From: Longimicrobiales bacterium
GTDB lineage: Bacteria; Gemmatimonadota; Gemmatimonadetes; Longimicrobiales; Gaopeijiaceae
Direction: 5' to 3'
Assembly (NCBI GenBank): GCA_028278645.1
Contig: JANQDZ010000044.1
Coordinates: 1-47,066 of the forward strand
Length of the DNA: 47,066 nucleotides
In this document: piece after piece, positions 1-47,066 of the stretch
Position numbering within the stretch: position 1 is the stretch's first letter
How the letters are laid out: each line of letters starts with the position of its first letter
Position numbers and translations under genes: made by a program
Notes under the pieces: generated by a model
Database searches by the model: none
Told to the model about the DNA's origin: nothing
The model's input: only the letters and a program-made list of their open reading frames with translations

Positions 1-20
1 ACTGCGTCAGAACTCCTCCC

Positions 21-36
21 CGATGCTTCAGCATCG
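21..36. terminator. Small hairpin at window start
   Basis: A 6-bp perfect stem (CGATGC / GCATCG) closes a TTCA loop, followed by a pyrimidine-rich stretch but no clean T-run. It may belong to the end of a transcript entering from the left. The rest of positions 1-189 holds no gene I can support. Confidence 0.3.
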
Positions 37-189
37 CATTCGTCGTCCTTCCTTGTCTAGCATCCGCAAGCTCCCTATGCGGGGCCGCACCCCCTTTTCC
101 CAACACCCTTTTAGGGTATCGGGCGTTTCTTGTACCGAAAAATCTCCTCCGTTAACTTAGCGGAGCCGCCCCAGGATCGGAACGCAACC

Positions 190-242
190 GACCGCCTGGT
201 ACTGTGGGGCTTGCTGCCAAGAGGGCGGCGGTCCCTTTTTTT
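190..242 (+). terminator. Hairpin plus T7 tract just upstream of aspS
   Basis: GACCGCC (190-196) pairs with GGCGGTC (227-233) across a 30-nt loop that contains a smaller CTTG/CAAG stem. Seven T residues follow at 236-242. This is an intrinsic-terminator layout only about 40 nt before the aspS start. It could end an upstream transcript. Because little room remains for a promoter between 243 and 283, it could also be an attenuator in the aspS leader; that role is inference. Confidence 0.45.
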
Positions 243-282
243 GTATGCTATGGCACCGGCGTTTCAAGAAAAAGTGAGATCC

Positions 283-2079
283 ATGGAGTCCATCACAGAA
301 TTTGACCTCGAGAAGACATCGTACCGATCCCGGTTCATGGGATCTATCAACGGGCAGGATGAGGGGACCACTCTCCAACTCTGTGGCTGGGTCCATCGTC
401 GCAGAGACTTGGGGGGGTTGTACTTCATCGACCTCAGGGACCGGAGCGGGGTGTTCCAGGTCTCCGTGGGACCCGATTGGACGGACCCCGAATCCCTTGC
501 CATTGCCCGGGACCTGGGTGCGGAGGATGTGGTGGAGGTGGAGGGGGAGGTGACCCTTCGACCGTCGGATGCCCGGAATCCCGAGATGGCCACCGGTGAG
601 GTCGAGATGAAGGCAACCCGGGTCCGCCTCCTGAATGAGGCGGTGACCCCGGCCATACCTGTCTTCCGCTCTCCGGAAGAGGAGCTTCCCTCGGAAGACC
701 TTCGCCTGCGGCACCGCGTTCTGGACCTCCGGCGAGCCGAGATGCAACGGAACCTCGAGCTCCGGCATTGCCTGGTCCTGGCCGTCCGGAACTACATGGA
801 TGGCCTGGGCTTTTTTGAGGTGGAAACCCCAATCCTCACCAAGCCCACGCCGGAGGGCGCCAGAGACTATCTGGTGCCGAGTAGGAACCATCCGGGGGAG
901 TTTTTTGCCCTTCCCCAGAGCCCTCAGCTATACAAGCAGCTGCTGATGGCCTCCGGTCTGGATCGATACTTCCAGATCGCCCGCTGCTTCAGGGATGAGG
1001 ACCTGAGGGCCGACCGGCAGCCCGAGTTCACCCAGATCGACATCGAGGCATCCTTCATCCAGCCCGAGGACCTTTTCGGTTGGATCGAAGGCCTGATGGA
1101 ATCCCTGGCAGCCGTGGCGGGCCGAGAGGCGACTATCCCGTTTCCGAGGATGCCTTATGGCGAAGCCTTGGAATCGTTTGGATCGGACCGTCCGGACCTC
1201 CGGTACGCGCTGAAGATCCAGGACTGGACCGAGGCCTTGGGGACTCTGGAGTTCAGGGTTGTCCAGGGCGCCATCGAGGCGGGGGGACGGGCTCGGGGCC
1301 TCATGTTCGAGGACGGGGCCAGGCTCTCGAGGAAGCAGATCGAAGCTCTCGAGTCGGCCGCAAAAGCAGCCGGTGCCCCGGGGCTCCTGTGGGTGAAGCG
1401 AACGGACGACGGCGGGTCTGGTCCCCTGTCCCGGTTTCTGGAAGAGACCCACTACGAGGCCCTGGGAATGAGCCCTGGAGACCTCGCCCTCGTTGCGGCA
1501 GGCCCGGACTCCATGACCTCGCCGGCCTTGGACGCCGTCCGAGTACCGGCCCTGACTGCCCTGGGTGTTGAGCCCACGGAGGAAGACGCGTGGCTCTGGG
1601 TCGTGGATTTCCCGATCTTCGAGGAGATCGAGGACGGCGCCCTGACCCCGGCCCACCATCCCTTCGTGCATCCTCATCCGGAGGATGCCCACCAATTGGA
1701 GACCGAACCCCTGAAAACCCGGGGGCAGGCCTACGATTTGGTGTTTAATGGCGTGGAGTTCGGATCCGGTAGCATCAGGAATCACCGACCGGAGATCCAG
1801 AGGACCATCCTGAGGCACCTGGGTCTAACGGACCAAGAGATCGATCACAAGTTCGGTTTCTTGTTGGAAGCCCTGACGCTGGGAGCTCCTCCCCATGGAG
1901 GCATCGCTTTGGGGATGGATCGTATCGTGAAGGATTTCCTCGGGACTCCCAGCCTCAGGGACGTCATCGCATTCCCGAAGACGACTGCAGCCCGGGCCCT
2001 ATTCGAAGGGGCCCCGACGCCGCTCTCGGATGAAGAGCTCAGGGAACTCCACCTCCAGAGGTTCGGGCCGGAGGAGTAG
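283..2079 (+). CDS. aspS: Aspartyl-tRNA synthetase
   Basis: This class II synthetase charges tRNA-Asp in the cytoplasm. The 598-residue product has the N-terminal OB-fold anticodon domain (GWVHRRRDLGG), class II motif 2 (FRDEDLRADRQPEF, from about residue 236), a bacterial GAD insertion in the middle, and motif 3 (GIALGMDRIV, about 540-549). The length matches the roughly 590-residue bacterial family. I chose the ATG at 283 because the family begins about 25 residues before the OB-fold motif; in-frame starts at 130 (TTG) and 250 (ATG) would add unconserved residues. The Leu in RRRDLGG is the residue seen in E. coli-type discriminating enzymes, where non-discriminating ones usually have His. 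That hints at specificity for tRNA-Asp only, but does not prove it. Confidence 0.96.
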   Translation: MESITEFDLEKTSYRSRFMGSINGQDEGTTLQLCGWVHRRRDLGGLYFIDLRDRSGVFQVSVGPDWTDPESLAIARDLGAEDVVEVEGEVTLRPSDARNPEMATGEVEMKATRVRLLNEAVTPAIPVFRSPEEELPSEDLRLRHRVLDLRRAEMQRNLELRHCLVLAVRNYMDGLGFFEVETPILTKPTPEGARDYLVPSRNHPGEFFALPQSPQLYKQLLMASGLDRYFQIARCFRDEDLRADRQPEFTQIDIEASFIQPEDLFGWIEGLMESLAAVAGREATIPFPRMPYGEALESFGSDRPDLRYALKIQDWTEALGTLEFRVVQGAIEAGGRARGLMFEDGARLSRKQIEALESAAKAAGAPGLLWVKRTDDGGSGPLSRFLEETHYEALGMSPGDLALVAAGPDSMTSPALDAVRVPALTALGVEPTEEDAWLWVVDFPIFEEIEDGALTPAHHPFVHPHPEDAHQLETEPLKTRGQAYDLVFNGVEFGSGSIRNHRPEIQRTILRHLGLTDQEIDHKFGFLLEALTLGAPPHGGIALGMDRIVKDFLGTPSLRDVIAFPKTTAARALFEGAPTPLSDEELRELHLQRFGPEE

Positions 2080-2134
2080 CAACTACCGGCCTCTCTCTGG
2101 CGTCCCATCCGTTAGGAGCGGTCAAGGGAGAAAC

Positions 2135-3118
2135 ATGGCGAACAAGAACGGCACGATCCTCGAGCACCGCCTCGACGCTGAGGGTGCGGACCAGCTCCTC
2201 CTGGCAGGGGTGAACGACGCCAACTTCCAGGAATTGGCCAGGACCTACGAGATCCGGGTCGTTCTTCGTGGGGACCAGGTGGTCCTTTCCGGAGAGGCCG
2301 AAGCGGTCGAGCGGGCCATCCCGGTAGGCCTACATCTCATCGAATTGGCCAGGCTCAGGGTTCCGTTCGACACGTCGGACATCTCCCGGTTTGCGGAAGA
2401 ATCGGAGGCTCAGGGCGAGGTGGGCCTCGTGTCCCCTGAAGATGAAATGCGGATCCTCCTGCCTGGGACTCGGAAGGCCATCTCCCCTAAGACCGAGGGC
2501 CAGCGGAAGTACCTGGAGGCCATTTCAGGGCAAGACGTGGTCATCAGCATCGGCCCGGCCGGGACGGGGAAAACCTACCTTGCTGTCGCTATGGCAGTGG
2601 ACGCCCTCTACAAAAAGAGGGTGAAGCGGATCATTCTGGCTCGGCCCGCGGTGGAAGCCGGGGAGAACCTGGGATTCCTTCCCGGAGACCTCCAGGAGAA
2701 GGTCGATCCGTACCTCAGGCCCCTCTACGATGCCCTCGAAGACATGATGCCGCCGGAGCGCTTCCGGCGGGCTCTTGAGTCGCGGACAATCGAAATCGCG
2801 CCTCTGGCTTACATGCGGGGCAGGACCTTATCGGACGCGTTTGTGATCCTGGACGAGGCCCAAAACGCCACTGCCCTTCAGATGAAAATGTTCTTGACCC
2901 GCCTCGGCCTGAACTCCAGGGTTGTAATAACCGGAGACAAAACCCAGATCGATTTACCGCGGAAGGATGACTCCGGTCTGCTTCAAGTGGAACGCATCCT
3001 CAGCGGGATTGAAGGAATCGCCCTCATCTACCTGACCGGGAGCGACGTGATCCGACATCGCCTGGTCAAGGACATCATCCGGGCCTATGCCCAGGATGAA
3101 GGAGCCGAAGACGGGTGA
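2135..3118 (+). CDS. phoH: PhoH-like P-loop ATPase
   Basis: PhoH family ATPase, 327 residues, cytoplasmic and usually linked to RNA metabolism beside ybeY. An N-terminal KH-like segment precedes the P-loop domain with Walker A (GPAGTGKT, from about residue 140) and Walker B (VILDEAQ, Asp about 240). The ATG at 2135 has AAGGGAG at 2124-2130. A longer in-frame reading upstream would overlap the aspS end and is not conserved. The stop overlaps the GTG start of the next gene by 4 nt (GTGA), so the genes are probably translationally coupled. The phoH, 7TM-HD, ybeY order is a common bacterial operon. Confidence 0.95.
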   Translation: MANKNGTILEHRLDAEGADQLLLAGVNDANFQELARTYEIRVVLRGDQVVLSGEAEAVERAIPVGLHLIELARLRVPFDTSDISRFAEESEAQGEVGLVSPEDEMRILLPGTRKAISPKTEGQRKYLEAISGQDVVISIGPAGTGKTYLAVAMAVDALYKKRVKRIILARPAVEAGENLGFLPGDLQEKVDPYLRPLYDALEDMMPPERFRRALESRTIEIAPLAYMRGRTLSDAFVILDEAQNATALQMKMFLTRLGLNSRVVITGDKTQIDLPRKDDSGLLQVERILSGIEGIALIYLTGSDVIRHRLVKDIIRAYAQDEGAEDG

Positions 3119-5604
3119 GCCGAAAAAAGCGAAAAAAGGCGAAGTCCCCGGAAATCTTCCAATCCCTGTCGGAAGCCCCCAACGGATCCCTGGCGAAACG
3201 CCTTACGTACCACGGTGCTCGCATCGGGTTGTTGGTGCTCCTGGCTACCGGGATCACCTTCCTCTACCCCACAACTGACCGAGCCCTACCAGACCTGCCG
3301 CAACCCGGCTCAGTGGCCGAGGAGGACTTTGTTGCGCAGGTAGGTTTCGTGGTGCCCAGGGATTCGGCGGAATTGGAGGCGGACCGGGTGGCCGCAGCGG
3401 CGGCCGTGCCCCCGGTCTTTAATGAGAACGCCGAGACTCAAGCCAACGTAGAAGCAAGGCTGAACGATTTCTTCGATCGGATTGAGCAAGCCGTGGAGTC
3501 CAGCGGCCGCCCAGCTGTTGAGGAGGTTCTTCGCGAGGAGGGCCTCCCCGGGATGGTGGACAACGCTGATTTCTTCCTGGACCCACTTCAGCTTCAGGCT
3601 CTTCGCGAAGCCGACCTGGATGTGGTCAGACAGCTGTCCGGAAGAGCCCTGGACCTGGACCCCGACCTTGAAAGGGCGGTCCAGCTGGCTGGCGCGGTTT
3701 TTATCAGGCGGGCTGACGGAAGCGAACAGCAACCGGCTGCCAGTGGGTTCCTCTGGGGAACGAACTTCTACAACGAGGCCCGGGACGCCCTTCCTCCAAG
3801 TACCTTCGCGTTCCAGTCAATCGCCTTGGGGCTTTTGACCCACTTCTTCGTCTCGCCGTTCGAGTACGACCAAAACAGAACGGCTCAGGCGCGGACCGAC
3901 CGGATGGGGGCGGTGCAAACCACGGAAGGTGATTCCGTGGTGGTGGGGGAGGTCTTCGTCAGGCAAAGAAGTCAGATTACGCCCTTCAACTTCCGCGCTC
4001 TTCAGGCCCACCAGGCGGGTCTTCAGGCGGCGGGCATCATGCCGGAGCAGGGGAGGGACTGGGGATCTGTTTTGGGGAGCTTTCTCCTGGATCTCCTTCT
4101 CCTGGGAGTTTTTGGGGTCCTCCTCTACTTTTTCCGGCCCGAGGTGTACCGCAGCTTCCGATGGCTCTTCCTGTTGTCTTTTTTGGTGGCCGTTTATTTC
4201 TTGGTGGGGGCCGGCATCTCCTCCTTGGACGGTGAATTCTGGCAGTTCCTTCCCATCGCCTTCGTGGTACTCCCAGTGGCCATCCTTTGGGACGGTCGGA
4301 TGGCCCTCATCATGGCGCTGGTCCTGGGGGTGATAACCGGGGCCCAAGAGCCTTTTGGTACATACCAGATCCTGGCCTTCACCGTCATGGGAGGGGCCGC
4401 GGCGGCCCTATCGGCACGGGCGGTGCGCCGTCGGTCCCAAACTTGGATCTTCATCGCCATCATCACCGTGGCCTACACTCTGGTGCTGACGGCATTTGGG
4501 TTAAAGGGGGAAGTCCACCCGAGCGGCGTCCTGGTTTCCATCCTGTTCGCCGCCGGGAATGCTACGGCCAGCGCTATCCTGGCCATGGGCTTCATGCCGG
4601 TGTTCGAGTGGTTCACCGGGATCACCACCGACCAGACTCTCCTGGAATGGGCCGATCCCAACCGGCCCCTCCTGAAGAGTCTTTCCCTCGAGGCCAGTGG
4701 CACCTACGCCCATACCATCAACGTGGCGAACCTGGCGGAAGCGGCCGCCACGGCCATTGGAGCGAACGGCCTCCTTGCTCGGATCGGGATCTACTACCAC
4801 GACGTGGGGAAGATGTTGAAACCCCAGTACTTCGTGGAGAACCAACCCGGGGGCAAAAACCCGCACGACAAGCTCAAACCCCATACGTCGGCGTCGATCG
4901 TCCGGGAACACGTGGTCGAGGGAGAGAAGATGGCCAGGGACGAGGGCGTCCCGGACGTCGTCGCCCGGTTCATCCCGGAGCATCACGGGACCCAGCTGAT
5001 CGGGTTTTTCTACGAGCGGGCCAAGGAGGAATCGGAGGAGGAGCCAGATCCTGAGGATTTCCGTTATCCCGGGCCGAAACCCCAATCAAAAGAGACGGCC
5101 ATCGCCATGCTGGCCGACTCGGTGGAGTCGGCCACCCGTGCAATGCAAGACCCGTCACCGGAACGAATCGAAGAGTTGGTCCAAACCATCGTGGATGGGA
5201 AAATTCAGGACGGACAGCTTTCGGAAGCTCCCCTGACTTTCCGTGAGCTAAGCCTGATTCAGGAGCAGTTCGTGAAGGTCGTGGCGGGCATGTTCCACCA
5301 CCGGCTGGACTATCCGGCTACCCGCCACATCACCGAGCAGACCGACCCGGGGATGGAGACCGTCGACGAGAAGGCAGGAGAAGCCGGCGACGACCCGGCT
5401 GGCGAGGCCGGCGCAGGGGATGGCCATGGCGAGCCGGACGGGGACCGGCCGGATCCGGAAGAGGAAGGGCCCGGAATTGAGAGTGACGGGGCTGCCCCGG
5501 AAGGGAAGGGTTCAGGGACCAAGCCGGAGCCCGTGGAGGACGAGCAGCTCCCCCTTACCCCCGCCGAGGAGCCCGACATCGGTAAGGAACCCCATGACGG
5601 CTGA
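3115..5604 (+). CDS. 7TM-HD membrane phosphodiesterase (PgpH/YqfF type)
   Basis: Integral membrane HD-domain protein of 829 residues. An N-terminal membrane helix (about 37-51) is followed by a roughly 260-residue extracytoplasmic domain, a cluster of membrane helices (about 320-510) and a cytoplasmic HD domain. Metal-ligand motifs visible are His533 (YAHTIN), His562-Asp563 (HDVGK) and His623-His624 (PEHHGT). PgpH of Listeria, in this family, hydrolyses c-di-AMP; whether this organism makes c-di-AMP cannot be seen here. The last 90 residues are a low-complexity Glu/Asp/Gly/Pro tail absent from typical members. GTG start, AAGGAG at 3099-3104. The gene end overlaps ybeY by 11 nt. Confidence 0.93.
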   Translation: MSRKKRKKAKSPEIFQSLSEAPNGSLAKRLTYHGARIGLLVLLATGITFLYPTTDRALPDLPQPGSVAEEDFVAQVGFVVPRDSAELEADRVAAAAAVPPVFNENAETQANVEARLNDFFDRIEQAVESSGRPAVEEVLREEGLPGMVDNADFFLDPLQLQALREADLDVVRQLSGRALDLDPDLERAVQLAGAVFIRRADGSEQQPAASGFLWGTNFYNEARDALPPSTFAFQSIALGLLTHFFVSPFEYDQNRTAQARTDRMGAVQTTEGDSVVVGEVFVRQRSQITPFNFRALQAHQAGLQAAGIMPEQGRDWGSVLGSFLLDLLLLGVFGVLLYFFRPEVYRSFRWLFLLSFLVAVYFLVGAGISSLDGEFWQFLPIAFVVLPVAILWDGRMALIMALVLGVITGAQEPFGTYQILAFTVMGGAAAALSARAVRRRSQTWIFIAIITVAYTLVLTAFGLKGEVHPSGVLVSILFAAGNATASAILAMGFMPVFEWFTGITTDQTLLEWADPNRPLLKSLSLEASGTYAHTINVANLAEAAATAIGANGLLARIGIYYHDVGKMLKPQYFVENQPGGKNPHDKLKPHTSASIVREHVVEGEKMARDEGVPDVVARFIPEHHGTQLIGFFYERAKEESEEEPDPEDFRYPGPKPQSKETAIAMLADSVESATRAMQDPSPERIEELVQTIVDGKIQDGQLSEAPLTFRELSLIQEQFVKVVAGMFHHRLDYPATRHITEQTDPGMETVDEKAGEAGDDPAGEAGAGDGHGEPDGDRPDPEEEGPGIESDGAAPEGKGSGTKPEPVEDEQLPLTPAEEPDIGKEPHDG

Positions 5605-6067
5605 GGGAGCGGAAGCGGCCCTGAGGGGTGGGGTGGAAATCCAGTTCAACGCAGTGAGCTCCTGGGAGTACCCTGAGGTCCTTCTCCAAGAAGGATGCCT
5701 GGCGGCCTTGGCAGCAGAAGGAGTTCTCCAGGCCGAGGTCTCCGTTACTCTCCTGGACGACGCCCGGATTACCGACCTGAACCGGGAATACCTGGGTAAG
5801 GACCGGCCCACCGACGTCATCGCGTTCCCCCTCCATGCCCCGGGCGAACCCGTCCTCGGGGATGTCTACCTGGGTTTCGAGCAGGCACGCCGACAAGCTG
5901 AGGAGTTCCAAGTGCCCCTGGAAGAAGAGCTGCTCCGCCTGGTCATTCACGGTACCCTGCACGTCCTTGGACATGAACACCCTGAGGGGCAGGGCAGGGT
6001 GGAGAGTGAGATGTTCCGGGTGCAGGAGGAGCTCCTGAACGCCGTTCTGGAGCGCTCAGGAGACTAG
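5594..6067 (+). CDS. ybeY: Endoribonuclease YbeY
   Basis: YbeY is a zinc-dependent endoribonuclease acting in 16S rRNA 3' maturation and ribosome quality control. The 157-residue product has the motif HGTLHVLGHEH with the three metal-binding histidines His119, His123 and His129 (HxxxHxxxxxH). The ATG at 5594 has TAAGGA at 5583-5588; a longer reading from 5420 would lie inside the 7TM-HD gene. It is the third gene of the phoH operon. Downstream, 6068-6232 holds no gene. Confidence 0.95.
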   Translation: MTAEGAEAALRGGVEIQFNAVSSWEYPEVLLQEGCLAALAAEGVLQAEVSVTLLDDARITDLNREYLGKDRPTDVIAFPLHAPGEPVLGDVYLGFEQARRQAEEFQVPLEEELLRLVIHGTLHVLGHEHPEGQGRVESEMFRVQEELLNAVLERSGD

Positions 6068-6220
6068 GCGGCGCTCTTCGGATCCCCTCGAACCCGGGGC
6101 CGTAGCGGTCGTCACGCGGCTCGCCCCCCTTTCCGATCAGGCTTCTAGGTCGGGTTGACGCCCCCCACCCGGTCCCGGATCTTTCAGAACCCCTTAACAC
6201 ACCTTAGCACTCCACCTCCT

Positions 6221-6235
6221 GGAGGATCACCTTTG
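6221..6235 (+). promoter_or_regulatory. Ribosome binding site deciding a TTG start for mgtE
   Basis: GGAGG at 6221-6225 lies 7 nt before TTG at 6233. This makes 6233 the start rather than the in-frame TTG at 6155, which has no such site and would add 26 Pro/Thr-rich residues. Confidence 0.7.
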
Positions 6236-7603
6236 ACGACTCCCCGCTACGAGGACATCGAAGGCGTTCGAAAAAGACTCCAGGAGCTGGTGGAATCCGG
6301 AGACCTCGGCGCGGCCAATGAGCTCCTTGCGGAGCTTCATCCCAGTGACGTCGCAGATCTGGTGGAGTCCCTCGACTCGGATGACGAGCGGGTCGCCCTC
6401 ATGCAGGTCCTCCCCATCGAGCTGGCCTCTGAGACCCTGGCGGAGATGGACGAGGAGGAGGATCCAGGTGAGATCCTCGCCGCTCTGGATCCCCAGAAAG
6501 GCGCAGAGCTCCTCCACGAGTTGGAGGTCGATGACGCAGTTGACCTCGTAGGTGAGCTGGAGCCGGAGGAACGGGCAAAGATCCTGGCGGCTCTGCCTTT
6601 AGAGGAAGCAGGCGAGATCCGGGGCCTCCTGAGGTACGACGAGGAGTCGGCCGGTGGGTTGATGGACACGGTTCTGGTGCGTGTCCAAGGCGACCTGACC
6701 GCTGGTCAGGCAATCGCCGAGGTCCGGCGGCAGGGCAGGGAGGTAGAGGACTTCTACACCGTGTTCGTTGTGGACGAGGGTCATCACCTCCTGGGCACGG
6801 TCCCTTTGGATGACCTGATTCTCGCCGATCCCCTTCAACCCGTCGTGGACCTTGTCGAACCGGTGCTGGCTTCGGTGGAGCCCGACGAGGACCAGGAGGA
6901 GGTGGGCCGCCTGATTTCCCGGTACAACCTCCCTTCCGTTCCCGTGGTGGACCAGTTCGGTGTCCTCCTGGGCCGGGTGACCTTCGACGATGTACTGGAT
7001 GTGATCGAGGCCGAGCAGACCGAGGACATTCTCCGATTCGTTGGGACCTCCGACGAGGAGGAGATCCGGGGAACCTGGTCGGAGACCGTACAAACCCGGC
7101 TGCCCTGGTTGGCGCTCAACCTCCTCACCGCAACCATCGCCGCATCGGTGATCTGGTTCTTCAAGGACCTCGTGGAGAGGTTCATTCTTCTGGCGGTTCT
7201 GGCGCCTATCATCGCCGCCCTGGGTGGGAACGCCGGGACCCAGGCCCTGGCCGTTACCGTCAGGCGGATCTCGCTAGCGGGGGACGGGGAGATCGGCACC
7301 GGGCCCTACAAGCCCGTGGGAAAAGAGCTCCTCGTGGGAATGGTCAACGGCGTGGTTCTCGGGGGGCTCATCGCCGGGATATCCCTTCTGATCCCCGAAG
7401 CGACCCTCAGGCTTGGGCTTGTCGTCATGCTGGCCATGTGGGGGAACCTCGTCGTGGCGGGCTTCGCAGGGTCTTTTGTTCCGACCATCCTTCACCGGTT
7501 CGGCGTTGATCCGGCTGTGGCCTCGTCGGTGTTTGTCCATACCTTCACCGATCTCATTGGGTTCTTTCTCCTCCTAGGCTTGGGCACGGCCATCCTCTTA
7601 TGA
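6233..7603 (+). CDS. mgtE: Magnesium transporter MgtE
   Basis: MgtE is a Mg2+-gated channel of the inner membrane. The 456-residue product matches the family length. It has the acidic helical N domain (about 1-125, with repeated LxxLHPSDVADLVESL-like helices), a tandem CBS pair (about 130-260) and five membrane helices at the C terminus, including the conserved pore-side segment LGGNAGTQALAV. Start is TTG at 6233. The stop overlaps the next ATG (ATGA), coupling it to the UbiB-family gene. In this family, Mg2+ bound between the N and CBS domains closes the pore; the acidic N domain here fits that. Confidence 0.95.
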   Translation: MTTPRYEDIEGVRKRLQELVESGDLGAANELLAELHPSDVADLVESLDSDDERVALMQVLPIELASETLAEMDEEEDPGEILAALDPQKGAELLHELEVDDAVDLVGELEPEERAKILAALPLEEAGEIRGLLRYDEESAGGLMDTVLVRVQGDLTAGQAIAEVRRQGREVEDFYTVFVVDEGHHLLGTVPLDDLILADPLQPVVDLVEPVLASVEPDEDQEEVGRLISRYNLPSVPVVDQFGVLLGRVTFDDVLDVIEAEQTEDILRFVGTSDEEEIRGTWSETVQTRLPWLALNLLTATIAASVIWFFKDLVERFILLAVLAPIIAALGGNAGTQALAVTVRRISLAGDGEIGTGPYKPVGKELLVGMVNGVVLGGLIAGISLLIPEATLRLGLVVMLAMWGNLVVAGFAGSFVPTILHRFGVDPAVASSVFVHTFTDLIGFFLLLGLGTAILL

Positions 7604-9261
7604 GAAGGTCCATACGAACGGTCTCGGTCCTTTACAGGCTGACCCCATTTGTGGTGGCCTTCCTCAGAGACCGGCGCCGATTCGTTCTTGTCGGAAGGGC
7701 TCCGGCCAGGAGTCCAAAGCACCATGAAAGGCGTGCTCGAAGGTTGACCAAGGTTCTGGGTGGCTTGGGCCCGACCTTCATCAAGCTCGCCCAGCTGTTC
7801 AGCTCCAGGGCGGACATCCTCCCGGAACCTTACCTCAGCCTGGTCGGGACCCTCCAAGACCAGGTTCCTCCCGATCCGTGGGACTCGGTGGCCAGGGTTC
7901 TTGAGATGGAACTGGGTCATCCGGTGGGGGAAGTGTTCGAGGAATTCGAGACCAAACCCATGGCGGCGGCCAGCCTCGGCCAGGTCTATCGGGCCCGGTT
8001 CCAGGGCGAAGACGTAGCTGTGAAGGTCCTCCGGCCGGGGGTAGAGGAGGCTGTAGCGCTGGATCTCGAGATCTCCTTCCGCGTCCTTTTCTGGTTAAAC
8101 GTGCTCTTCAGGAATCACCATGTGAGGGCACTGACCAACCTGGTTCGGGAGTTCTCCGTCCGTGTTCGGGAGGAGATGGATTTCCGCCACGAAGCGGAGA
8201 ACATGGACGTTTTCCGGACCTTCTTCCCTGAAGAAGGACGGGTCCGGATCCCAAAGGTGAAAGACAAGCTCACGCGGAAACGTGTGTTGGTCATGGAGTA
8301 TTGCTCCGGAACGAAGATCGACAGGCTCCAGGAGCGGTTCGATTCCGGTGATCTCCACTTCACCGACCTGATGGAGACACTGACGGGTCTTTACCTGAGG
8401 ACCATGATGGTGGACGGGTTCCTCCACGCGGACCCCCACCCAGGGAATCTCCTGGTGCAGGACGATGGGCGCATCGTCCTCCTGGACTGGGGGATGATGC
8501 TCAGGGTCCCGAAGTGGACCAGGGAGGCCATCCTGAACCTGGCTTTGGCTGTGGAGAAGGAGAATCTCGACGGGACCATCAACGGCATGTACCAACTGGG
8601 CATGATCTCTCCGGAGGTTTCGAGGGGGGAGATTCATGAAGCGGCCGTTGAGATCATGCGGATCATGGAGCGAGTTCGGGGCTCATCGAGAGAGAGGATC
8701 CAGGAGATCGTCGAAAAGATCCTGGACACCTTCTACACGTTCCCTCTCCTCCTCCCGCAGGAGCTGGTCTACTTCTTCCGGACGTCGGTGCTCTTGGAAG
8801 GGATCGGTTACCGGTACGATCCTCGGTTTGACGGCCTCGGCCTGCTCCGAAGGGTAATCGGAGAGTTCAAGTCGGACATCCAGCGAACCACCGGCCGGGA
8901 GCCCGGGAGCCTGGCTGCGGACCTCCTCACCGAGGTCCAGACGACCGTTTCCTCGATCCGGGATCTCCTACTCCGGGCCCAGCGGGAGGAGCTCAGGGTC
9001 CGGGTCCATCCCAGGGACATCCAGGGCCAGGAGAGGATCCTTCACTTACAGGCCCGAAGGCTTTTATTGAGCATCTTTGCCACGGGAACAGCGGTGATCA
9101 CGGCTGTGATGTTCATCGCGCTCCAAAACTATTGGCTTCTGGCTGCTGGATTTGTGGTGTCTCTTTTTATGTTCCTACTGGTATTTCTCATCCCCACGCA
9201 CCTGTTGGAGAATCCCCTCCGGCACGCCAGGGGGATCCGGCCGGACGATCGGTACTATTGA
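7600..9261 (+). CDS. UbiB/ABC1 family atypical kinase
   Basis: ABC1/ADCK/UbiB-family protein kinase-like ATPase of 553 residues, associated in other bacteria with isoprenoid quinone synthesis. Visible elements are the KxGQ-type motif (here KLAQ, Lys62-Gln65, with Ala in place of Gly), the Ala-rich loop AAASLGQ (122-128), Lys142 (VKVLRPG), the HADPHPGN catalytic loop (Asp278) and DWG (Asp296) in place of DFG. Two C-terminal hydrophobic helices (about 490-535) suggest membrane anchoring, as in UbiB. It overlaps mgtE by 4 nt and the next start by 4 nt (TTGA). No other quinone gene is in the window, so its pathway is inferred from the family. Confidence 0.9.
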   Translation: MRRSIRTVSVLYRLTPFVVAFLRDRRRFVLVGRAPARSPKHHERRARRLTKVLGGLGPTFIKLAQLFSSRADILPEPYLSLVGTLQDQVPPDPWDSVARVLEMELGHPVGEVFEEFETKPMAAASLGQVYRARFQGEDVAVKVLRPGVEEAVALDLEISFRVLFWLNVLFRNHHVRALTNLVREFSVRVREEMDFRHEAENMDVFRTFFPEEGRVRIPKVKDKLTRKRVLVMEYCSGTKIDRLQERFDSGDLHFTDLMETLTGLYLRTMMVDGFLHADPHPGNLLVQDDGRIVLLDWGMMLRVPKWTREAILNLALAVEKENLDGTINGMYQLGMISPEVSRGEIHEAAVEIMRIMERVRGSSRERIQEIVEKILDTFYTFPLLLPQELVYFFRTSVLLEGIGYRYDPRFDGLGLLRRVIGEFKSDIQRTTGREPGSLAADLLTEVQTTVSSIRDLLLRAQREELRVRVHPRDIQGQERILHLQARRLLLSIFATGTAVITAVMFIALQNYWLLAAGFVVSLFMFLLVFLIPTHLLENPLRHARGIRPDDRYY

Positions 9262-10334
9262 GCACGATTGAGTTAAAACCGGAGAACCAGGCCCTTTTGG
9301 AGAGGTTCCGGGCTGGGAAAAAGGTGGCTCTGGCTCGTGCCATCTCCCTGGTCGAAGACGAGCGGCCTGGATTCCAGGACTTTCTCCATGCCGCCTTGGA
9401 AACTCCCCGCTTCTCCAAGAGAATTGGGTTCACGGGTCCTCCGGGCGCTGGAAAATCCACTCTGGTATCTGCCCTGACCCGGGCCTTCAGGGACCAAGAC
9501 GACGAAGTGGCCGTGGTTGCGGTAGATCCCACTTCACCGTATTCCGGCGGAGCTCTTTTGGGTGACCGCATCCGGATGAACGATCTGGCCACCGATCCTG
9601 GCATCTTCATTCGATCCATGGCGACCCGAGGCTCTCTGGGCGGGCTCGCGACCACCACCAAAGAGGTCCTGGATCTCATGGACGCGTTTGGTTTCCAACG
9701 TGTCCTGGTGGAGACGGTGGGGGTGGGGCAGACCGAGCTGGAGATTACAGGGGCCGCCGATACGGTTGTGGTGATCCTGGTGCCGGAATCTGGGGATGCC
9801 ATCCAGGCCATGAAGGCGGGACTGATGGAGATCGCCGACATCTTCGTGGTCAATAAGTCTGACCGCCCTGGGGCGGATCGGTTGGTGAAGGACCTCCGAC
9901 TGGCTCTTCATCTCAGGGAGGGTGAGGCGCTGAAGGATGTTCCGGCTCACCACGGCGTGGACCTGAAACGGATGGGTGTGCCCGAGTCCGGGACTTCCCA
10001 GGATGAGGGGCAATCTAAAGGGCCTGAGTGGGAAATCCCGGTTCTACAGACCGTCGCCCACTCGGGAGAGGGCGTCCAGGAGCTCCTCGAAGCGGTTTCC
10101 AGGCACAGGGCATTCCTGGAGGAGTCCGGTTTGCTTTTGGAACGGAGGGAAGCACGGGCCGCCGGGAGGGTCAGAGACGTGGTGGAAAGGGAACTCAGAC
10201 GGGTTGCCTGGGATCACGCGGGGGTCAAAGGGACCCTGGCGGAAGGTGTAGCGGGGATCGTGTCCGGTGCCGAAACTCCCTATTCCCTGGCTAGCTCCAT
10301 CCTTTCAGAACTTCTGGATTCCGGGACTAAGTGA
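9258..10334 (+). CDS. meaB: MeaB/ArgK family GTPase, acyl-CoA mutase chaperone
   Basis: G3E-type P-loop GTPase that loads and protects the adenosylcobalamin cofactor of acyl-CoA mutases. The 358-residue product shows Walker A (GPPGAGKST), the family segment VDPTSPYSGGALLGDRIRM, ETVGVGQTE (switch region) and the guanine-binding NKSD. The length fits MeaB. I place the start at TTG 9258, which overlaps the preceding stop (TTGA); the ribosome site is weak, and a start further upstream would lie inside the kinase gene. Its position directly before the mutase large subunit supports the chaperone role. Confidence 0.93.
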   Translation: MSTIELKPENQALLERFRAGKKVALARAISLVEDERPGFQDFLHAALETPRFSKRIGFTGPPGAGKSTLVSALTRAFRDQDDEVAVVAVDPTSPYSGGALLGDRIRMNDLATDPGIFIRSMATRGSLGGLATTTKEVLDLMDAFGFQRVLVETVGVGQTELEITGAADTVVVILVPESGDAIQAMKAGLMEIADIFVVNKSDRPGADRLVKDLRLALHLREGEALKDVPAHHGVDLKRMGVPESGTSQDEGQSKGPEWEIPVLQTVAHSGEGVQELLEAVSRHRAFLEESGLLLERREARAAGRVRDVVERELRRVAWDHAGVKGTLAEGVAGIVSGAETPYSLASSILSELLDSGTK

Positions 10335-10409
10335 GGTTTTGAGGGTATTTTCCATGCCTGAGGGGTGGGCTGGACGGTAGGCCATTAGAAGAGAGTAAAG
10401 GGATAGACG

Positions 10410-12137
10410 ATGTCCGATAGGGAATGGGAAAAGTCCTCGGGAACGGACCTGAAAGAACGGCTCTCGGCAAGAGAAGAGGAAATCGAGGAGCTCAAAGCCC
10501 GGTTGGCTGAATGGGAGAAGATGTGGGCGGATATTCCCAAGCGGGACGACACCCTCTTCACTTCCATCTCCGGGCGGGAGGTTGGATCCCTGTATTCCCC
10601 GGAAGATCTGGAAGGCGGCCCTGGCTACCTGGGATCCTTGGGATTCCCCGGCGAGTTCCCGTTCACCAGGGGACCCTATACCACGATGTACCGCACCCGC
10701 CTCTGGACCATGAGGCAGTTCGCCGGCTTCGCCACGGCCGAGGAGACGAACGAACGCTACAAGTACCTCCTGGCCAACGGCCAGACGGGGTTAAGCGTTG
10801 CCTTCGACTTCCCGACCCTCATGGGCTACGACTCGGACCATCCCCGGTCATTGGGAGAGGTGGGCGTGTGTGGTGTGGCCATCTCGTCCTTGGCCGACAT
10901 GGAAACCCTCTTCGACGGGATTCCCCTCGATCAGGTGTCCGTGTCCATGACCATCAACGGCCCAGCCTCGATTCTGTTTGCCTTTTACGTCGCGGCGGCT
11001 GAGAAGCAGGGTGTCCCCCCTGAGAAGCTTCGGGGCACGGTCCAGAACGATATCCTGAAAGAGTACCAGGCCCAACACGCCTGGGTGTATCCGCCGGAGC
11101 CGGCTCTCCGACTCATCGTCGACATGTTCGAGTGGGCCAGCGAGCACGCGCCGAAATACAACCCCATTTCCATCTCCGGTTACCACATCCGGGAGGCAGG
11201 ATCCACGGCCACCCAGGAATTGGCGTTTACCCTGGGGAACGGGTTCGAGTACGTGGAGCGGGGGATGGCCAGGGGTCTGGACGTGGACCGTTTTGCCCCC
11301 CGGCTTTCGTTCTTCTTCGACGTCCACAACGATTTCTTCGAAGAAGTGGCCAAGTTCAGGGCCGCCCGTCGGATCTGGGCCCGCCACATGAAAGAGAAGT
11401 ATGGTGCAACGAATCCCGACTCCTGGCGGCTCAGAACCCATGCCCAGACGGCTGGTGTGAGCCTTACGGCTCAACAGCCGGAGAACAACATCGTTCGGGT
11501 AGCCTACCAGGGCTTGGCTGCGGTTTTGGGTGGGACCCAATCTCTCCACACGAACTCCATGGATGAGACCTTGGCGCTACCCACCGAGAAGGCCGTCCGT
11601 ATCGCCCTCCGGACCCAACAGATCCTTGCCTATGAAACGGGTGTGCCCAATACGGTGGATCCGCTGGCCGGCTCCTACTACGTAGAAGCCCTTACCAACC
11701 AGTTGGAGGCCGAGGCCGAGGAGATCTTCCGTCAGGTGGAAGAAATCGGTGGCGTCGTCCCGGGCATCGAGGCGGGCTGGTTCCAAAAGGGGATCGCCGA
11801 TTCCGCGTTCCGGCAGCAAAGCGAAGTGGAGATGGGGCACCGGAAGATCGTCGGCTTGAATGCCTTCACCGAAGGGTCGGACGTGGTGGAGATCGATACG
11901 CTTTCCATCTCGCCCGAGATCGAAGACAAACAACGAGCCAGGATGGCTCGCCTCCGGGCGGAGCGGGATCATGAGAGGGTGACGGCGGCGCTGTCTGCGT
12001 TGGAGGAGGCTGCCGGCACCGGAGCCAACCTGGTCGATCCCATCCTGGAGTGCGCGCGATCCTACTGCACCCTCTACGAGATCCGGGAGGCCATGGAAAG
12101 GGTCTTCGGGAGCTATAAAGAACCGGTCTTCTTCTGA
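10410..12137 (+). CDS. Cobalamin-dependent acyl-CoA mutase large subunit, isobutyryl-CoA mutase-like
   Basis: Catalytic TIM-barrel subunit of a split B12 acyl-CoA mutase, 575 residues, without the B12 domain, which is encoded separately at 12904. It would normally be labelled methylmalonyl-CoA mutase. Aligning by eye to the P. shermanii enzyme with a constant offset of 15 gives Tyr90 (Tyr75), Gln212 (Gln197) and His259 (His244) conserved. The two substrate-carboxylate residues are changed: Phe104 for Tyr89 (RQFAGF) and Gln222 for Arg207 (KEYQAQ). Phe plus Gln is the isobutyryl-CoA mutase (IcmA) signature; 2-hydroxyisobutyryl-CoA mutase has Ile plus Gln. A charged coiled N-terminal stretch (about 10-40) precedes the barrel. 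Start ATG with AAAGGGA upstream. The mutase fold is certain; the substrate is inferred. Confidence 0.9.
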
Positions 12138-12157
12138 CCGGCACCTTTCAAAAAAAC

Positions 12158-12853
12158 ATGCAGATCAAAGCAATTCTATTTGATGCCGGGAATACCCTTG
12201 TGTTCATCGATCCCTCCGTCGTCCTTCCCATCCTGAGGAAACACGGGGCCGACGTAGTCGAGAGGGAGTTCTGGGAAGCGGAGTTCTCTGCCCGGGAAGG
12301 GCTGACTCGGAAGGTGGAGGAGGGTGCCTGGGGAACCGAGAACCACATCTGGAAGGACTACTTCGCCGACTTGTTCCGGTCCGCAGGAGTCCCGGAGGAG
12401 TCCGTCTCGCGAGTCGGGGAGGAGGTTCGCCGGGTTCACGGGAAGCAGCACCTCTGGTCGTACATGGATCCTTCGACGCCATCGGCTCTGGACAGCCTGG
12501 CTGAAGCAGGGTACCGCCTGGCCATTATCTCCAACGCAGATGGCCGGGTGGAGGACCTCATCAAGGATGCTGGGATTCGGGACCGGTTCGAGTTTGTCAT
12601 GGACTCAGAGTTGGAGGGAATCGAGAAACCTGACCCGGAGATCTTCCTCCGGGCGTGCAGGCGCATGGGCATTGATCCGGGAGAATCCCTCTACGTAGGG
12701 GACCTCTATGGAGTGGATGTGGTTGGCGCCAGGAACGCGGGCCTCCAGGCGGTCCTCATGGATCCCATGGGGCGCTTGGATTATCCCGTGGACCGGATCC
12801 GGGATGTTTCAGCTCTTCCAGCTTATATGGAGCAGCTTTCCCACCGACCTTGA
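12158..12853 (+). CDS. HAD-family hydrolase (subfamily IA)
   Basis: HAD-superfamily phosphatase-like protein of 231 residues. Motif I is FDAGNTLV, with Asp9 as nucleophile but Gly at the usual second Asp, as in many FDAGGT-type members. Motif II is in IISNAD, the conserved Lys is in EKPDPEIF, and motif IV is in YVGDLYGVDVVGA. A helical cap lies between motifs I and II. The gene sits between the two mutase subunits, 20 nt after the large subunit and 50 nt before the small one. The substrate is unknown; damaged-metabolite or CoA-related phosphatase activity would suit the location, but nothing in the sequence shows it. The ribosome site is weak. Confidence 0.85.
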   Translation: MQIKAILFDAGNTLVFIDPSVVLPILRKHGADVVEREFWEAEFSAREGLTRKVEEGAWGTENHIWKDYFADLFRSAGVPEESVSRVGEEVRRVHGKQHLWSYMDPSTPSALDSLAEAGYRLAIISNADGRVEDLIKDAGIRDRFEFVMDSELEGIEKPDPEIFLRACRRMGIDPGESLYVGDLYGVDVVGARNAGLQAVLMDPMGRLDYPVDRIRDVSALPAYMEQLSHRP

Positions 12854-12903
12854 ACCCCTCTATTTTCAAGTAGGTCAAGGAAAGCCAAGACGGGAGGCAC
12901 TAC

Positions 12904-13353
12904 ATGCCTGAAGGAGATAGAAAGATCCGGGTTTTGGTGGCCAAACCGGGGCTCGACGGACATGACCGAGGGGCGAAGGTAATCGCCTCGGCGTTCCGGG
13001 ACGCGGGCTTCGAGGTCATTTATACCGGTCTCCACCAAACCCCCGAGATGATCGTCTCCGCGGCGGTCCAGGAGGACGTGGACGTGGTGGCCATGTCTGT
13101 GCTCTCCGGGGCTCATATGACCCTGTTCCCCCGTGTGAAGGAGTTACTGACCGAGGCTGGGGCTGATGATATCCTCATCACCGGCGGCGGGATCATCAGT
13201 GAGGATGACATGGAAGCCCTTCATGGGCAGGGAATCGGACGGTTGTTCGGTCCCGGGACCCCCACCGGGGAGGCAATCGCGTATATCAGGGACTGGGCGG
13301 CGGAACGAAGCGGGAGAGCGAATCAGGCCTCTAGGAGCTGGGAGGCTCCGTGA
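12904..13353 (+). CDS. Cobalamin-binding small subunit of acyl-CoA mutase
   Basis: B12-binding Rossmann domain of 149 residues, the partner of the large subunit at 10410. The base-off/His-on motif DGHDRG (DxHxxG, about residues 18-23) supplies the lower axial His. SVLSGAH and GGG (about 60-64 and 95-97) match the nucleotide-tail binding segments. GGGAGG lies 7-8 nt before the ATG. The product equals the C-terminal domain of fused methylmalonyl-CoA mutases and the IcmB subunit of isobutyryl-CoA mutase. It ends on TGATG, sharing one base with the next gene. Confidence 0.93.
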
Positions 13354-15014
13354 TGGCAGAAACTCCTACGGACTCCGAAGCTTCTCAGCCCAAGAGCCTG
13401 AGGGCCCTGGCTGAGGACCTGAAAGATCTGCGGGACGACCTCCGTCTGGGCGGCGGAGGGAGCAAAATCCAAAGACAACACGATCAGGGAAAACTGACGG
13501 CTCGGGAGCGGGTCAGGTCGCTCATCGATCCCGGGAGTACCTGGGTGGAGATCGGGCTCTTGGTGGCCCATGACCGGTACGATGGCGAGGCTCCCGGAGC
13601 AGGCGTGGTGACCGGCGTGTGTGTAGTGGAAGGCCGGGAGGTGGTCGTGGTCGCGAATGACGCGACCGTAAAGGCCGGTTCCTGGTGGCCCGAAACCATC
13701 AAAAAGATGCTTCGGGCCCAGGAAGTGGCGATGCGCTGCACCATTCCCATCATCTACCTGGTGGACTCGTCGGGCGTGAACCTACCCTACCAGGGGGGCG
13801 TGTTCCCAGGCCAGTACGGCGCCGCCCGGCTTTTTTACTACAACTCCATCATGCGCCGATACCTTGGGATTCCCCAGATCGCGGCGGTGATGGGGCCGTG
13901 TATTGCCGGAGGCGCGTATCTGCCGGCCCTTTCCGACGTCATCCTCATGGTGGAGGGGACCAGCTTCATGGGGTTGGGGGGGCCGAACCTGGTAAAAGGT
14001 GCGACCGGGCAAACGGTAGGTGCTGAGGAACTGGGTGGAGCAAAGGTACACACCGAGGTCTCGGCCGTAGCCCACTATATGGTTCCCGACGACGAGACCT
14101 GTATCTCGAGAATCCGCCAGCTCATCCTGGAACTCCCCAGCGTCAATGGTGGCAGGGGTTCCAACGGCGGAGATCGGGCCAAACCGACCCCTCCGGTGCG
14201 TACGCCCGACGAGATCTACGACATCCTTCCCCCCGACCACCGGCAACCGTACGACATGTACGAGTTGTTGGAGTGTGTTCTCGACGGTGAAGGGCTCAAC
14301 GAGTTCCAGCCGGGCCACGCCGCCGAGATGATTTGTGGCACGGGTTTCATCTCCGGGATGCCCGTCGGCGTCATCGCCAACTACCGTGGGATCATCAAGG
14401 ACGAGCGTCCCGGGCCCCCCCGGTTCGGGGGGATCGTCTACACGGAGAGCGCCCGAAAGGTCGCCTACTTCATCGAGACGATGAACCGGCATCGGACCCC
14501 GCTCTTGTTCGTCCAAGACGTGTCTGGGTTTATGGTGGGCCCCGATGCCGAACACTCGGGGATTATCCGGGCCGGAGCCGAGTTCGTCGAGGCCATGTCC
14601 TGTGCTACGGTCCCGAAGTTGACCCTGACCGTGAACCACGCGTCGGGGGCCGGCTACTATGCCATGGCCGGCCAGGGTTTTGATCCCGACTTCATCCTCT
14701 CCCTTCCCACGGGTCGCATGGGAGTCATGGAGGGCGAGAGCGCGGTGATGGCCCTATTCAGCGCCCAGCTGGACGCTCTCAAAGCCGAGGGGAAGGTCCC
14801 GGACGAGGACCTGCGGACCCGTATGGACGAGGTCAGGGAGGATTATGAACGCCAGCTGGATGCCCGCTTCGCCGGGGCGAGGGGGTATGTGGACGAGGTG
14901 GTTCTCCCGGAGGAGCTGATTCCTGCCCTCACTCTCCTCCTAAGGGCTGCCCGTCAGAATCCTGGTCCCCATGTGGGCCCCTTCCACCTCCCGAGTGAGA
15001 GCCTCTCCCGATGA
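13353..15014 (+). CDS. Acyl-CoA carboxylase beta (carboxyltransferase) subunit
   Basis: Carboxyltransferase subunit of a biotin-dependent acyl-CoA carboxylase, 553 residues, with N- and C-terminal crotonase-like halves. The segments LVDSSGVNLPYQGGVFP, GPCIAGGAYLPALSD and GGPNLVKGATG resemble the methylcrotonyl-CoA carboxylase branch more than the propionyl-CoA branch (which has GPCAGGAVYSPA). GGAGG at 13341-13345 supports the ATG at 13353; an in-frame GTG lies three bases earlier. No biotin carboxylase or biotin carrier gene is nearby, so the alpha subunit must be elsewhere. Coupling to an enoyl-CoA hydratase by a 4-nt overlap fits leucine or branched acyl-CoA breakdown. Substrate uncertain. 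Confidence 0.88.
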   Translation: MAETPTDSEASQPKSLRALAEDLKDLRDDLRLGGGGSKIQRQHDQGKLTARERVRSLIDPGSTWVEIGLLVAHDRYDGEAPGAGVVTGVCVVEGREVVVVANDATVKAGSWWPETIKKMLRAQEVAMRCTIPIIYLVDSSGVNLPYQGGVFPGQYGAARLFYYNSIMRRYLGIPQIAAVMGPCIAGGAYLPALSDVILMVEGTSFMGLGGPNLVKGATGQTVGAEELGGAKVHTEVSAVAHYMVPDDETCISRIRQLILELPSVNGGRGSNGGDRAKPTPPVRTPDEIYDILPPDHRQPYDMYELLECVLDGEGLNEFQPGHAAEMICGTGFISGMPVGVIANYRGIIKDERPGPPRFGGIVYTESARKVAYFIETMNRHRTPLLFVQDVSGFMVGPDAEHSGIIRAGAEFVEAMSCATVPKLTLTVNHASGAGYYAMAGQGFDPDFILSLPTGRMGVMEGESAVMALFSAQLDALKAEGKVPDEDLRTRMDEVREDYERQLDARFAGARGYVDEVVLPEELIPALTLLLRAARQNPGPHVGPFHLPSESLSR

Positions 15015-15787
15015 CTTCCGGCCCCCTGCTGGTCGAGGAACAGGGGCAGATCCTGACGCTCTGGCTCAACCGGCCCGAGAAACGGAATGCTCTGAACAGG
15101 GCCCTGGTTGAGGCCCTGACCGAGGCCTTCAGGGAAGCCGAAGGCAGGCCTGGGGTGCGGGTGATCGTGTTAAGGGGGAAGGGACCGGTTTTCTGCGCAG
15201 GGGCCGACCTCTCCGAGTTGGAGCGGTACACGGAGATGGGGCCCGAGGCGAGCCTGGCAGACGCTAAGAGGCTCGGCGGTCTCCTACTGGCCATGCGTCG
15301 CCATCCTCGGCCCATTATCGCAGCGGTGCACGGGAAAGCCCTTGCAGGGGGATGTGGCCTTGCCACAGCCTGTGATCTGATCCTGGCTAGCGAAGAGGCT
15401 GTGTTTGGGTATCCGGAGGTGCTGTTGGGGTTCGTGCCAGCCATGGTCATGGCCATCCTCAGGAAGAAGCTGGGCGAGGGAAGGGCCTTCGAGATGGTCG
15501 CCCTGGGAAAGGGTCACTCTGCCGCCGAGGCCCAGGAGCTCGGGTTGGTCAACCGGGTGTTCCCCGTGGACCAGTTCCAAACGGGTGTGAAGGAGGTGGC
15601 CACCGAGTTGGCCAAACGGCCGCCGGAGGCCATCACGTTGACGAAGGCGTTGCTCACCGAGTTGGCTGACCTCTCCGTGGCCGACGGGATCGCCCGGGGC
15701 GCCGAAGTGAATGTGGAGGCACGTCAGACGGATGCTTGCCGGGCCGGCATAAAAGCCTTCCTCCAGAAACACGGACCTTCATCCTGA
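15011..15787 (+). CDS. Enoyl-CoA hydratase/isomerase family protein
   Basis: Crotonase-fold protein of 258 residues. The oxyanion-hole segments are FCAGADLSEL and AGGCGLATACDL. At the place of rat crotonase Glu144 there is Gly (GGCGLA), while the second catalytic Glu is kept (FGYPEV, like Glu164). GYPEVLLGFVPA resembles annotated methylglutaconyl-CoA hydratases, which fits the MCC-like carboxylase just upstream. The start ATG overlaps the carboxylase stop by 4 nt. Hydratase, isomerase or another crotonase reaction all remain possible. Confidence 0.85.
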   Translation: MTSGPLLVEEQGQILTLWLNRPEKRNALNRALVEALTEAFREAEGRPGVRVIVLRGKGPVFCAGADLSELERYTEMGPEASLADAKRLGGLLLAMRRHPRPIIAAVHGKALAGGCGLATACDLILASEEAVFGYPEVLLGFVPAMVMAILRKKLGEGRAFEMVALGKGHSAAEAQELGLVNRVFPVDQFQTGVKEVATELAKRPPEAITLTKALLTELADLSVADGIARGAEVNVEARQTDACRAGIKAFLQKHGPSS

Positions 15788-16056
15788 TGTTCTTCGCGAG
15801 TCGAAAGAGGCGAGGGCACGACTTCCACCTCGACTGGAAGGTGCGGCTGTTCTTCTTAGGGGCCTTCCTGGCCATCATCGGCATCGGCATGGAATCGGAC
15901 ATCCTCATCCTGGCTGCCATCGCGATCCTTTTGGTTGGTGCCCTCCTTCGGTTTCTGCCTGGTGGAAGAGGGGAGGAACCGGAGGGTACCGATGTGGACG
16001 ATAGGGATAAGCCGGCATCGGAGGGCAACTCGGCCCGGGAGGAGGATCCGGCCTAG
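15787..16056 (+). CDS. Small two-helix membrane protein, unknown function
   Basis: A predicted 89-residue protein starting at an ATG that shares one base with the hydratase stop (TGATG). A basic N terminus (RKRRGHDFHLDWK) leads into two hydrophobic helices (about 20-35 and 39-55). The remaining C-terminal 35 residues are acidic and hydrophilic. I do not recognise the family. The gene is supported by tight coupling to its neighbour and by membrane-protein composition, but it has no clear ribosome site. Confidence 0.6.
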   Translation: MFFASRKRRGHDFHLDWKVRLFFLGAFLAIIGIGMESDILILAAIAILLVGALLRFLPGGRGEEPEGTDVDDRDKPASEGNSAREEDPA

Positions 16057-16059
16057 GAG

Positions 16060-16088
16060 GAGGTCACGGCCAAGGAGAGGTCACGGCC
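16060..16088 (+). repeat. Imperfect 17-nt tandem duplication before recQ
   Basis: The 12-mer GAGGTCACGGCC occurs at 16060-16071 and again at 16077-16088, a 17-nt period. It lies in the short gap between the small membrane protein and recQ. No function is visible. Confidence 0.5.
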
Positions 16089-16132
16089 GCCTTTATCATC
16101 CTCTCGCCCGGGTCTCCCTCCAATACTAGGAG

Positions 16133-17665
16133 GTGACCCGGCCTCCTAGCTCCCACCCTCCTTGCTCCCGGCCCAATCTCCGGTGGGACCTGACCTCCGC
16201 CCTTCGCGAATTCCTGGGCTACCCCGCTTTTCGGCCGGGGCAGGAGCAGCTGATCCGGGCGGTGATGGCCGGCCGGGATGCCCTTGGGATCCTCCCCACC
16301 GGCGCGGGAAAAACAGTCTGCTTCCAGCTTCCCGCCCACCTCCTCCCCGGCACCGTGTTGGTGGTGAGCCCTCTGATCTCTCTCATGGAGGACCAGGTCG
16401 GTCGTGCGAAAGCGGTAGGGTTGAGAGCCGAGGTCCTGAACGCCGGGGTCCCGGAGAGTCGCCGTCGGAGAATCCTGAGGGACGCGGAGCAAGGCCTCCT
16501 TCAGCTCCTCCTGGTGTCACCCGAGAGGCTTCATCTGCCCCGGTTCTCGGCCTTCCTGCCAAAGATCCCCATCTCTCTTATCGCTGTCGACGAGGCCCAC
16601 TGTGTTTCTCAGTGGGGACATGACTTCCGACCGGCGTACCTGAGGATAGGGGAGGTCAGGAGGCGGCTCCGAGCCCCGGTGTTGGCTCTCACGGCCACCG
16701 CTACCGGCCGGGTCCAGGCCGAGATAGAGGACCGGCTGGGCCTGGAGCGCCCGGTCCGGGTCATCGGGAGCTTCGACCGCCCGAATCTGGTGTGGGAGGT
16801 CCGACCAGCCGCTGGCCACGGGAGGAAAATGGCCGAAATCCGGTCTCTGCTCCGGCGTCGTGCCGGTGCCACCATCATCTATGCCGCCACCCGCAGGGCC
16901 GTGGAAGCGGTCCGAAAAGATCTGGCAGGCAAAGGGTTGCCGGCCATTGCATATCACGCGGGGCTGCCCGATCCGGTGCGGACAACCGTCCAGGGAGGAT
17001 TCTTGGATGATCCGATGCCCCTGGTCGTGGCCACGAACGCCTTTGGAATGGGAATCGACCGGGCCGACGTCCGTGCCGTCATCCACTACCAACTCCCAGG
17101 CAGTCTGGAAGCTTACTACCAGGAAGCCGGTAGAGCCGGCAGGGACGGAGAAGAGGCCCGGTGCATCGCCCTCTTCGACAAGAAAGACCGAGGGATCCAT
17201 GACCGGTTTGCCGAGGCGTCCTCGCCATCTCCCAAGAAACTCAGGTCCGTCCATCGATATATCGTGGCGCGGCACAGCGTGGGTGTCGGTTTTTGGCTCC
17301 AACCGGGGAAACTCAGGAAGACCCTGGGGTGGGCAGGTGGCGCCAGGGAGGTGCTGGACGTGTTGAAGGCCCTTTGCCGGTCGAAAGCCCTTGCGATCGA
17401 GGGCCTGGAGGAGGCGGGGGCTGCCGACAGCCTCTTTGTTGTCCTCCGGTCCAGTACGCTGGACCTAGGGGAATACGATCTGCACCGGTCCATCGAGCAG
17501 GCGCAAAACCAGGCGGTGCAGGAGTACGCCCGGGGTAGGGGATGCCGGCGTGGAAGTCTGCTGAGGTACTTCGGGGATCAGAGCCTTCGGGGACCCTGCG
17601 GACGGTGCGATCGATGCCAGAAAGGGCCGGGGGCAGGCCTTTTTGGGAGAAGGGCCAACAACTAG
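16133..17665 (+). CDS. recQ: RecQ-family ATP-dependent DNA helicase
   Basis: Superfamily 2 3'-5' helicase of 510 residues. It has the RecQ motif 0 (FLGYPAFRPGQEQLI), Walker A (LPTGAGKT, about 54-61), DEAH (Asp153) followed by the RecQ aromatic loop (SQWGHDFRPAY), motif VI (QEAGRAGRDG) and a C-terminal zinc site with four Cys (C-x17-C-x2-C-x2-C). It ends shortly after the zinc module, so the winged-helix region is reduced and the HRDC domain of E. coli RecQ (609 residues) is absent. The only possible start upstream of the conserved region is GTG 16133, and AGGAGG overlaps it; translation initiation is therefore unusual. Confidence 0.92.
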   Translation: MTRPPSSHPPCSRPNLRWDLTSALREFLGYPAFRPGQEQLIRAVMAGRDALGILPTGAGKTVCFQLPAHLLPGTVLVVSPLISLMEDQVGRAKAVGLRAEVLNAGVPESRRRRILRDAEQGLLQLLLVSPERLHLPRFSAFLPKIPISLIAVDEAHCVSQWGHDFRPAYLRIGEVRRRLRAPVLALTATATGRVQAEIEDRLGLERPVRVIGSFDRPNLVWEVRPAAGHGRKMAEIRSLLRRRAGATIIYAATRRAVEAVRKDLAGKGLPAIAYHAGLPDPVRTTVQGGFLDDPMPLVVATNAFGMGIDRADVRAVIHYQLPGSLEAYYQEAGRAGRDGEEARCIALFDKKDRGIHDRFAEASSPSPKKLRSVHRYIVARHSVGVGFWLQPGKLRKTLGWAGGAREVLDVLKALCRSKALAIEGLEEAGAADSLFVVLRSSTLDLGEYDLHRSIEQAQNQAVQEYARGRGCRRGSLLRYFGDQSLRGPCGRCDRCQKGPGAGLFGRRANN

Positions 17666-17674
17666 TTTCACTGC

Positions 17675-18889
17675 ATGGATCGCTATCTGACGGAAGACCA
17701 CAGGGAGTTCCAAGAAGAGATCCGGCAGTTTGCCGAAGCGGAGATTCGGCCGGTTTCCCGGGAGTTGGACGAAGAATCCAGGTTCCCCTGGGAAAATGTG
17801 CGGGCCATGGCCGAGAAGGGTTGGATGGGGATTCCGGTCCCGGAGGAGTACGGGGGTTTAGGACGAGATTACTTGAGCTATATCCTTGCAGTGGAAGAAC
17901 TTGCAAGGGTCGATGCTAGTCACTCCATAACGGTGTCTGCCCATACGACGTTGGGTACTTCCCCAATCCTCTACTTCGGGACTGAAGAGCAGAAGAAGAA
18001 GTGGATTCCCTATCTTGCCGAAGGCAGGGTTCTGGGAGGGTTCGGGCTGACGGAACCAGGAGCTGGATCGGATGCCTCCAGCACCCTGACCAAAGCCGTC
18101 CGGTCGGAAGGGGGGTGGATCCTCAACGGCTCGAAGATCTTCATCACCCATGCCGGGGTCGGGGAGATCTTCGTGGTGACGGCCTTGACTGAACCGGGGC
18201 AGGGTTCAAAGGGCATCACAAACTTCATCGTTTCCAAACCCACGGTGGACTTGGATCGCACCGAGGCCTTGGGGGTAGGGCACGCGTCGGACCTGGACTA
18301 CACGCCGGGCGTCAGGGCCGGCGAAAAAGAGGAAAAACTGGGCTGGAGAGCTTCCGACACTCGGGAGCTTTTCCTGGAAGATGCCTTCGTTCCAGTGGAA
18401 AACCAGCTCGGAAAAGAAGGTCAGGGCTTCATCAACTTCATGAAGACCCTGGATGCCGGCAGGGTGGGGGTCGCAGCCCTTTCCCTTGGACTGGCGGTGG
18501 GAGCGTTCGAAGAAGCGCTCAAGTACACGCAGGAGAGGGAGCAGTTCGGACAGAAACTCTGGGATTTCCAGGCTGTCCAGTTCCGCCTGGCTGATATCGC
18601 AACGGATATCCAGGCGGGTAAGCACCTGACCTATCACGCGGCTTGGCTGCAAGACCAGGGTCGCCCATTTGGGAAGGAAGCCGCCATGGCGAAGCTCTTT
18701 TGCTCTGAGCTGTCCATGCGGGCCACGACCCAGGCCGTTCAGATCCTCGGGGGGGTGGGGTACACCCAGGACTACCCCGTGGAGCGAATGATGCGCGACG
18801 CCAAAGTCTGTGAGATCGGGGAAGGTACCAGTGAGATACAAAGGATCGTGATCGGTCGGCACCTCGTGCGGGAAGCCTTCGGAATCTGA
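17675..18889 (+). CDS. Acyl-CoA dehydrogenase
   Basis: FAD-dependent acyl-CoA dehydrogenase of 404 residues, catalysing alpha,beta-desaturation with electrons passed to ETF. Family signatures are FGLTEPGAGSDA, the second signature around GVGYTQDYPVERMMRDAK, and the catalytic base Glu383 in GEGTSEIQR, the position used by short-chain and butyryl-CoA dehydrogenases. Between FIVSKP and the conserved KEEKLGWRASDT there is an added loop of about 15 residues compared with common members. The gene lies 9 nt after recQ. Together with the mutase and hydratase it could form a branched/short-chain acyl-CoA route; substrate not proven. Confidence 0.92.
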   Translation: MDRYLTEDHREFQEEIRQFAEAEIRPVSRELDEESRFPWENVRAMAEKGWMGIPVPEEYGGLGRDYLSYILAVEELARVDASHSITVSAHTTLGTSPILYFGTEEQKKKWIPYLAEGRVLGGFGLTEPGAGSDASSTLTKAVRSEGGWILNGSKIFITHAGVGEIFVVTALTEPGQGSKGITNFIVSKPTVDLDRTEALGVGHASDLDYTPGVRAGEKEEKLGWRASDTRELFLEDAFVPVENQLGKEGQGFINFMKTLDAGRVGVAALSLGLAVGAFEEALKYTQEREQFGQKLWDFQAVQFRLADIATDIQAGKHLTYHAAWLQDQGRPFGKEAAMAKLFCSELSMRATTQAVQILGGVGYTQDYPVERMMRDAKVCEIGEGTSEIQRIVIGRHLVREAFGI

Positions 18890-19072
18890 GAGGTCCGGAT
18901 GGGGTGTGATCGCGCTTTGCGGTCCGACAACAGGGTTTGAGCGAGCGCCGGGCTATTGTCCCCAGGATGGTCGCATGCCGTGAGACGGACACATGTAGTC
19001 CGGTCTCTTCGGGTGCGGGATCTTGTGGGATGCGGAGGCCCGGGGGCTTCGCCCTAAAGGAGCTTTCAGGTT

Positions 19073-20602
19073 TTGAAAAGAGAGATTTTGGTCAGTGCCT
19101 CCCCCCAGGAGTCGTGGGTGGCGCTAAAGGAGGACGACCGTTTGGTCGAGTTGATGTACGACCGGCCGGACCAGGGTCGTCTGGTTGGCGACATCTTCCT
19201 GGGCCAGGTGGAGGCAGTCCTCCCTGGCATCCAAGCCGCTTTCGTAAACATCGGCACAGACAAGGCCGGGTTCCTCCACGCCTCCGATCTGGACTACGAC
19301 GAAGACGACGACGAGAACGGGGACAATGGCGGGCGCCGGAAGAACCGCAGGGAGGTCCCGATTCAGGATGTGATCAAGCAAGGGCAGGAAGTCCTTGTGC
19401 AGGTCACGAAGGAGCCTATCGGGACCAAAGGCCCTCGTCTCACCACCCAGATCTCCATGCCCGGGCGGTTCCTCGTCTTCATGCCGAGCTCATCTCACGT
19501 GGGTGTCAGCCGGAAGATCGAGGAGCGCGGGGAGCGGTCCCGACTGCGGAAGCTCGCGAAAGAGATCGTGCCCAAGGGAAGTGGAGGCGTCATCGTCCGA
19601 ACAGTGGGCGAAGAGCTCAACCGGAACACGTTCGAAAAGGAATTCAAGCGCCTTCACCAGGGGTGGAAGGAAATCCAGAAGAAGGCCAAGATTGCCGATG
19701 CCCCTGCTTTGGTTCACGGAGAGGCAAAGCTGATCAGCGGCGTTATCCGGGACCTTTTTAGCCACAAGTTCGATTCCCTTACGGTGGACAACCGTGAGAT
19801 CCACTCGGAAATCACCCGCTACCTGAAACACGTGGATCCAGACCTCCTTGGACGGCTTTCACTTTATACCGACGCCCTCCCTCTCTTCGACAAACACGGG
19901 ATCGAGGAAGAGATCTACCAGGCGTTCCAGAAGCAGGTAACCCTGCCGTCCGGGGGTTACATCGTAATCGAACCGACCGAGGCGTTGGTTTCTATCGATG
20001 TGAATACCGGCCGGTACACGGGAAAGAAGCGAAAGGACCCGGAGCACACCATCCTGAAGACGAACCTGGACGCGGCGAGGGAAATCGCCAAGCAACTCAG
20101 GTTGAGGGACATCGGTGGGATCGTCGTTTGTGACTTCATCGACATGGAGTCCCAGAAAAACCGGGACCGGGTCTTGCACGAGCTCAGGAGTCATCTCGGA
20201 CGGGACCGGGCCAGGACCAAGGCCTTCGAGGTTTCGGACCTGGGTTTGGTGGAAATGACCCGCCAGCGGGTACGGCCCTCACTCTTCCAAGCTCTGACGG
20301 AGACCTGCACCCATTGCGGTGGGGCCGGACGGGTGTACTCACCTGCCACCGTCGTTCGGAGGGTGGAGCGGAGTCTGGATCGGGTCGCCGCCGAGGGGAA
20401 GGAGAAGCGGATCGTGGTTCGGTTGCATCCTGAGGTCGCACTCCAGATCCTGGAGCAGGAAGCGGATTTCCTTCCCAGCGTTCGCAAACGGACCAGGATG
20501 AAGATTCACCTCCTGGACGATCCGCTCATGCGCCAGGACGAGTACCGGATCCTCGCAGGGCCCGCGGAGACGGACGTTACCGAAAGGTTCGTGACGGGCT
20601 GA
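19073..20602 (+). CDS. rng: Ribonuclease E/G family protein
   Basis: RNase G-type endoribonuclease of 509 residues for rRNA maturation and mRNA decay. An N-terminal S1 domain is split by an Asp/Glu-rich insertion (about residues 75-95, YDEDDDENGDNGG). The catalytic Mg2+ ligands are Asp309 (VSIDVNTG) and Asp354 (VVCDFIDM). The Zn-link CTHC (Cys412, Cys415) mediates dimerisation. There is no long C-terminal degradosome scaffold, so it is RNase G-like. The start is TTG 19073 with AAAGGAG at 19056-19062. The 183-nt leader from 18890 has a small GGGC-TTC-GCCC hairpin right before the ribosome site and no gene. Confidence 0.94.
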   Translation: MKREILVSASPQESWVALKEDDRLVELMYDRPDQGRLVGDIFLGQVEAVLPGIQAAFVNIGTDKAGFLHASDLDYDEDDDENGDNGGRRKNRREVPIQDVIKQGQEVLVQVTKEPIGTKGPRLTTQISMPGRFLVFMPSSSHVGVSRKIEERGERSRLRKLAKEIVPKGSGGVIVRTVGEELNRNTFEKEFKRLHQGWKEIQKKAKIADAPALVHGEAKLISGVIRDLFSHKFDSLTVDNREIHSEITRYLKHVDPDLLGRLSLYTDALPLFDKHGIEEEIYQAFQKQVTLPSGGYIVIEPTEALVSIDVNTGRYTGKKRKDPEHTILKTNLDAAREIAKQLRLRDIGGIVVCDFIDMESQKNRDRVLHELRSHLGRDRARTKAFEVSDLGLVEMTRQRVRPSLFQALTETCTHCGGAGRVYSPATVVRRVERSLDRVAAEGKEKRIVVRLHPEVALQILEQEADFLPSVRKRTRMKIHLLDDPLMRQDEYRILAGPAETDVTERFVTG

Positions 20603-20689
20603 TTCCAGGGGCGCCGTCCGTCGGGCCTCTCCCCGATAGCTCCGGCCACGCCTCGAACCCGTCGTGGGTTACCGCGCCATCATCCCTCC

Positions 20690-20720
20690 TTGACAGGGGA
20701 CCGGATCCGGGTGGGAATTA
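20690..20720 (+). promoter_or_regulatory. Possible promoter of the tricorn-like protease
   Basis: A perfect -35 hexamer TTGACA at 20690-20695 is followed after 19 nt by GAATTA, a poor -10. It is the best promoter-like match in the 189-nt gap between the RNase and protease genes. Confidence 0.3.
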
Positions 20721-20791
20721 GGTCCTTCAACTCCTACATCTGAATAACCGTGAAGCCCTCGGGCTCTTTCCCTTTTCGAGCGAGGAGACTC

Positions 20792-23700
20792 ATGAGGACT
20801 ATTGTTCTTCTTTTCGCCTTGTTGTTTCTGGCTATCCCCCTTCACGCCCAGACCGATGCCAGGCTGATCCGTTACGCCGACGTGTCCGATACACAGATTG
20901 CGTTCGTGTACGGCGGTGATATCTGGGTGATGCCGAAGGCGGGGGGAACGGCAATGCAGGTCACCCATTCCCCGGGCGAAGAATCCTGGCCTCGTTTCTC
21001 CCCGGACGGAAGCGAGATCGCATACACGGCGGCCTACAACGGGAACGCAGACGTTTACGTGATGCCCGCAGCCGGAGGTGTTCCCACTCGGGTGACCTAT
21101 CAGTCCTTCGGAGACCGGATGGTGGACTGGCACCCAGATGGTGAGCGGGTCTTGTTTGCTTCGGGCCGGGAGAGTGGTCGGCAGTCATTCAGCCAGTTTT
21201 ACCTGGTGTCCAAAGAGGGCGGATTCCCTGAGAAGTTGGAAGTCCCCTACGGAGAGCTGGCGAGCTATTCCCCCGACGGAAACCATCTGGCGTACATCAC
21301 CAAGATCACCGAAAACTACCCGTTCAAGCGGTACCAGGGTGGACTTGCGTCGGACATCATCCTTTTCGACCTGCGCAACAATTCCGCCCAGAACATCACC
21401 AACAACCATGTGAACGACGGTAAACCGGCGTGGGTGGGGGACAAGGTTTACTTCGTCTCCGATCAGGGCCCCAACTTCCGGCTGAACATCTGGAGCTATG
21501 ACACCCAAACCGGCGAAGCCTCCCAGGTCACCCGGTTCACCGATTTCGACATCTCTTTAATGTCTGCTGGCTCGCGGGACATGGTCTTCGAGGCAGGAGG
21601 GACCCTCTATCTCATGGACCTCGGCACCCACGAGTATAGCCCGGTGCCCGTCCAGGTGGTGAGCGATCTCTCCTTGGAGATGCCTAGGTCGGTAGACGTG
21701 AGCCGCCGCATCAGCAACATGACGGCTTCGCCTCAGGGGAAGCGAGTGGTGTTCGAGGCACGGGGAGAGCTCTTTAATGTGCCGGTCTCCGAAGGCTACT
21801 CCATGAACATGACTCGCTCTAGCGGCTCTTTCGACCGGGATCCGGCCTGGTCGCCGGATGGGAAGTGGATCGCATATTGGAGTGATCGCTCCGGCGAGTA
21901 CGAGATCCACCTGCAATCCAGTGATGGAGAGGGCGAGCCGCGCCAGCTCACCAACCGCGGCAAGGGTTTCGGCTATAGCCTTTTTTGGTCACCAGACAGC
22001 GAGAAGCTCGCGTTCATCGATGAGACCAACGATATCCTCGTGGTTGAAGTAGGAAGCGGAGACGTGGCGGTGGCGGGGAATTATGTGGCAAACGTGAGCC
22101 ACCCGGGGCGTCTTGGCTATCCCATCGCCTGGTCGCCCGATTCTCGTTGGATTGCCTTCACCCAGAGCGGTGCCAACGAAAACCAGGTGATCTACTTGTA
22201 CGATGTGGAGGAGGGGGAAGCCCACCGGGTCACTTCAGGGTTTTTCAGTGACAACAGTCCAGTATTCAGCACGGACGGGAAATACCTTTTCTATCTCACC
22301 AGCCGGAGCTTTTCCGCTGCCTACTCCGACATGGGGGACGGGACCTGGATTTACCCCAATTCGACACAGATCGCTTCCATAGGCCTTACCGCAGACGTTC
22401 CATCCCTCCTTCCCGCCAAGAACGACGCGGTGGATCTTGAGTCGGAGGAGGAGGACGGTGAGGAGCCCGAAGAGGAGGCTACCGGAGATGAGGATGAGGA
22501 CGCCGGTGTCGAGGTCGATTTCCAGGACATGGAAGCTCGACTGGTCATCCTTCCGCCCCGGGCAGGAAACATCGTGGGCCTGGTCCCCTTCGAGGGCAAG
22601 CTGGCGTATGCCAGGATGCCGAACACCGGAGCCGGAGGCGGGCCGCCCTCCCTCATGTTCTACGACCTGGAGGAGCAGGAAGAAGAGACCATTATGCGCA
22701 ATGTGGGGAGCGCCACCGTAACCGCCGACGGGAAGGCGCTTCTGGTGAGTAGCCAGGGTAGGTATGGGATCGTCCGCCCGGCCCCGAACCAGGAGATTTC
22801 CGATCCCATCCCTACGGATGGGCTGGTGATGCAGCTGGTGCCCCGGGAGGAATGGCGGCAGATCTTCAACGATACCTGGAGGAGGCACCGGGACTTCTTC
22901 TATGACCCGAACATGCATGGGGTCGATTGGAACGCACTTCGCGAGCGGTACGGGTCCCTGATCGAACATGCTCGGACCCGTTGGGACGTGACCTTCGTAC
23001 AGTCAAACCTTGCCGCGGAACTCAGCGCCGGGCACACCTACACCAGGGGCGGGGACACGGAAGGTGTGACCCCGGTGCTGACGGGTTTCCTGGGCATCGA
23101 TTGGGATCTGGACGGTATGGGTTACCGGATCGCTCGTATCGTGAAGCCTGCAGCCTGGGATACCCAGGTCCGCTCGCCCTTTGACCGGCCGGGTGTGGAG
23201 GTCGGCGTCGGTGACTATATCCTGGCCGTAAACGGGGTGCCCCTGGATCGCGACAAAGATCCGTACGCCCCCTTCGAGGGCCTTTCCGGAGAAACGGTCT
23301 CCCTCACAATCAGCCCGTCCGGATCGGAGGCCGACGCTCGGAATGTGGTGGTGAAAAGCCTTACCCAGGGACAAGAAGTGAACCTCCGGTACCTGGAGTG
23401 GATTGAGAACAACCGCAAGATGGTGGAGGAGCTTTCCGGAGGTGAGTTGGGTTATGTCTACATGTCCAACACCAGTGGCCAGGGCCAACTGGAGTTGGTG
23501 AGCATGTTCTACGGCCAACTCGACAAGAAAGGGTTCATCATCGATGAACGCTTCAACGGAGGTGGACAACTGGCCGATCGCTTCCTGGAGCTTCTCCAAC
23601 GCCCCGTCGTGTACAACTTGCATTGGCGCCACGGCCGGGACCACATACACCCCAACAAGACCAACATGGGGCCCATGGGGATGCTCATTAACGGATGGGC

Positions 23701-24067
23701 AGGATCAGGCGGAGACGGCCTGCCGTGGGCGTTTCAGGAACTGGAGGCAGGGCCGATCGTGGGTGAACGCACCTTGGGAATCCTCGTGGGGCCGGCCACA
23801 GGGCATATGCTCATTGATGGCGGCTCCATCACGGTCCCCGGGGCACGTCTGTACGACAACGACGGCCACTGGTTCTGGGAAGGCGAAGGCGTAGCACCGG
23901 ACATCGAGGTCTGGGACGATCCAAACCTACTGGTTCAGGGACGCGATCCGCAGATCGAGCGGGTGGTGGAGGAGGTCATGCGGATGCTGAGAGCCAACCC
24001 GCCGGCCATGACGCCGGCCCCGCCGCCGGAAGATCGTTCGGCAAGGGGAATGAGGAGGGGAGGGTAA
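20792..24067 (+). CDS. Exported tricorn-like S41 protease with propeller and PDZ domains
   Basis: Secreted or periplasmic serine protease of 1091 residues. A signal peptide ends in PLHAQ (about residue 20). TolB/WD-like beta-propeller repeats follow (many SPDGxxIAY units, to about residue 680), interrupted by an acidic stretch (about 550-585). Then come a core domain, a PDZ domain (about 770-860) and an S41 domain. Catalytic candidates are His in LSAGHTYTR and Ser972 in the context NGWAGSGGD, aligning with the tricorn nucleophile segment. Tricorn homologues trim peptides; the bacterial periplasmic members are little studied. The ATG at 20792 has CGAGGAGA at 20781-20788. A start at 20750 would disrupt the signal peptide. 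Confidence 0.93.
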   Translation: MRTIVLLFALLFLAIPLHAQTDARLIRYADVSDTQIAFVYGGDIWVMPKAGGTAMQVTHSPGEESWPRFSPDGSEIAYTAAYNGNADVYVMPAAGGVPTRVTYQSFGDRMVDWHPDGERVLFASGRESGRQSFSQFYLVSKEGGFPEKLEVPYGELASYSPDGNHLAYITKITENYPFKRYQGGLASDIILFDLRNNSAQNITNNHVNDGKPAWVGDKVYFVSDQGPNFRLNIWSYDTQTGEASQVTRFTDFDISLMSAGSRDMVFEAGGTLYLMDLGTHEYSPVPVQVVSDLSLEMPRSVDVSRRISNMTASPQGKRVVFEARGELFNVPVSEGYSMNMTRSSGSFDRDPAWSPDGKWIAYWSDRSGEYEIHLQSSDGEGEPRQLTNRGKGFGYSLFWSPDSEKLAFIDETNDILVVEVGSGDVAVAGNYVANVSHPGRLGYPIAWSPDSRWIAFTQSGANENQVIYLYDVEEGEAHRVTSGFFSDNSPVFSTDGKYLFYLTSRSFSAAYSDMGDGTWIYPNSTQIASIGLTADVPSLLPAKNDAVDLESEEEDGEEPEEEATGDEDEDAGVEVDFQDMEARLVILPPRAGNIVGLVPFEGKLAYARMPNTGAGGGPPSLMFYDLEEQEEETIMRNVGSATVTADGKALLVSSQGRYGIVRPAPNQEISDPIPTDGLVMQLVPREEWRQIFNDTWRRHRDFFYDPNMHGVDWNALRERYGSLIEHARTRWDVTFVQSNLAAELSAGHTYTRGGDTEGVTPVLTGFLGIDWDLDGMGYRIARIVKPAAWDTQVRSPFDRPGVEVGVGDYILAVNGVPLDRDKDPYAPFEGLSGETVSLTISPSGSEADARNVVVKSLTQGQEVNLRYLEWIENNRKMVEELSGGELGYVYMSNTSGQGQLELVSMFYGQLDKKGFIIDERFNGGGQLADRFLELLQRPVVYNLHWRHGRDHIHPNKTNMGPMGMLINGWAGSGGDGLPWAFQELEAGPIVGERTLGILVGPATGHMLIDGGSITVPGARLYDNDGHWFWEGEGVAPDIEVWDDPNLLVQGRDPQIERVVEEVMRMLRANPPAMTPAPPPEDRSARGMRRGG

Positions 24068-24072
24068 GGCTT

Positions 24073-24091
24073 CGGCTCAACGCCGGAGCCG
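24073..24091. terminator. Hairpin between convergent genes
   Basis: CGGCTC (24073-24078) and GAGCCG (24086-24091) flank a 7-nt loop just after the protease stop. The gene on the other side ends at 24204, so this may serve the convergent pair. There is no T-tract. The rest of 24092-24203 shows nothing. Confidence 0.35.
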
Positions 24092-24203
24092 CGCACACGT
24101 GCTCCCCGCTGACGCCGCGGAGTTGCCTCGGGGGAGTCAGGTGGGCCTCCGGAAGTACCGGTCGATGTAGCGCCGTCTCGTGAAAAGCTCCGCGGACCGG
24201 TTG

Positions 24204-25949
24204 TCAGTGGGCGTGACCGTGGCTGTGATCCCAGCCCAGGCCCTCACGGATTTCGGCAACGAACCGCCGTAGGCCCCGGCGAGCGATAGAAGCCCCGAAA
24301 AGGAGCACCAGGCCGGCAAGGCAAATGAACTGAAGCGCCGAAGGCGCTTCCTCGGTAAGCTCGGCCAGACTGGGAACCGCGAGCGGCGGCAGGACGAGGT
24401 CGATGGACAACCCGGCGGCCACCGCGAAGGCTACCAGAACGGCGGCGAAGGCTCCAGCGGCCTGCCGTCCGTGGAGACTCGACAGCAACCCAAGCGTTGA
24501 TAGGTTGGTGGCGGGTCCGGTGATGAGGAAAGCGATTCCAGCCCCGGGAGAAAGCCCGGCGGCGAGGAAGGCGGCCACAAGAGGCGTGGCCGAGGCTGCG
24601 CATACGTAGGTGGGGAATCCAAGGGCCGCGAAAAAGACGACGGCCACGGGAGATGGGAGGCGAGCCAGCCACCCACCGTCGAGCCAGGGAGCCACCAGCG
24701 CGGCGACACCCAACCCCAAAAGGATCCAGGGTGCGGTATGGTCGACGACCTCGCCGGTGCCGGTGACCAGTGCGGATCGAAGGCGCGCCTTCAACCCGAC
24801 TCCTACCCTCCCCATCCGGTCCTGCTCAGGTGGGGCGAGGTGGGCTTTGAGCGCCCCCCCCACCCACCAGCCCACGAGGAGGGCCGCCGCTCCGGCAGTA
24901 ACGAGGCGAACAAGTGTAACTTCGGGCCCCAGGAGTGGGATGGAAAGGAGGATAGCGTCCAGTCCCAACTCGGGGGTGGCGACCAGAAACGCTATGGCGG
25001 CGGCGGGAGGGGCTCCCCTGGAGATGAGGGAACGATAGAGGGGCACGACGCCGCAGGAGCAAATGGGGAACGGTAGCCCCACGAGCATGCCCCGGCCCGC
25101 TTGGCTGAGCGGTCCTCCCCCACCCATCCAGCGGATGGATGCAGAGGGAAGGAAGGCGGAGAGCAAGCCAGCGAAGAGGTAGGCCAGGAGCAGGGCCGGT
25201 GCGCTCTCGGCAGAGATAACAAAAAGCCGGTTCAGAAATGGATCTGGACCATGACCGGCCGCGGCCTCAGGCATCACCCCCATGATCACGAGGAGTCCGA
25301 TGGCCGCCAGTGCACCCCATCCCTCGGCCCGGGGCTCCCCACCCTTGGGGAGGGCATAACCCCGGTGGGTAACTACATGGACCAAAGACCCTCCTACCAC
25401 CGCTTGGTACAACGTCACGAGCTCCGATGAACCCAGAAGCCCTGTCACTACGGCGCCGAAGGAGAATCCGATGGCCGTCGCGACCATGAGGGCGCCCAGT
25501 GCGGCTACGCCGCTCCATCGCCCAGCCGCCCGGGTCACCAGCCACCACACCGCGATCCCCACGGGGAGTCGATGCAGGATCACCGCCAGGGCCAGTGGGG
25601 AAGGGGCGCCAGGGTCCGTGATGGTGGCCAGTGCCGTTCCATCCAATGCTGCGTGAATGGCCAGGCCCGTAAGTCCCAGGACAAGCCCCCATCGATCCGT
25701 CTGCCCCCGGACATCCCGTGTGAGGCGTTCCAGTGCCACCGGGAGGAAGAAGCCGGCGACGACGCAAGCGAGCACCGCAAGATTCCGCTGCTCTATTGCT
25801 TCTGGAACGAAGAGAAGGAAAATGAGCCCCGGGACGGAGGCCACGACGAAACCGTCCAGGGCCGCTGCCAGCCCCGGGCGTCGACGCATTCGTGAAAGAG
25901 CGGCCGGTCCCAAGGCGAGAGCGGCCAAAGCGATAAGGAGATAGCTCAT
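24204..25949 (-). CDS. ZIP-like / SO_0444-ArsP-type permease fusion, probable metal efflux
   Basis: Polytopic membrane protein of 581 residues. Residues about 1-200 look like a ZIP fold: VPEAIE in helix 2, HAALDG (His99, Asp103) like ZIP helix 4 HNxxDG, and HRLPVG (His126) like helix 5 HExPxE, with the usual Glu and second His/Glu replaced. Residues about 240-560 are a COG0701 permease (ArsP, SO_0444 Cu/Zn efflux) with ICSCGVVPLYRSL (Cys297, Cys299) and TYVCAASATPLVAAFLAAG. The C terminus is HSHGHAH. It is third in the operon after an ArsR regulator and a His-rich protein, which fits export of excess zinc or copper. Start ATG has no clear ribosome site. Domain identities are from motif recognition; direction of transport is inferred. 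Confidence 0.8.
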   Translation of the reverse strand: MSYLLIALAALALGPAALSRMRRRPGLAAALDGFVVASVPGLIFLLFVPEAIEQRNLAVLACVVAGFFLPVALERLTRDVRGQTDRWGLVLGLTGLAIHAALDGTALATITDPGAPSPLALAVILHRLPVGIAVWWLVTRAAGRWSGVAALGALMVATAIGFSFGAVVTGLLGSSELVTLYQAVVGGSLVHVVTHRGYALPKGGEPRAEGWGALAAIGLLVIMGVMPEAAAGHGPDPFLNRLFVISAESAPALLLAYLFAGLLSAFLPSASIRWMGGGGPLSQAGRGMLVGLPFPICSCGVVPLYRSLISRGAPPAAAIAFLVATPELGLDAILLSIPLLGPEVTLVRLVTAGAAALLVGWWVGGALKAHLAPPEQDRMGRVGVGLKARLRSALVTGTGEVVDHTAPWILLGLGVAALVAPWLDGGWLARLPSPVAVVFFAALGFPTYVCAASATPLVAAFLAAGLSPGAGIAFLITGPATNLSTLGLLSSLHGRQAAGAFAAVLVAFAVAAGLSIDLVLPPLAVPSLAELTEEAPSALQFICLAGLVLLFGASIARRGLRRFVAEIREGLGWDHSHGHAH

Positions 25950-26061
25950 CGTTTAGCGTGGCCCGGGCCGCCGTCTGCCCCCTCGAGGGCGTCGGGAGAG
26001 GGCGGCTCGGCGGAGAGCCCAGGGCCCGCGGTCCAGTGGACCGCCGGCGGGTTTCACCGGT

Positions 26062-26403
26062 TCAGGCCTGCTTCAGGGGCCCGTGGTCGTCACAGTGATC
26101 GCCGTGGGGATGATGCAGGTGGCCATCGACCAGGTAGTCGATATGGTCGCCATGGGGCACTGCCGGATGCCCGCAGCCTGGCCCGTGGACGTGGTCCGGA
26201 TCGTGGGCCGTGCAGTCGTGGCGGATGCAGCCGTCCGGGTTGATGTCCGAGACCTCGATGACGTGCTCGTCATAGTGGTCCTCGTGAGCACAATGAAGAT
26301 GCCCGTTGTGCAGGTAACCCTTATGGTCCCCGTGCTTGACGGCGACATGGCCGCAGTCCGGGCCGTGCACGTGGTCGTGGTATTTACAAATCTCGTGTGC
26401 CAT
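26062..26403 (-). CDS. His/Cys-rich two-repeat metal-binding protein
   Basis: Cytoplasmic-looking protein of 113 residues (no signal peptide) with 26 His and 7 Cys. Two copies of a unit, residues 11-47 and 71-107, sit exactly 60 residues apart: HVHGPxCGHxAVxHGDHxxYLxxGHLH, then HxDHxxxH. The linker (48-70) has CIRHDC. The composition points to zinc, nickel or copper buffering. The DNA of the two copies has diverged, so the duplication is old. It lies 14 nt after the ArsR gene and 112 nt before the permease in one minus-strand operon. GAGG precedes the ATG. Similar short proteins exist in databases as hypotheticals to my knowledge; no function is established. Confidence 0.8.
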   Translation of the reverse strand: MAHEICKYHDHVHGPDCGHVAVKHGDHKGYLHNGHLHCAHEDHYDEHVIEVSDINPDGCIRHDCTAHDPDHVHGPGCGHPAVPHGDHIDYLVDGHLHHPHGDHCDDHGPLKQA

Positions 26404-26417
26404 GCCTCAAGTCCTCA

Positions 26418-26768
26418 CTATCTGGGATGGATATGAACGTAGGGATCGGCGTGGTCCAGGACGTTCCGGATCAAAGTCTCTACATGGCCGTCCGCCAACC
26501 GGTAAAGCATCTCTCGCCCTTCCCGCCGGCGCGTCACCAGGTCCTCCGACAGGAGAACCCTTAGCCGCTGGGACGTGGTGGACATCTCCGCATCCGTACG
26601 ATCAGCGATCTCCGACACCTGGTGTTCGCCGGAGAGGAGAAGCTCGAGGATGCGCATTCGGGCGGGGTCACCTGCAGCGCGGAGCATACCCGCTGCCCGA
26701 TCGATGACCGACTGAGGGGCGTGGTCCCGGGCCGGAGGTGGAGGTAAGGTTTGGGGATTCACAATCAC
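26418..26768 (-). CDS. ArsR/SmtB-family metal-sensing repressor
   Basis: Winged-helix repressor of 116 residues. The DNA-reading helices are in QVSEIADRTDAEMSTTSQRLRVL, and the wing follows (RREGREMLYRL). The C-terminal helix has Asp93-x-His95-x10-His106, the alpha-5 zinc-sensor pattern of SmtB/CzrA/ZiaR; the fourth ligand position (+3) is Pro, with Asp108 next to it. There are no Cys residues for an ArsR-type arsenic site. GTG 26768 is the longest start; GTG 26762 has better spacing to AAGGG and may be real. It is first in the operon with the His-rich protein and permease, probably releasing an operator at 26786-26807 when zinc binds. Confidence 0.9.
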   Translation of the reverse strand: MIVNPQTLPPPPARDHAPQSVIDRAAGMLRAAGDPARMRILELLLSGEHQVSEIADRTDAEMSTTSQRLRVLLSEDLVTRRREGREMLYRLADGHVETLIRNVLDHADPYVHIHPR

Positions 26769-26785
26769 GCCCTTATTTCATCAGT

Positions 26786-26807
26786 TCATCAATTCATGAA
26801 GTGATGA
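26786..26807. promoter_or_regulatory. 22-bp near-perfect palindrome, likely ArsR operator
   Basis: The left half TCATCAATTCA matches the reverse complement of the right half (TGAAGTGATGA) at 10 of 11 positions. It lies 18 nt upstream of the ArsR GTG and so would overlap the promoter. SmtB/ArsR repressors bind this kind of imperfect palindrome. A partial further copy (TTCATCAGTTCATC) starts at 26778. The rest of 26808-26919 shows no gene. Confidence 0.7.
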
Positions 26808-26919
26808 TACGGTGAATTCAAAGAGGCCGCAAGTAAGACAGGAGCGCGGGCGAGAACCCGAGTCACAGAAGATCCGAGTCGCTATTGGGGGAGGAGCGGA
26901 GCCGCACTCACCGGCCGTT

Positions 26920-28185
26920 TCAGATCCGGAGTGAGAGCCCGTCGTGGAGGGCGGTCCGGTAGGCCTTCGCAGCCGGAACGAGCCCGGCGGCGAGCCCAAG
27001 GACGACCACCGCGCCCACGTACGCGAGTTGGACGCCGTCTGGAGGCTGAATGGGGATCAGCAGGCCGAACCGCCCTTCGAGCCAGGGCTGCAGCCCGATG
27101 ATGCCGGCGTACACCAAGCCGACGCCCAGGAGCGCGCCGACGGACGACAAGAGCCCAGCTTCCAGCACTAGAAGCGATACGATCTTCTTCGGTCCGGCAC
27201 CCAGGGCACGCAGGATGGCCATCTCGCGACGCCGTGCCTCGAGGGAGGTGTAGATCGACACCAGCATACCGAGAATCCCGACCAGCACGACGAATCCCGA
27301 GATGACTCTCAGGCCGTCTTCCGCATAGCCGATCCCTCGCCACATCTCCGAGAGGGCGACACCCGGGATCACCGCCGTCAGCGGCTCCTCCTCGTGGGTT
27401 GAGATCTCGCGTTGGAGTTGGAGGGTGAGGGCCCGGGACTCGGCGCCGAGGAAGAAGGAGGTGATTTGGGAGACCGGGACCTCGTCCATCGCCAGCACGT
27501 CCTCAGCCAGTACCTCCTGCCCGGGCATGGGCGGAGCTCCCGACTCCCACCCCAAGTGGATTGCCGAGATACCCTCCAGCGTAACGTAGATGGCCCGGTC
27601 CACAGGGGTAAAGGTGCGGTCGAGGATGCCGACGACCTCGAAGGGCATGTCGTCGTGGTTCATGAAGCCAACGGCGCTCATGCCGTGCGTTACGGCGATA
27701 CGATCCCCGAGCTCGTAGTTCAGGCGGGCAGCCACCTCGGCTCCGAGCACGAGATCAAAAACTCCGTGTGCGGTGCGTCCTTCGATCAGCGTAATCGGCT
27801 GGCCGCCACGGTACCGGTAGTGCTCATAAAACGACCCGTTCGTGCCGATCACCCGGAAGCCGCGGTGGCTATCCCCTAGTGCATAGGGAATCGTCCAAGC
27901 CACCGCTGGGTGCTCGTCGTACTTCCGCCACGTTTCATGGGAGATGTTGGCGACCGGAGAGCCCATGCCGAACACCGAGTAGAGCATGATCTGGATGGTT
28001 CCGCCCCTGGAGCCGACGATGAGGTCCGTGCCGCTGACGGTGTTCGAGAAGCTCTCTCGCATGCCGGTCCGCACGTTCTCGACGCCGACGAGCAACCCCA
28101 CGCTCAGCGCGATGGAGAGGACCGTCAGAAGAGTCGTGAGCAGCCGGTTCGCCAACGACCGGAGCGCTAGATGAGGAAGGAACAC
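26920..28185 (-). CDS. FtsX/MacB-like ABC transporter permease, zinc uptake type
   Basis: ABC permease of 421 residues. An N-terminal membrane helix (about 12-36) precedes a large periplasmic domain (MacB-PCD-like, about 40-280), followed by three membrane helices with the FtsX segment SLEARRREMAILRALGAGPKKI. The start is GTG, 2 nt after the ATPase stop. The gene set DUF3299, ATPase, FtsX-like permease and DUF2796 is the same as P. aeruginosa PA4063-4066, a Zur-regulated zinc uptake system. By fold it resembles MacB/LolCDE mechanotransmitters more than a classic ZnuB importer, so how it moves zinc is unclear. Confidence 0.88.
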   Translation of the reverse strand: MFLPHLALRSLANRLLTTLLTVLSIALSVGLLVGVENVRTGMRESFSNTVSGTDLIVGSRGGTIQIMLYSVFGMGSPVANISHETWRKYDEHPAVAWTIPYALGDSHRGFRVIGTNGSFYEHYRYRGGQPITLIEGRTAHGVFDLVLGAEVAARLNYELGDRIAVTHGMSAVGFMNHDDMPFEVVGILDRTFTPVDRAIYVTLEGISAIHLGWESGAPPMPGQEVLAEDVLAMDEVPVSQITSFFLGAESRALTLQLQREISTHEEEPLTAVIPGVALSEMWRGIGYAEDGLRVISGFVVLVGILGMLVSIYTSLEARRREMAILRALGAGPKKIVSLLVLEAGLLSSVGALLGVGLVYAGIIGLQPWLEGRFGLLIPIQPPDGVQLAYVGAVVVLGLAAGLVPAAKAYRTALHDGLSLRI

Positions 28186-28187
28186 GG

Positions 28188-28877
28188 TCAGGCTCCGGCC
28201 CGGTTGAGTTCCGCCAGGGACAACGACCGGTCGAAGAGATCGGACAGCGTCAGGTCGTGGCTCACGAAGAGCAGCGTTGATCCGGCGTCCTGGACATTCT
28301 GGAAGAGCAGCTCAAGGAAGCCGCGCCGACGATCCTGGTCGAGTGCAGATGTCGGCTCGTCGGCGATGATAAGCTCGGGGTCGCCGAGGAGGGCCCGGGC
28401 TGCAGCGACGCGCTGTTGCTGTCCAACGCTCAGACGGGTCACCTTCTCGTTTAGCAGGTCCTCGATGCCGAGGTGGGCCGCCGTCTCCGCGACGGCTTGG
28501 TGGAGGGAGCCGCTCAACCGGTTCCTGCGGGCTGCGGTGATCCGGACCGGCAGCGCGATGTTGTCTCTCACATCCAAGTAGGGGATCAGGTTGAACATCT
28601 GGAAGACGTACCCGATGTGGGCGGCGCGCAGCCGATCTCGGGCCGGGGACGAGAGGGCACCGACATCATGCCCCAGGACCTGGAGGGTGCCCGGCGGCGG
28701 TTGCAACACCCCGGCCACCAGGCTCAGGAGGGTGGTCTTACCGCATCCCGAGGGTCCGTACAGAAAAACCCGTTCCCCCGTCCCGATGCTCAACTCGGGA
28801 AGGTCCAGGACAGGGTCTCCCCCGGGGTAAGAGAATGTCAGGTCGTGGGCGAGAACGCAGGCGTCTCCGTCCGTCAC
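28188..28877 (-). CDS. ABC transporter ATP-binding protein (LolD/MacB type)
   Basis: ATPase subunit of 229 residues. It has Walker A GPSGCGKTT (about 41-49), the Q-loop YVFQMFNLIP, the signature LSVGQQQR (canonical LSGGQ with Val), Walker B LIIADEP, the D-loop SALD and the H-loop SHD. The start GTG overlaps the DUF3299 stop by 4 nt (GTGA), and its stop lies 2 nt before the permease start, so the three genes are one operon. YVFQMFNLIPYLDVRDNI is typical of the LolD/MacB class that pairs with FtsX-fold permeases. Confidence 0.93.
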   Translation of the reverse strand: MTDGDACVLAHDLTFSYPGGDPVLDLPELSIGTGERVFLYGPSGCGKTTLLSLVAGVLQPPPGTLQVLGHDVGALSSPARDRLRAAHIGYVFQMFNLIPYLDVRDNIALPVRITAARRNRLSGSLHQAVAETAAHLGIEDLLNEKVTRLSVGQQQRVAAARALLGDPELIIADEPTSALDQDRRRGFLELLFQNVQDAGSTLLFVSHDLTLSDLFDRSLSLAELNRAGA

Positions 28878-29464
28878 CGCTCGTACTTCTCGACCTTAAC
28901 GCCGGTGAGCTTGAAGCTCACGGTGGTATAGATGTTTTCGGTCTCCTCGATCTCGAGCTTCCCGTGGATCCATACCGGATCCCAGAACGAGACCGGAACC
29001 TTCTCGTTTTCGTTCATCACAACATAGACGAGTTGGTTGGGAGGCGGGGGTGGCACGTGGACACAAGCCCCCACGTATGGGACAAGGAGGAACTCCGATG
29101 CGAACTCCGCGAAGTCCTCAAGCGGAACCATGTACCCGGGAACCTTCACCTCTTTCCCCAGGAAGGGTTTGAGTTCCTTCGAGATCTCACCGGTCATGTA
29201 GTTGAGGCCGGCAAGGACCTCCCACCAGACCTCGGGCGGTTTGTTTGGAGCTGCGAAAACCGACGGGGTCGTGGTCTCCTCCGGCGCCAGGGGCACAGAA
29301 TCGGATGCGTGGCCGAGCACGCTGCGCGGACCCGCGGTCAGGATCAGGAGAACGGCGAACGCCGCGATGGCTCCTTTAACGAATCTACGGACGGAGGAGA
29401 ATCGAATCTTACTCATGGGCCTTGCGGACGAAGATGGTCTTTGCTTCTTTTTTTGCGAATCCAT
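28874..29464 (-). CDS. DUF3299 exported protein
   Basis: Periplasmic protein of 196 residues. A basic N terminus and hydrophobic helix (about 30-50, ending in SVLG) form a signal or anchor. The DUF3299 core follows: LGKEVKVPGYMVPLE, EFLLVPYVGACVHVPPPPPNQ and PVWIHGKLEI. PA4066-type DUF3299 proteins lie with this ABC transporter in zinc uptake operons. The single Cys and neighbouring His in GACVHVPPPPPNQ could bind metal, which is speculative. In-frame Met starts exist at 29464 and 29416; neither has a strong ribosome site. First gene of the minus-strand uptake operon. Confidence 0.85.
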   Translation of the reverse strand: MDSQKKKQRPSSSARPMSKIRFSSVRRFVKGAIAAFAVLLILTAGPRSVLGHASDSVPLAPEETTTPSVFAAPNKPPEVWWEVLAGLNYMTGEISKELKPFLGKEVKVPGYMVPLEDFAEFASEFLLVPYVGACVHVPPPPPNQLVYVVMNENEKVPVSFWDPVWIHGKLEIEETENIYTTVSFKLTGVKVEKYER

Positions 29465-29504
29465 TCTCAGCTAGCTACGACCGACTACCCGGAGGATAAA
29501 GCCC

Positions 29505-30272
29505 TTGTTCCAGAATCCAAAGACACGAACACTGCATGTGGATTGTGATCCGGCTCGACGCCGGTGGGTGAAAAAGGGTCGGCAGTTGACCACGGTCCTC
29601 GCCTTGGGCCTCGGACTGGCCGCCTGTTCACCGGGTGAAGAAGCCGGTAGTGGCCCGATCGTGGAGGGAGATGCCATCGGGGTCGAGGGGGCCCACGAGC
29701 ACGGCGTGGTTCGTCTCGGCCTCGCGGTCGACGGGACGGACCTCACGGCCAGTTTCCTAGCAACCTCCGATGCGCTCTTCGGTTTCGAACACACCCCTGC
29801 ATCCGAGGAGGAAATTACACACGTGCGGGAGATGCTTGCCCGCGTGCAGGCGGAGGCCGGAGGGCTCATCATGCTCCCTGCCGAATCCAACTGCTCGGTC
29901 GAGTCGGTCGAGATCGTCGAGGCTCCTGACGTCCATTCCGAGGGCGACGATACTCACGACCATGCCCACGACCACGACGAGACGGCCCACGAGGACTCGG
30001 AGGACCATGACGAGGGCCACGACGAAGGGGCCCATGCCGACCACGATGACCATGACCATGATCATCCTGGCGAGGAAGACCACTCAGCGTCGGGGCATTC
30101 CGACGTGCGGTTCGGCGTGTCGTGGACGTGCGGAGAATCCCCGGAAGGTCGGGCCGCCTCGCTTCAGTTCGGCGACCTGTTCACGAACATCGAGTTCGTC
30201 GACCTGACGATAATCACCTCCGTGGGCCAGGCTGCCGCCCGCGTCGCTCCCGAAACGTCGTTCCGCTTCTGA
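29505..30272 (+). CDS. zrgA: ZrgA/DUF2796 family zinc-binding lipoprotein
   Basis: Exported DUF2796 protein of 255 residues. The lipobox LAAC (Cys41) predicts a lipoprotein. The conserved core is GAHEHGVVRLGLAVDG, FGFEHTPASEEE and CSVESVEI, with the C-terminal half VRFGVSWTCGESPEG. Between the halves is a His/Asp/Glu-rich linker (about 143-195, many HDH and DHD units) that should bind zinc. The start is TTG 29505 with GGAGG at 29491-29495. GTG 29568 would give a more normal n-region but has no site. The gene is divergent from DUF3299 with only 40 nt between starts; I found no Fur/Zur-type box there. Family role: zinc delivery to the co-encoded transporter. Confidence 0.9.
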   Translation: MFQNPKTRTLHVDCDPARRRWVKKGRQLTTVLALGLGLAACSPGEEAGSGPIVEGDAIGVEGAHEHGVVRLGLAVDGTDLTASFLATSDALFGFEHTPASEEEITHVREMLARVQAEAGGLIMLPAESNCSVESVEIVEAPDVHSEGDDTHDHAHDHDETAHEDSEDHDEGHDEGAHADHDDHDHDHPGEEDHSASGHSDVRFGVSWTCGESPEGRAASLQFGDLFTNIEFVDLTIITSVGQAAARVAPETSFRF

Positions 30273-30291
30273 CGGGACCGACCGCAAACGA

Positions 30292-30331
30292 CCTGGGGCT
30301 CCTCCCATGGCTGAAAAAGAGGAGCCCCAGG
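30292..30331. terminator. 13-bp perfect inverted repeat, bidirectional terminator
   Basis: CCTGGGGCTCCTC (30292-30304) and GAGGAGCCCCAGG (30319-30331) form a perfect GC-rich stem with a 14-nt loop ending in AAAAA. It lies between zrgA (+) and the TonB receptor (-), which converge here. There is no T-tract after the stem on the plus strand. Confidence 0.65.
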
Positions 30332-30344
30332 TTCATCCGGTTGA

Positions 30345-32693
30345 TCAGAAGTAGACGCGGTACAACAGTCGAACCTCTCTGCCCGGGAGCGGTGCCAGTT
30401 CTTTGATGAAGGAGGTGTGGGGGCGAGCCTCTTGATCCGTCAGATTCCGTCCCTGTAGCACGATGTCGTGGGTCAACCCACCGGTGAAAATCCGGTAGCC
30501 GATGGATCCGTTCAGAAGGGTGTAGCCTTCCGTTTCCTCTTCGAAGGGGGATACCCGGTCCTGCTTGGCTGCTCGAGTCAGGCCAAGATCCCCCTTGAAA
30601 GCGCCGCCATCGTACCGCAAGCCGGTTCCCAACCGAAGGGGAGGAATCCGAGGGAGGTTCTGGTCCTCGTCGGTCAACTCGGCCCGGACATAGTCGCCCC
30701 AGCCCTCCACCAGGAGGTGGTGACGGCCCCGGTGGATTAGATCGAATTCGAGAGCGGCCTCGAAGCCAACGAAACGCGCGTCGGCCTGAGTGAACTGCAA
30801 AATCGGGAGGCCGTCTTCCTCCCCGCCTGTGTACTCCTGGTAGATGAACCCATTGAAGAGGTTCAGGAAACCCGTTAGCTCGCTCCGAAAGGTCCCGTGG
30901 CTGAGCCGAAGGGTGGCATCCATGGAGTAGGCCGATTCCGGATCAAGATCCAGATCTCCGATCTCGTAGGCGCCCGTGGCGATGTGGGGCCCGTCGGAAA
31001 ACAGCTCCTCCAACGAGGGCAGCTTCACGGAACGAGCCAAGGAAACAGCTAACCCCAGACGTTCGGAAGGGGTCCAGCTCAACCCTCCGGACGCCGAGAA
31101 CCCCACGTGGTCCTCTTCGTATCCGGCGGTTTTCTGCTCCATCTGCTGGAACTCGCCCCGGGCTCCCAACTGGTACCGGACATCGCCGGATCGGAACTCC
31201 TCGTAGACGAACCCGGCATAGCTCAGGCTGGTGGAGGGCGGGACGAAGGCCTCTTCGCCGAGGGCCTCGAAGTCCCTCCCGCTCACTTGAACACCCGCCG
31301 CGCCGACCATCGACTCGCTCAGGGCGTGCTGAAGCTCCAGCCGACCCTCCCACTGTTCATTCTGGAAGCGGGTTCCCACGGCACCTTCCTCGAACTCGGT
31401 GTGCTCGTAGTCGGCCACGCCGAAACGCCCCTTTAGCCCCTTCACGGCACCGCCACCAAATCGCCAGGCCCCTTCCAAATCGATCCGGCGCTGCTCGAGG
31501 TTGATGGTCACTCCCTCTTCGCCGTGCTCCTCCTCGTTTTCTCCTTCTTCTTCGTGCTCGTGCTCATGCTCGTGGGCGTGCTCGTGTCCTGGTACGCCAT
31601 AATCCGAGTCCAAGCCGGAAACAGAGACCCCGAGGAAGCCAGAGCCTCCGATCCAGGAGACGCCGAAGGCTCCCCGGGTTGTCTCCACTGCGGAGTTCGC
31701 TAGGACCCCCTCCACCTCTTCCTCCTCGTCATCGTGGTGCTCACCCTCATGCTCGTGGTCATGTTCGTGATCGTGTTCGCGCTCGGCGAAGCCCGGAATG
31801 TTGTAGTCCTCGGTTCCCCGGTCGAGCCCGCTGAGGTGCCAGGCGAATCGACCTCCCAAGCTTCCGTTCAACTCGAAAGCGCCTGTCCGCTCATCGGCCA
31901 CCGTCCCTCCAAGGGCCGTGACACTTCCGGAAACGCCGGATCCGGGTAACTCCCTGGGAATCCTCTTGTCGAGGACGTTTACGATTCCCCCTACCGCCGA
32001 ACTGCCGTAAAGGAGGGTGGCGGCGCCCCGAATGACCTCGATTCTCACCGCCGCCAGAGGCTCGAGGGAGACGGCGTGATCCGGACCCTGGGCAGAAACA
32101 TCCCCCGAACCCACACCCCCTTCCAGGACCCGGACTCGATCCCCCCCGAGCCCCCGGATCAGGGGCCGGCTGGCTCCGGGGCCGTTATACGTGGAGGCCA
32201 CGCCCGGCTCTCCGGCCAATGTCTCCCCTAGGCTGCTCTGCACGGCTTTGGCCAGGTCCAGCCCTGTCAGGGCCGACGTGGGCTGGTAGGACTCGGATCG
32301 TTGAACGGATGCAGGTCCTGCGCTGACCACCAACTCATCCAAACGAAAAAGCGGATCCAATTCCAGCCTCACCTGCGTCGTTTCCCCGGGACGGATGTCG
32401 ACCCGTACCGTCGTTCGCCCAGAACGGAGGCTGTTGGCCTCCACCACATAGCTTCCCGGGATGAGGTTCTGGAACATGAAAGCTCCGGATCCGTCCACCG
32501 TCGTGCGCCGGGATAGATCGGTGATGCGGACCTCTGCATCGGTGGAGGGAGTCCCATCGGCGGTTACCACCTGTCCGGTGAGGGATCCCGTGGGCTGGGC
32601 CCAACTCTTACCGGGAGAAAGGAATAGCAAGGCACTCAGAAAAAGGAACAAAGGGGCTGCCAGGATGCTGCTTCTTATCGTTATCAAAGTCAT
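30345..32693 (-). CDS. TonB-dependent receptor with His-rich loops, probable zinc importer
   Basis: Outer-membrane receptor of 782 residues. It has a signal peptide (ending SWAQ, about 33), a carboxypeptidase-regulatory-like domain (about 37-112), a plug domain (about 140-250, with RPLIRGLGGDRVRVLEGG and GAATLLYGSSAVGGIVNV) and a 22-strand-type barrel ending in aromatic LYRVYF. Two predicted outside loops are very rich in His/Glu/Asp, about residues 298-330 (EHDHEHDHEHEGEHHDDEEEE) and 367-395 (GHEHAHEHEHEHEEE). ZnuD-type zinc receptors carry such loops. GAGGAG precedes the ATG. It is probably the last gene of the operon led by the MerC-like gene and controlled by the box at 33773. Confidence 0.92.
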   Translation of the reverse strand: MTLITIRSSILAAPLFLFLSALLFLSPGKSWAQPTGSLTGQVVTADGTPSTDAEVRITDLSRRTTVDGSGAFMFQNLIPGSYVVEANSLRSGRTTVRVDIRPGETTQVRLELDPLFRLDELVVSAGPASVQRSESYQPTSALTGLDLAKAVQSSLGETLAGEPGVASTYNGPGASRPLIRGLGGDRVRVLEGGVGSGDVSAQGPDHAVSLEPLAAVRIEVIRGAATLLYGSSAVGGIVNVLDKRIPRELPGSGVSGSVTALGGTVADERTGAFELNGSLGGRFAWHLSGLDRGTEDYNIPGFAEREHDHEHDHEHEGEHHDDEEEEVEGVLANSAVETTRGAFGVSWIGGSGFLGVSVSGLDSDYGVPGHEHAHEHEHEHEEEGENEEEHGEEGVTINLEQRRIDLEGAWRFGGGAVKGLKGRFGVADYEHTEFEEGAVGTRFQNEQWEGRLELQHALSESMVGAAGVQVSGRDFEALGEEAFVPPSTSLSYAGFVYEEFRSGDVRYQLGARGEFQQMEQKTAGYEEDHVGFSASGGLSWTPSERLGLAVSLARSVKLPSLEELFSDGPHIATGAYEIGDLDLDPESAYSMDATLRLSHGTFRSELTGFLNLFNGFIYQEYTGGEEDGLPILQFTQADARFVGFEAALEFDLIHRGRHHLLVEGWGDYVRAELTDEDQNLPRIPPLRLGTGLRYDGGAFKGDLGLTRAAKQDRVSPFEEETEGYTLLNGSIGYRIFTGGLTHDIVLQGRNLTDQEARPHTSFIKELAPLPGREVRLLYRVYF

Positions 32694-32776
32694 TTTTCCC
32701 TGCTCCTCAAAAACACGTGGAAAAGACCTCCCCTCGACCGATGCACGATCACCGGGAGGGTTCAGAGGTCAGCCTG

Positions 32777-32799
32777 GGATGCAGCGTCTGGGTGCATCC
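32777..32799. other. Hairpin upstream of the TonB receptor gene
   Basis: GGATGCA and TGCATCC form a perfect 7-bp stem around a 9-nt loop, within the 131-nt gap between the small His-containing ORF and the receptor gene. It could be a processing or attenuation element; no supporting T-tract lies on the minus-strand 3' side. Confidence 0.3.
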
Positions 32800-32824
32800 T
32801 GCGGCAGAAAAAAGAGCTGAGGGG

Positions 32825-33169
32825 CTAAGCGAAGTAAGGAGGGCCGCGGGGCGGGGGTTGTTTTTGCCGGGAGGACCGCGGCTGGTCTTCCGTAGGTTGA
32901 AGGAAGGGAGAAGGAGTGGCGGCCGCGAAGGCCTGAGGTGGAGCAGGGGAGATCCCGACAGACGGAGCCGAGCCCCAGAACACCACACACGCCGCGTGGT
33001 TGTGCCCGTGGTGATCATGGCTCGCCGGATCGGTCCAGGCCGTCGTCCGTCGGGGATGGTATTCCTCGTTGGCGTGGAGCCCTACAAGCCCAATGTTGAG
33101 GCCGACATACAGGACGGATGTGACCGCACGCAGCGCGGCTTTCCAAGGGCGGGCCATGGCGACAACCAT
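32825..33169 (-). CDS. Small exported His-containing protein, unknown function
   Basis: Predicted protein of 114 residues between the MerC-like gene and the TonB receptor, on the same strand. A basic N terminus and hydrophobic helix (about 10-32) look like a signal peptide. A central SHDHHGHNHAACVVFWG may bind metal, and the C-terminal 50 residues are Pro/Ser/Arg-rich, a pattern reminiscent of DUF2946-like small proteins. ATG 33169 has GGAG close upstream; a second ATG is at 33157. It is supported by operon position and the metal-ligand motif, not by a family I can name with certainty. Confidence 0.55.
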   Translation of the reverse strand: MVVAMARPWKAALRAVTSVLYVGLNIGLVGLHANEEYHPRRTTAWTDPASHDHHGHNHAACVVFWGSAPSVGISPAPPQAFAAATPSPFLQPTEDQPRSSRQKQPPPRGPPYFA

Positions 33170-33222
33170 CAGCTCCGGGTCCTACGCCACGGGCTTGAGA
33201 GAGCCAGAGAACGTGTCAAAGA

Positions 33223-33651
33223 TCACGGTGCGGGCTGTTCCTGGACGGAATCCGCCTCACACACATCGCAGGCCCCTTTTCGGCAGATCCGTGCGCTCCA
33301 GAGCATTCCTGAAGCGAATACAAGGCTCCCGAGGGGGGAAGTCACGAACTCTGGGATCGGTTCCAAGAGCCCCATCAATGATGCGGCCCAGATCCCAGCG
33401 CCCGCTGCAAGTAGCCCAAGAACGGTGCCCTGCTGCCGGGCCGGACCCAGCAAGGTGATCCCACCACCCAGTACCACCGTGACGCCCAGGGCCCACCACT
33501 CGGTGGCCTTGCTCAAGGCCAGAATCGGGATGGCCGTAACCACAAAGGGGGTGACGAGGCAATGGATCCCGCATAAGAAGGCGGCCAGGGCCGCCCAGCG
33601 GGCCGGCCACTCCAATCGACTGTAGGCCTGGGCCTGGCTTCCGGTCGTCAC
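33223..33651 (-). CDS. MerC-domain membrane protein
   Basis: Four-helix membrane protein of about 142 residues with the MerC-family motif CGIHCLVTPF in helix 1 (the CxxxC pair). The C-terminal tail is rich in Cys (CRKGACDVC). MerC proteins carry mercury in mer operons, but chromosomal members are found beside zinc-uptake genes, which suits this context better. I place the start at GTG 33651, 8 nt after AAGGAG; the GTG at 33660 overlaps that site. First gene of the predicted MerC, small protein, TonB receptor operon. Confidence 0.85.
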   Translation of the reverse strand: MTTGSQAQAYSRLEWPARWAALAAFLCGIHCLVTPFVVTAIPILALSKATEWWALGVTVVLGGGITLLGPARQQGTVLGLLAAGAGIWAASLMGLLEPIPEFVTSPLGSLVFASGMLWSARICRKGACDVCEADSVQEQPAP

Positions 33652-33772
33652 GATGTACACTCCTTGAGGTGGTAGGCTTTTCGCAGTGCGTCCGGCGCGA
33701 ATGCCGGCGCGACCATGCCTCCGGTGGGCGATGCGTTATTAAAAAGGGCGCCGGGACGAACCGGCGGGTACA

Positions 33773-33792
33773 AATGATAAACACTTATCATT
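33773..33792. promoter_or_regulatory. Perfect Fur/Zur-type box
   Basis: AATGATAA-ACAC-TTATCATT: two perfectly inverted 8-bp arms with a 4-nt spacer. It lies between the MerC-like gene (-) and the Fur-family gene (+). The left half-site overlaps the predicted -10 (TATCAT) of the minus-strand promoter. The spacing differs by one from the E. coli Fur core TGATAATNATTATCA. The zinc context favours Zur. Confidence 0.75.
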
Positions 33793-33803
33793 AAATTAGG
33801 CAA
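33774..33803 (-). promoter_or_regulatory. Predicted promoter of the MerC-TonB operon
   Basis: Read on the minus strand: TTGCCT (33803-33798), an 18-nt spacer, then TATCAT (33779-33774), 5 of 6 to consensus. The Fur/Zur box covers the -10 and part of the spacer, so binding would block transcription. Positions 33804-34036 hold no other gene I can support. Confidence 0.5.
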
Positions 33804-34036
33804 GAGCGGCCCCGTAACTCTCGGGGAGGAGGTTTAAGGCGGAATTCGGCTATTTTATTTGGACTTCACGGGGATGGACTCGCGGGAGAAGTGGGCCGGG
33901 TCGATAACCTCGCCTCAATAAGCTTCCCTCCCATACGAGGTCAGCCCACCCTGACCCTCCTGGTCCCCCAAGTTGCCACTTGGCCCGCTCCCTGAGAGAT
34001 TGCTTTGTTGTCCGAACCCAGACTGGGCACCTACAG

Positions 34037-34405
34037 ATGCAGCGAGAGACAAAACAGAGACGAGCGATTCGCCGGGTCTTCCTGGAGTCAGGTCGTCCTC
34101 TGGTACCGGAGGAGGTCGTTGAGGGGGGAAAGCGTTTCGCCGCCACCCTCGGGATTGCCACCGTGTATCGGAATGTGAAACGGCTGGTGGAGGAGGGGTG
34201 GTTGAAAACTGTGGAGATTCCGGGGGATCCCGTCCGGTACGAGCTTGCCAGCCATCCCCACCACCACCACTTCGTTTGCCGGGACTGTGAACGGGCGTTC
34301 GACGTCCACGGTTGCCCCCAGGAGATCGATTCCCTTGCGCCCGACGGATTCCAGGTAGAGTCCCACGAAATCGTACTCTACGGCACCTGTCCCGCCTGCT
34401 GTTAA
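34037..34405 (+). CDS. Fur-family regulator, probable Zur
   Basis: Fur-superfamily repressor of about 122 residues. The winged-helix domain has IATVYRNVKRLVEEGWLK. The hinge and dimer domain follow with HPHHHHFVCRDCERAFDV and a terminal CPACC, giving the CxxC plus CxxC structural zinc site. The His cluster next to the first CxxC matches the regulatory metal region. Start ATG 34037 begins at the family's usual N terminus (RETKQRRAIRRVF); no ribosome site is clear, and a TTG at 33980 is also in frame. All nearby genes concern zinc, so Zur is more likely than iron Fur or PerR; the sequence alone does not settle it. Confidence 0.85.
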   Translation: MQRETKQRRAIRRVFLESGRPLVPEEVVEGGKRFAATLGIATVYRNVKRLVEEGWLKTVEIPGDPVRYELASHPHHHHFVCRDCERAFDVHGCPQEIDSLAPDGFQVESHEIVLYGTCPACC

Positions 34406-34461
34406 ATCTCGTCGGCCCTCCCGCGGGATCCATGTTCGTCTGCCGGCTCATTGCCAGGTCT

Positions 34462-35628
34462 TTATGACGCCCCGGCTGCCACGACCAGCCGATCGCCGGC
34501 CCGTCTCGCCCCGGCGATGTTACGGGACGCGGGTCCCAGCTCGAGCTCGGCGAGAGGACCCGAGACGTGGACGCGCGGATGCCACCGAAGCGCCGAGTCT
34601 ACGACGGGGTACCCGCAGCGCGCGCGAGGCAGAGAGGCCGAGGCGATCAACTCGTCGATCATCGATCCGCCAGGGCGGTGCGAGGCGAACCCCGTCGCGA
34701 GCAACGCGCGCTCCGCTTCGACTTCACCCTGGGTGGTGAGCCGCAGCACAAGTCCTTCACGGCGGGCAACGAGCTCTTCGACTTCGCCCTCATGCAAGAG
34801 AAGCTGATCACGTGCGATGGCTTGGCTAAGGGCGTCCCGGACTTCGGGAGGGACCGAACCTATGTGCCGTGCCTCAGTGATCAGTTTCCGGCGACGGTTG
34901 TAGTCGCCCTCCCGGTCGAAGCCTGCCATGAACTTCGGACCCAGCCAGCCTGGGTCGCTGTCGAACTGGTGCTCCCGTAGGGCGTGGCGCGACACGAGTT
35001 GAACCTGATGCCCCTCCTCCGTGAGGCGGAGCGCCGCCTGAGCCGCCGAGATGCCGCCGCCCACCACCACGACGGTTTCCGTCGACGACGGCCACCCGTC
35101 GAACCCCGGTTCAAAGAGGTGGTGGACACGAAGGTCACTTCGGGGCGCCCAATCCGGCCACTCGGGCTGTTCGCTCGCTCCGATGGCGAGTACGAGTTTG
35201 CGCCCTGTGATCTCCTGCCCACCTGAGAGTTGAACAGCGACACCATCACGATCGACGGAGCAGCTCTCTGCCCGATCCCGTATGTGGAGGTCAGCCAGCC
35301 CGAAGGTCTCCATCACCCGGGCGCAGTGGGTATTGAACAGCGAAAGGGCGGGCCTGTCGTAAGGAGGGGAAAAGAGCCCCGCCGTCCGGCTTCCGGGATC
35401 GGCGAATCGTTGGAGCGAAAATGGACTGAGGTCGATGTTATGGACCGACGGTGAGCGCAGGTGGGTCATCCCGACCGTCACGGTGCAGGCGTTCCAACGC
35501 GCTAGCAGTTTATCGCCCGGATCGACGATGCGGAGCCGCTGGGGCGCGACACCTGCTTCTCCAATCAGACGCGCGGCGATGTGTACACCGTGAATCCCAC
35601 CGCCGATCACCAACCAGTCCAGACACAT
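34462..35628 (-). CDS. FAD/NAD(P)-binding oxidoreductase, lysine/ornithine-hydroxylase-like
   Basis: Two-dinucleotide-fold flavoprotein of 388 residues. The FAD motif GGGIHG is at the N terminus (about 9-14). The NAD(P) motif VVVGGGISAAQAA is at about 188-200, and the late ATGF motif (LLATGFASHRPGG) is like those of flavin N-hydroxylases. HLRSPSVHNID after the first fold also recalls the SidA/PvdA group. No substrate is known. It is divergent from the second TonB receptor, and its predicted promoter lies under a Fur/Zur-type box, which suggests a role in zinc limitation, perhaps modifying a metal-chelating small molecule; that is speculation. The ATG has no clear ribosome site. Confidence 0.82.
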   Translation of the reverse strand: MCLDWLVIGGGIHGVHIAARLIGEAGVAPQRLRIVDPGDKLLARWNACTVTVGMTHLRSPSVHNIDLSPFSLQRFADPGSRTAGLFSPPYDRPALSLFNTHCARVMETFGLADLHIRDRAESCSVDRDGVAVQLSGGQEITGRKLVLAIGASEQPEWPDWAPRSDLRVHHLFEPGFDGWPSSTETVVVVGGGISAAQAALRLTEEGHQVQLVSRHALREHQFDSDPGWLGPKFMAGFDREGDYNRRRKLITEARHIGSVPPEVRDALSQAIARDQLLLHEGEVEELVARREGLVLRLTTQGEVEAERALLATGFASHRPGGSMIDELIASASLPRARCGYPVVDSALRWHPRVHVSGPLAELELGPASRNIAGARRAGDRLVVAAGAS

Positions 35629-35791
35629 GCGTAAATCTGCCTCTCACCTAGGCTCTTAAGTCACAATCGTTGCGATTTCGGCCACCGGCGTGGGAACGCC
35701 GGAGACCACCGAATCCAGTCCTCGGTTGGGCTCGTTCGGCGGCCGGGAGGTAGAAACTCTACAGAGGGCCGGAACCGACTGCGCAGACCCA

Positions 35792-35811
35792 AATGATATA
35801 ATCTTATCAAT
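35792..35811. promoter_or_regulatory. Fur/Zur-type box upstream of the FAD oxidoreductase
   Basis: AATGATAT-AATC-TTATCAAT follows the same 8-4-8 plan as the perfect box at 33773, with 6 of 8 arm pairs complementary. It overlaps the predicted -10 of the minus-strand promoter. Confidence 0.65.
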
Positions 35812-35822
35812 AAGGAGATCAA
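35793..35822 (-). promoter_or_regulatory. Predicted promoter of the FAD oxidoreductase gene
   Basis: On the minus strand TTGATC (35822-35817), 18-nt spacer, TATCAT (35798-35793). This repeats the TTGxxx-18-TATCAT layout of the MerC operon promoter, with the box in the same place. Confidence 0.45.
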
Positions 35823-35836
35823 GGTCGCATGAGGCC

Positions 35837-35865
35837 ATGACGGGTCCCTATTGATGTACTATTAT
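35837..35865 (+). promoter_or_regulatory. Predicted promoter of the second TonB receptor
   Basis: ATGACG (35837-35842), 17-nt spacer, TATTAT (35860-35865). The -10 lies within a weaker Fur/Zur-type box. The rest of 35629-36028, a 400-nt divergent region, holds no gene I can support; short ORFs in it lack ribosome sites and recognisable content. Confidence 0.4.
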
Positions 35866-35869
35866 CGTT
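35850..35869. promoter_or_regulatory. Weaker Fur/Zur-type box upstream of the second TonB receptor
   Basis: ATTGATGTACTATTATCGTT matches the perfect box at 33773 at 14 of 20 positions, including the TGAT and TTATC cores. Its position on the -10 of the rightward promoter supports it. Confidence 0.45.
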
Positions 35870-36028
35870 TATCCAGGGCCTTCCGGTCCGGGCGACGGAA
35901 ATGCAGGTAAAAGTAGGCCCGCACATGAGATGAGTTTCCCACTTTGGTCGCGGAACCATCTCCGGTACACGGCGTACTAGAGGTCCTTGATCAAGTCCCA
36001 CATCGTGGCAGAAACAACAGTAGGAACC

Positions 36029-38257
36029 ATGTCCATCACGTCCATCCTCCGATCAATTCTGTTTGTTCTGGCGGCGATTGGGAGCGTTGCCGGGTCTGTG
36101 TTCGGTCAGGAACCCGCCCAAGGACCTCACGTGGAGGGGCTGATCCGGGCAGCGGAAAGCGGGGAGCCGCTTGCTGGTGCCTACATCACGTTGGTGGGAT
36201 CCGGCCGGACGGCCGTCACTCACGGAGACGGGCATTTCCACATCCGGGTGCCGGGATCGCCTCCCTGGTATTTAAAAATCGAGCGTCTCGGGTATGGGAG
36301 CGTGTTGGTCCGGGTGGACAACCGCACTTCGGCCTCGCTTGTCGAGGTGTCGCTTGAGCCCGCCGCCCTGGACGTGCCCGGGCTGGTGGTGATCGGATCG
36401 ATGACGACTCGGGGCACCGACCAGGCGCCACATCCTGTCGATGTGCTAGCGGGAGAGGAGTTGCAGCGTCGCCTCCAGGAAACACTGGCCGCCACCCTTG
36501 CCGGGGAACCCGGCGTGACGGCAACAAGCATGGGGCCGGCTACGGCCCGCCCTGTCATCCGCGGTCTGAGCGGAGATAGGGTTCTCGTTCTCGATGACGG
36601 TGTGCGGGTAGGAGACGTCTCCAACAGCGGCGCCGACCACGCCACCGCAACGGACGTCTCGGCAGCCCGGCGAGTGGAGGTCCTTCGGGGTCCGGCAGCG
36701 CTCTTATACGGAGGCAATGCCCTGGGTGGAGTGGTGAACATCATCCGGGACGAAATCCCCACCGATGAGGTTCATCACTTCCATGGCACCTCCACACTGC
36801 AGGGCCGCACGGTGAACGGCGGTGTCATGGGGAGCGTGTCAGCGTTGATGCCACTGTCCGCGCGAGTGCCCGTGCGGTTCGAGTTCACGGGCCGGACCGG
36901 AGGGGACCTGGACACCCCAGAGGGGCCGCTGAAGAACACCCAAATCGACAACTGGAGCGCGGGTGCGGGATCGGCCATCCTGTCGAACTGGGGCTCGGTC
37001 GGCGCGGCCTTCCGGTACTACCAGAACAACTACGGGATTCCGGGCGGCTTCCTAGGCGGGCACACGGAGGGCGTGCGGATCGAGATGGAGCGAACCTCGA
37101 GCCGGGCGCGCCTTTCGCTGGACCAACCGGTGGGCCCCTTCCAGAGCATCCAAGGGGATGTTGCGTATACGTGGTATCGGCACACGGAGATCGAGCCACC
37201 CGACATATTGGGAACCTTCTTCAAGCGCCAGGTGATCAGCGGTGACTTGGTGGGCCGTCACAGCGGCATCACGTCTTTCACGTCAGGCGCAGTCGGGCTC
37301 CGAGGAGCGTTTGAACGCCACGACTTCGCCGGATCCCTCTCCACTCCGGACACTCGCCTCTCCACCCTGGGTCTATTCGCACTGGAGGAGGCGACCCTCG
37401 GCCCCTTCACCGTGGAAGGGGGACTGCGTTGGGATTGGGCCCGGTCGGATCCTCTGCAAAAGGACCCGGATTCGGACATCGGCGACGTGCGGGCCCGCAC
37501 CTTTCAGGCGGCTTCCGGCTCCTTCGGAGCCCTTTGGCGGGTGACCGACGGTGTGGCGCTGGGCGGTAGCCTGGCCCGGGCCTTCCGGATCCCCGATGTC
37601 GCGGAACTCTATTCCGAGGGACCACACCTGGCAGCCTACATCTACGAGGTCGGCAGCCCCGATCTCGACACCGAGGTGGGAACGGGCTTCGACCTGTTTC
37701 TGCGCCTGGGCGGAGACCACCTCAGGGCCGAGGTCACCGCGTTCCACAACCGGATATCAGGCTACATCTACCCGCGGGAGACGGGCGACACCAGCCGTGT
37801 GCAGCTCCCCATCTTCCAGTTCTCCGGCGAGGACGCACGCCTCACAGGATTCGAGGGCCTCATGGAGTGGAACCCTTGGGACGGATTGGTCCTCTCAGGG
37901 TCCACCGCCTATGTCCGCGGCAGCCTGGTGGATGATGATCTACCCCTGCCGCTTATCCCACCCCTTCAAGGAAGGGTTGCGGCCCACCTCACCAAACCGG
38001 CCTGGTTTGTCCGTATCGAGGGCGTCGCGGCCGCCCGCCAGGACCGCCTCGGGGAGTTCGAGGGCCCCACAGCGGGTTATGTCATCCTGAACGTCTCGGC
38101 CGGAGTTCGTCACACCATCAAGGGCCGCCTGAATGCCCTGACGTTGACGATGGAGAACGCTACGGACCGCATCTACAGAAACCACCTCTCCAGGGTCAAG
38201 GAAATCATGCCCGAGGCCGGGAGGGGGTTCACAATTACCTACCGCGTCGTGTTCTAA
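36029..38257 (+). CDS. TonB-dependent receptor, probable zinc or metallophore importer
   Basis: Outer-membrane receptor of 742 residues. The signal peptide ends in VFGQ (about 26). A carboxypeptidase-like domain (about 30-115) precedes the plug (about 120-240, with RPVIRGLSGDRVLVLDDGVRVGD and GPAALLYGGNALGGVVNI) and a barrel ending in Phe (TYRVVF). It resembles the receptor at 30345 but lacks its His-rich loops; only short HHFHG and GGHTEG are present. The ATG 36029 has AGGA upstream and gives a proper signal peptide; 35987 does not. The lipoprotein gene follows 73 nt later. Control by a Fur/Zur-type box is predicted. Confidence 0.9.
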   Translation: MSITSILRSILFVLAAIGSVAGSVFGQEPAQGPHVEGLIRAAESGEPLAGAYITLVGSGRTAVTHGDGHFHIRVPGSPPWYLKIERLGYGSVLVRVDNRTSASLVEVSLEPAALDVPGLVVIGSMTTRGTDQAPHPVDVLAGEELQRRLQETLAATLAGEPGVTATSMGPATARPVIRGLSGDRVLVLDDGVRVGDVSNSGADHATATDVSAARRVEVLRGPAALLYGGNALGGVVNIIRDEIPTDEVHHFHGTSTLQGRTVNGGVMGSVSALMPLSARVPVRFEFTGRTGGDLDTPEGPLKNTQIDNWSAGAGSAILSNWGSVGAAFRYYQNNYGIPGGFLGGHTEGVRIEMERTSSRARLSLDQPVGPFQSIQGDVAYTWYRHTEIEPPDILGTFFKRQVISGDLVGRHSGITSFTSGAVGLRGAFERHDFAGSLSTPDTRLSTLGLFALEEATLGPFTVEGGLRWDWARSDPLQKDPDSDIGDVRARTFQAASGSFGALWRVTDGVALGGSLARAFRIPDVAELYSEGPHLAAYIYEVGSPDLDTEVGTGFDLFLRLGGDHLRAEVTAFHNRISGYIYPRETGDTSRVQLPIFQFSGEDARLTGFEGLMEWNPWDGLVLSGSTAYVRGSLVDDDLPLPLIPPLQGRVAAHLTKPAWFVRIEGVAAARQDRLGEFEGPTAGYVILNVSAGVRHTIKGRLNALTLTMENATDRIYRNHLSRVKEIMPEAGRGFTITYRVVF

Positions 38258-38330
38258 CCTCAAGATCCCCGGGGGGACGCGACGCGGGTCTCCCACACCG
38301 GGGCTCAGGGAAGGTCCAGGAGGAGAAAGC

Positions 38331-38795
38331 ATGGAGTTGTTCAAACCAAAAGGTTGGATTGCCGCGGCGCTGGCCGGGATGATGGTACTCGGAGGCTGCG
38401 GCGATGACCCGGTGGGCCACGAGGATCACGCCGATGATGTGGAAGGCGTCGTCCTGAGGCTCAGCGGCCAGACCATCGCCACCTACGACGAAGGGGCGTG
38501 GACTGGCGAGATGGAGGTGACAGTCGGCCAGGAGACAGCCCACATCGACGTGATCTTCGTCGACCATGATGGGGATGCCGTCCAACTCGACAGCGACTTC
38601 TACCTGGAGGTGGTGATCGGGAATATGGCCATTGCCGAGTTTGAGCAGGACACTCCGGGCGAGTTCGGAGGACACCTCCACGGCGAGGCCGTGGGTGAGA
38701 CGACGGCAGTTTTCCGCCTTATGCATGGATCGGTTGGCTCGGGCCATGCCGACTTCGAGACTTCGGGAGTCCACGTGCATGTGAACGCGGCGTAG
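38331..38795 (+). CDS. His-rich lipoprotein of the zinc island, unknown function
   Basis: Lipoprotein of 154 residues. The lipobox LGGC (Cys23) is followed by GDDPVGHEDHADD. The mature part is probably beta-rich and contains VDHDGD, FGGHLHGE, LMHGSVGSGHADF and a terminal VHVHVN, all possible metal ligands. AGGAGGAG lies just before the ATG. It follows the second TonB receptor on the same strand and probably shares its transcript. I do not recognise the family. A surface or periplasmic zinc-binding partner of the receptor is a reasonable guess. Confidence 0.75.
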   Translation: MELFKPKGWIAAALAGMMVLGGCGDDPVGHEDHADDVEGVVLRLSGQTIATYDEGAWTGEMEVTVGQETAHIDVIFVDHDGDAVQLDSDFYLEVVIGNMAIAEFEQDTPGEFGGHLHGEAVGETTAVFRLMHGSVGSGHADFETSGVHVHVNAA

Positions 38796-38821
38796 ACCTT
38801 GGGAGTCAGGAAATCCCAGCG

Positions 38822-38864
38822 CCGAACCCGCGCCTCGTCCGTGGCGGGCGGGGCACGGGTTCGG
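38822..38864. terminator. 9-bp perfect inverted repeat after the lipoprotein
   Basis: CCGAACCCG and CGGGTTCGG pair across a 25-nt GC-rich loop, between the lipoprotein (+) and the convergent propeller gene (-). There is no T-tract, so termination is possible but unproven. The remainder of 38796-39082 shows no gene. Confidence 0.4.
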
Positions 38865-39082
38865 TGAGGTGGTAGCGAGGGGACCTGCGGGGCCTCCGGA
38901 CTAAAGAAGCGTTTCAGTTGAAACGAGTGGCCGGGATGGTAACGGCGCGAAACGATCCGGATGAACCTCCGCGAGGCGTCCTTGACAGGTTGGCTCTTCC
39001 CATGGAAGACCGTCGAGCAAAGGCCAGGCAAAACGTCCGTTTGTGAAACGGGCACTCGAAAACTGAATACCGGAGCCCCCCC

Positions 39083-40429
39083 CTAGCCCCCGCACTCCGA
39101 AAACGGGATCGGAAACCCTTCCAAGACCTGGCCTCCGAAGGAATCAAGGTGGGTTGCCCAGATCCTCCCAAGACCGGCGGTTCGAAGACGGCCGCCTGGT
39201 CGAGGGATTTCTACGGCACCGAGGAAACCTCGGCTCTCCAGGCCAAAAACCAGAAGGCTTAGGCTCACGCCGAGGATGTTTGCCGAGGGGTCCCACGGAG
39301 CCACGAGCAGACACCTGCCCGAAAGACCCAACCAACCGATCTCAGGGTCGGTTTCGGAAAAAGGGATCATCTGGAGTAGGTCGTCCGTCCAGGAATTCCG
39401 GTCCGCTTCGGTCCACTGACGGTCCTCCCATCGGGAATCGCCAAGGCGGATCGAATCCCGGACGAAGATCCAATCCAGTTTCCGAACCTTGGATTCTTCA
39501 CTCATCGGCTCGGGACCGGAACCCCAACTCACAACGAGAGTCGTGTCACCCTCCGACCCGAATGCGACGATCCTCCGTTTCCGATCGTGGGATGTGACCA
39601 GGGTTCCGTCTCGTCCAACCCAGTGATCCCTGGGACCCGAGACCACCTGCCAAAAAGGGGGCGCGTTTTGGCGCTGTGCTTCGACCTTGGTACTCGGGGG
39701 GCCTTCCAGAACGGCGAGGGTGTCGACTTCGGTGAAGTCGAGGGAATACCGTATCACGATCTCGTCGGGCACAAATCCGGACGAATATGTGGGATCATCG
39801 TACCAGAGGGTTTCGTCAGGGCGTGTCGAGTGGAGAAAATGGCCGGATCCGTACTCGCTGATCCGATCGGTGAGATCTTCGGCCAGTGGGACGTGGTATT
39901 CCTTTTCCCGGGAGACCGGGAGGCGAAACATGAGCTTGTTCCAATCCCCGTCCGTTGGTGGGGGTGTACTCCGGACGAACAGACCGGTCGAGTCGAAGAC
40001 ACTGAGCACTTTGTTGGGGCCTAACGACCAAACCACCATTTGACCCCCCACGGCGGTGAGGCCGAATGGGTGAAGCAACTCCGACTGGCCTTCTCCTCGC
40101 CTGCTGAGGGAACGGATATGTCGACCATCGGGATGGAACAGCCGGATCCGTCCGTCCCCTCGGTCCAGGACGGCTAGCTTCCCGTCGTCGAAGAGCGAAA
40201 CATCGGCCAGGTGCAGGATGTCGTGGTCCAACTCGCCGATGCCCACGGCAGCGGAGAGAATGGTAGGCTCGACGGTGGCCAGGAGCGTCCGAGGAGATGA
40301 AACCAGGTGGACCCGACCGTCTTCCGGAATGGAAACCTGACCGGCCCATGGATCCTGCTCCGCGGTTCTCGCGTCCCCGCAGGAAAGACTGAATGATGCG
40401 CAGACAATCGCCACGAATCTCGTGTTCAT
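39083..40429 (-). CDS. 6-bladed beta-propeller lipoprotein
   Basis: Exported protein of 448 residues with a short signal peptide and a likely lipobox (SLSC, Cys17). The body has NHL/6-bladed-propeller style repeats (DDGKLAVLDRGDGRIRLFHPDGRHIRSL, FDSTGLFVRS, VGRDGTLVTSH). This family is abundant in Gemmatimonadota and Bacteroidota, usually without known ligands. It has no operon partner; the gene is divergent from rplU and convergent with the zinc-island lipoprotein. Confidence 0.78.
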   Translation of the reverse strand: MNTRFVAIVCASFSLSCGDARTAEQDPWAGQVSIPEDGRVHLVSSPRTLLATVEPTILSAAVGIGELDHDILHLADVSLFDDGKLAVLDRGDGRIRLFHPDGRHIRSLSRRGEGQSELLHPFGLTAVGGQMVVWSLGPNKVLSVFDSTGLFVRSTPPPTDGDWNKLMFRLPVSREKEYHVPLAEDLTDRISEYGSGHFLHSTRPDETLWYDDPTYSSGFVPDEIVIRYSLDFTEVDTLAVLEGPPSTKVEAQRQNAPPFWQVVSGPRDHWVGRDGTLVTSHDRKRRIVAFGSEGDTTLVVSWGSGPEPMSEESKVRKLDWIFVRDSIRLGDSRWEDRQWTEADRNSWTDDLLQMIPFSETDPEIGWLGLSGRCLLVAPWDPSANILGVSLSLLVFGLESRGFLGAVEIPRPGGRLRTAGLGRIWATHLDSFGGQVLEGFPIPFSECGG

Positions 40430-40693
40430 GTCACCGCCCGTTTGAAAGGTCAGGATGAAGAGCCACTGTGCCGGATCCGTCTGATACCCCCCCTTTTAAT
40501 CAAAACACCCTTCCTGTTCCCCGGCCATGGCTGAATGGGACGGATCTGCCCCGAGACTTGATATGTTGTGCCATTTGCGGAGCCGGAACTTCTCCGAGGC
40601 GTTTCCGGAGCGATCGGATCGAAGGTCCGTGTACGGCGGATGCGGGAGCCGCAGGGGAGGCACGCCGGTCGCCTCCTTCGGCCCCTCCCGGGG

Positions 40694-40721
40694 TTGACCA
40701 AAAGGCCCGTTTCCATACCTT
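40694..40721 (+). promoter_or_regulatory. Possible rplU promoter
   Basis: TTGACC (40694-40699), 16-nt spacer, TACCTT (40716-40721). It lies 45 nt before the rplU start. The rest of 40430-40693 shows no gene or clear structure. Confidence 0.4.
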
Positions 40722-40766
40722 TTACAGGCTATAGGTTTAGCACTGATATTCTGACTTGAGGGTCTT

Positions 40767-41078
40767 ATGTACGCGGTGTTTCGGACGGGCGGAAAACAGT
40801 TTCGGGCAGAGCCGGGCAAGAAGATCCGGATCCCGACAATGGAAGTCGAGCCCGGCAAATCCGTCACTTTCGACGACATCCTCCTGGCGTCGGACGGCAA
40901 GGACGTCCAGGTAGGGGTTCCCACGGTGAAGGGCGCCAAAGTGAAAGCCGAGGTCGTACGCCACGGCCGGGACAAAAAGATTATCGTTTTTAAGCGGAAG
41001 CGGCGGAAGGGTTTTCGTCGGAAGCAGGGCCACCGCCAGGGATACACTGAAATTCGGGTTGACGAAATCCTCGTCTGA
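40767..41078 (+). CDS. rplU: Ribosomal protein bL21
   Basis: Large-subunit ribosomal protein of 103 residues, the family's normal length. It begins MYAVFRTGGKQFRAEPGKKI and contains the basic KRKRRKGFRRKQGHRQ region that contacts 23S rRNA. TTGAGGG lies 5 nt before the ATG. It is followed by rpmA, the usual arrangement. Confidence 0.98.
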   Translation: MYAVFRTGGKQFRAEPGKKIRIPTMEVEPGKSVTFDDILLASDGKDVQVGVPTVKGAKVKAEVVRHGRDKKIIVFKRKRRKGFRRKQGHRQGYTEIRVDEILV

Positions 41079-41084
41079 TCCCCG

Positions 41085-41099
41085 CTGGCTATAAGCCAG
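41085..41099. other. Hairpin between rplU and rpmA
   Basis: CTGGCT-ATA-AGCCAG forms a perfect 6-bp stem with a 3-nt loop in the 42-nt gap. It could mark an RNA processing site or modulate rpmA expression; no T-tract follows. Confidence 0.45.
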
Positions 41100-41120
41100 A
41101 CGGTTCATTTGGGGGCAACG

Positions 41121-41375
41121 ATGGCACATAAAAAGGGTGTAGGCTCCAGCCGAAATGGTCGTGACAGTAACGCGAAGCGTCTTGGCGTGAAGCGTTTCGG
41201 TGGGGAGCAGGTTCGAGCTGGCGGCATCATCGTCCGGCAGCGCGGTACGAAATTCCACCCCGGCCGGAACGTCGGTCGCGGCGGTGACGACACTCTCTTC
41301 GCCACGGCTGACGGTGTGGTGACCTTCGAGAGACGGGCCAACCGTCAATTGGTTTCGGTCTATCCGGTAGAGTAA
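41121..41375 (+). CDS. rpmA: Ribosomal protein bL27
   Basis: Large-subunit protein of 84 residues near the peptidyl-transferase centre. It starts [20 protein letters not shown], without the N-terminal cleavage extension found in Firmicutes. The ATG at 41121 is preferred over an in-frame TTG at 41109 because the family begins MAHKKG; GGGGG lies just upstream. Confidence 0.98.
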
Positions 41376-41394
41376 GTCACTCCCTTTGCCCGCC

Positions 41395-41431
41395 AGGTCC
41401 GACCCTGCTGGAGAGTAGGGCGGACCTTTTT
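41395..41431 (+). terminator. Intrinsic terminator of rplU-rpmA
   Basis: AGGTCCG pairs with CGGACCT, with an inner ACCCT/AGGG stem, followed by TTTTT. It lies 20 nt after the rpmA stop. Positions 41432-41562 show no gene. Confidence 0.85.
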
Positions 41432-41562
41432 GCATCAGCGTCGGTAGCACAGACAAACGAAAACGACTCGACGCGCTCTCCGCGGGCAGATTTCCTCCCA
41501 AATGCATCTTTTGGGTTCGGGAACCCGTATAGGGGAGAGTTTGAGTTTGGAGTGTTTTTGGA

Positions 41563-42600
41563 ATGAGTGCAGCACATATATTTGAGGGTGCGAAGCGCCT
41601 GTTTTTGGCTCAAAGTCGCCCTTTAATCAATAAGGTCCTGGCCTTACCGACGGCCATCAGGGGATTCCCGTCCTTCCGGGTCAGCCTTTCCTTGATGGTA
41701 GGCTTCGGCCTGTTCGGTCTCCTCTCCCTTTGGAGTTCGCCCGAGCCCGAGCCCGACCTCTCCATGACCCCCTTGGTGGCGGAGCTGGCGCCCTCCCTTT
41801 CCCTCCCCGTTTCCATGAACGAGAGGGTGAACCGCTGGATGGAGCGTTACCTCTCCGACCAAAGGCCCGCCTTCGAGCGCTACCTCGCTAGGGAAGGTCT
41901 TTACTCCGAGATGATCAAGGAGGGGCTAAGGGCCAGAGGTATGCCCGAGGAGCTTTTTTACCTGGCGGCCATCGAATCCGGGTTCTCACCGGGGGCTACG
42001 TCTCGTGTCTCGGCTTCCGGGATGTGGCAGTTCATGGGCCCGACAGCGCAGCAGTTCGGGCTCCAGATCGACGAGTACGTCGATGAGCGGAGAGACCCGG
42101 TTCGGGCCACCGAAGCAGCTTTGGATTACCTCCAAGCTCTTCACGCCCAGTTCGGGTCGTGGTACCTGGCCGCAGCGGCCTACAACGCTGGCCCTGGGCG
42201 AGTCGCCAGAGCGGTCCGGGCCCATTCAGGGGACCAGGCTGGTGAGGAGGAGTTGTATTGGGAAATCATCGACCTCCTCCCTCGCGAAACCAGGGCTTAC
42301 GTTCCCAAGATGCTGGCGCTTATTGTCTTGGGTCAGGCCGCGGAGGACTATGGGTTCGAGATCGAAAAAGCTGATCCTGTGGAGTTCGACCGGGTCTGGG
42401 TCCCAGGTGGGACAAGCCTCCGGTGGGTGGCCAACTCGGTGGAAAGCCCGGTCTCGGAGCTCTGGGACCTGAATCCCCATCTCATCAGGGGGGTGACGCC
42501 ACCCAACGCTCTCTTCCCCGTCCGGATTCCTCCTGGCACCTCCCCGCTGCTGGTAGCGTCGGGCGGGAGCCGGTGGCGGACCGTCTCCGTGGACGATTAG
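41563..42600 (+). CDS. Membrane-anchored lytic transglycosylase (MltD-like)
   Basis: Peptidoglycan lytic transglycosylase of 345 residues. An N-terminal basic region and hydrophobic anchor (about 40-57) lead to the SLT domain, with the catalytic Glu in AAIESGFSP and the family segments SASGMWQFMGPTAQQFGL and AAAAYNAGPGRV. The C-terminal part (about 265-335, VPGGTSLRWVANSVESPVSELWDLNPHL) resembles one degenerate LysM-like wall-binding unit. MltD proteins usually have more LysM copies. It converges with the chorismate mutase gene, leaving only 15 nt between stops. Confidence 0.9.
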   Translation: MSAAHIFEGAKRLFLAQSRPLINKVLALPTAIRGFPSFRVSLSLMVGFGLFGLLSLWSSPEPEPDLSMTPLVAELAPSLSLPVSMNERVNRWMERYLSDQRPAFERYLAREGLYSEMIKEGLRARGMPEELFYLAAIESGFSPGATSRVSASGMWQFMGPTAQQFGLQIDEYVDERRDPVRATEAALDYLQALHAQFGSWYLAAAAYNAGPGRVARAVRAHSGDQAGEEELYWEIIDLLPRETRAYVPKMLALIVLGQAAEDYGFEIEKADPVEFDRVWVPGGTSLRWVANSVESPVSELWDLNPHLIRGVTPPNALFPVRIPPGTSPLLVASGGSRWRTVSVDD

Positions 42601-42615
42601 AGTAGCGGCGGGAAG

Positions 42616-42888
42616 CTAACCCATCCCTCCTTGCTCCTCTCGGGCCGAGGCCATGATCCGCCAGATCACGTCCCGGACCAACTCCTCGTCCACGTCTTTT
42701 TCCCGGGCCATCCCTGCAGCGCGCCTCACGACCGCCGCTTCCCTGGCCGGGTCGAGTACGGGTAGGCCCAGGTCGCTCTTGATCTGACCGATCTCCAGCA
42801 CGAGGTCCCTCCGCTCCGCGATCAGGTCCACCAGGTCCTCGTCCAGCTGGATGATCCTCTCCCTGAGTTCTTCCAGGTGGTCGGTCAT
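42616..42888 (-). CDS. AroQ-type chorismate mutase
   Basis: All-helical chorismate mutase of 90 residues, converting chorismate to prephenate. With an offset of 2 from the E. coli domain, the active-site residues Arg9, Arg26, Lys37, Arg49 and Glu50 are present (E. coli Arg11, Arg28, Lys39, Arg51, Glu52). Its ATG overlaps the symporter stop by 4 nt (ATGA). A monofunctional mutase as the last gene of a transporter operon is unusual; no other aromatic-pathway gene is nearby. Confidence 0.9.
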   Translation of the reverse strand: MTDHLEELRERIIQLDEDLVDLIAERRDLVLEIGQIKSDLGLPVLDPAREAAVVRRAAGMAREKDVDEELVRDVIWRIMASAREEQGGMG

Positions 42889-44414
42889 TCTCCACCTCCT
42901 TGGCCGGCTCCGGTCCCCCCGGTCCCACTTGACCCGCCGGTCAAGCCGCCCCGTGCCGCGTGAAGGAATGCTTCGGTCTTTTCCGGTTCCTGATCACGGG
43001 TGATCAAGCTCACCCCAACCAGAACCGGGATGTGTACCAGAAGCCCCAGAATACCCTCGTGTAGGTCGAGAGGTCGGAGGTCGCTCTGGAAGAAGAAGAA
43101 CAGGGTGACGGCCGATCCGGCCAGGAGACCGCTCACGACGCCCGGCGTGGTGGCTCGTTTCCAATAGAGGGCCGATATCAGGGGCGGTGTAAACTGCGCG
43201 ATGATCCCGTAGGAGCTCAGCAGGAGCACCACGAGGGATACCCCCTCGTAGAGGGCGAAGAAATACGCCACGGCCCCCATGGCCAGAACCAGGATTCGCA
43301 TGAGTTTTCGCTGGTCTTCATCGCCCAGCTTTTTGAATGGGCGCACGCCGTCCTCAACCGCCACCGAAGCACCGGCGTGGAGCAACGCGTCTCCGGTCGA
43401 CATGGACGCCGAAAGTGCGCCGGCGCAGAAGAGACCCACCACGAGAGCGGGCAGGTCACTCCTGAGGATCAAGAATGGGAGAATGAAATCCGGTTCCCCT
43501 GGTGATTCCGGGAACAGGACTCCTGCGAACCCGATGATAAATACCGGGATGAGGAAAAGCTGGAAGGTAGGGAACAGCACCACCGTCCTTCGTATGGTAT
43601 TGTCATCCCGGGCCGCGAACGCCTTCATGAAAAGATGGGGCCACATGGACACGCCGATGGCGCTTACGAGGATCGCGGTGGAGTAACCTCCCCATGTCCA
43701 CGGCTCACCTTCGGCGGTCAAACCCGGCACCGTCAGGAGCTCCGGGCGTTGGGCGGCGATCTGCTCGAACATCGGCCCTACACCGCCATAGAGGCGCATG
43801 GGTAGGTAGATCCCCAGGGTCCAGGCGATCACCAACATGAAGATCCCCTGGAATGTGTTGGTCCAGCCCACGGCGGCCACACCAGAAGAAAGGACGTACA
43901 GGATCACGATCCCATAGGCCAATCCTGCACCCAGCCAAAGAGGTATGTGGCTGTCCGTTACCGCTTCGATGACGATCCCGGCTCCGCGCATCTGGAGCGT
44001 GATGTAGGGGATAAAGGCCAGGATGGTCAGGAGGGCCATGAGAGCTGAGAGGGGTTTCGACGGGAACCGACCCACGAGGAGCTGTACCTGGGTAACGTAC
44101 CCGTACTCTCGGCCGACCCGGGCCGCACGGGGTCCCACCCAATACCACGGCGCCATTCCCAGAATGCCGTAGGAGAGGATGTAAAACGCGGCAGCCCCTC
44201 GGGAGTAGGCCCACCCGGGCCCGCCCAAAAAGGCGAACGCAGAGAACATCGTGGCGCCGAAGATGAAGTACATCACCAACAATCCGAAGGCACGGTCGCC
44301 AGCCACGTACCCCGTGACGCTCTTCGAGGCCTTCCGACCGGCTCTGAGGCCGATCCCGAGGGTGATCGTGAGGTAGAGCGCGATGATGACGGTGATGAGC
44401 TGCCAACGAGCCAT
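42885..44414 (-). CDS. Sodium:solute symporter (SSS family)
   Basis: Polytopic transporter of 509 residues with about 13 helices. It has SSS-family segments such as GYVAGDRAFG near the N terminus and FCAGALSASMSTGDALLHAGAS in helix 8, the region that holds Na+-site Ser/Thr residues. The C-terminal tail is Gly-rich. It pairs with the DUF3311 protein, overlapping by one base (TGATG), as seen for MctP-like monocarboxylate transporters. The substrate may therefore be a small organic acid; not determined. Confidence 0.9.
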   Translation of the reverse strand: MARWQLITVIIALYLTITLGIGLRAGRKASKSVTGYVAGDRAFGLLVMYFIFGATMFSAFAFLGGPGWAYSRGAAAFYILSYGILGMAPWYWVGPRAARVGREYGYVTQVQLLVGRFPSKPLSALMALLTILAFIPYITLQMRGAGIVIEAVTDSHIPLWLGAGLAYGIVILYVLSSGVAAVGWTNTFQGIFMLVIAWTLGIYLPMRLYGGVGPMFEQIAAQRPELLTVPGLTAEGEPWTWGGYSTAILVSAIGVSMWPHLFMKAFAARDDNTIRRTVVLFPTFQLFLIPVFIIGFAGVLFPESPGEPDFILPFLILRSDLPALVVGLFCAGALSASMSTGDALLHAGASVAVEDGVRPFKKLGDEDQRKLMRILVLAMGAVAYFFALYEGVSLVVLLLSSYGIIAQFTPPLISALYWKRATTPGVVSGLLAGSAVTLFFFFQSDLRPLDLHEGILGLLVHIPVLVGVSLITRDQEPEKTEAFLHAARGGLTGGSSGTGGTGAGQGGGE

Positions 44415-44677
44415 CAGTCATCCTCCTCTCGAAACCGCCCCTCGATCTTGTCCACCGCCACCAGGACCAGGAACGAAGAGAACACCCATACGGCGATCCA
44501 GAACATGGAGAAAGGAAGCCCTAGGACCAGTGGATGTATGCGATTAAACGGCGCCATCCCAGGCCAGGTCACCGCCAGGACAAAAAAGAGGAAAAAGACG
44601 GTCGCTCCGCGCCTAGTCCACCGCAGCTTCGATCGGCGGAGCTCCGACTGTCGCTCCGCCAAACCACGGAAGTTCAT
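44414..44677 (-). CDS. DUF3311 small membrane subunit
   Basis: Protein of 87 residues with two hydrophobic helices (about 26-44 and 55-75) and the DUF3311-type segment FNRIHPLVLGLPFSMFWIAVWV. Such proteins accompany SSS-family symporters. GAGAGGA lies about 7 nt before the ATG. One-base overlap with the symporter start. Confidence 0.85.
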   Translation of the reverse strand: MNFRGLAERQSELRRSKLRWTRRGATVFFLFFVLAVTWPGMAPFNRIHPLVLGLPFSMFWIAVWVFSSFLVLVAVDKIEGRFREEDD

Positions 44678-44691
44678 CGACTCATTCCTCT

Positions 44692-44892
44692 CTATCGCTC
44701 ACGGGTATCCAGGGTTTTCGCCAGCTCTTCCAGGACCGTCGTCAGCTCATCGATTAGAGTCCGGGCTGCTGACGGAGACAGCCCTTCGTGGCCAACCTGA
44801 GATCTCAAGGACCGGATCTTCGTGGCCGAGCTGCGAATCCTCTGGGCCGGATCGACCGGCGCAAGGTCCGGAAACAGGTCTTCTTTCCTCAT
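44692..44892 (-). CDS. Small helical protein, unknown function
   Basis: Predicted 66-residue protein, mostly charged and helical (about 15-63, heptad-like LIDELTTVLEELAKTL). AGAGGA lies 7 nt before the ATG, and the gene sits 14 nt before DUF3311 on the same strand, which supports translation. No family recognised. Confidence 0.6.
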   Translation of the reverse strand: MRKEDLFPDLAPVDPAQRIRSSATKIRSLRSQVGHEGLSPSAARTLIDELTTVLEELAKTLDTRER

Positions 44893-44922
44893 TCCGGTTC
44901 CTCTCGATTTGAGTGTGGGGGT

Positions 44923-45597
44923 TTAGAAACCAGGGCCAGACAAGATCGACGAGGTGGAATCCTTCTTATTCCACTCCTGGGCCGGTTCGCCATTCAGGGA
45001 TCCGGGGGACCCATGGGCCGTGGGTGGGAATCCGCCGAGGAAGATGGCCGAGAATTGGTCCGCTAGCAGGTTCGTGGGGAGATCCCGGTCCGGGCGATAC
45101 CACTGGTCGACCCAGTTCAACATACCCAGGAGGCCAAAGGTGGCCGCCCGGATCTCTTCCGGGGCCCTCTCGGGGGAAAGCTCGGTGAGGGTACCCGAGA
45201 CGACATGGACGTACTCCCTCATCAACCCTCGGATCTCCTCTCCGAAGGTGCCCGAAAGGGCCTCCCACTCATGGGCCAGGACCCTCATCTGGTTCTCTTT
45301 GTGTTTGAAGTGGTCCAGATGGGTCCGGATAATGGCCCGCAATCGTCCAGCCGGGTCGGCGATCCCAATCACGTCACTTCGGACGCGGTCCATGAGGGAG
45401 GAGAGGCAGTCGCCCAGGATGAGGTGCAGGAGCTCTTCCTTGCTCTTGAAGTAGTAATAAAGTCCCGCTGGGCTGGTTCCGGTGGCGGCCGCTACATCCC
45501 GAACGCTCGAGTTGTGGAATCCCTTCTCGGCAAAAACCTTACAGGCGCGGTCCATAATCAGGAGAAGCTTGTCGTCGTATTTCATCTTCCTCCCCAT
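44923..45597 (-). CDS. TetR/AcrR-family transcriptional regulator
   Basis: TetR-type repressor of about 224 residues. The helix-turn-helix is in VFAEKGFHNSSVRDVAAATGTSPAGLYYYFKSKEELL, followed by an all-helical ligand domain. I chose the ATG at 45597 (MGRKMKYDDK); a reading from 45801 adds 68 unlikely residues in the intergenic region. A second ATG at 45585 is close behind GGAGG. It heads the operon with the symporter and chorismate mutase, which it may regulate. The C-terminal domain resembles fatty acid/acyl-CoA-responsive members; that is a weak impression. Confidence 0.88.
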   Translation of the reverse strand: MGRKMKYDDKLLLIMDRACKVFAEKGFHNSSVRDVAAATGTSPAGLYYYFKSKEELLHLILGDCLSSLMDRVRSDVIGIADPAGRLRAIIRTHLDHFKHKENQMRVLAHEWEALSGTFGEEIRGLMREYVHVVSGTLTELSPERAPEEIRAATFGLLGMLNWVDQWYRPDRDLPTNLLADQFSAIFLGGFPPTAHGSPGSLNGEPAQEWNKKDSTSSILSGPGF

Positions 45598-45791
45598 GGC
45601 GTCGCCCCTATTCACGCGGGGTTCCCGCCGCGATACTTTCTTCCGAACGAGCGTCCGATCGGGAACGTACCGATGGCTCCAGAAGGGGGCAAGAAACGGC
45701 GGATCACGGTATGCCCCTTGCAAACAACGTGGAGTCAAGGAGCGTTTTCTGATCATCAGTACCGTGTGAGGGAGCCCTGGAGACCAACTCC

Positions 45792-46526
45792 GTGGAGTCA
45801 AGATCTTTCTTTTGCGGTGCCGGGCGATGGATGTGTGTCATTATCGCACTCCTTGTGTCCGGATGTATGGACGCCGAGGATGGCCCCGTCGCCGTTCTGG
45901 TAGCCCCGGAGACCGGCGGCGCGGTCCTCTTTGGCGAAGAGCTGGCTACGCTCCCCCTCCTTCTCGCGGACCATGATCTGGCCGTTGACGGTGCGGTGGA
46001 GCTGGAGGGGTGGTGGGCTTCATGGGATATGGAGAAAGGGGCTGGGGCGCAGCTTCGGTCGGAAGTCTATCCCCTTGCTGCCAGGAGGCTATCCTCGGCC
46101 CTCGGTCTGTCCGGGACCGGGGAAGTCATTTCCAGCAACGCCCGGAACCTCTCTTCAATTCGGGCTCTCGGTGGGTACCTGGAGTCCGAAGCCATCAATG
46201 CGGCGGTGGAGTCAGCCGGCGGCCTCCACGAACAAGCTTTGGAAGCCATGGGAGTGGGGGACGGGGTGCGGGCTCTGGAGTTGTCCCTCGAAGCCGCCGA
46301 CGCGCTGTGGGGAGTGAGCCCACGACAGGTAGCCGCCGACCTGATTCAAAGGGCCGAGGAGGCTTTGGGAAGGAATCCGGAGCCTGGCGCGTATTCTCAG
46401 GAAGAGCTGACCCGGGTCAGGCGTTTGATGTACGGCGCGTCGGAAGCCCTAGAGGAAGGGGACTATCCTCGGGCGATCCGTAGGGCTTACTATGCATGTC
46501 AGCTCCTGGGGGCAAATCCTCCCTGA
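45792..46526 (+). CDS. Lipoprotein of unknown function with helical repeat domain
   Basis: Predicted lipoprotein of 244 residues with lipobox LVSGC (Cys25). The mature part is alpha-helical, with HEPN- or TPR-like helices (SAGGLHEQALEAMGVGDGVRALELSLEAADALW and ASEALEEGDYPRAIRRAYYACQLL). I do not recognise the family. Start GTG 45792 gives a signal with two Arg residues and TGGAGA upstream; ATG 45831 would leave too short a signal. It is divergent from the TetR gene; the 194-nt gap holds no other gene. Confidence 0.65.
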   Translation: MESRSFFCGAGRWMCVIIALLVSGCMDAEDGPVAVLVAPETGGAVLFGEELATLPLLLADHDLAVDGAVELEGWWASWDMEKGAGAQLRSEVYPLAARRLSSALGLSGTGEVISSNARNLSSIRALGGYLESEAINAAVESAGGLHEQALEAMGVGDGVRALELSLEAADALWGVSPRQVAADLIQRAEEALGRNPEPGAYSQEELTRVRRLMYGASEALEEGDYPRAIRRAYYACQLLGANPP

Positions 46527-46551
46527 GGCCTCTCTCGAGTCCGCATGGATG

Positions 46552-46586
46552 ATCCGCTCCCGGGACGATTCGGGGAGCGGATTTTT
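46552..46586 (+). terminator. Strong intrinsic terminator
   Basis: ATCCGCTCCC (46552-46561) and GGGAGCGGAT (46573-46582) form a perfect 10-bp stem, followed by TTTTT. It lies 25 nt after the lipoprotein stop. Confidence 0.9.
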
Positions 46587-46638
46587 CTTTGTATTGCGGG
46601 GTAGCCTTGAGGAACAACCCCCACAGAGAGGACGGGAG

Positions 46639-47066
46639 ATGTCCGGTCGCCACGTTTTCCTAGGATCAGTCTTCTTGGCCTTCGGCCTGGGCTTTTGCCC
46701 CGACTCCGCCCTTTGCCAGGAATCTGGCGCGGTTTTCCAGATTCCGGTCCGGGGGGACATCGAACTGGGCCTCGCGCCCTTCGTCGAAAGGAGCCTGGAG
46801 CAGGCTCGAGCGACTGGTGCGGCCGCCGCAATCCTGGACATCGAAACTCCGGGTGGGAGGGTCGACGCGGCCCAACGCATCTCCAACGCCATCGCCGACG
46901 CTGAGATTCCTGTCTACGCCTTCATCAACCGCCATGCATACTCGGCCGGGGCCATGATTGCGTTGGCCACAGAACGCATCTATATGCGGCCAGGATCGGT
47001 CATGGGGGCGGCGACCCCGGTGGGTGGCTCTGGGGAGAAGGCTCCCGAGAAGATCGTCTCGGCCAT
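46639..47066 (+). CDS. NfeD/ClpP-class membrane serine protease, cut by window end
   Basis: N-terminal 142 residues of an open gene running off the window. A signal peptide (ending ALCQ, about 27) precedes a ClpP-crotonase-fold protease domain with DIETPGGRVDAAQ and the nucleophile context AYSAGAMIALA, as in archaeal PH1510/NfeD1b. MGAATPVGG follows. Such proteases pair with stomatin-like proteins and end in membrane helices and an OB-fold domain, which would lie beyond 47066. ACGGGAG precedes the ATG. Confidence 0.88.
   Translation, partial: MSGRHVFLGSVFLAFGLGFCPDSALCQESGAVFQIPVRGDIELGLAPFVERSLEQARATGAAAAILDIETPGGRVDAAQRISNAIADAEIPVYAFINRHAYSAGAMIALATERIYMRPGSVMGAATPVGGSGEKAPEKIVSA

Follow-up and report, generated by a model that had tools for sequence, protein, structure and literature searches.

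The window, i.e., the whole stretch of 47,066 nt analyzed here, carries an ORF on its reverse strand (positions 24204–25949) that starts with ATG and encodes 581 amino acids with no internal stop codon. Its product consists of two different transporter folds in one uninterrupted chain, a ZIP-like half followed by a permease half of the ArsP_1 type. Genes for an ArsR/SmtB-family regulator, a His-rich protein, and ZrgB-, ZrgC-, and ZrgE-type proteins lie upstream of the fusion gene on the same strand, and a ZrgA gene lies on the opposite strand (Table 1). No ZrgD was identified in the window's Zrg-type cluster.

The regulator has a D-x-H-x10-H arrangement in alpha-5 (by eye), with the last acidic residue of the D-x-H-x10-H-x2-E pattern one residue early; the homologous regulators beside two other fused genes, L093 and L096, have the exact pattern. 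An inverted repeat precedes the regulator gene. It is only a candidate operator, because no such repeat was seen by eye upstream of the regulators at L093 and L096. A promoter scan found nothing. The His-rich protein matches no family in Pfam or NCBIfam; relatives of it are encoded directly after an ArsR/SmtB gene on Pantoea and Pediococcus plasmids, and after genes for a GTP-binding protein and a WD40 protein in Paraburkholderia. Elsewhere in the window, a further metal-linked gene (33226–33660, reverse strand) encodes a MerC-like membrane protein (PF03203), and two TonB-dependent receptors are encoded near the zinc cluster (30345–32693, reverse strand; 35987–38257, forward strand), the first with His- and Glu-rich stretches.

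Table 1. Features of the fusion gene and its neighborhood in the window
Feature	Position	Strand	Basis
Fusion permease, ZIP-like half + ArsP_1 half	24204..25949	-	ORF and translation; one chain in ~48 proteins
ZIP-like half, residues 1–229, eight helices	25263..25949	-	Profile-profile, AlphaFold2, BbZIP fold match
TM4 motif H99-A-A-L-D103-G104 (BbZIP H177, N178, E181)	25638..25655	-	His99, Asp/Glu103 in 128/128
TM5 motif H126-R127-L-P-V130-G131 (BbZIP Q207, D208, E211)	25557..25574	-	His126 in 128/128; Arg127, Val130 in 112
TM7 end H191-V-V-T-H195	25365..25379	-	His191 in 128/128, His195 in 110/128
TM7–TM8 loop, probably cytosolic	25335..25364	-	Alignment, loop charges
Permease half, residues 236–570, ArsP_1/SO_0444-like	24240..25244	-	PF03773; NF033936 below cut-off; ArsB fold match 235–520
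CSCG, residues 297–300	25050..25061	-	Cys297, Cys299 in 48/48
YVC, residues 448–450	24600..24608	-	Tyr448, Cys450 in 48/48
His-rich 113-aa protein	26062..26403	-	ORF; homologs beside fused L093, L096
ArsR/SmtB-family regulator with SmtB-like alpha-5 His pair	26418..26768	-	NF033788 over cut-off; homologs beside L093, L096
Candidate operator, inverted repeat	26778..26807		15-nt arms, 87% complementary
ZrgB-type (MacB/FtsX) permease	26920..28185	-	PF02687, PF12704; role by analogy with Vibrio zrgB
ZrgC-type ABC ATPase	28188..28877	-	PF00005
ZrgE-type DUF3299 protein	28874..29464	-	PF11736, E 5e-32
ZrgA family zinc-binding protein	29505..30272	+	PF10986, E 1.7e-33

A conserved fusion

The initial annotation described the product as a permease resembling a ZIP domain fused to an SO_0444/ArsP-type domain, and profiles and fold agree on both identities. 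An AlphaFold2 model of the fusion (77 sequences) has a pLDDT of 90.2 and a pTM of 0.88, with eight helices followed by a second bundle. The motifs on which that annotation relied are all found in the translation: VPEAIE (48–53), HAALDG (99–104), HRLPVG (126–131), and VVGGSLVHVVTH (184–195) in the first half, and CSCG (297–300) and YVCAASATP (448–456) in the second. Unfused relatives exist for each half, and neither Pfam nor NCBIfam has a model that covers the whole chain. The initial annotation knew of no described fusion like it; none came to light among 5.39 million open papers either, and searches for a ZIP/ArsP fusion, or for COG0701 with zinc, yielded nothing on point.

Some 48 non-redundant proteins, spread over several phyla, share the complete architecture, so the fusion reflects more than chance. 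There is practically no chance that an error in sequencing or assembly merged two separate genes: no point in favor of this was found, the frame is uninterrupted, and the recurring fusion includes that in the isolate genome of Acanthopleuribacter pedis. Conservation of the fusion refutes such an artifact. The fusion is real and conserved and, as far as could be found, undescribed. Both halves belong to known superfamilies, and each departs from the canonical members of the curated family closest to it.

The first half is a ZIP homolog

ZIP proteins are known for metal import. The Pfam Zip model (PF02535) gives only a sub-threshold match to the first half (residues 93–194, 16.6 bits against a cut-off of 35.1, E 0.005). 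When the half was checked separately by profile-profile comparison, it matched nine true ZIPs at 96.5% (E 7.6e-10, 176 columns), with seven other families as controls reaching at most 1.5% each. PDB searches with the single sequence, or with a profile against PDB sequences, found no ZIP; the relation is visible only by profile-profile comparison and by fold. A Pfam search of the stand-alone ZIP-like proteins returned no Zip match, and two stand-alone relatives match PF02535 at 1e-6 and 9e-6 per genome. No canonical ZIP was found in the same genome as the fusion, which therefore duplicates none.

The modeled helices of the ZIP-like half span residues 2–21, 25–53, 57–76, 78–108, 118–142, 144–172, 176–195, and 206–225. 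BbZIP structures match residues 1–229 with Z up to 12.6 over 213 residues and a Foldseek probability of 1.00, at weak Foldseek E-values of 0.12 and above. For a stand-alone relative modeled alone (L066, 202 aa), the ten best PDB matches are all BbZIP (best E 6e-3); the VIA Z of this model, 7.9, is insufficient alone to decide. The ZIP assignment of the initial annotation therefore holds, but its extent does not: TM8 (206–225) belongs to the ZIP half, which runs to ~229 rather than 205. The TM1–2, TM3–4, TM5–6, and TM7–8 loops are positive, fitting the ZIP orientation, and are probably cytosolic, judging from these charges. In other fused members, the aligned TM7–TM8 loop is His-rich and up to ~80 residues long. 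Two stand-alone ZIP-like proteins (L131:5995-6741 and L171:3012-3758) match the profile in two stretches with ~20 residues between them.

One metal site is kept and another is replaced

We aligned the window protein with BbZIP by eye and counted residues in 128 sequences (68 fused and 60 stand-alone, some near-identical). Five residues are invariant in all 128: His99, Asp/Glu103, His126, His191, and Glu74. The first three occupy the M1 ligand positions (BbZIP H177, E181, and Q/H207, which is Q207 in BbZIP itself), and Glu74 in TM3 corresponds to D144, the release residue; His195 corresponds to H275. The M2 ligand positions N178 and D208 are Ala100 and Arg127, and the bridging E211 is Val130. 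Position 127 is Arg in 112/128 and Gln in 16/128, and position 130 is Val in 112/128, Glu in 7/128, and aliphatic in all but those seven. The residue at the position of E276 is non-acidic in the window protein.

The initial annotation had listed His99, Asp103, and His126 as kept and the paired Glu as lost, and the alignment bears out both lists. Absent from those lists were the invariance of His191 (TM7) and Glu74, and the replacement of an M2 ligand by Arg127; because of these features, the metal site appears from the alignment to be rewired and held constant, rather than decayed. With the ligands N178 and D208 and the bridging E211 replaced, the first half is a ZIP homolog and a non-canonical ZIP. 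Like BbZIP and ZupT, it has the eight-helix fold, the TM4 HxxxD/E, the TM5 His, and the TM3 acid; unlike them, it has PVG in place of PEG, the new invariant TM7 His, and a joined permease.

Transport in BbZIP takes place at M1, and disruption of M2 lowers it only modestly (PMC11549095). The partial dispensability of M2 leaves room for a bifunctional protein, in which an elevator motion of the ZIP half itself continues to transport zinc, giving an importer and an exporter in one chain that cooperate or act as an exchanger. The full eight-helix fold, the retained M1 ligand positions and TM3 acid, and the presence of the same residues in stand-alone relatives (60/60) all fit such a protein. Nevertheless, we consider it rather unlikely, because H177A/E211A removes M1 in BbZIP (PMC11549095) and the E211 position is almost always aliphatic here. 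In addition, D144 and E276 both matter for BbZIP transport (PMC9278863), and the latter position has lost its acid in the window protein; Arg127 would also neutralize the site on which, judging from the BbZIP work (PMC11549095), the charge-compensation mechanism depends.

At the other extreme, the ZIP half could be an inert scaffold whose only contribution is to help the permease half fold or dimerize, given that scaffold helices make the BbZIP dimer (PMC9278863) and that several metal ligands are replaced. This is unlikely: a scaffold would need none of the five invariant residues, which are kept even in stand-alone proteins lacking a permease. Since these residues persist where the permease is missing, the ZIP half probably performs a function in its own right.

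The second half is an SO_0444-like permease

The last part of the protein had been assigned to the COG0701 permeases, and PF03773 (ArsP_1) matches residues 245–515 at E 7e-36 (124.3 bits, above the cut-off of 32.3). The best NCBIfam match is the SO_0444 Cu/Zn efflux family (NF033936), with which the permease half shares the invariant CSCG and YVC..TP landmarks. Unlike known members of that family, which are ~350 aa long without a ZIP half, the fusion scores 174 bits, short of the equivalog cut-off of 300, and its substrate could therefore differ. Other fused members score 213–219 bits, and a stand-alone protein, L098, passes the cut-off. Cys297, Cys299, Glu327, and Cys450 are invariant across the 48 sequences that cover the permease half. 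SO_0444 is required for Shewanella growth under Zn or Cu stress (PMC3219624), and a Nitratiruptor gene of the family is induced by Cd and Cu (PMC10092412).

The fold of the permease half best matches ArsB (PDB 10tp; Z 13.9, 268 residues), with Z of 10.8–13.9 over ~260–280 residues for ArsB and other ion-transporter-superfamily elevators (including 4r0c and VcINDY). Sequence identity is ~10%, and this likeness of fold implies no shared function. The fusion unites two elevator-type folds within one chain. In one 534-aa permease (L076:5439-7043, reverse strand), a different and apparently shortened membrane part replaces the ZIP half.

Genomic neighbors

The Vibrio Zrg operon is a zinc-uptake system under Zur control (PMC9817125). 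The window's neighbors correspond by family to ZrgA, ZrgB, ZrgC, and ZrgE, whereas descriptions of the Vibrio operon include no ArsR regulator, His-rich protein, or fusion permease. In other genomes, some genes were called by a simple codon score, such that neighbor lists may include wrong-strand ORFs; key neighbors were verified by tblastn or Pfam. Genes for ArsR/SmtB, the His-rich protein, and ZrgE co-occur with the fused genes L093 and L096. Fur-family and COG0523 GTPase genes lie near many fused genes, and some fused genes have PCuAC copper-chaperone genes nearby.

The copper-chaperone genes, together with the invariant CSC and YVC cysteines, would suit a protein of the same architecture that exports mainly a different soft metal or a metalloid compound (Cu, Cd, As(III), or an organometal); ArsP_1 includes organoarsenical exporters. 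We regard this as quite improbable for the window, where the fusion gene has Zrg-type zinc genes and the gene for an SmtB-like regulator as its neighbors.

Stand-alone ZIP-like genes have neighbors of their own. A CDF zinc exporter gene lies 14 bp away at L116 (4839-6525), is divergent at 35 bp at L154, and is nearby at L078 and L080; at L147, a ZrgB-type permease gene is 16 bp away. The stand-alone genes with CDF neighbors group together on the tree and may all derive from a single ancestral arrangement. A link to iron was rejected: FeoB and DtxR/FeoA-type regulator genes occur near many Gemmatimonadota stand-alone genes, but on the opposite strand, and were unseen near fused genes.

Distribution and history

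Among 395 genomes of the phylum Gemmatimonadota, genera belonging to three families carry the fusion, and others encode the ZIP-like half by itself. When 84,980 species genomes were scanned, further fused members came from Acidobacteriota (including A. pedis), Myxococcota, Planctomycetota, Latescibacterota, and a proteobacterial bin. Removal of near-copies leaves 48 fused and 48 stand-alone sequences, a few cut by contig ends, with the window's own sequence extra. Presence is patchy: of two other genomes of the same genus, one gives just a weak match to the permease, and the other, which is 67% complete, gives none. Neither the full protein nor the ZIP half matched plasmids. In one genome, residues 1–69 of the ZIP half are encoded a second time (G197:C37:31503-31706), ~1.7 kb before the full fused gene.

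The fused and stand-alone labels change only twice on the tree, compared with a mean of 31 after shuffling (0/500 shuffles as low). When the tree is rooted with true ZIPs, fused forms are basal and stand-alone forms have two separate origins: one in Gemmatimonadota and a few neighbors, without TM8 and with a His-rich tail at the end, and the other in Gammaproteobacteria, with TM8 retained. The fusion is likely the ancestral state, and no more than likely since the root region is poorly resolved.

Proposed role

We propose, with a probability of about 0.5, that the fusion is an exporter, most likely of Zn(II) and possibly of Cu or Cd, in which an ArsP_1/SO_0444-type permease is joined to a ZIP-derived metal-loading or metal-sensing half. 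Zinc handling is suggested by the metal-responsive repressor, the His-rich protein, and an efflux-type permease whose Shewanella relative is protective against zinc and copper. The COG0523 GTPase and Fur-family genes around many fused genes, and the CDF and ZrgB-type neighbors of stand-alone genes, add to this zinc context. The ZIP half would be a metal-recognition or loading part and not an importer, because Arg127, a fixed positive residue, stands in place of the second metal site, which has been lost together with the bridging Glu. Both the coupling of the halves and the direction of transport are our inference. Against export, the Zrg-type neighbors form an uptake-type system, which works in the opposite sense. 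The sub-cut-off SO_0444 score of the permease half and the shifted final acid in the regulator's alpha-5 motif also weigh against the proposal.

Under this proposal, excess zinc would cause the SmtB-type repressor to open an ArsR/His-rich protein/fusion operon, and the His-rich protein and the cytosolic TM7–TM8 loop would gather cytosolic zinc. Zinc would then bind the single site of the ZIP half (His99, Asp103, His126, and perhaps His191), and the zinc-bound half would load or gate the permease half, which would move the metal out past Cys297, Cys299, and Cys450. More tentatively, it is possible, if doubtful, that the ZIP-derived family as a whole is an exchangeable metal-sensing or loading part, ancestrally fused to ArsP_1/SO_0444-type exporters and later freed beside CDF exporters and Zrg-type importers.

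We know of no earlier case of a ZIP fold as part of an exporter. If the proposed role is correct, an exporter has taken over a ZIP fold to read or load its metal, retaining one of the two metal sites and replacing the second. The small ZIP-like proteins, a sizeable family that mostly goes unrecognized by Pfam and NCBIfam, would then have a function open to experiment.
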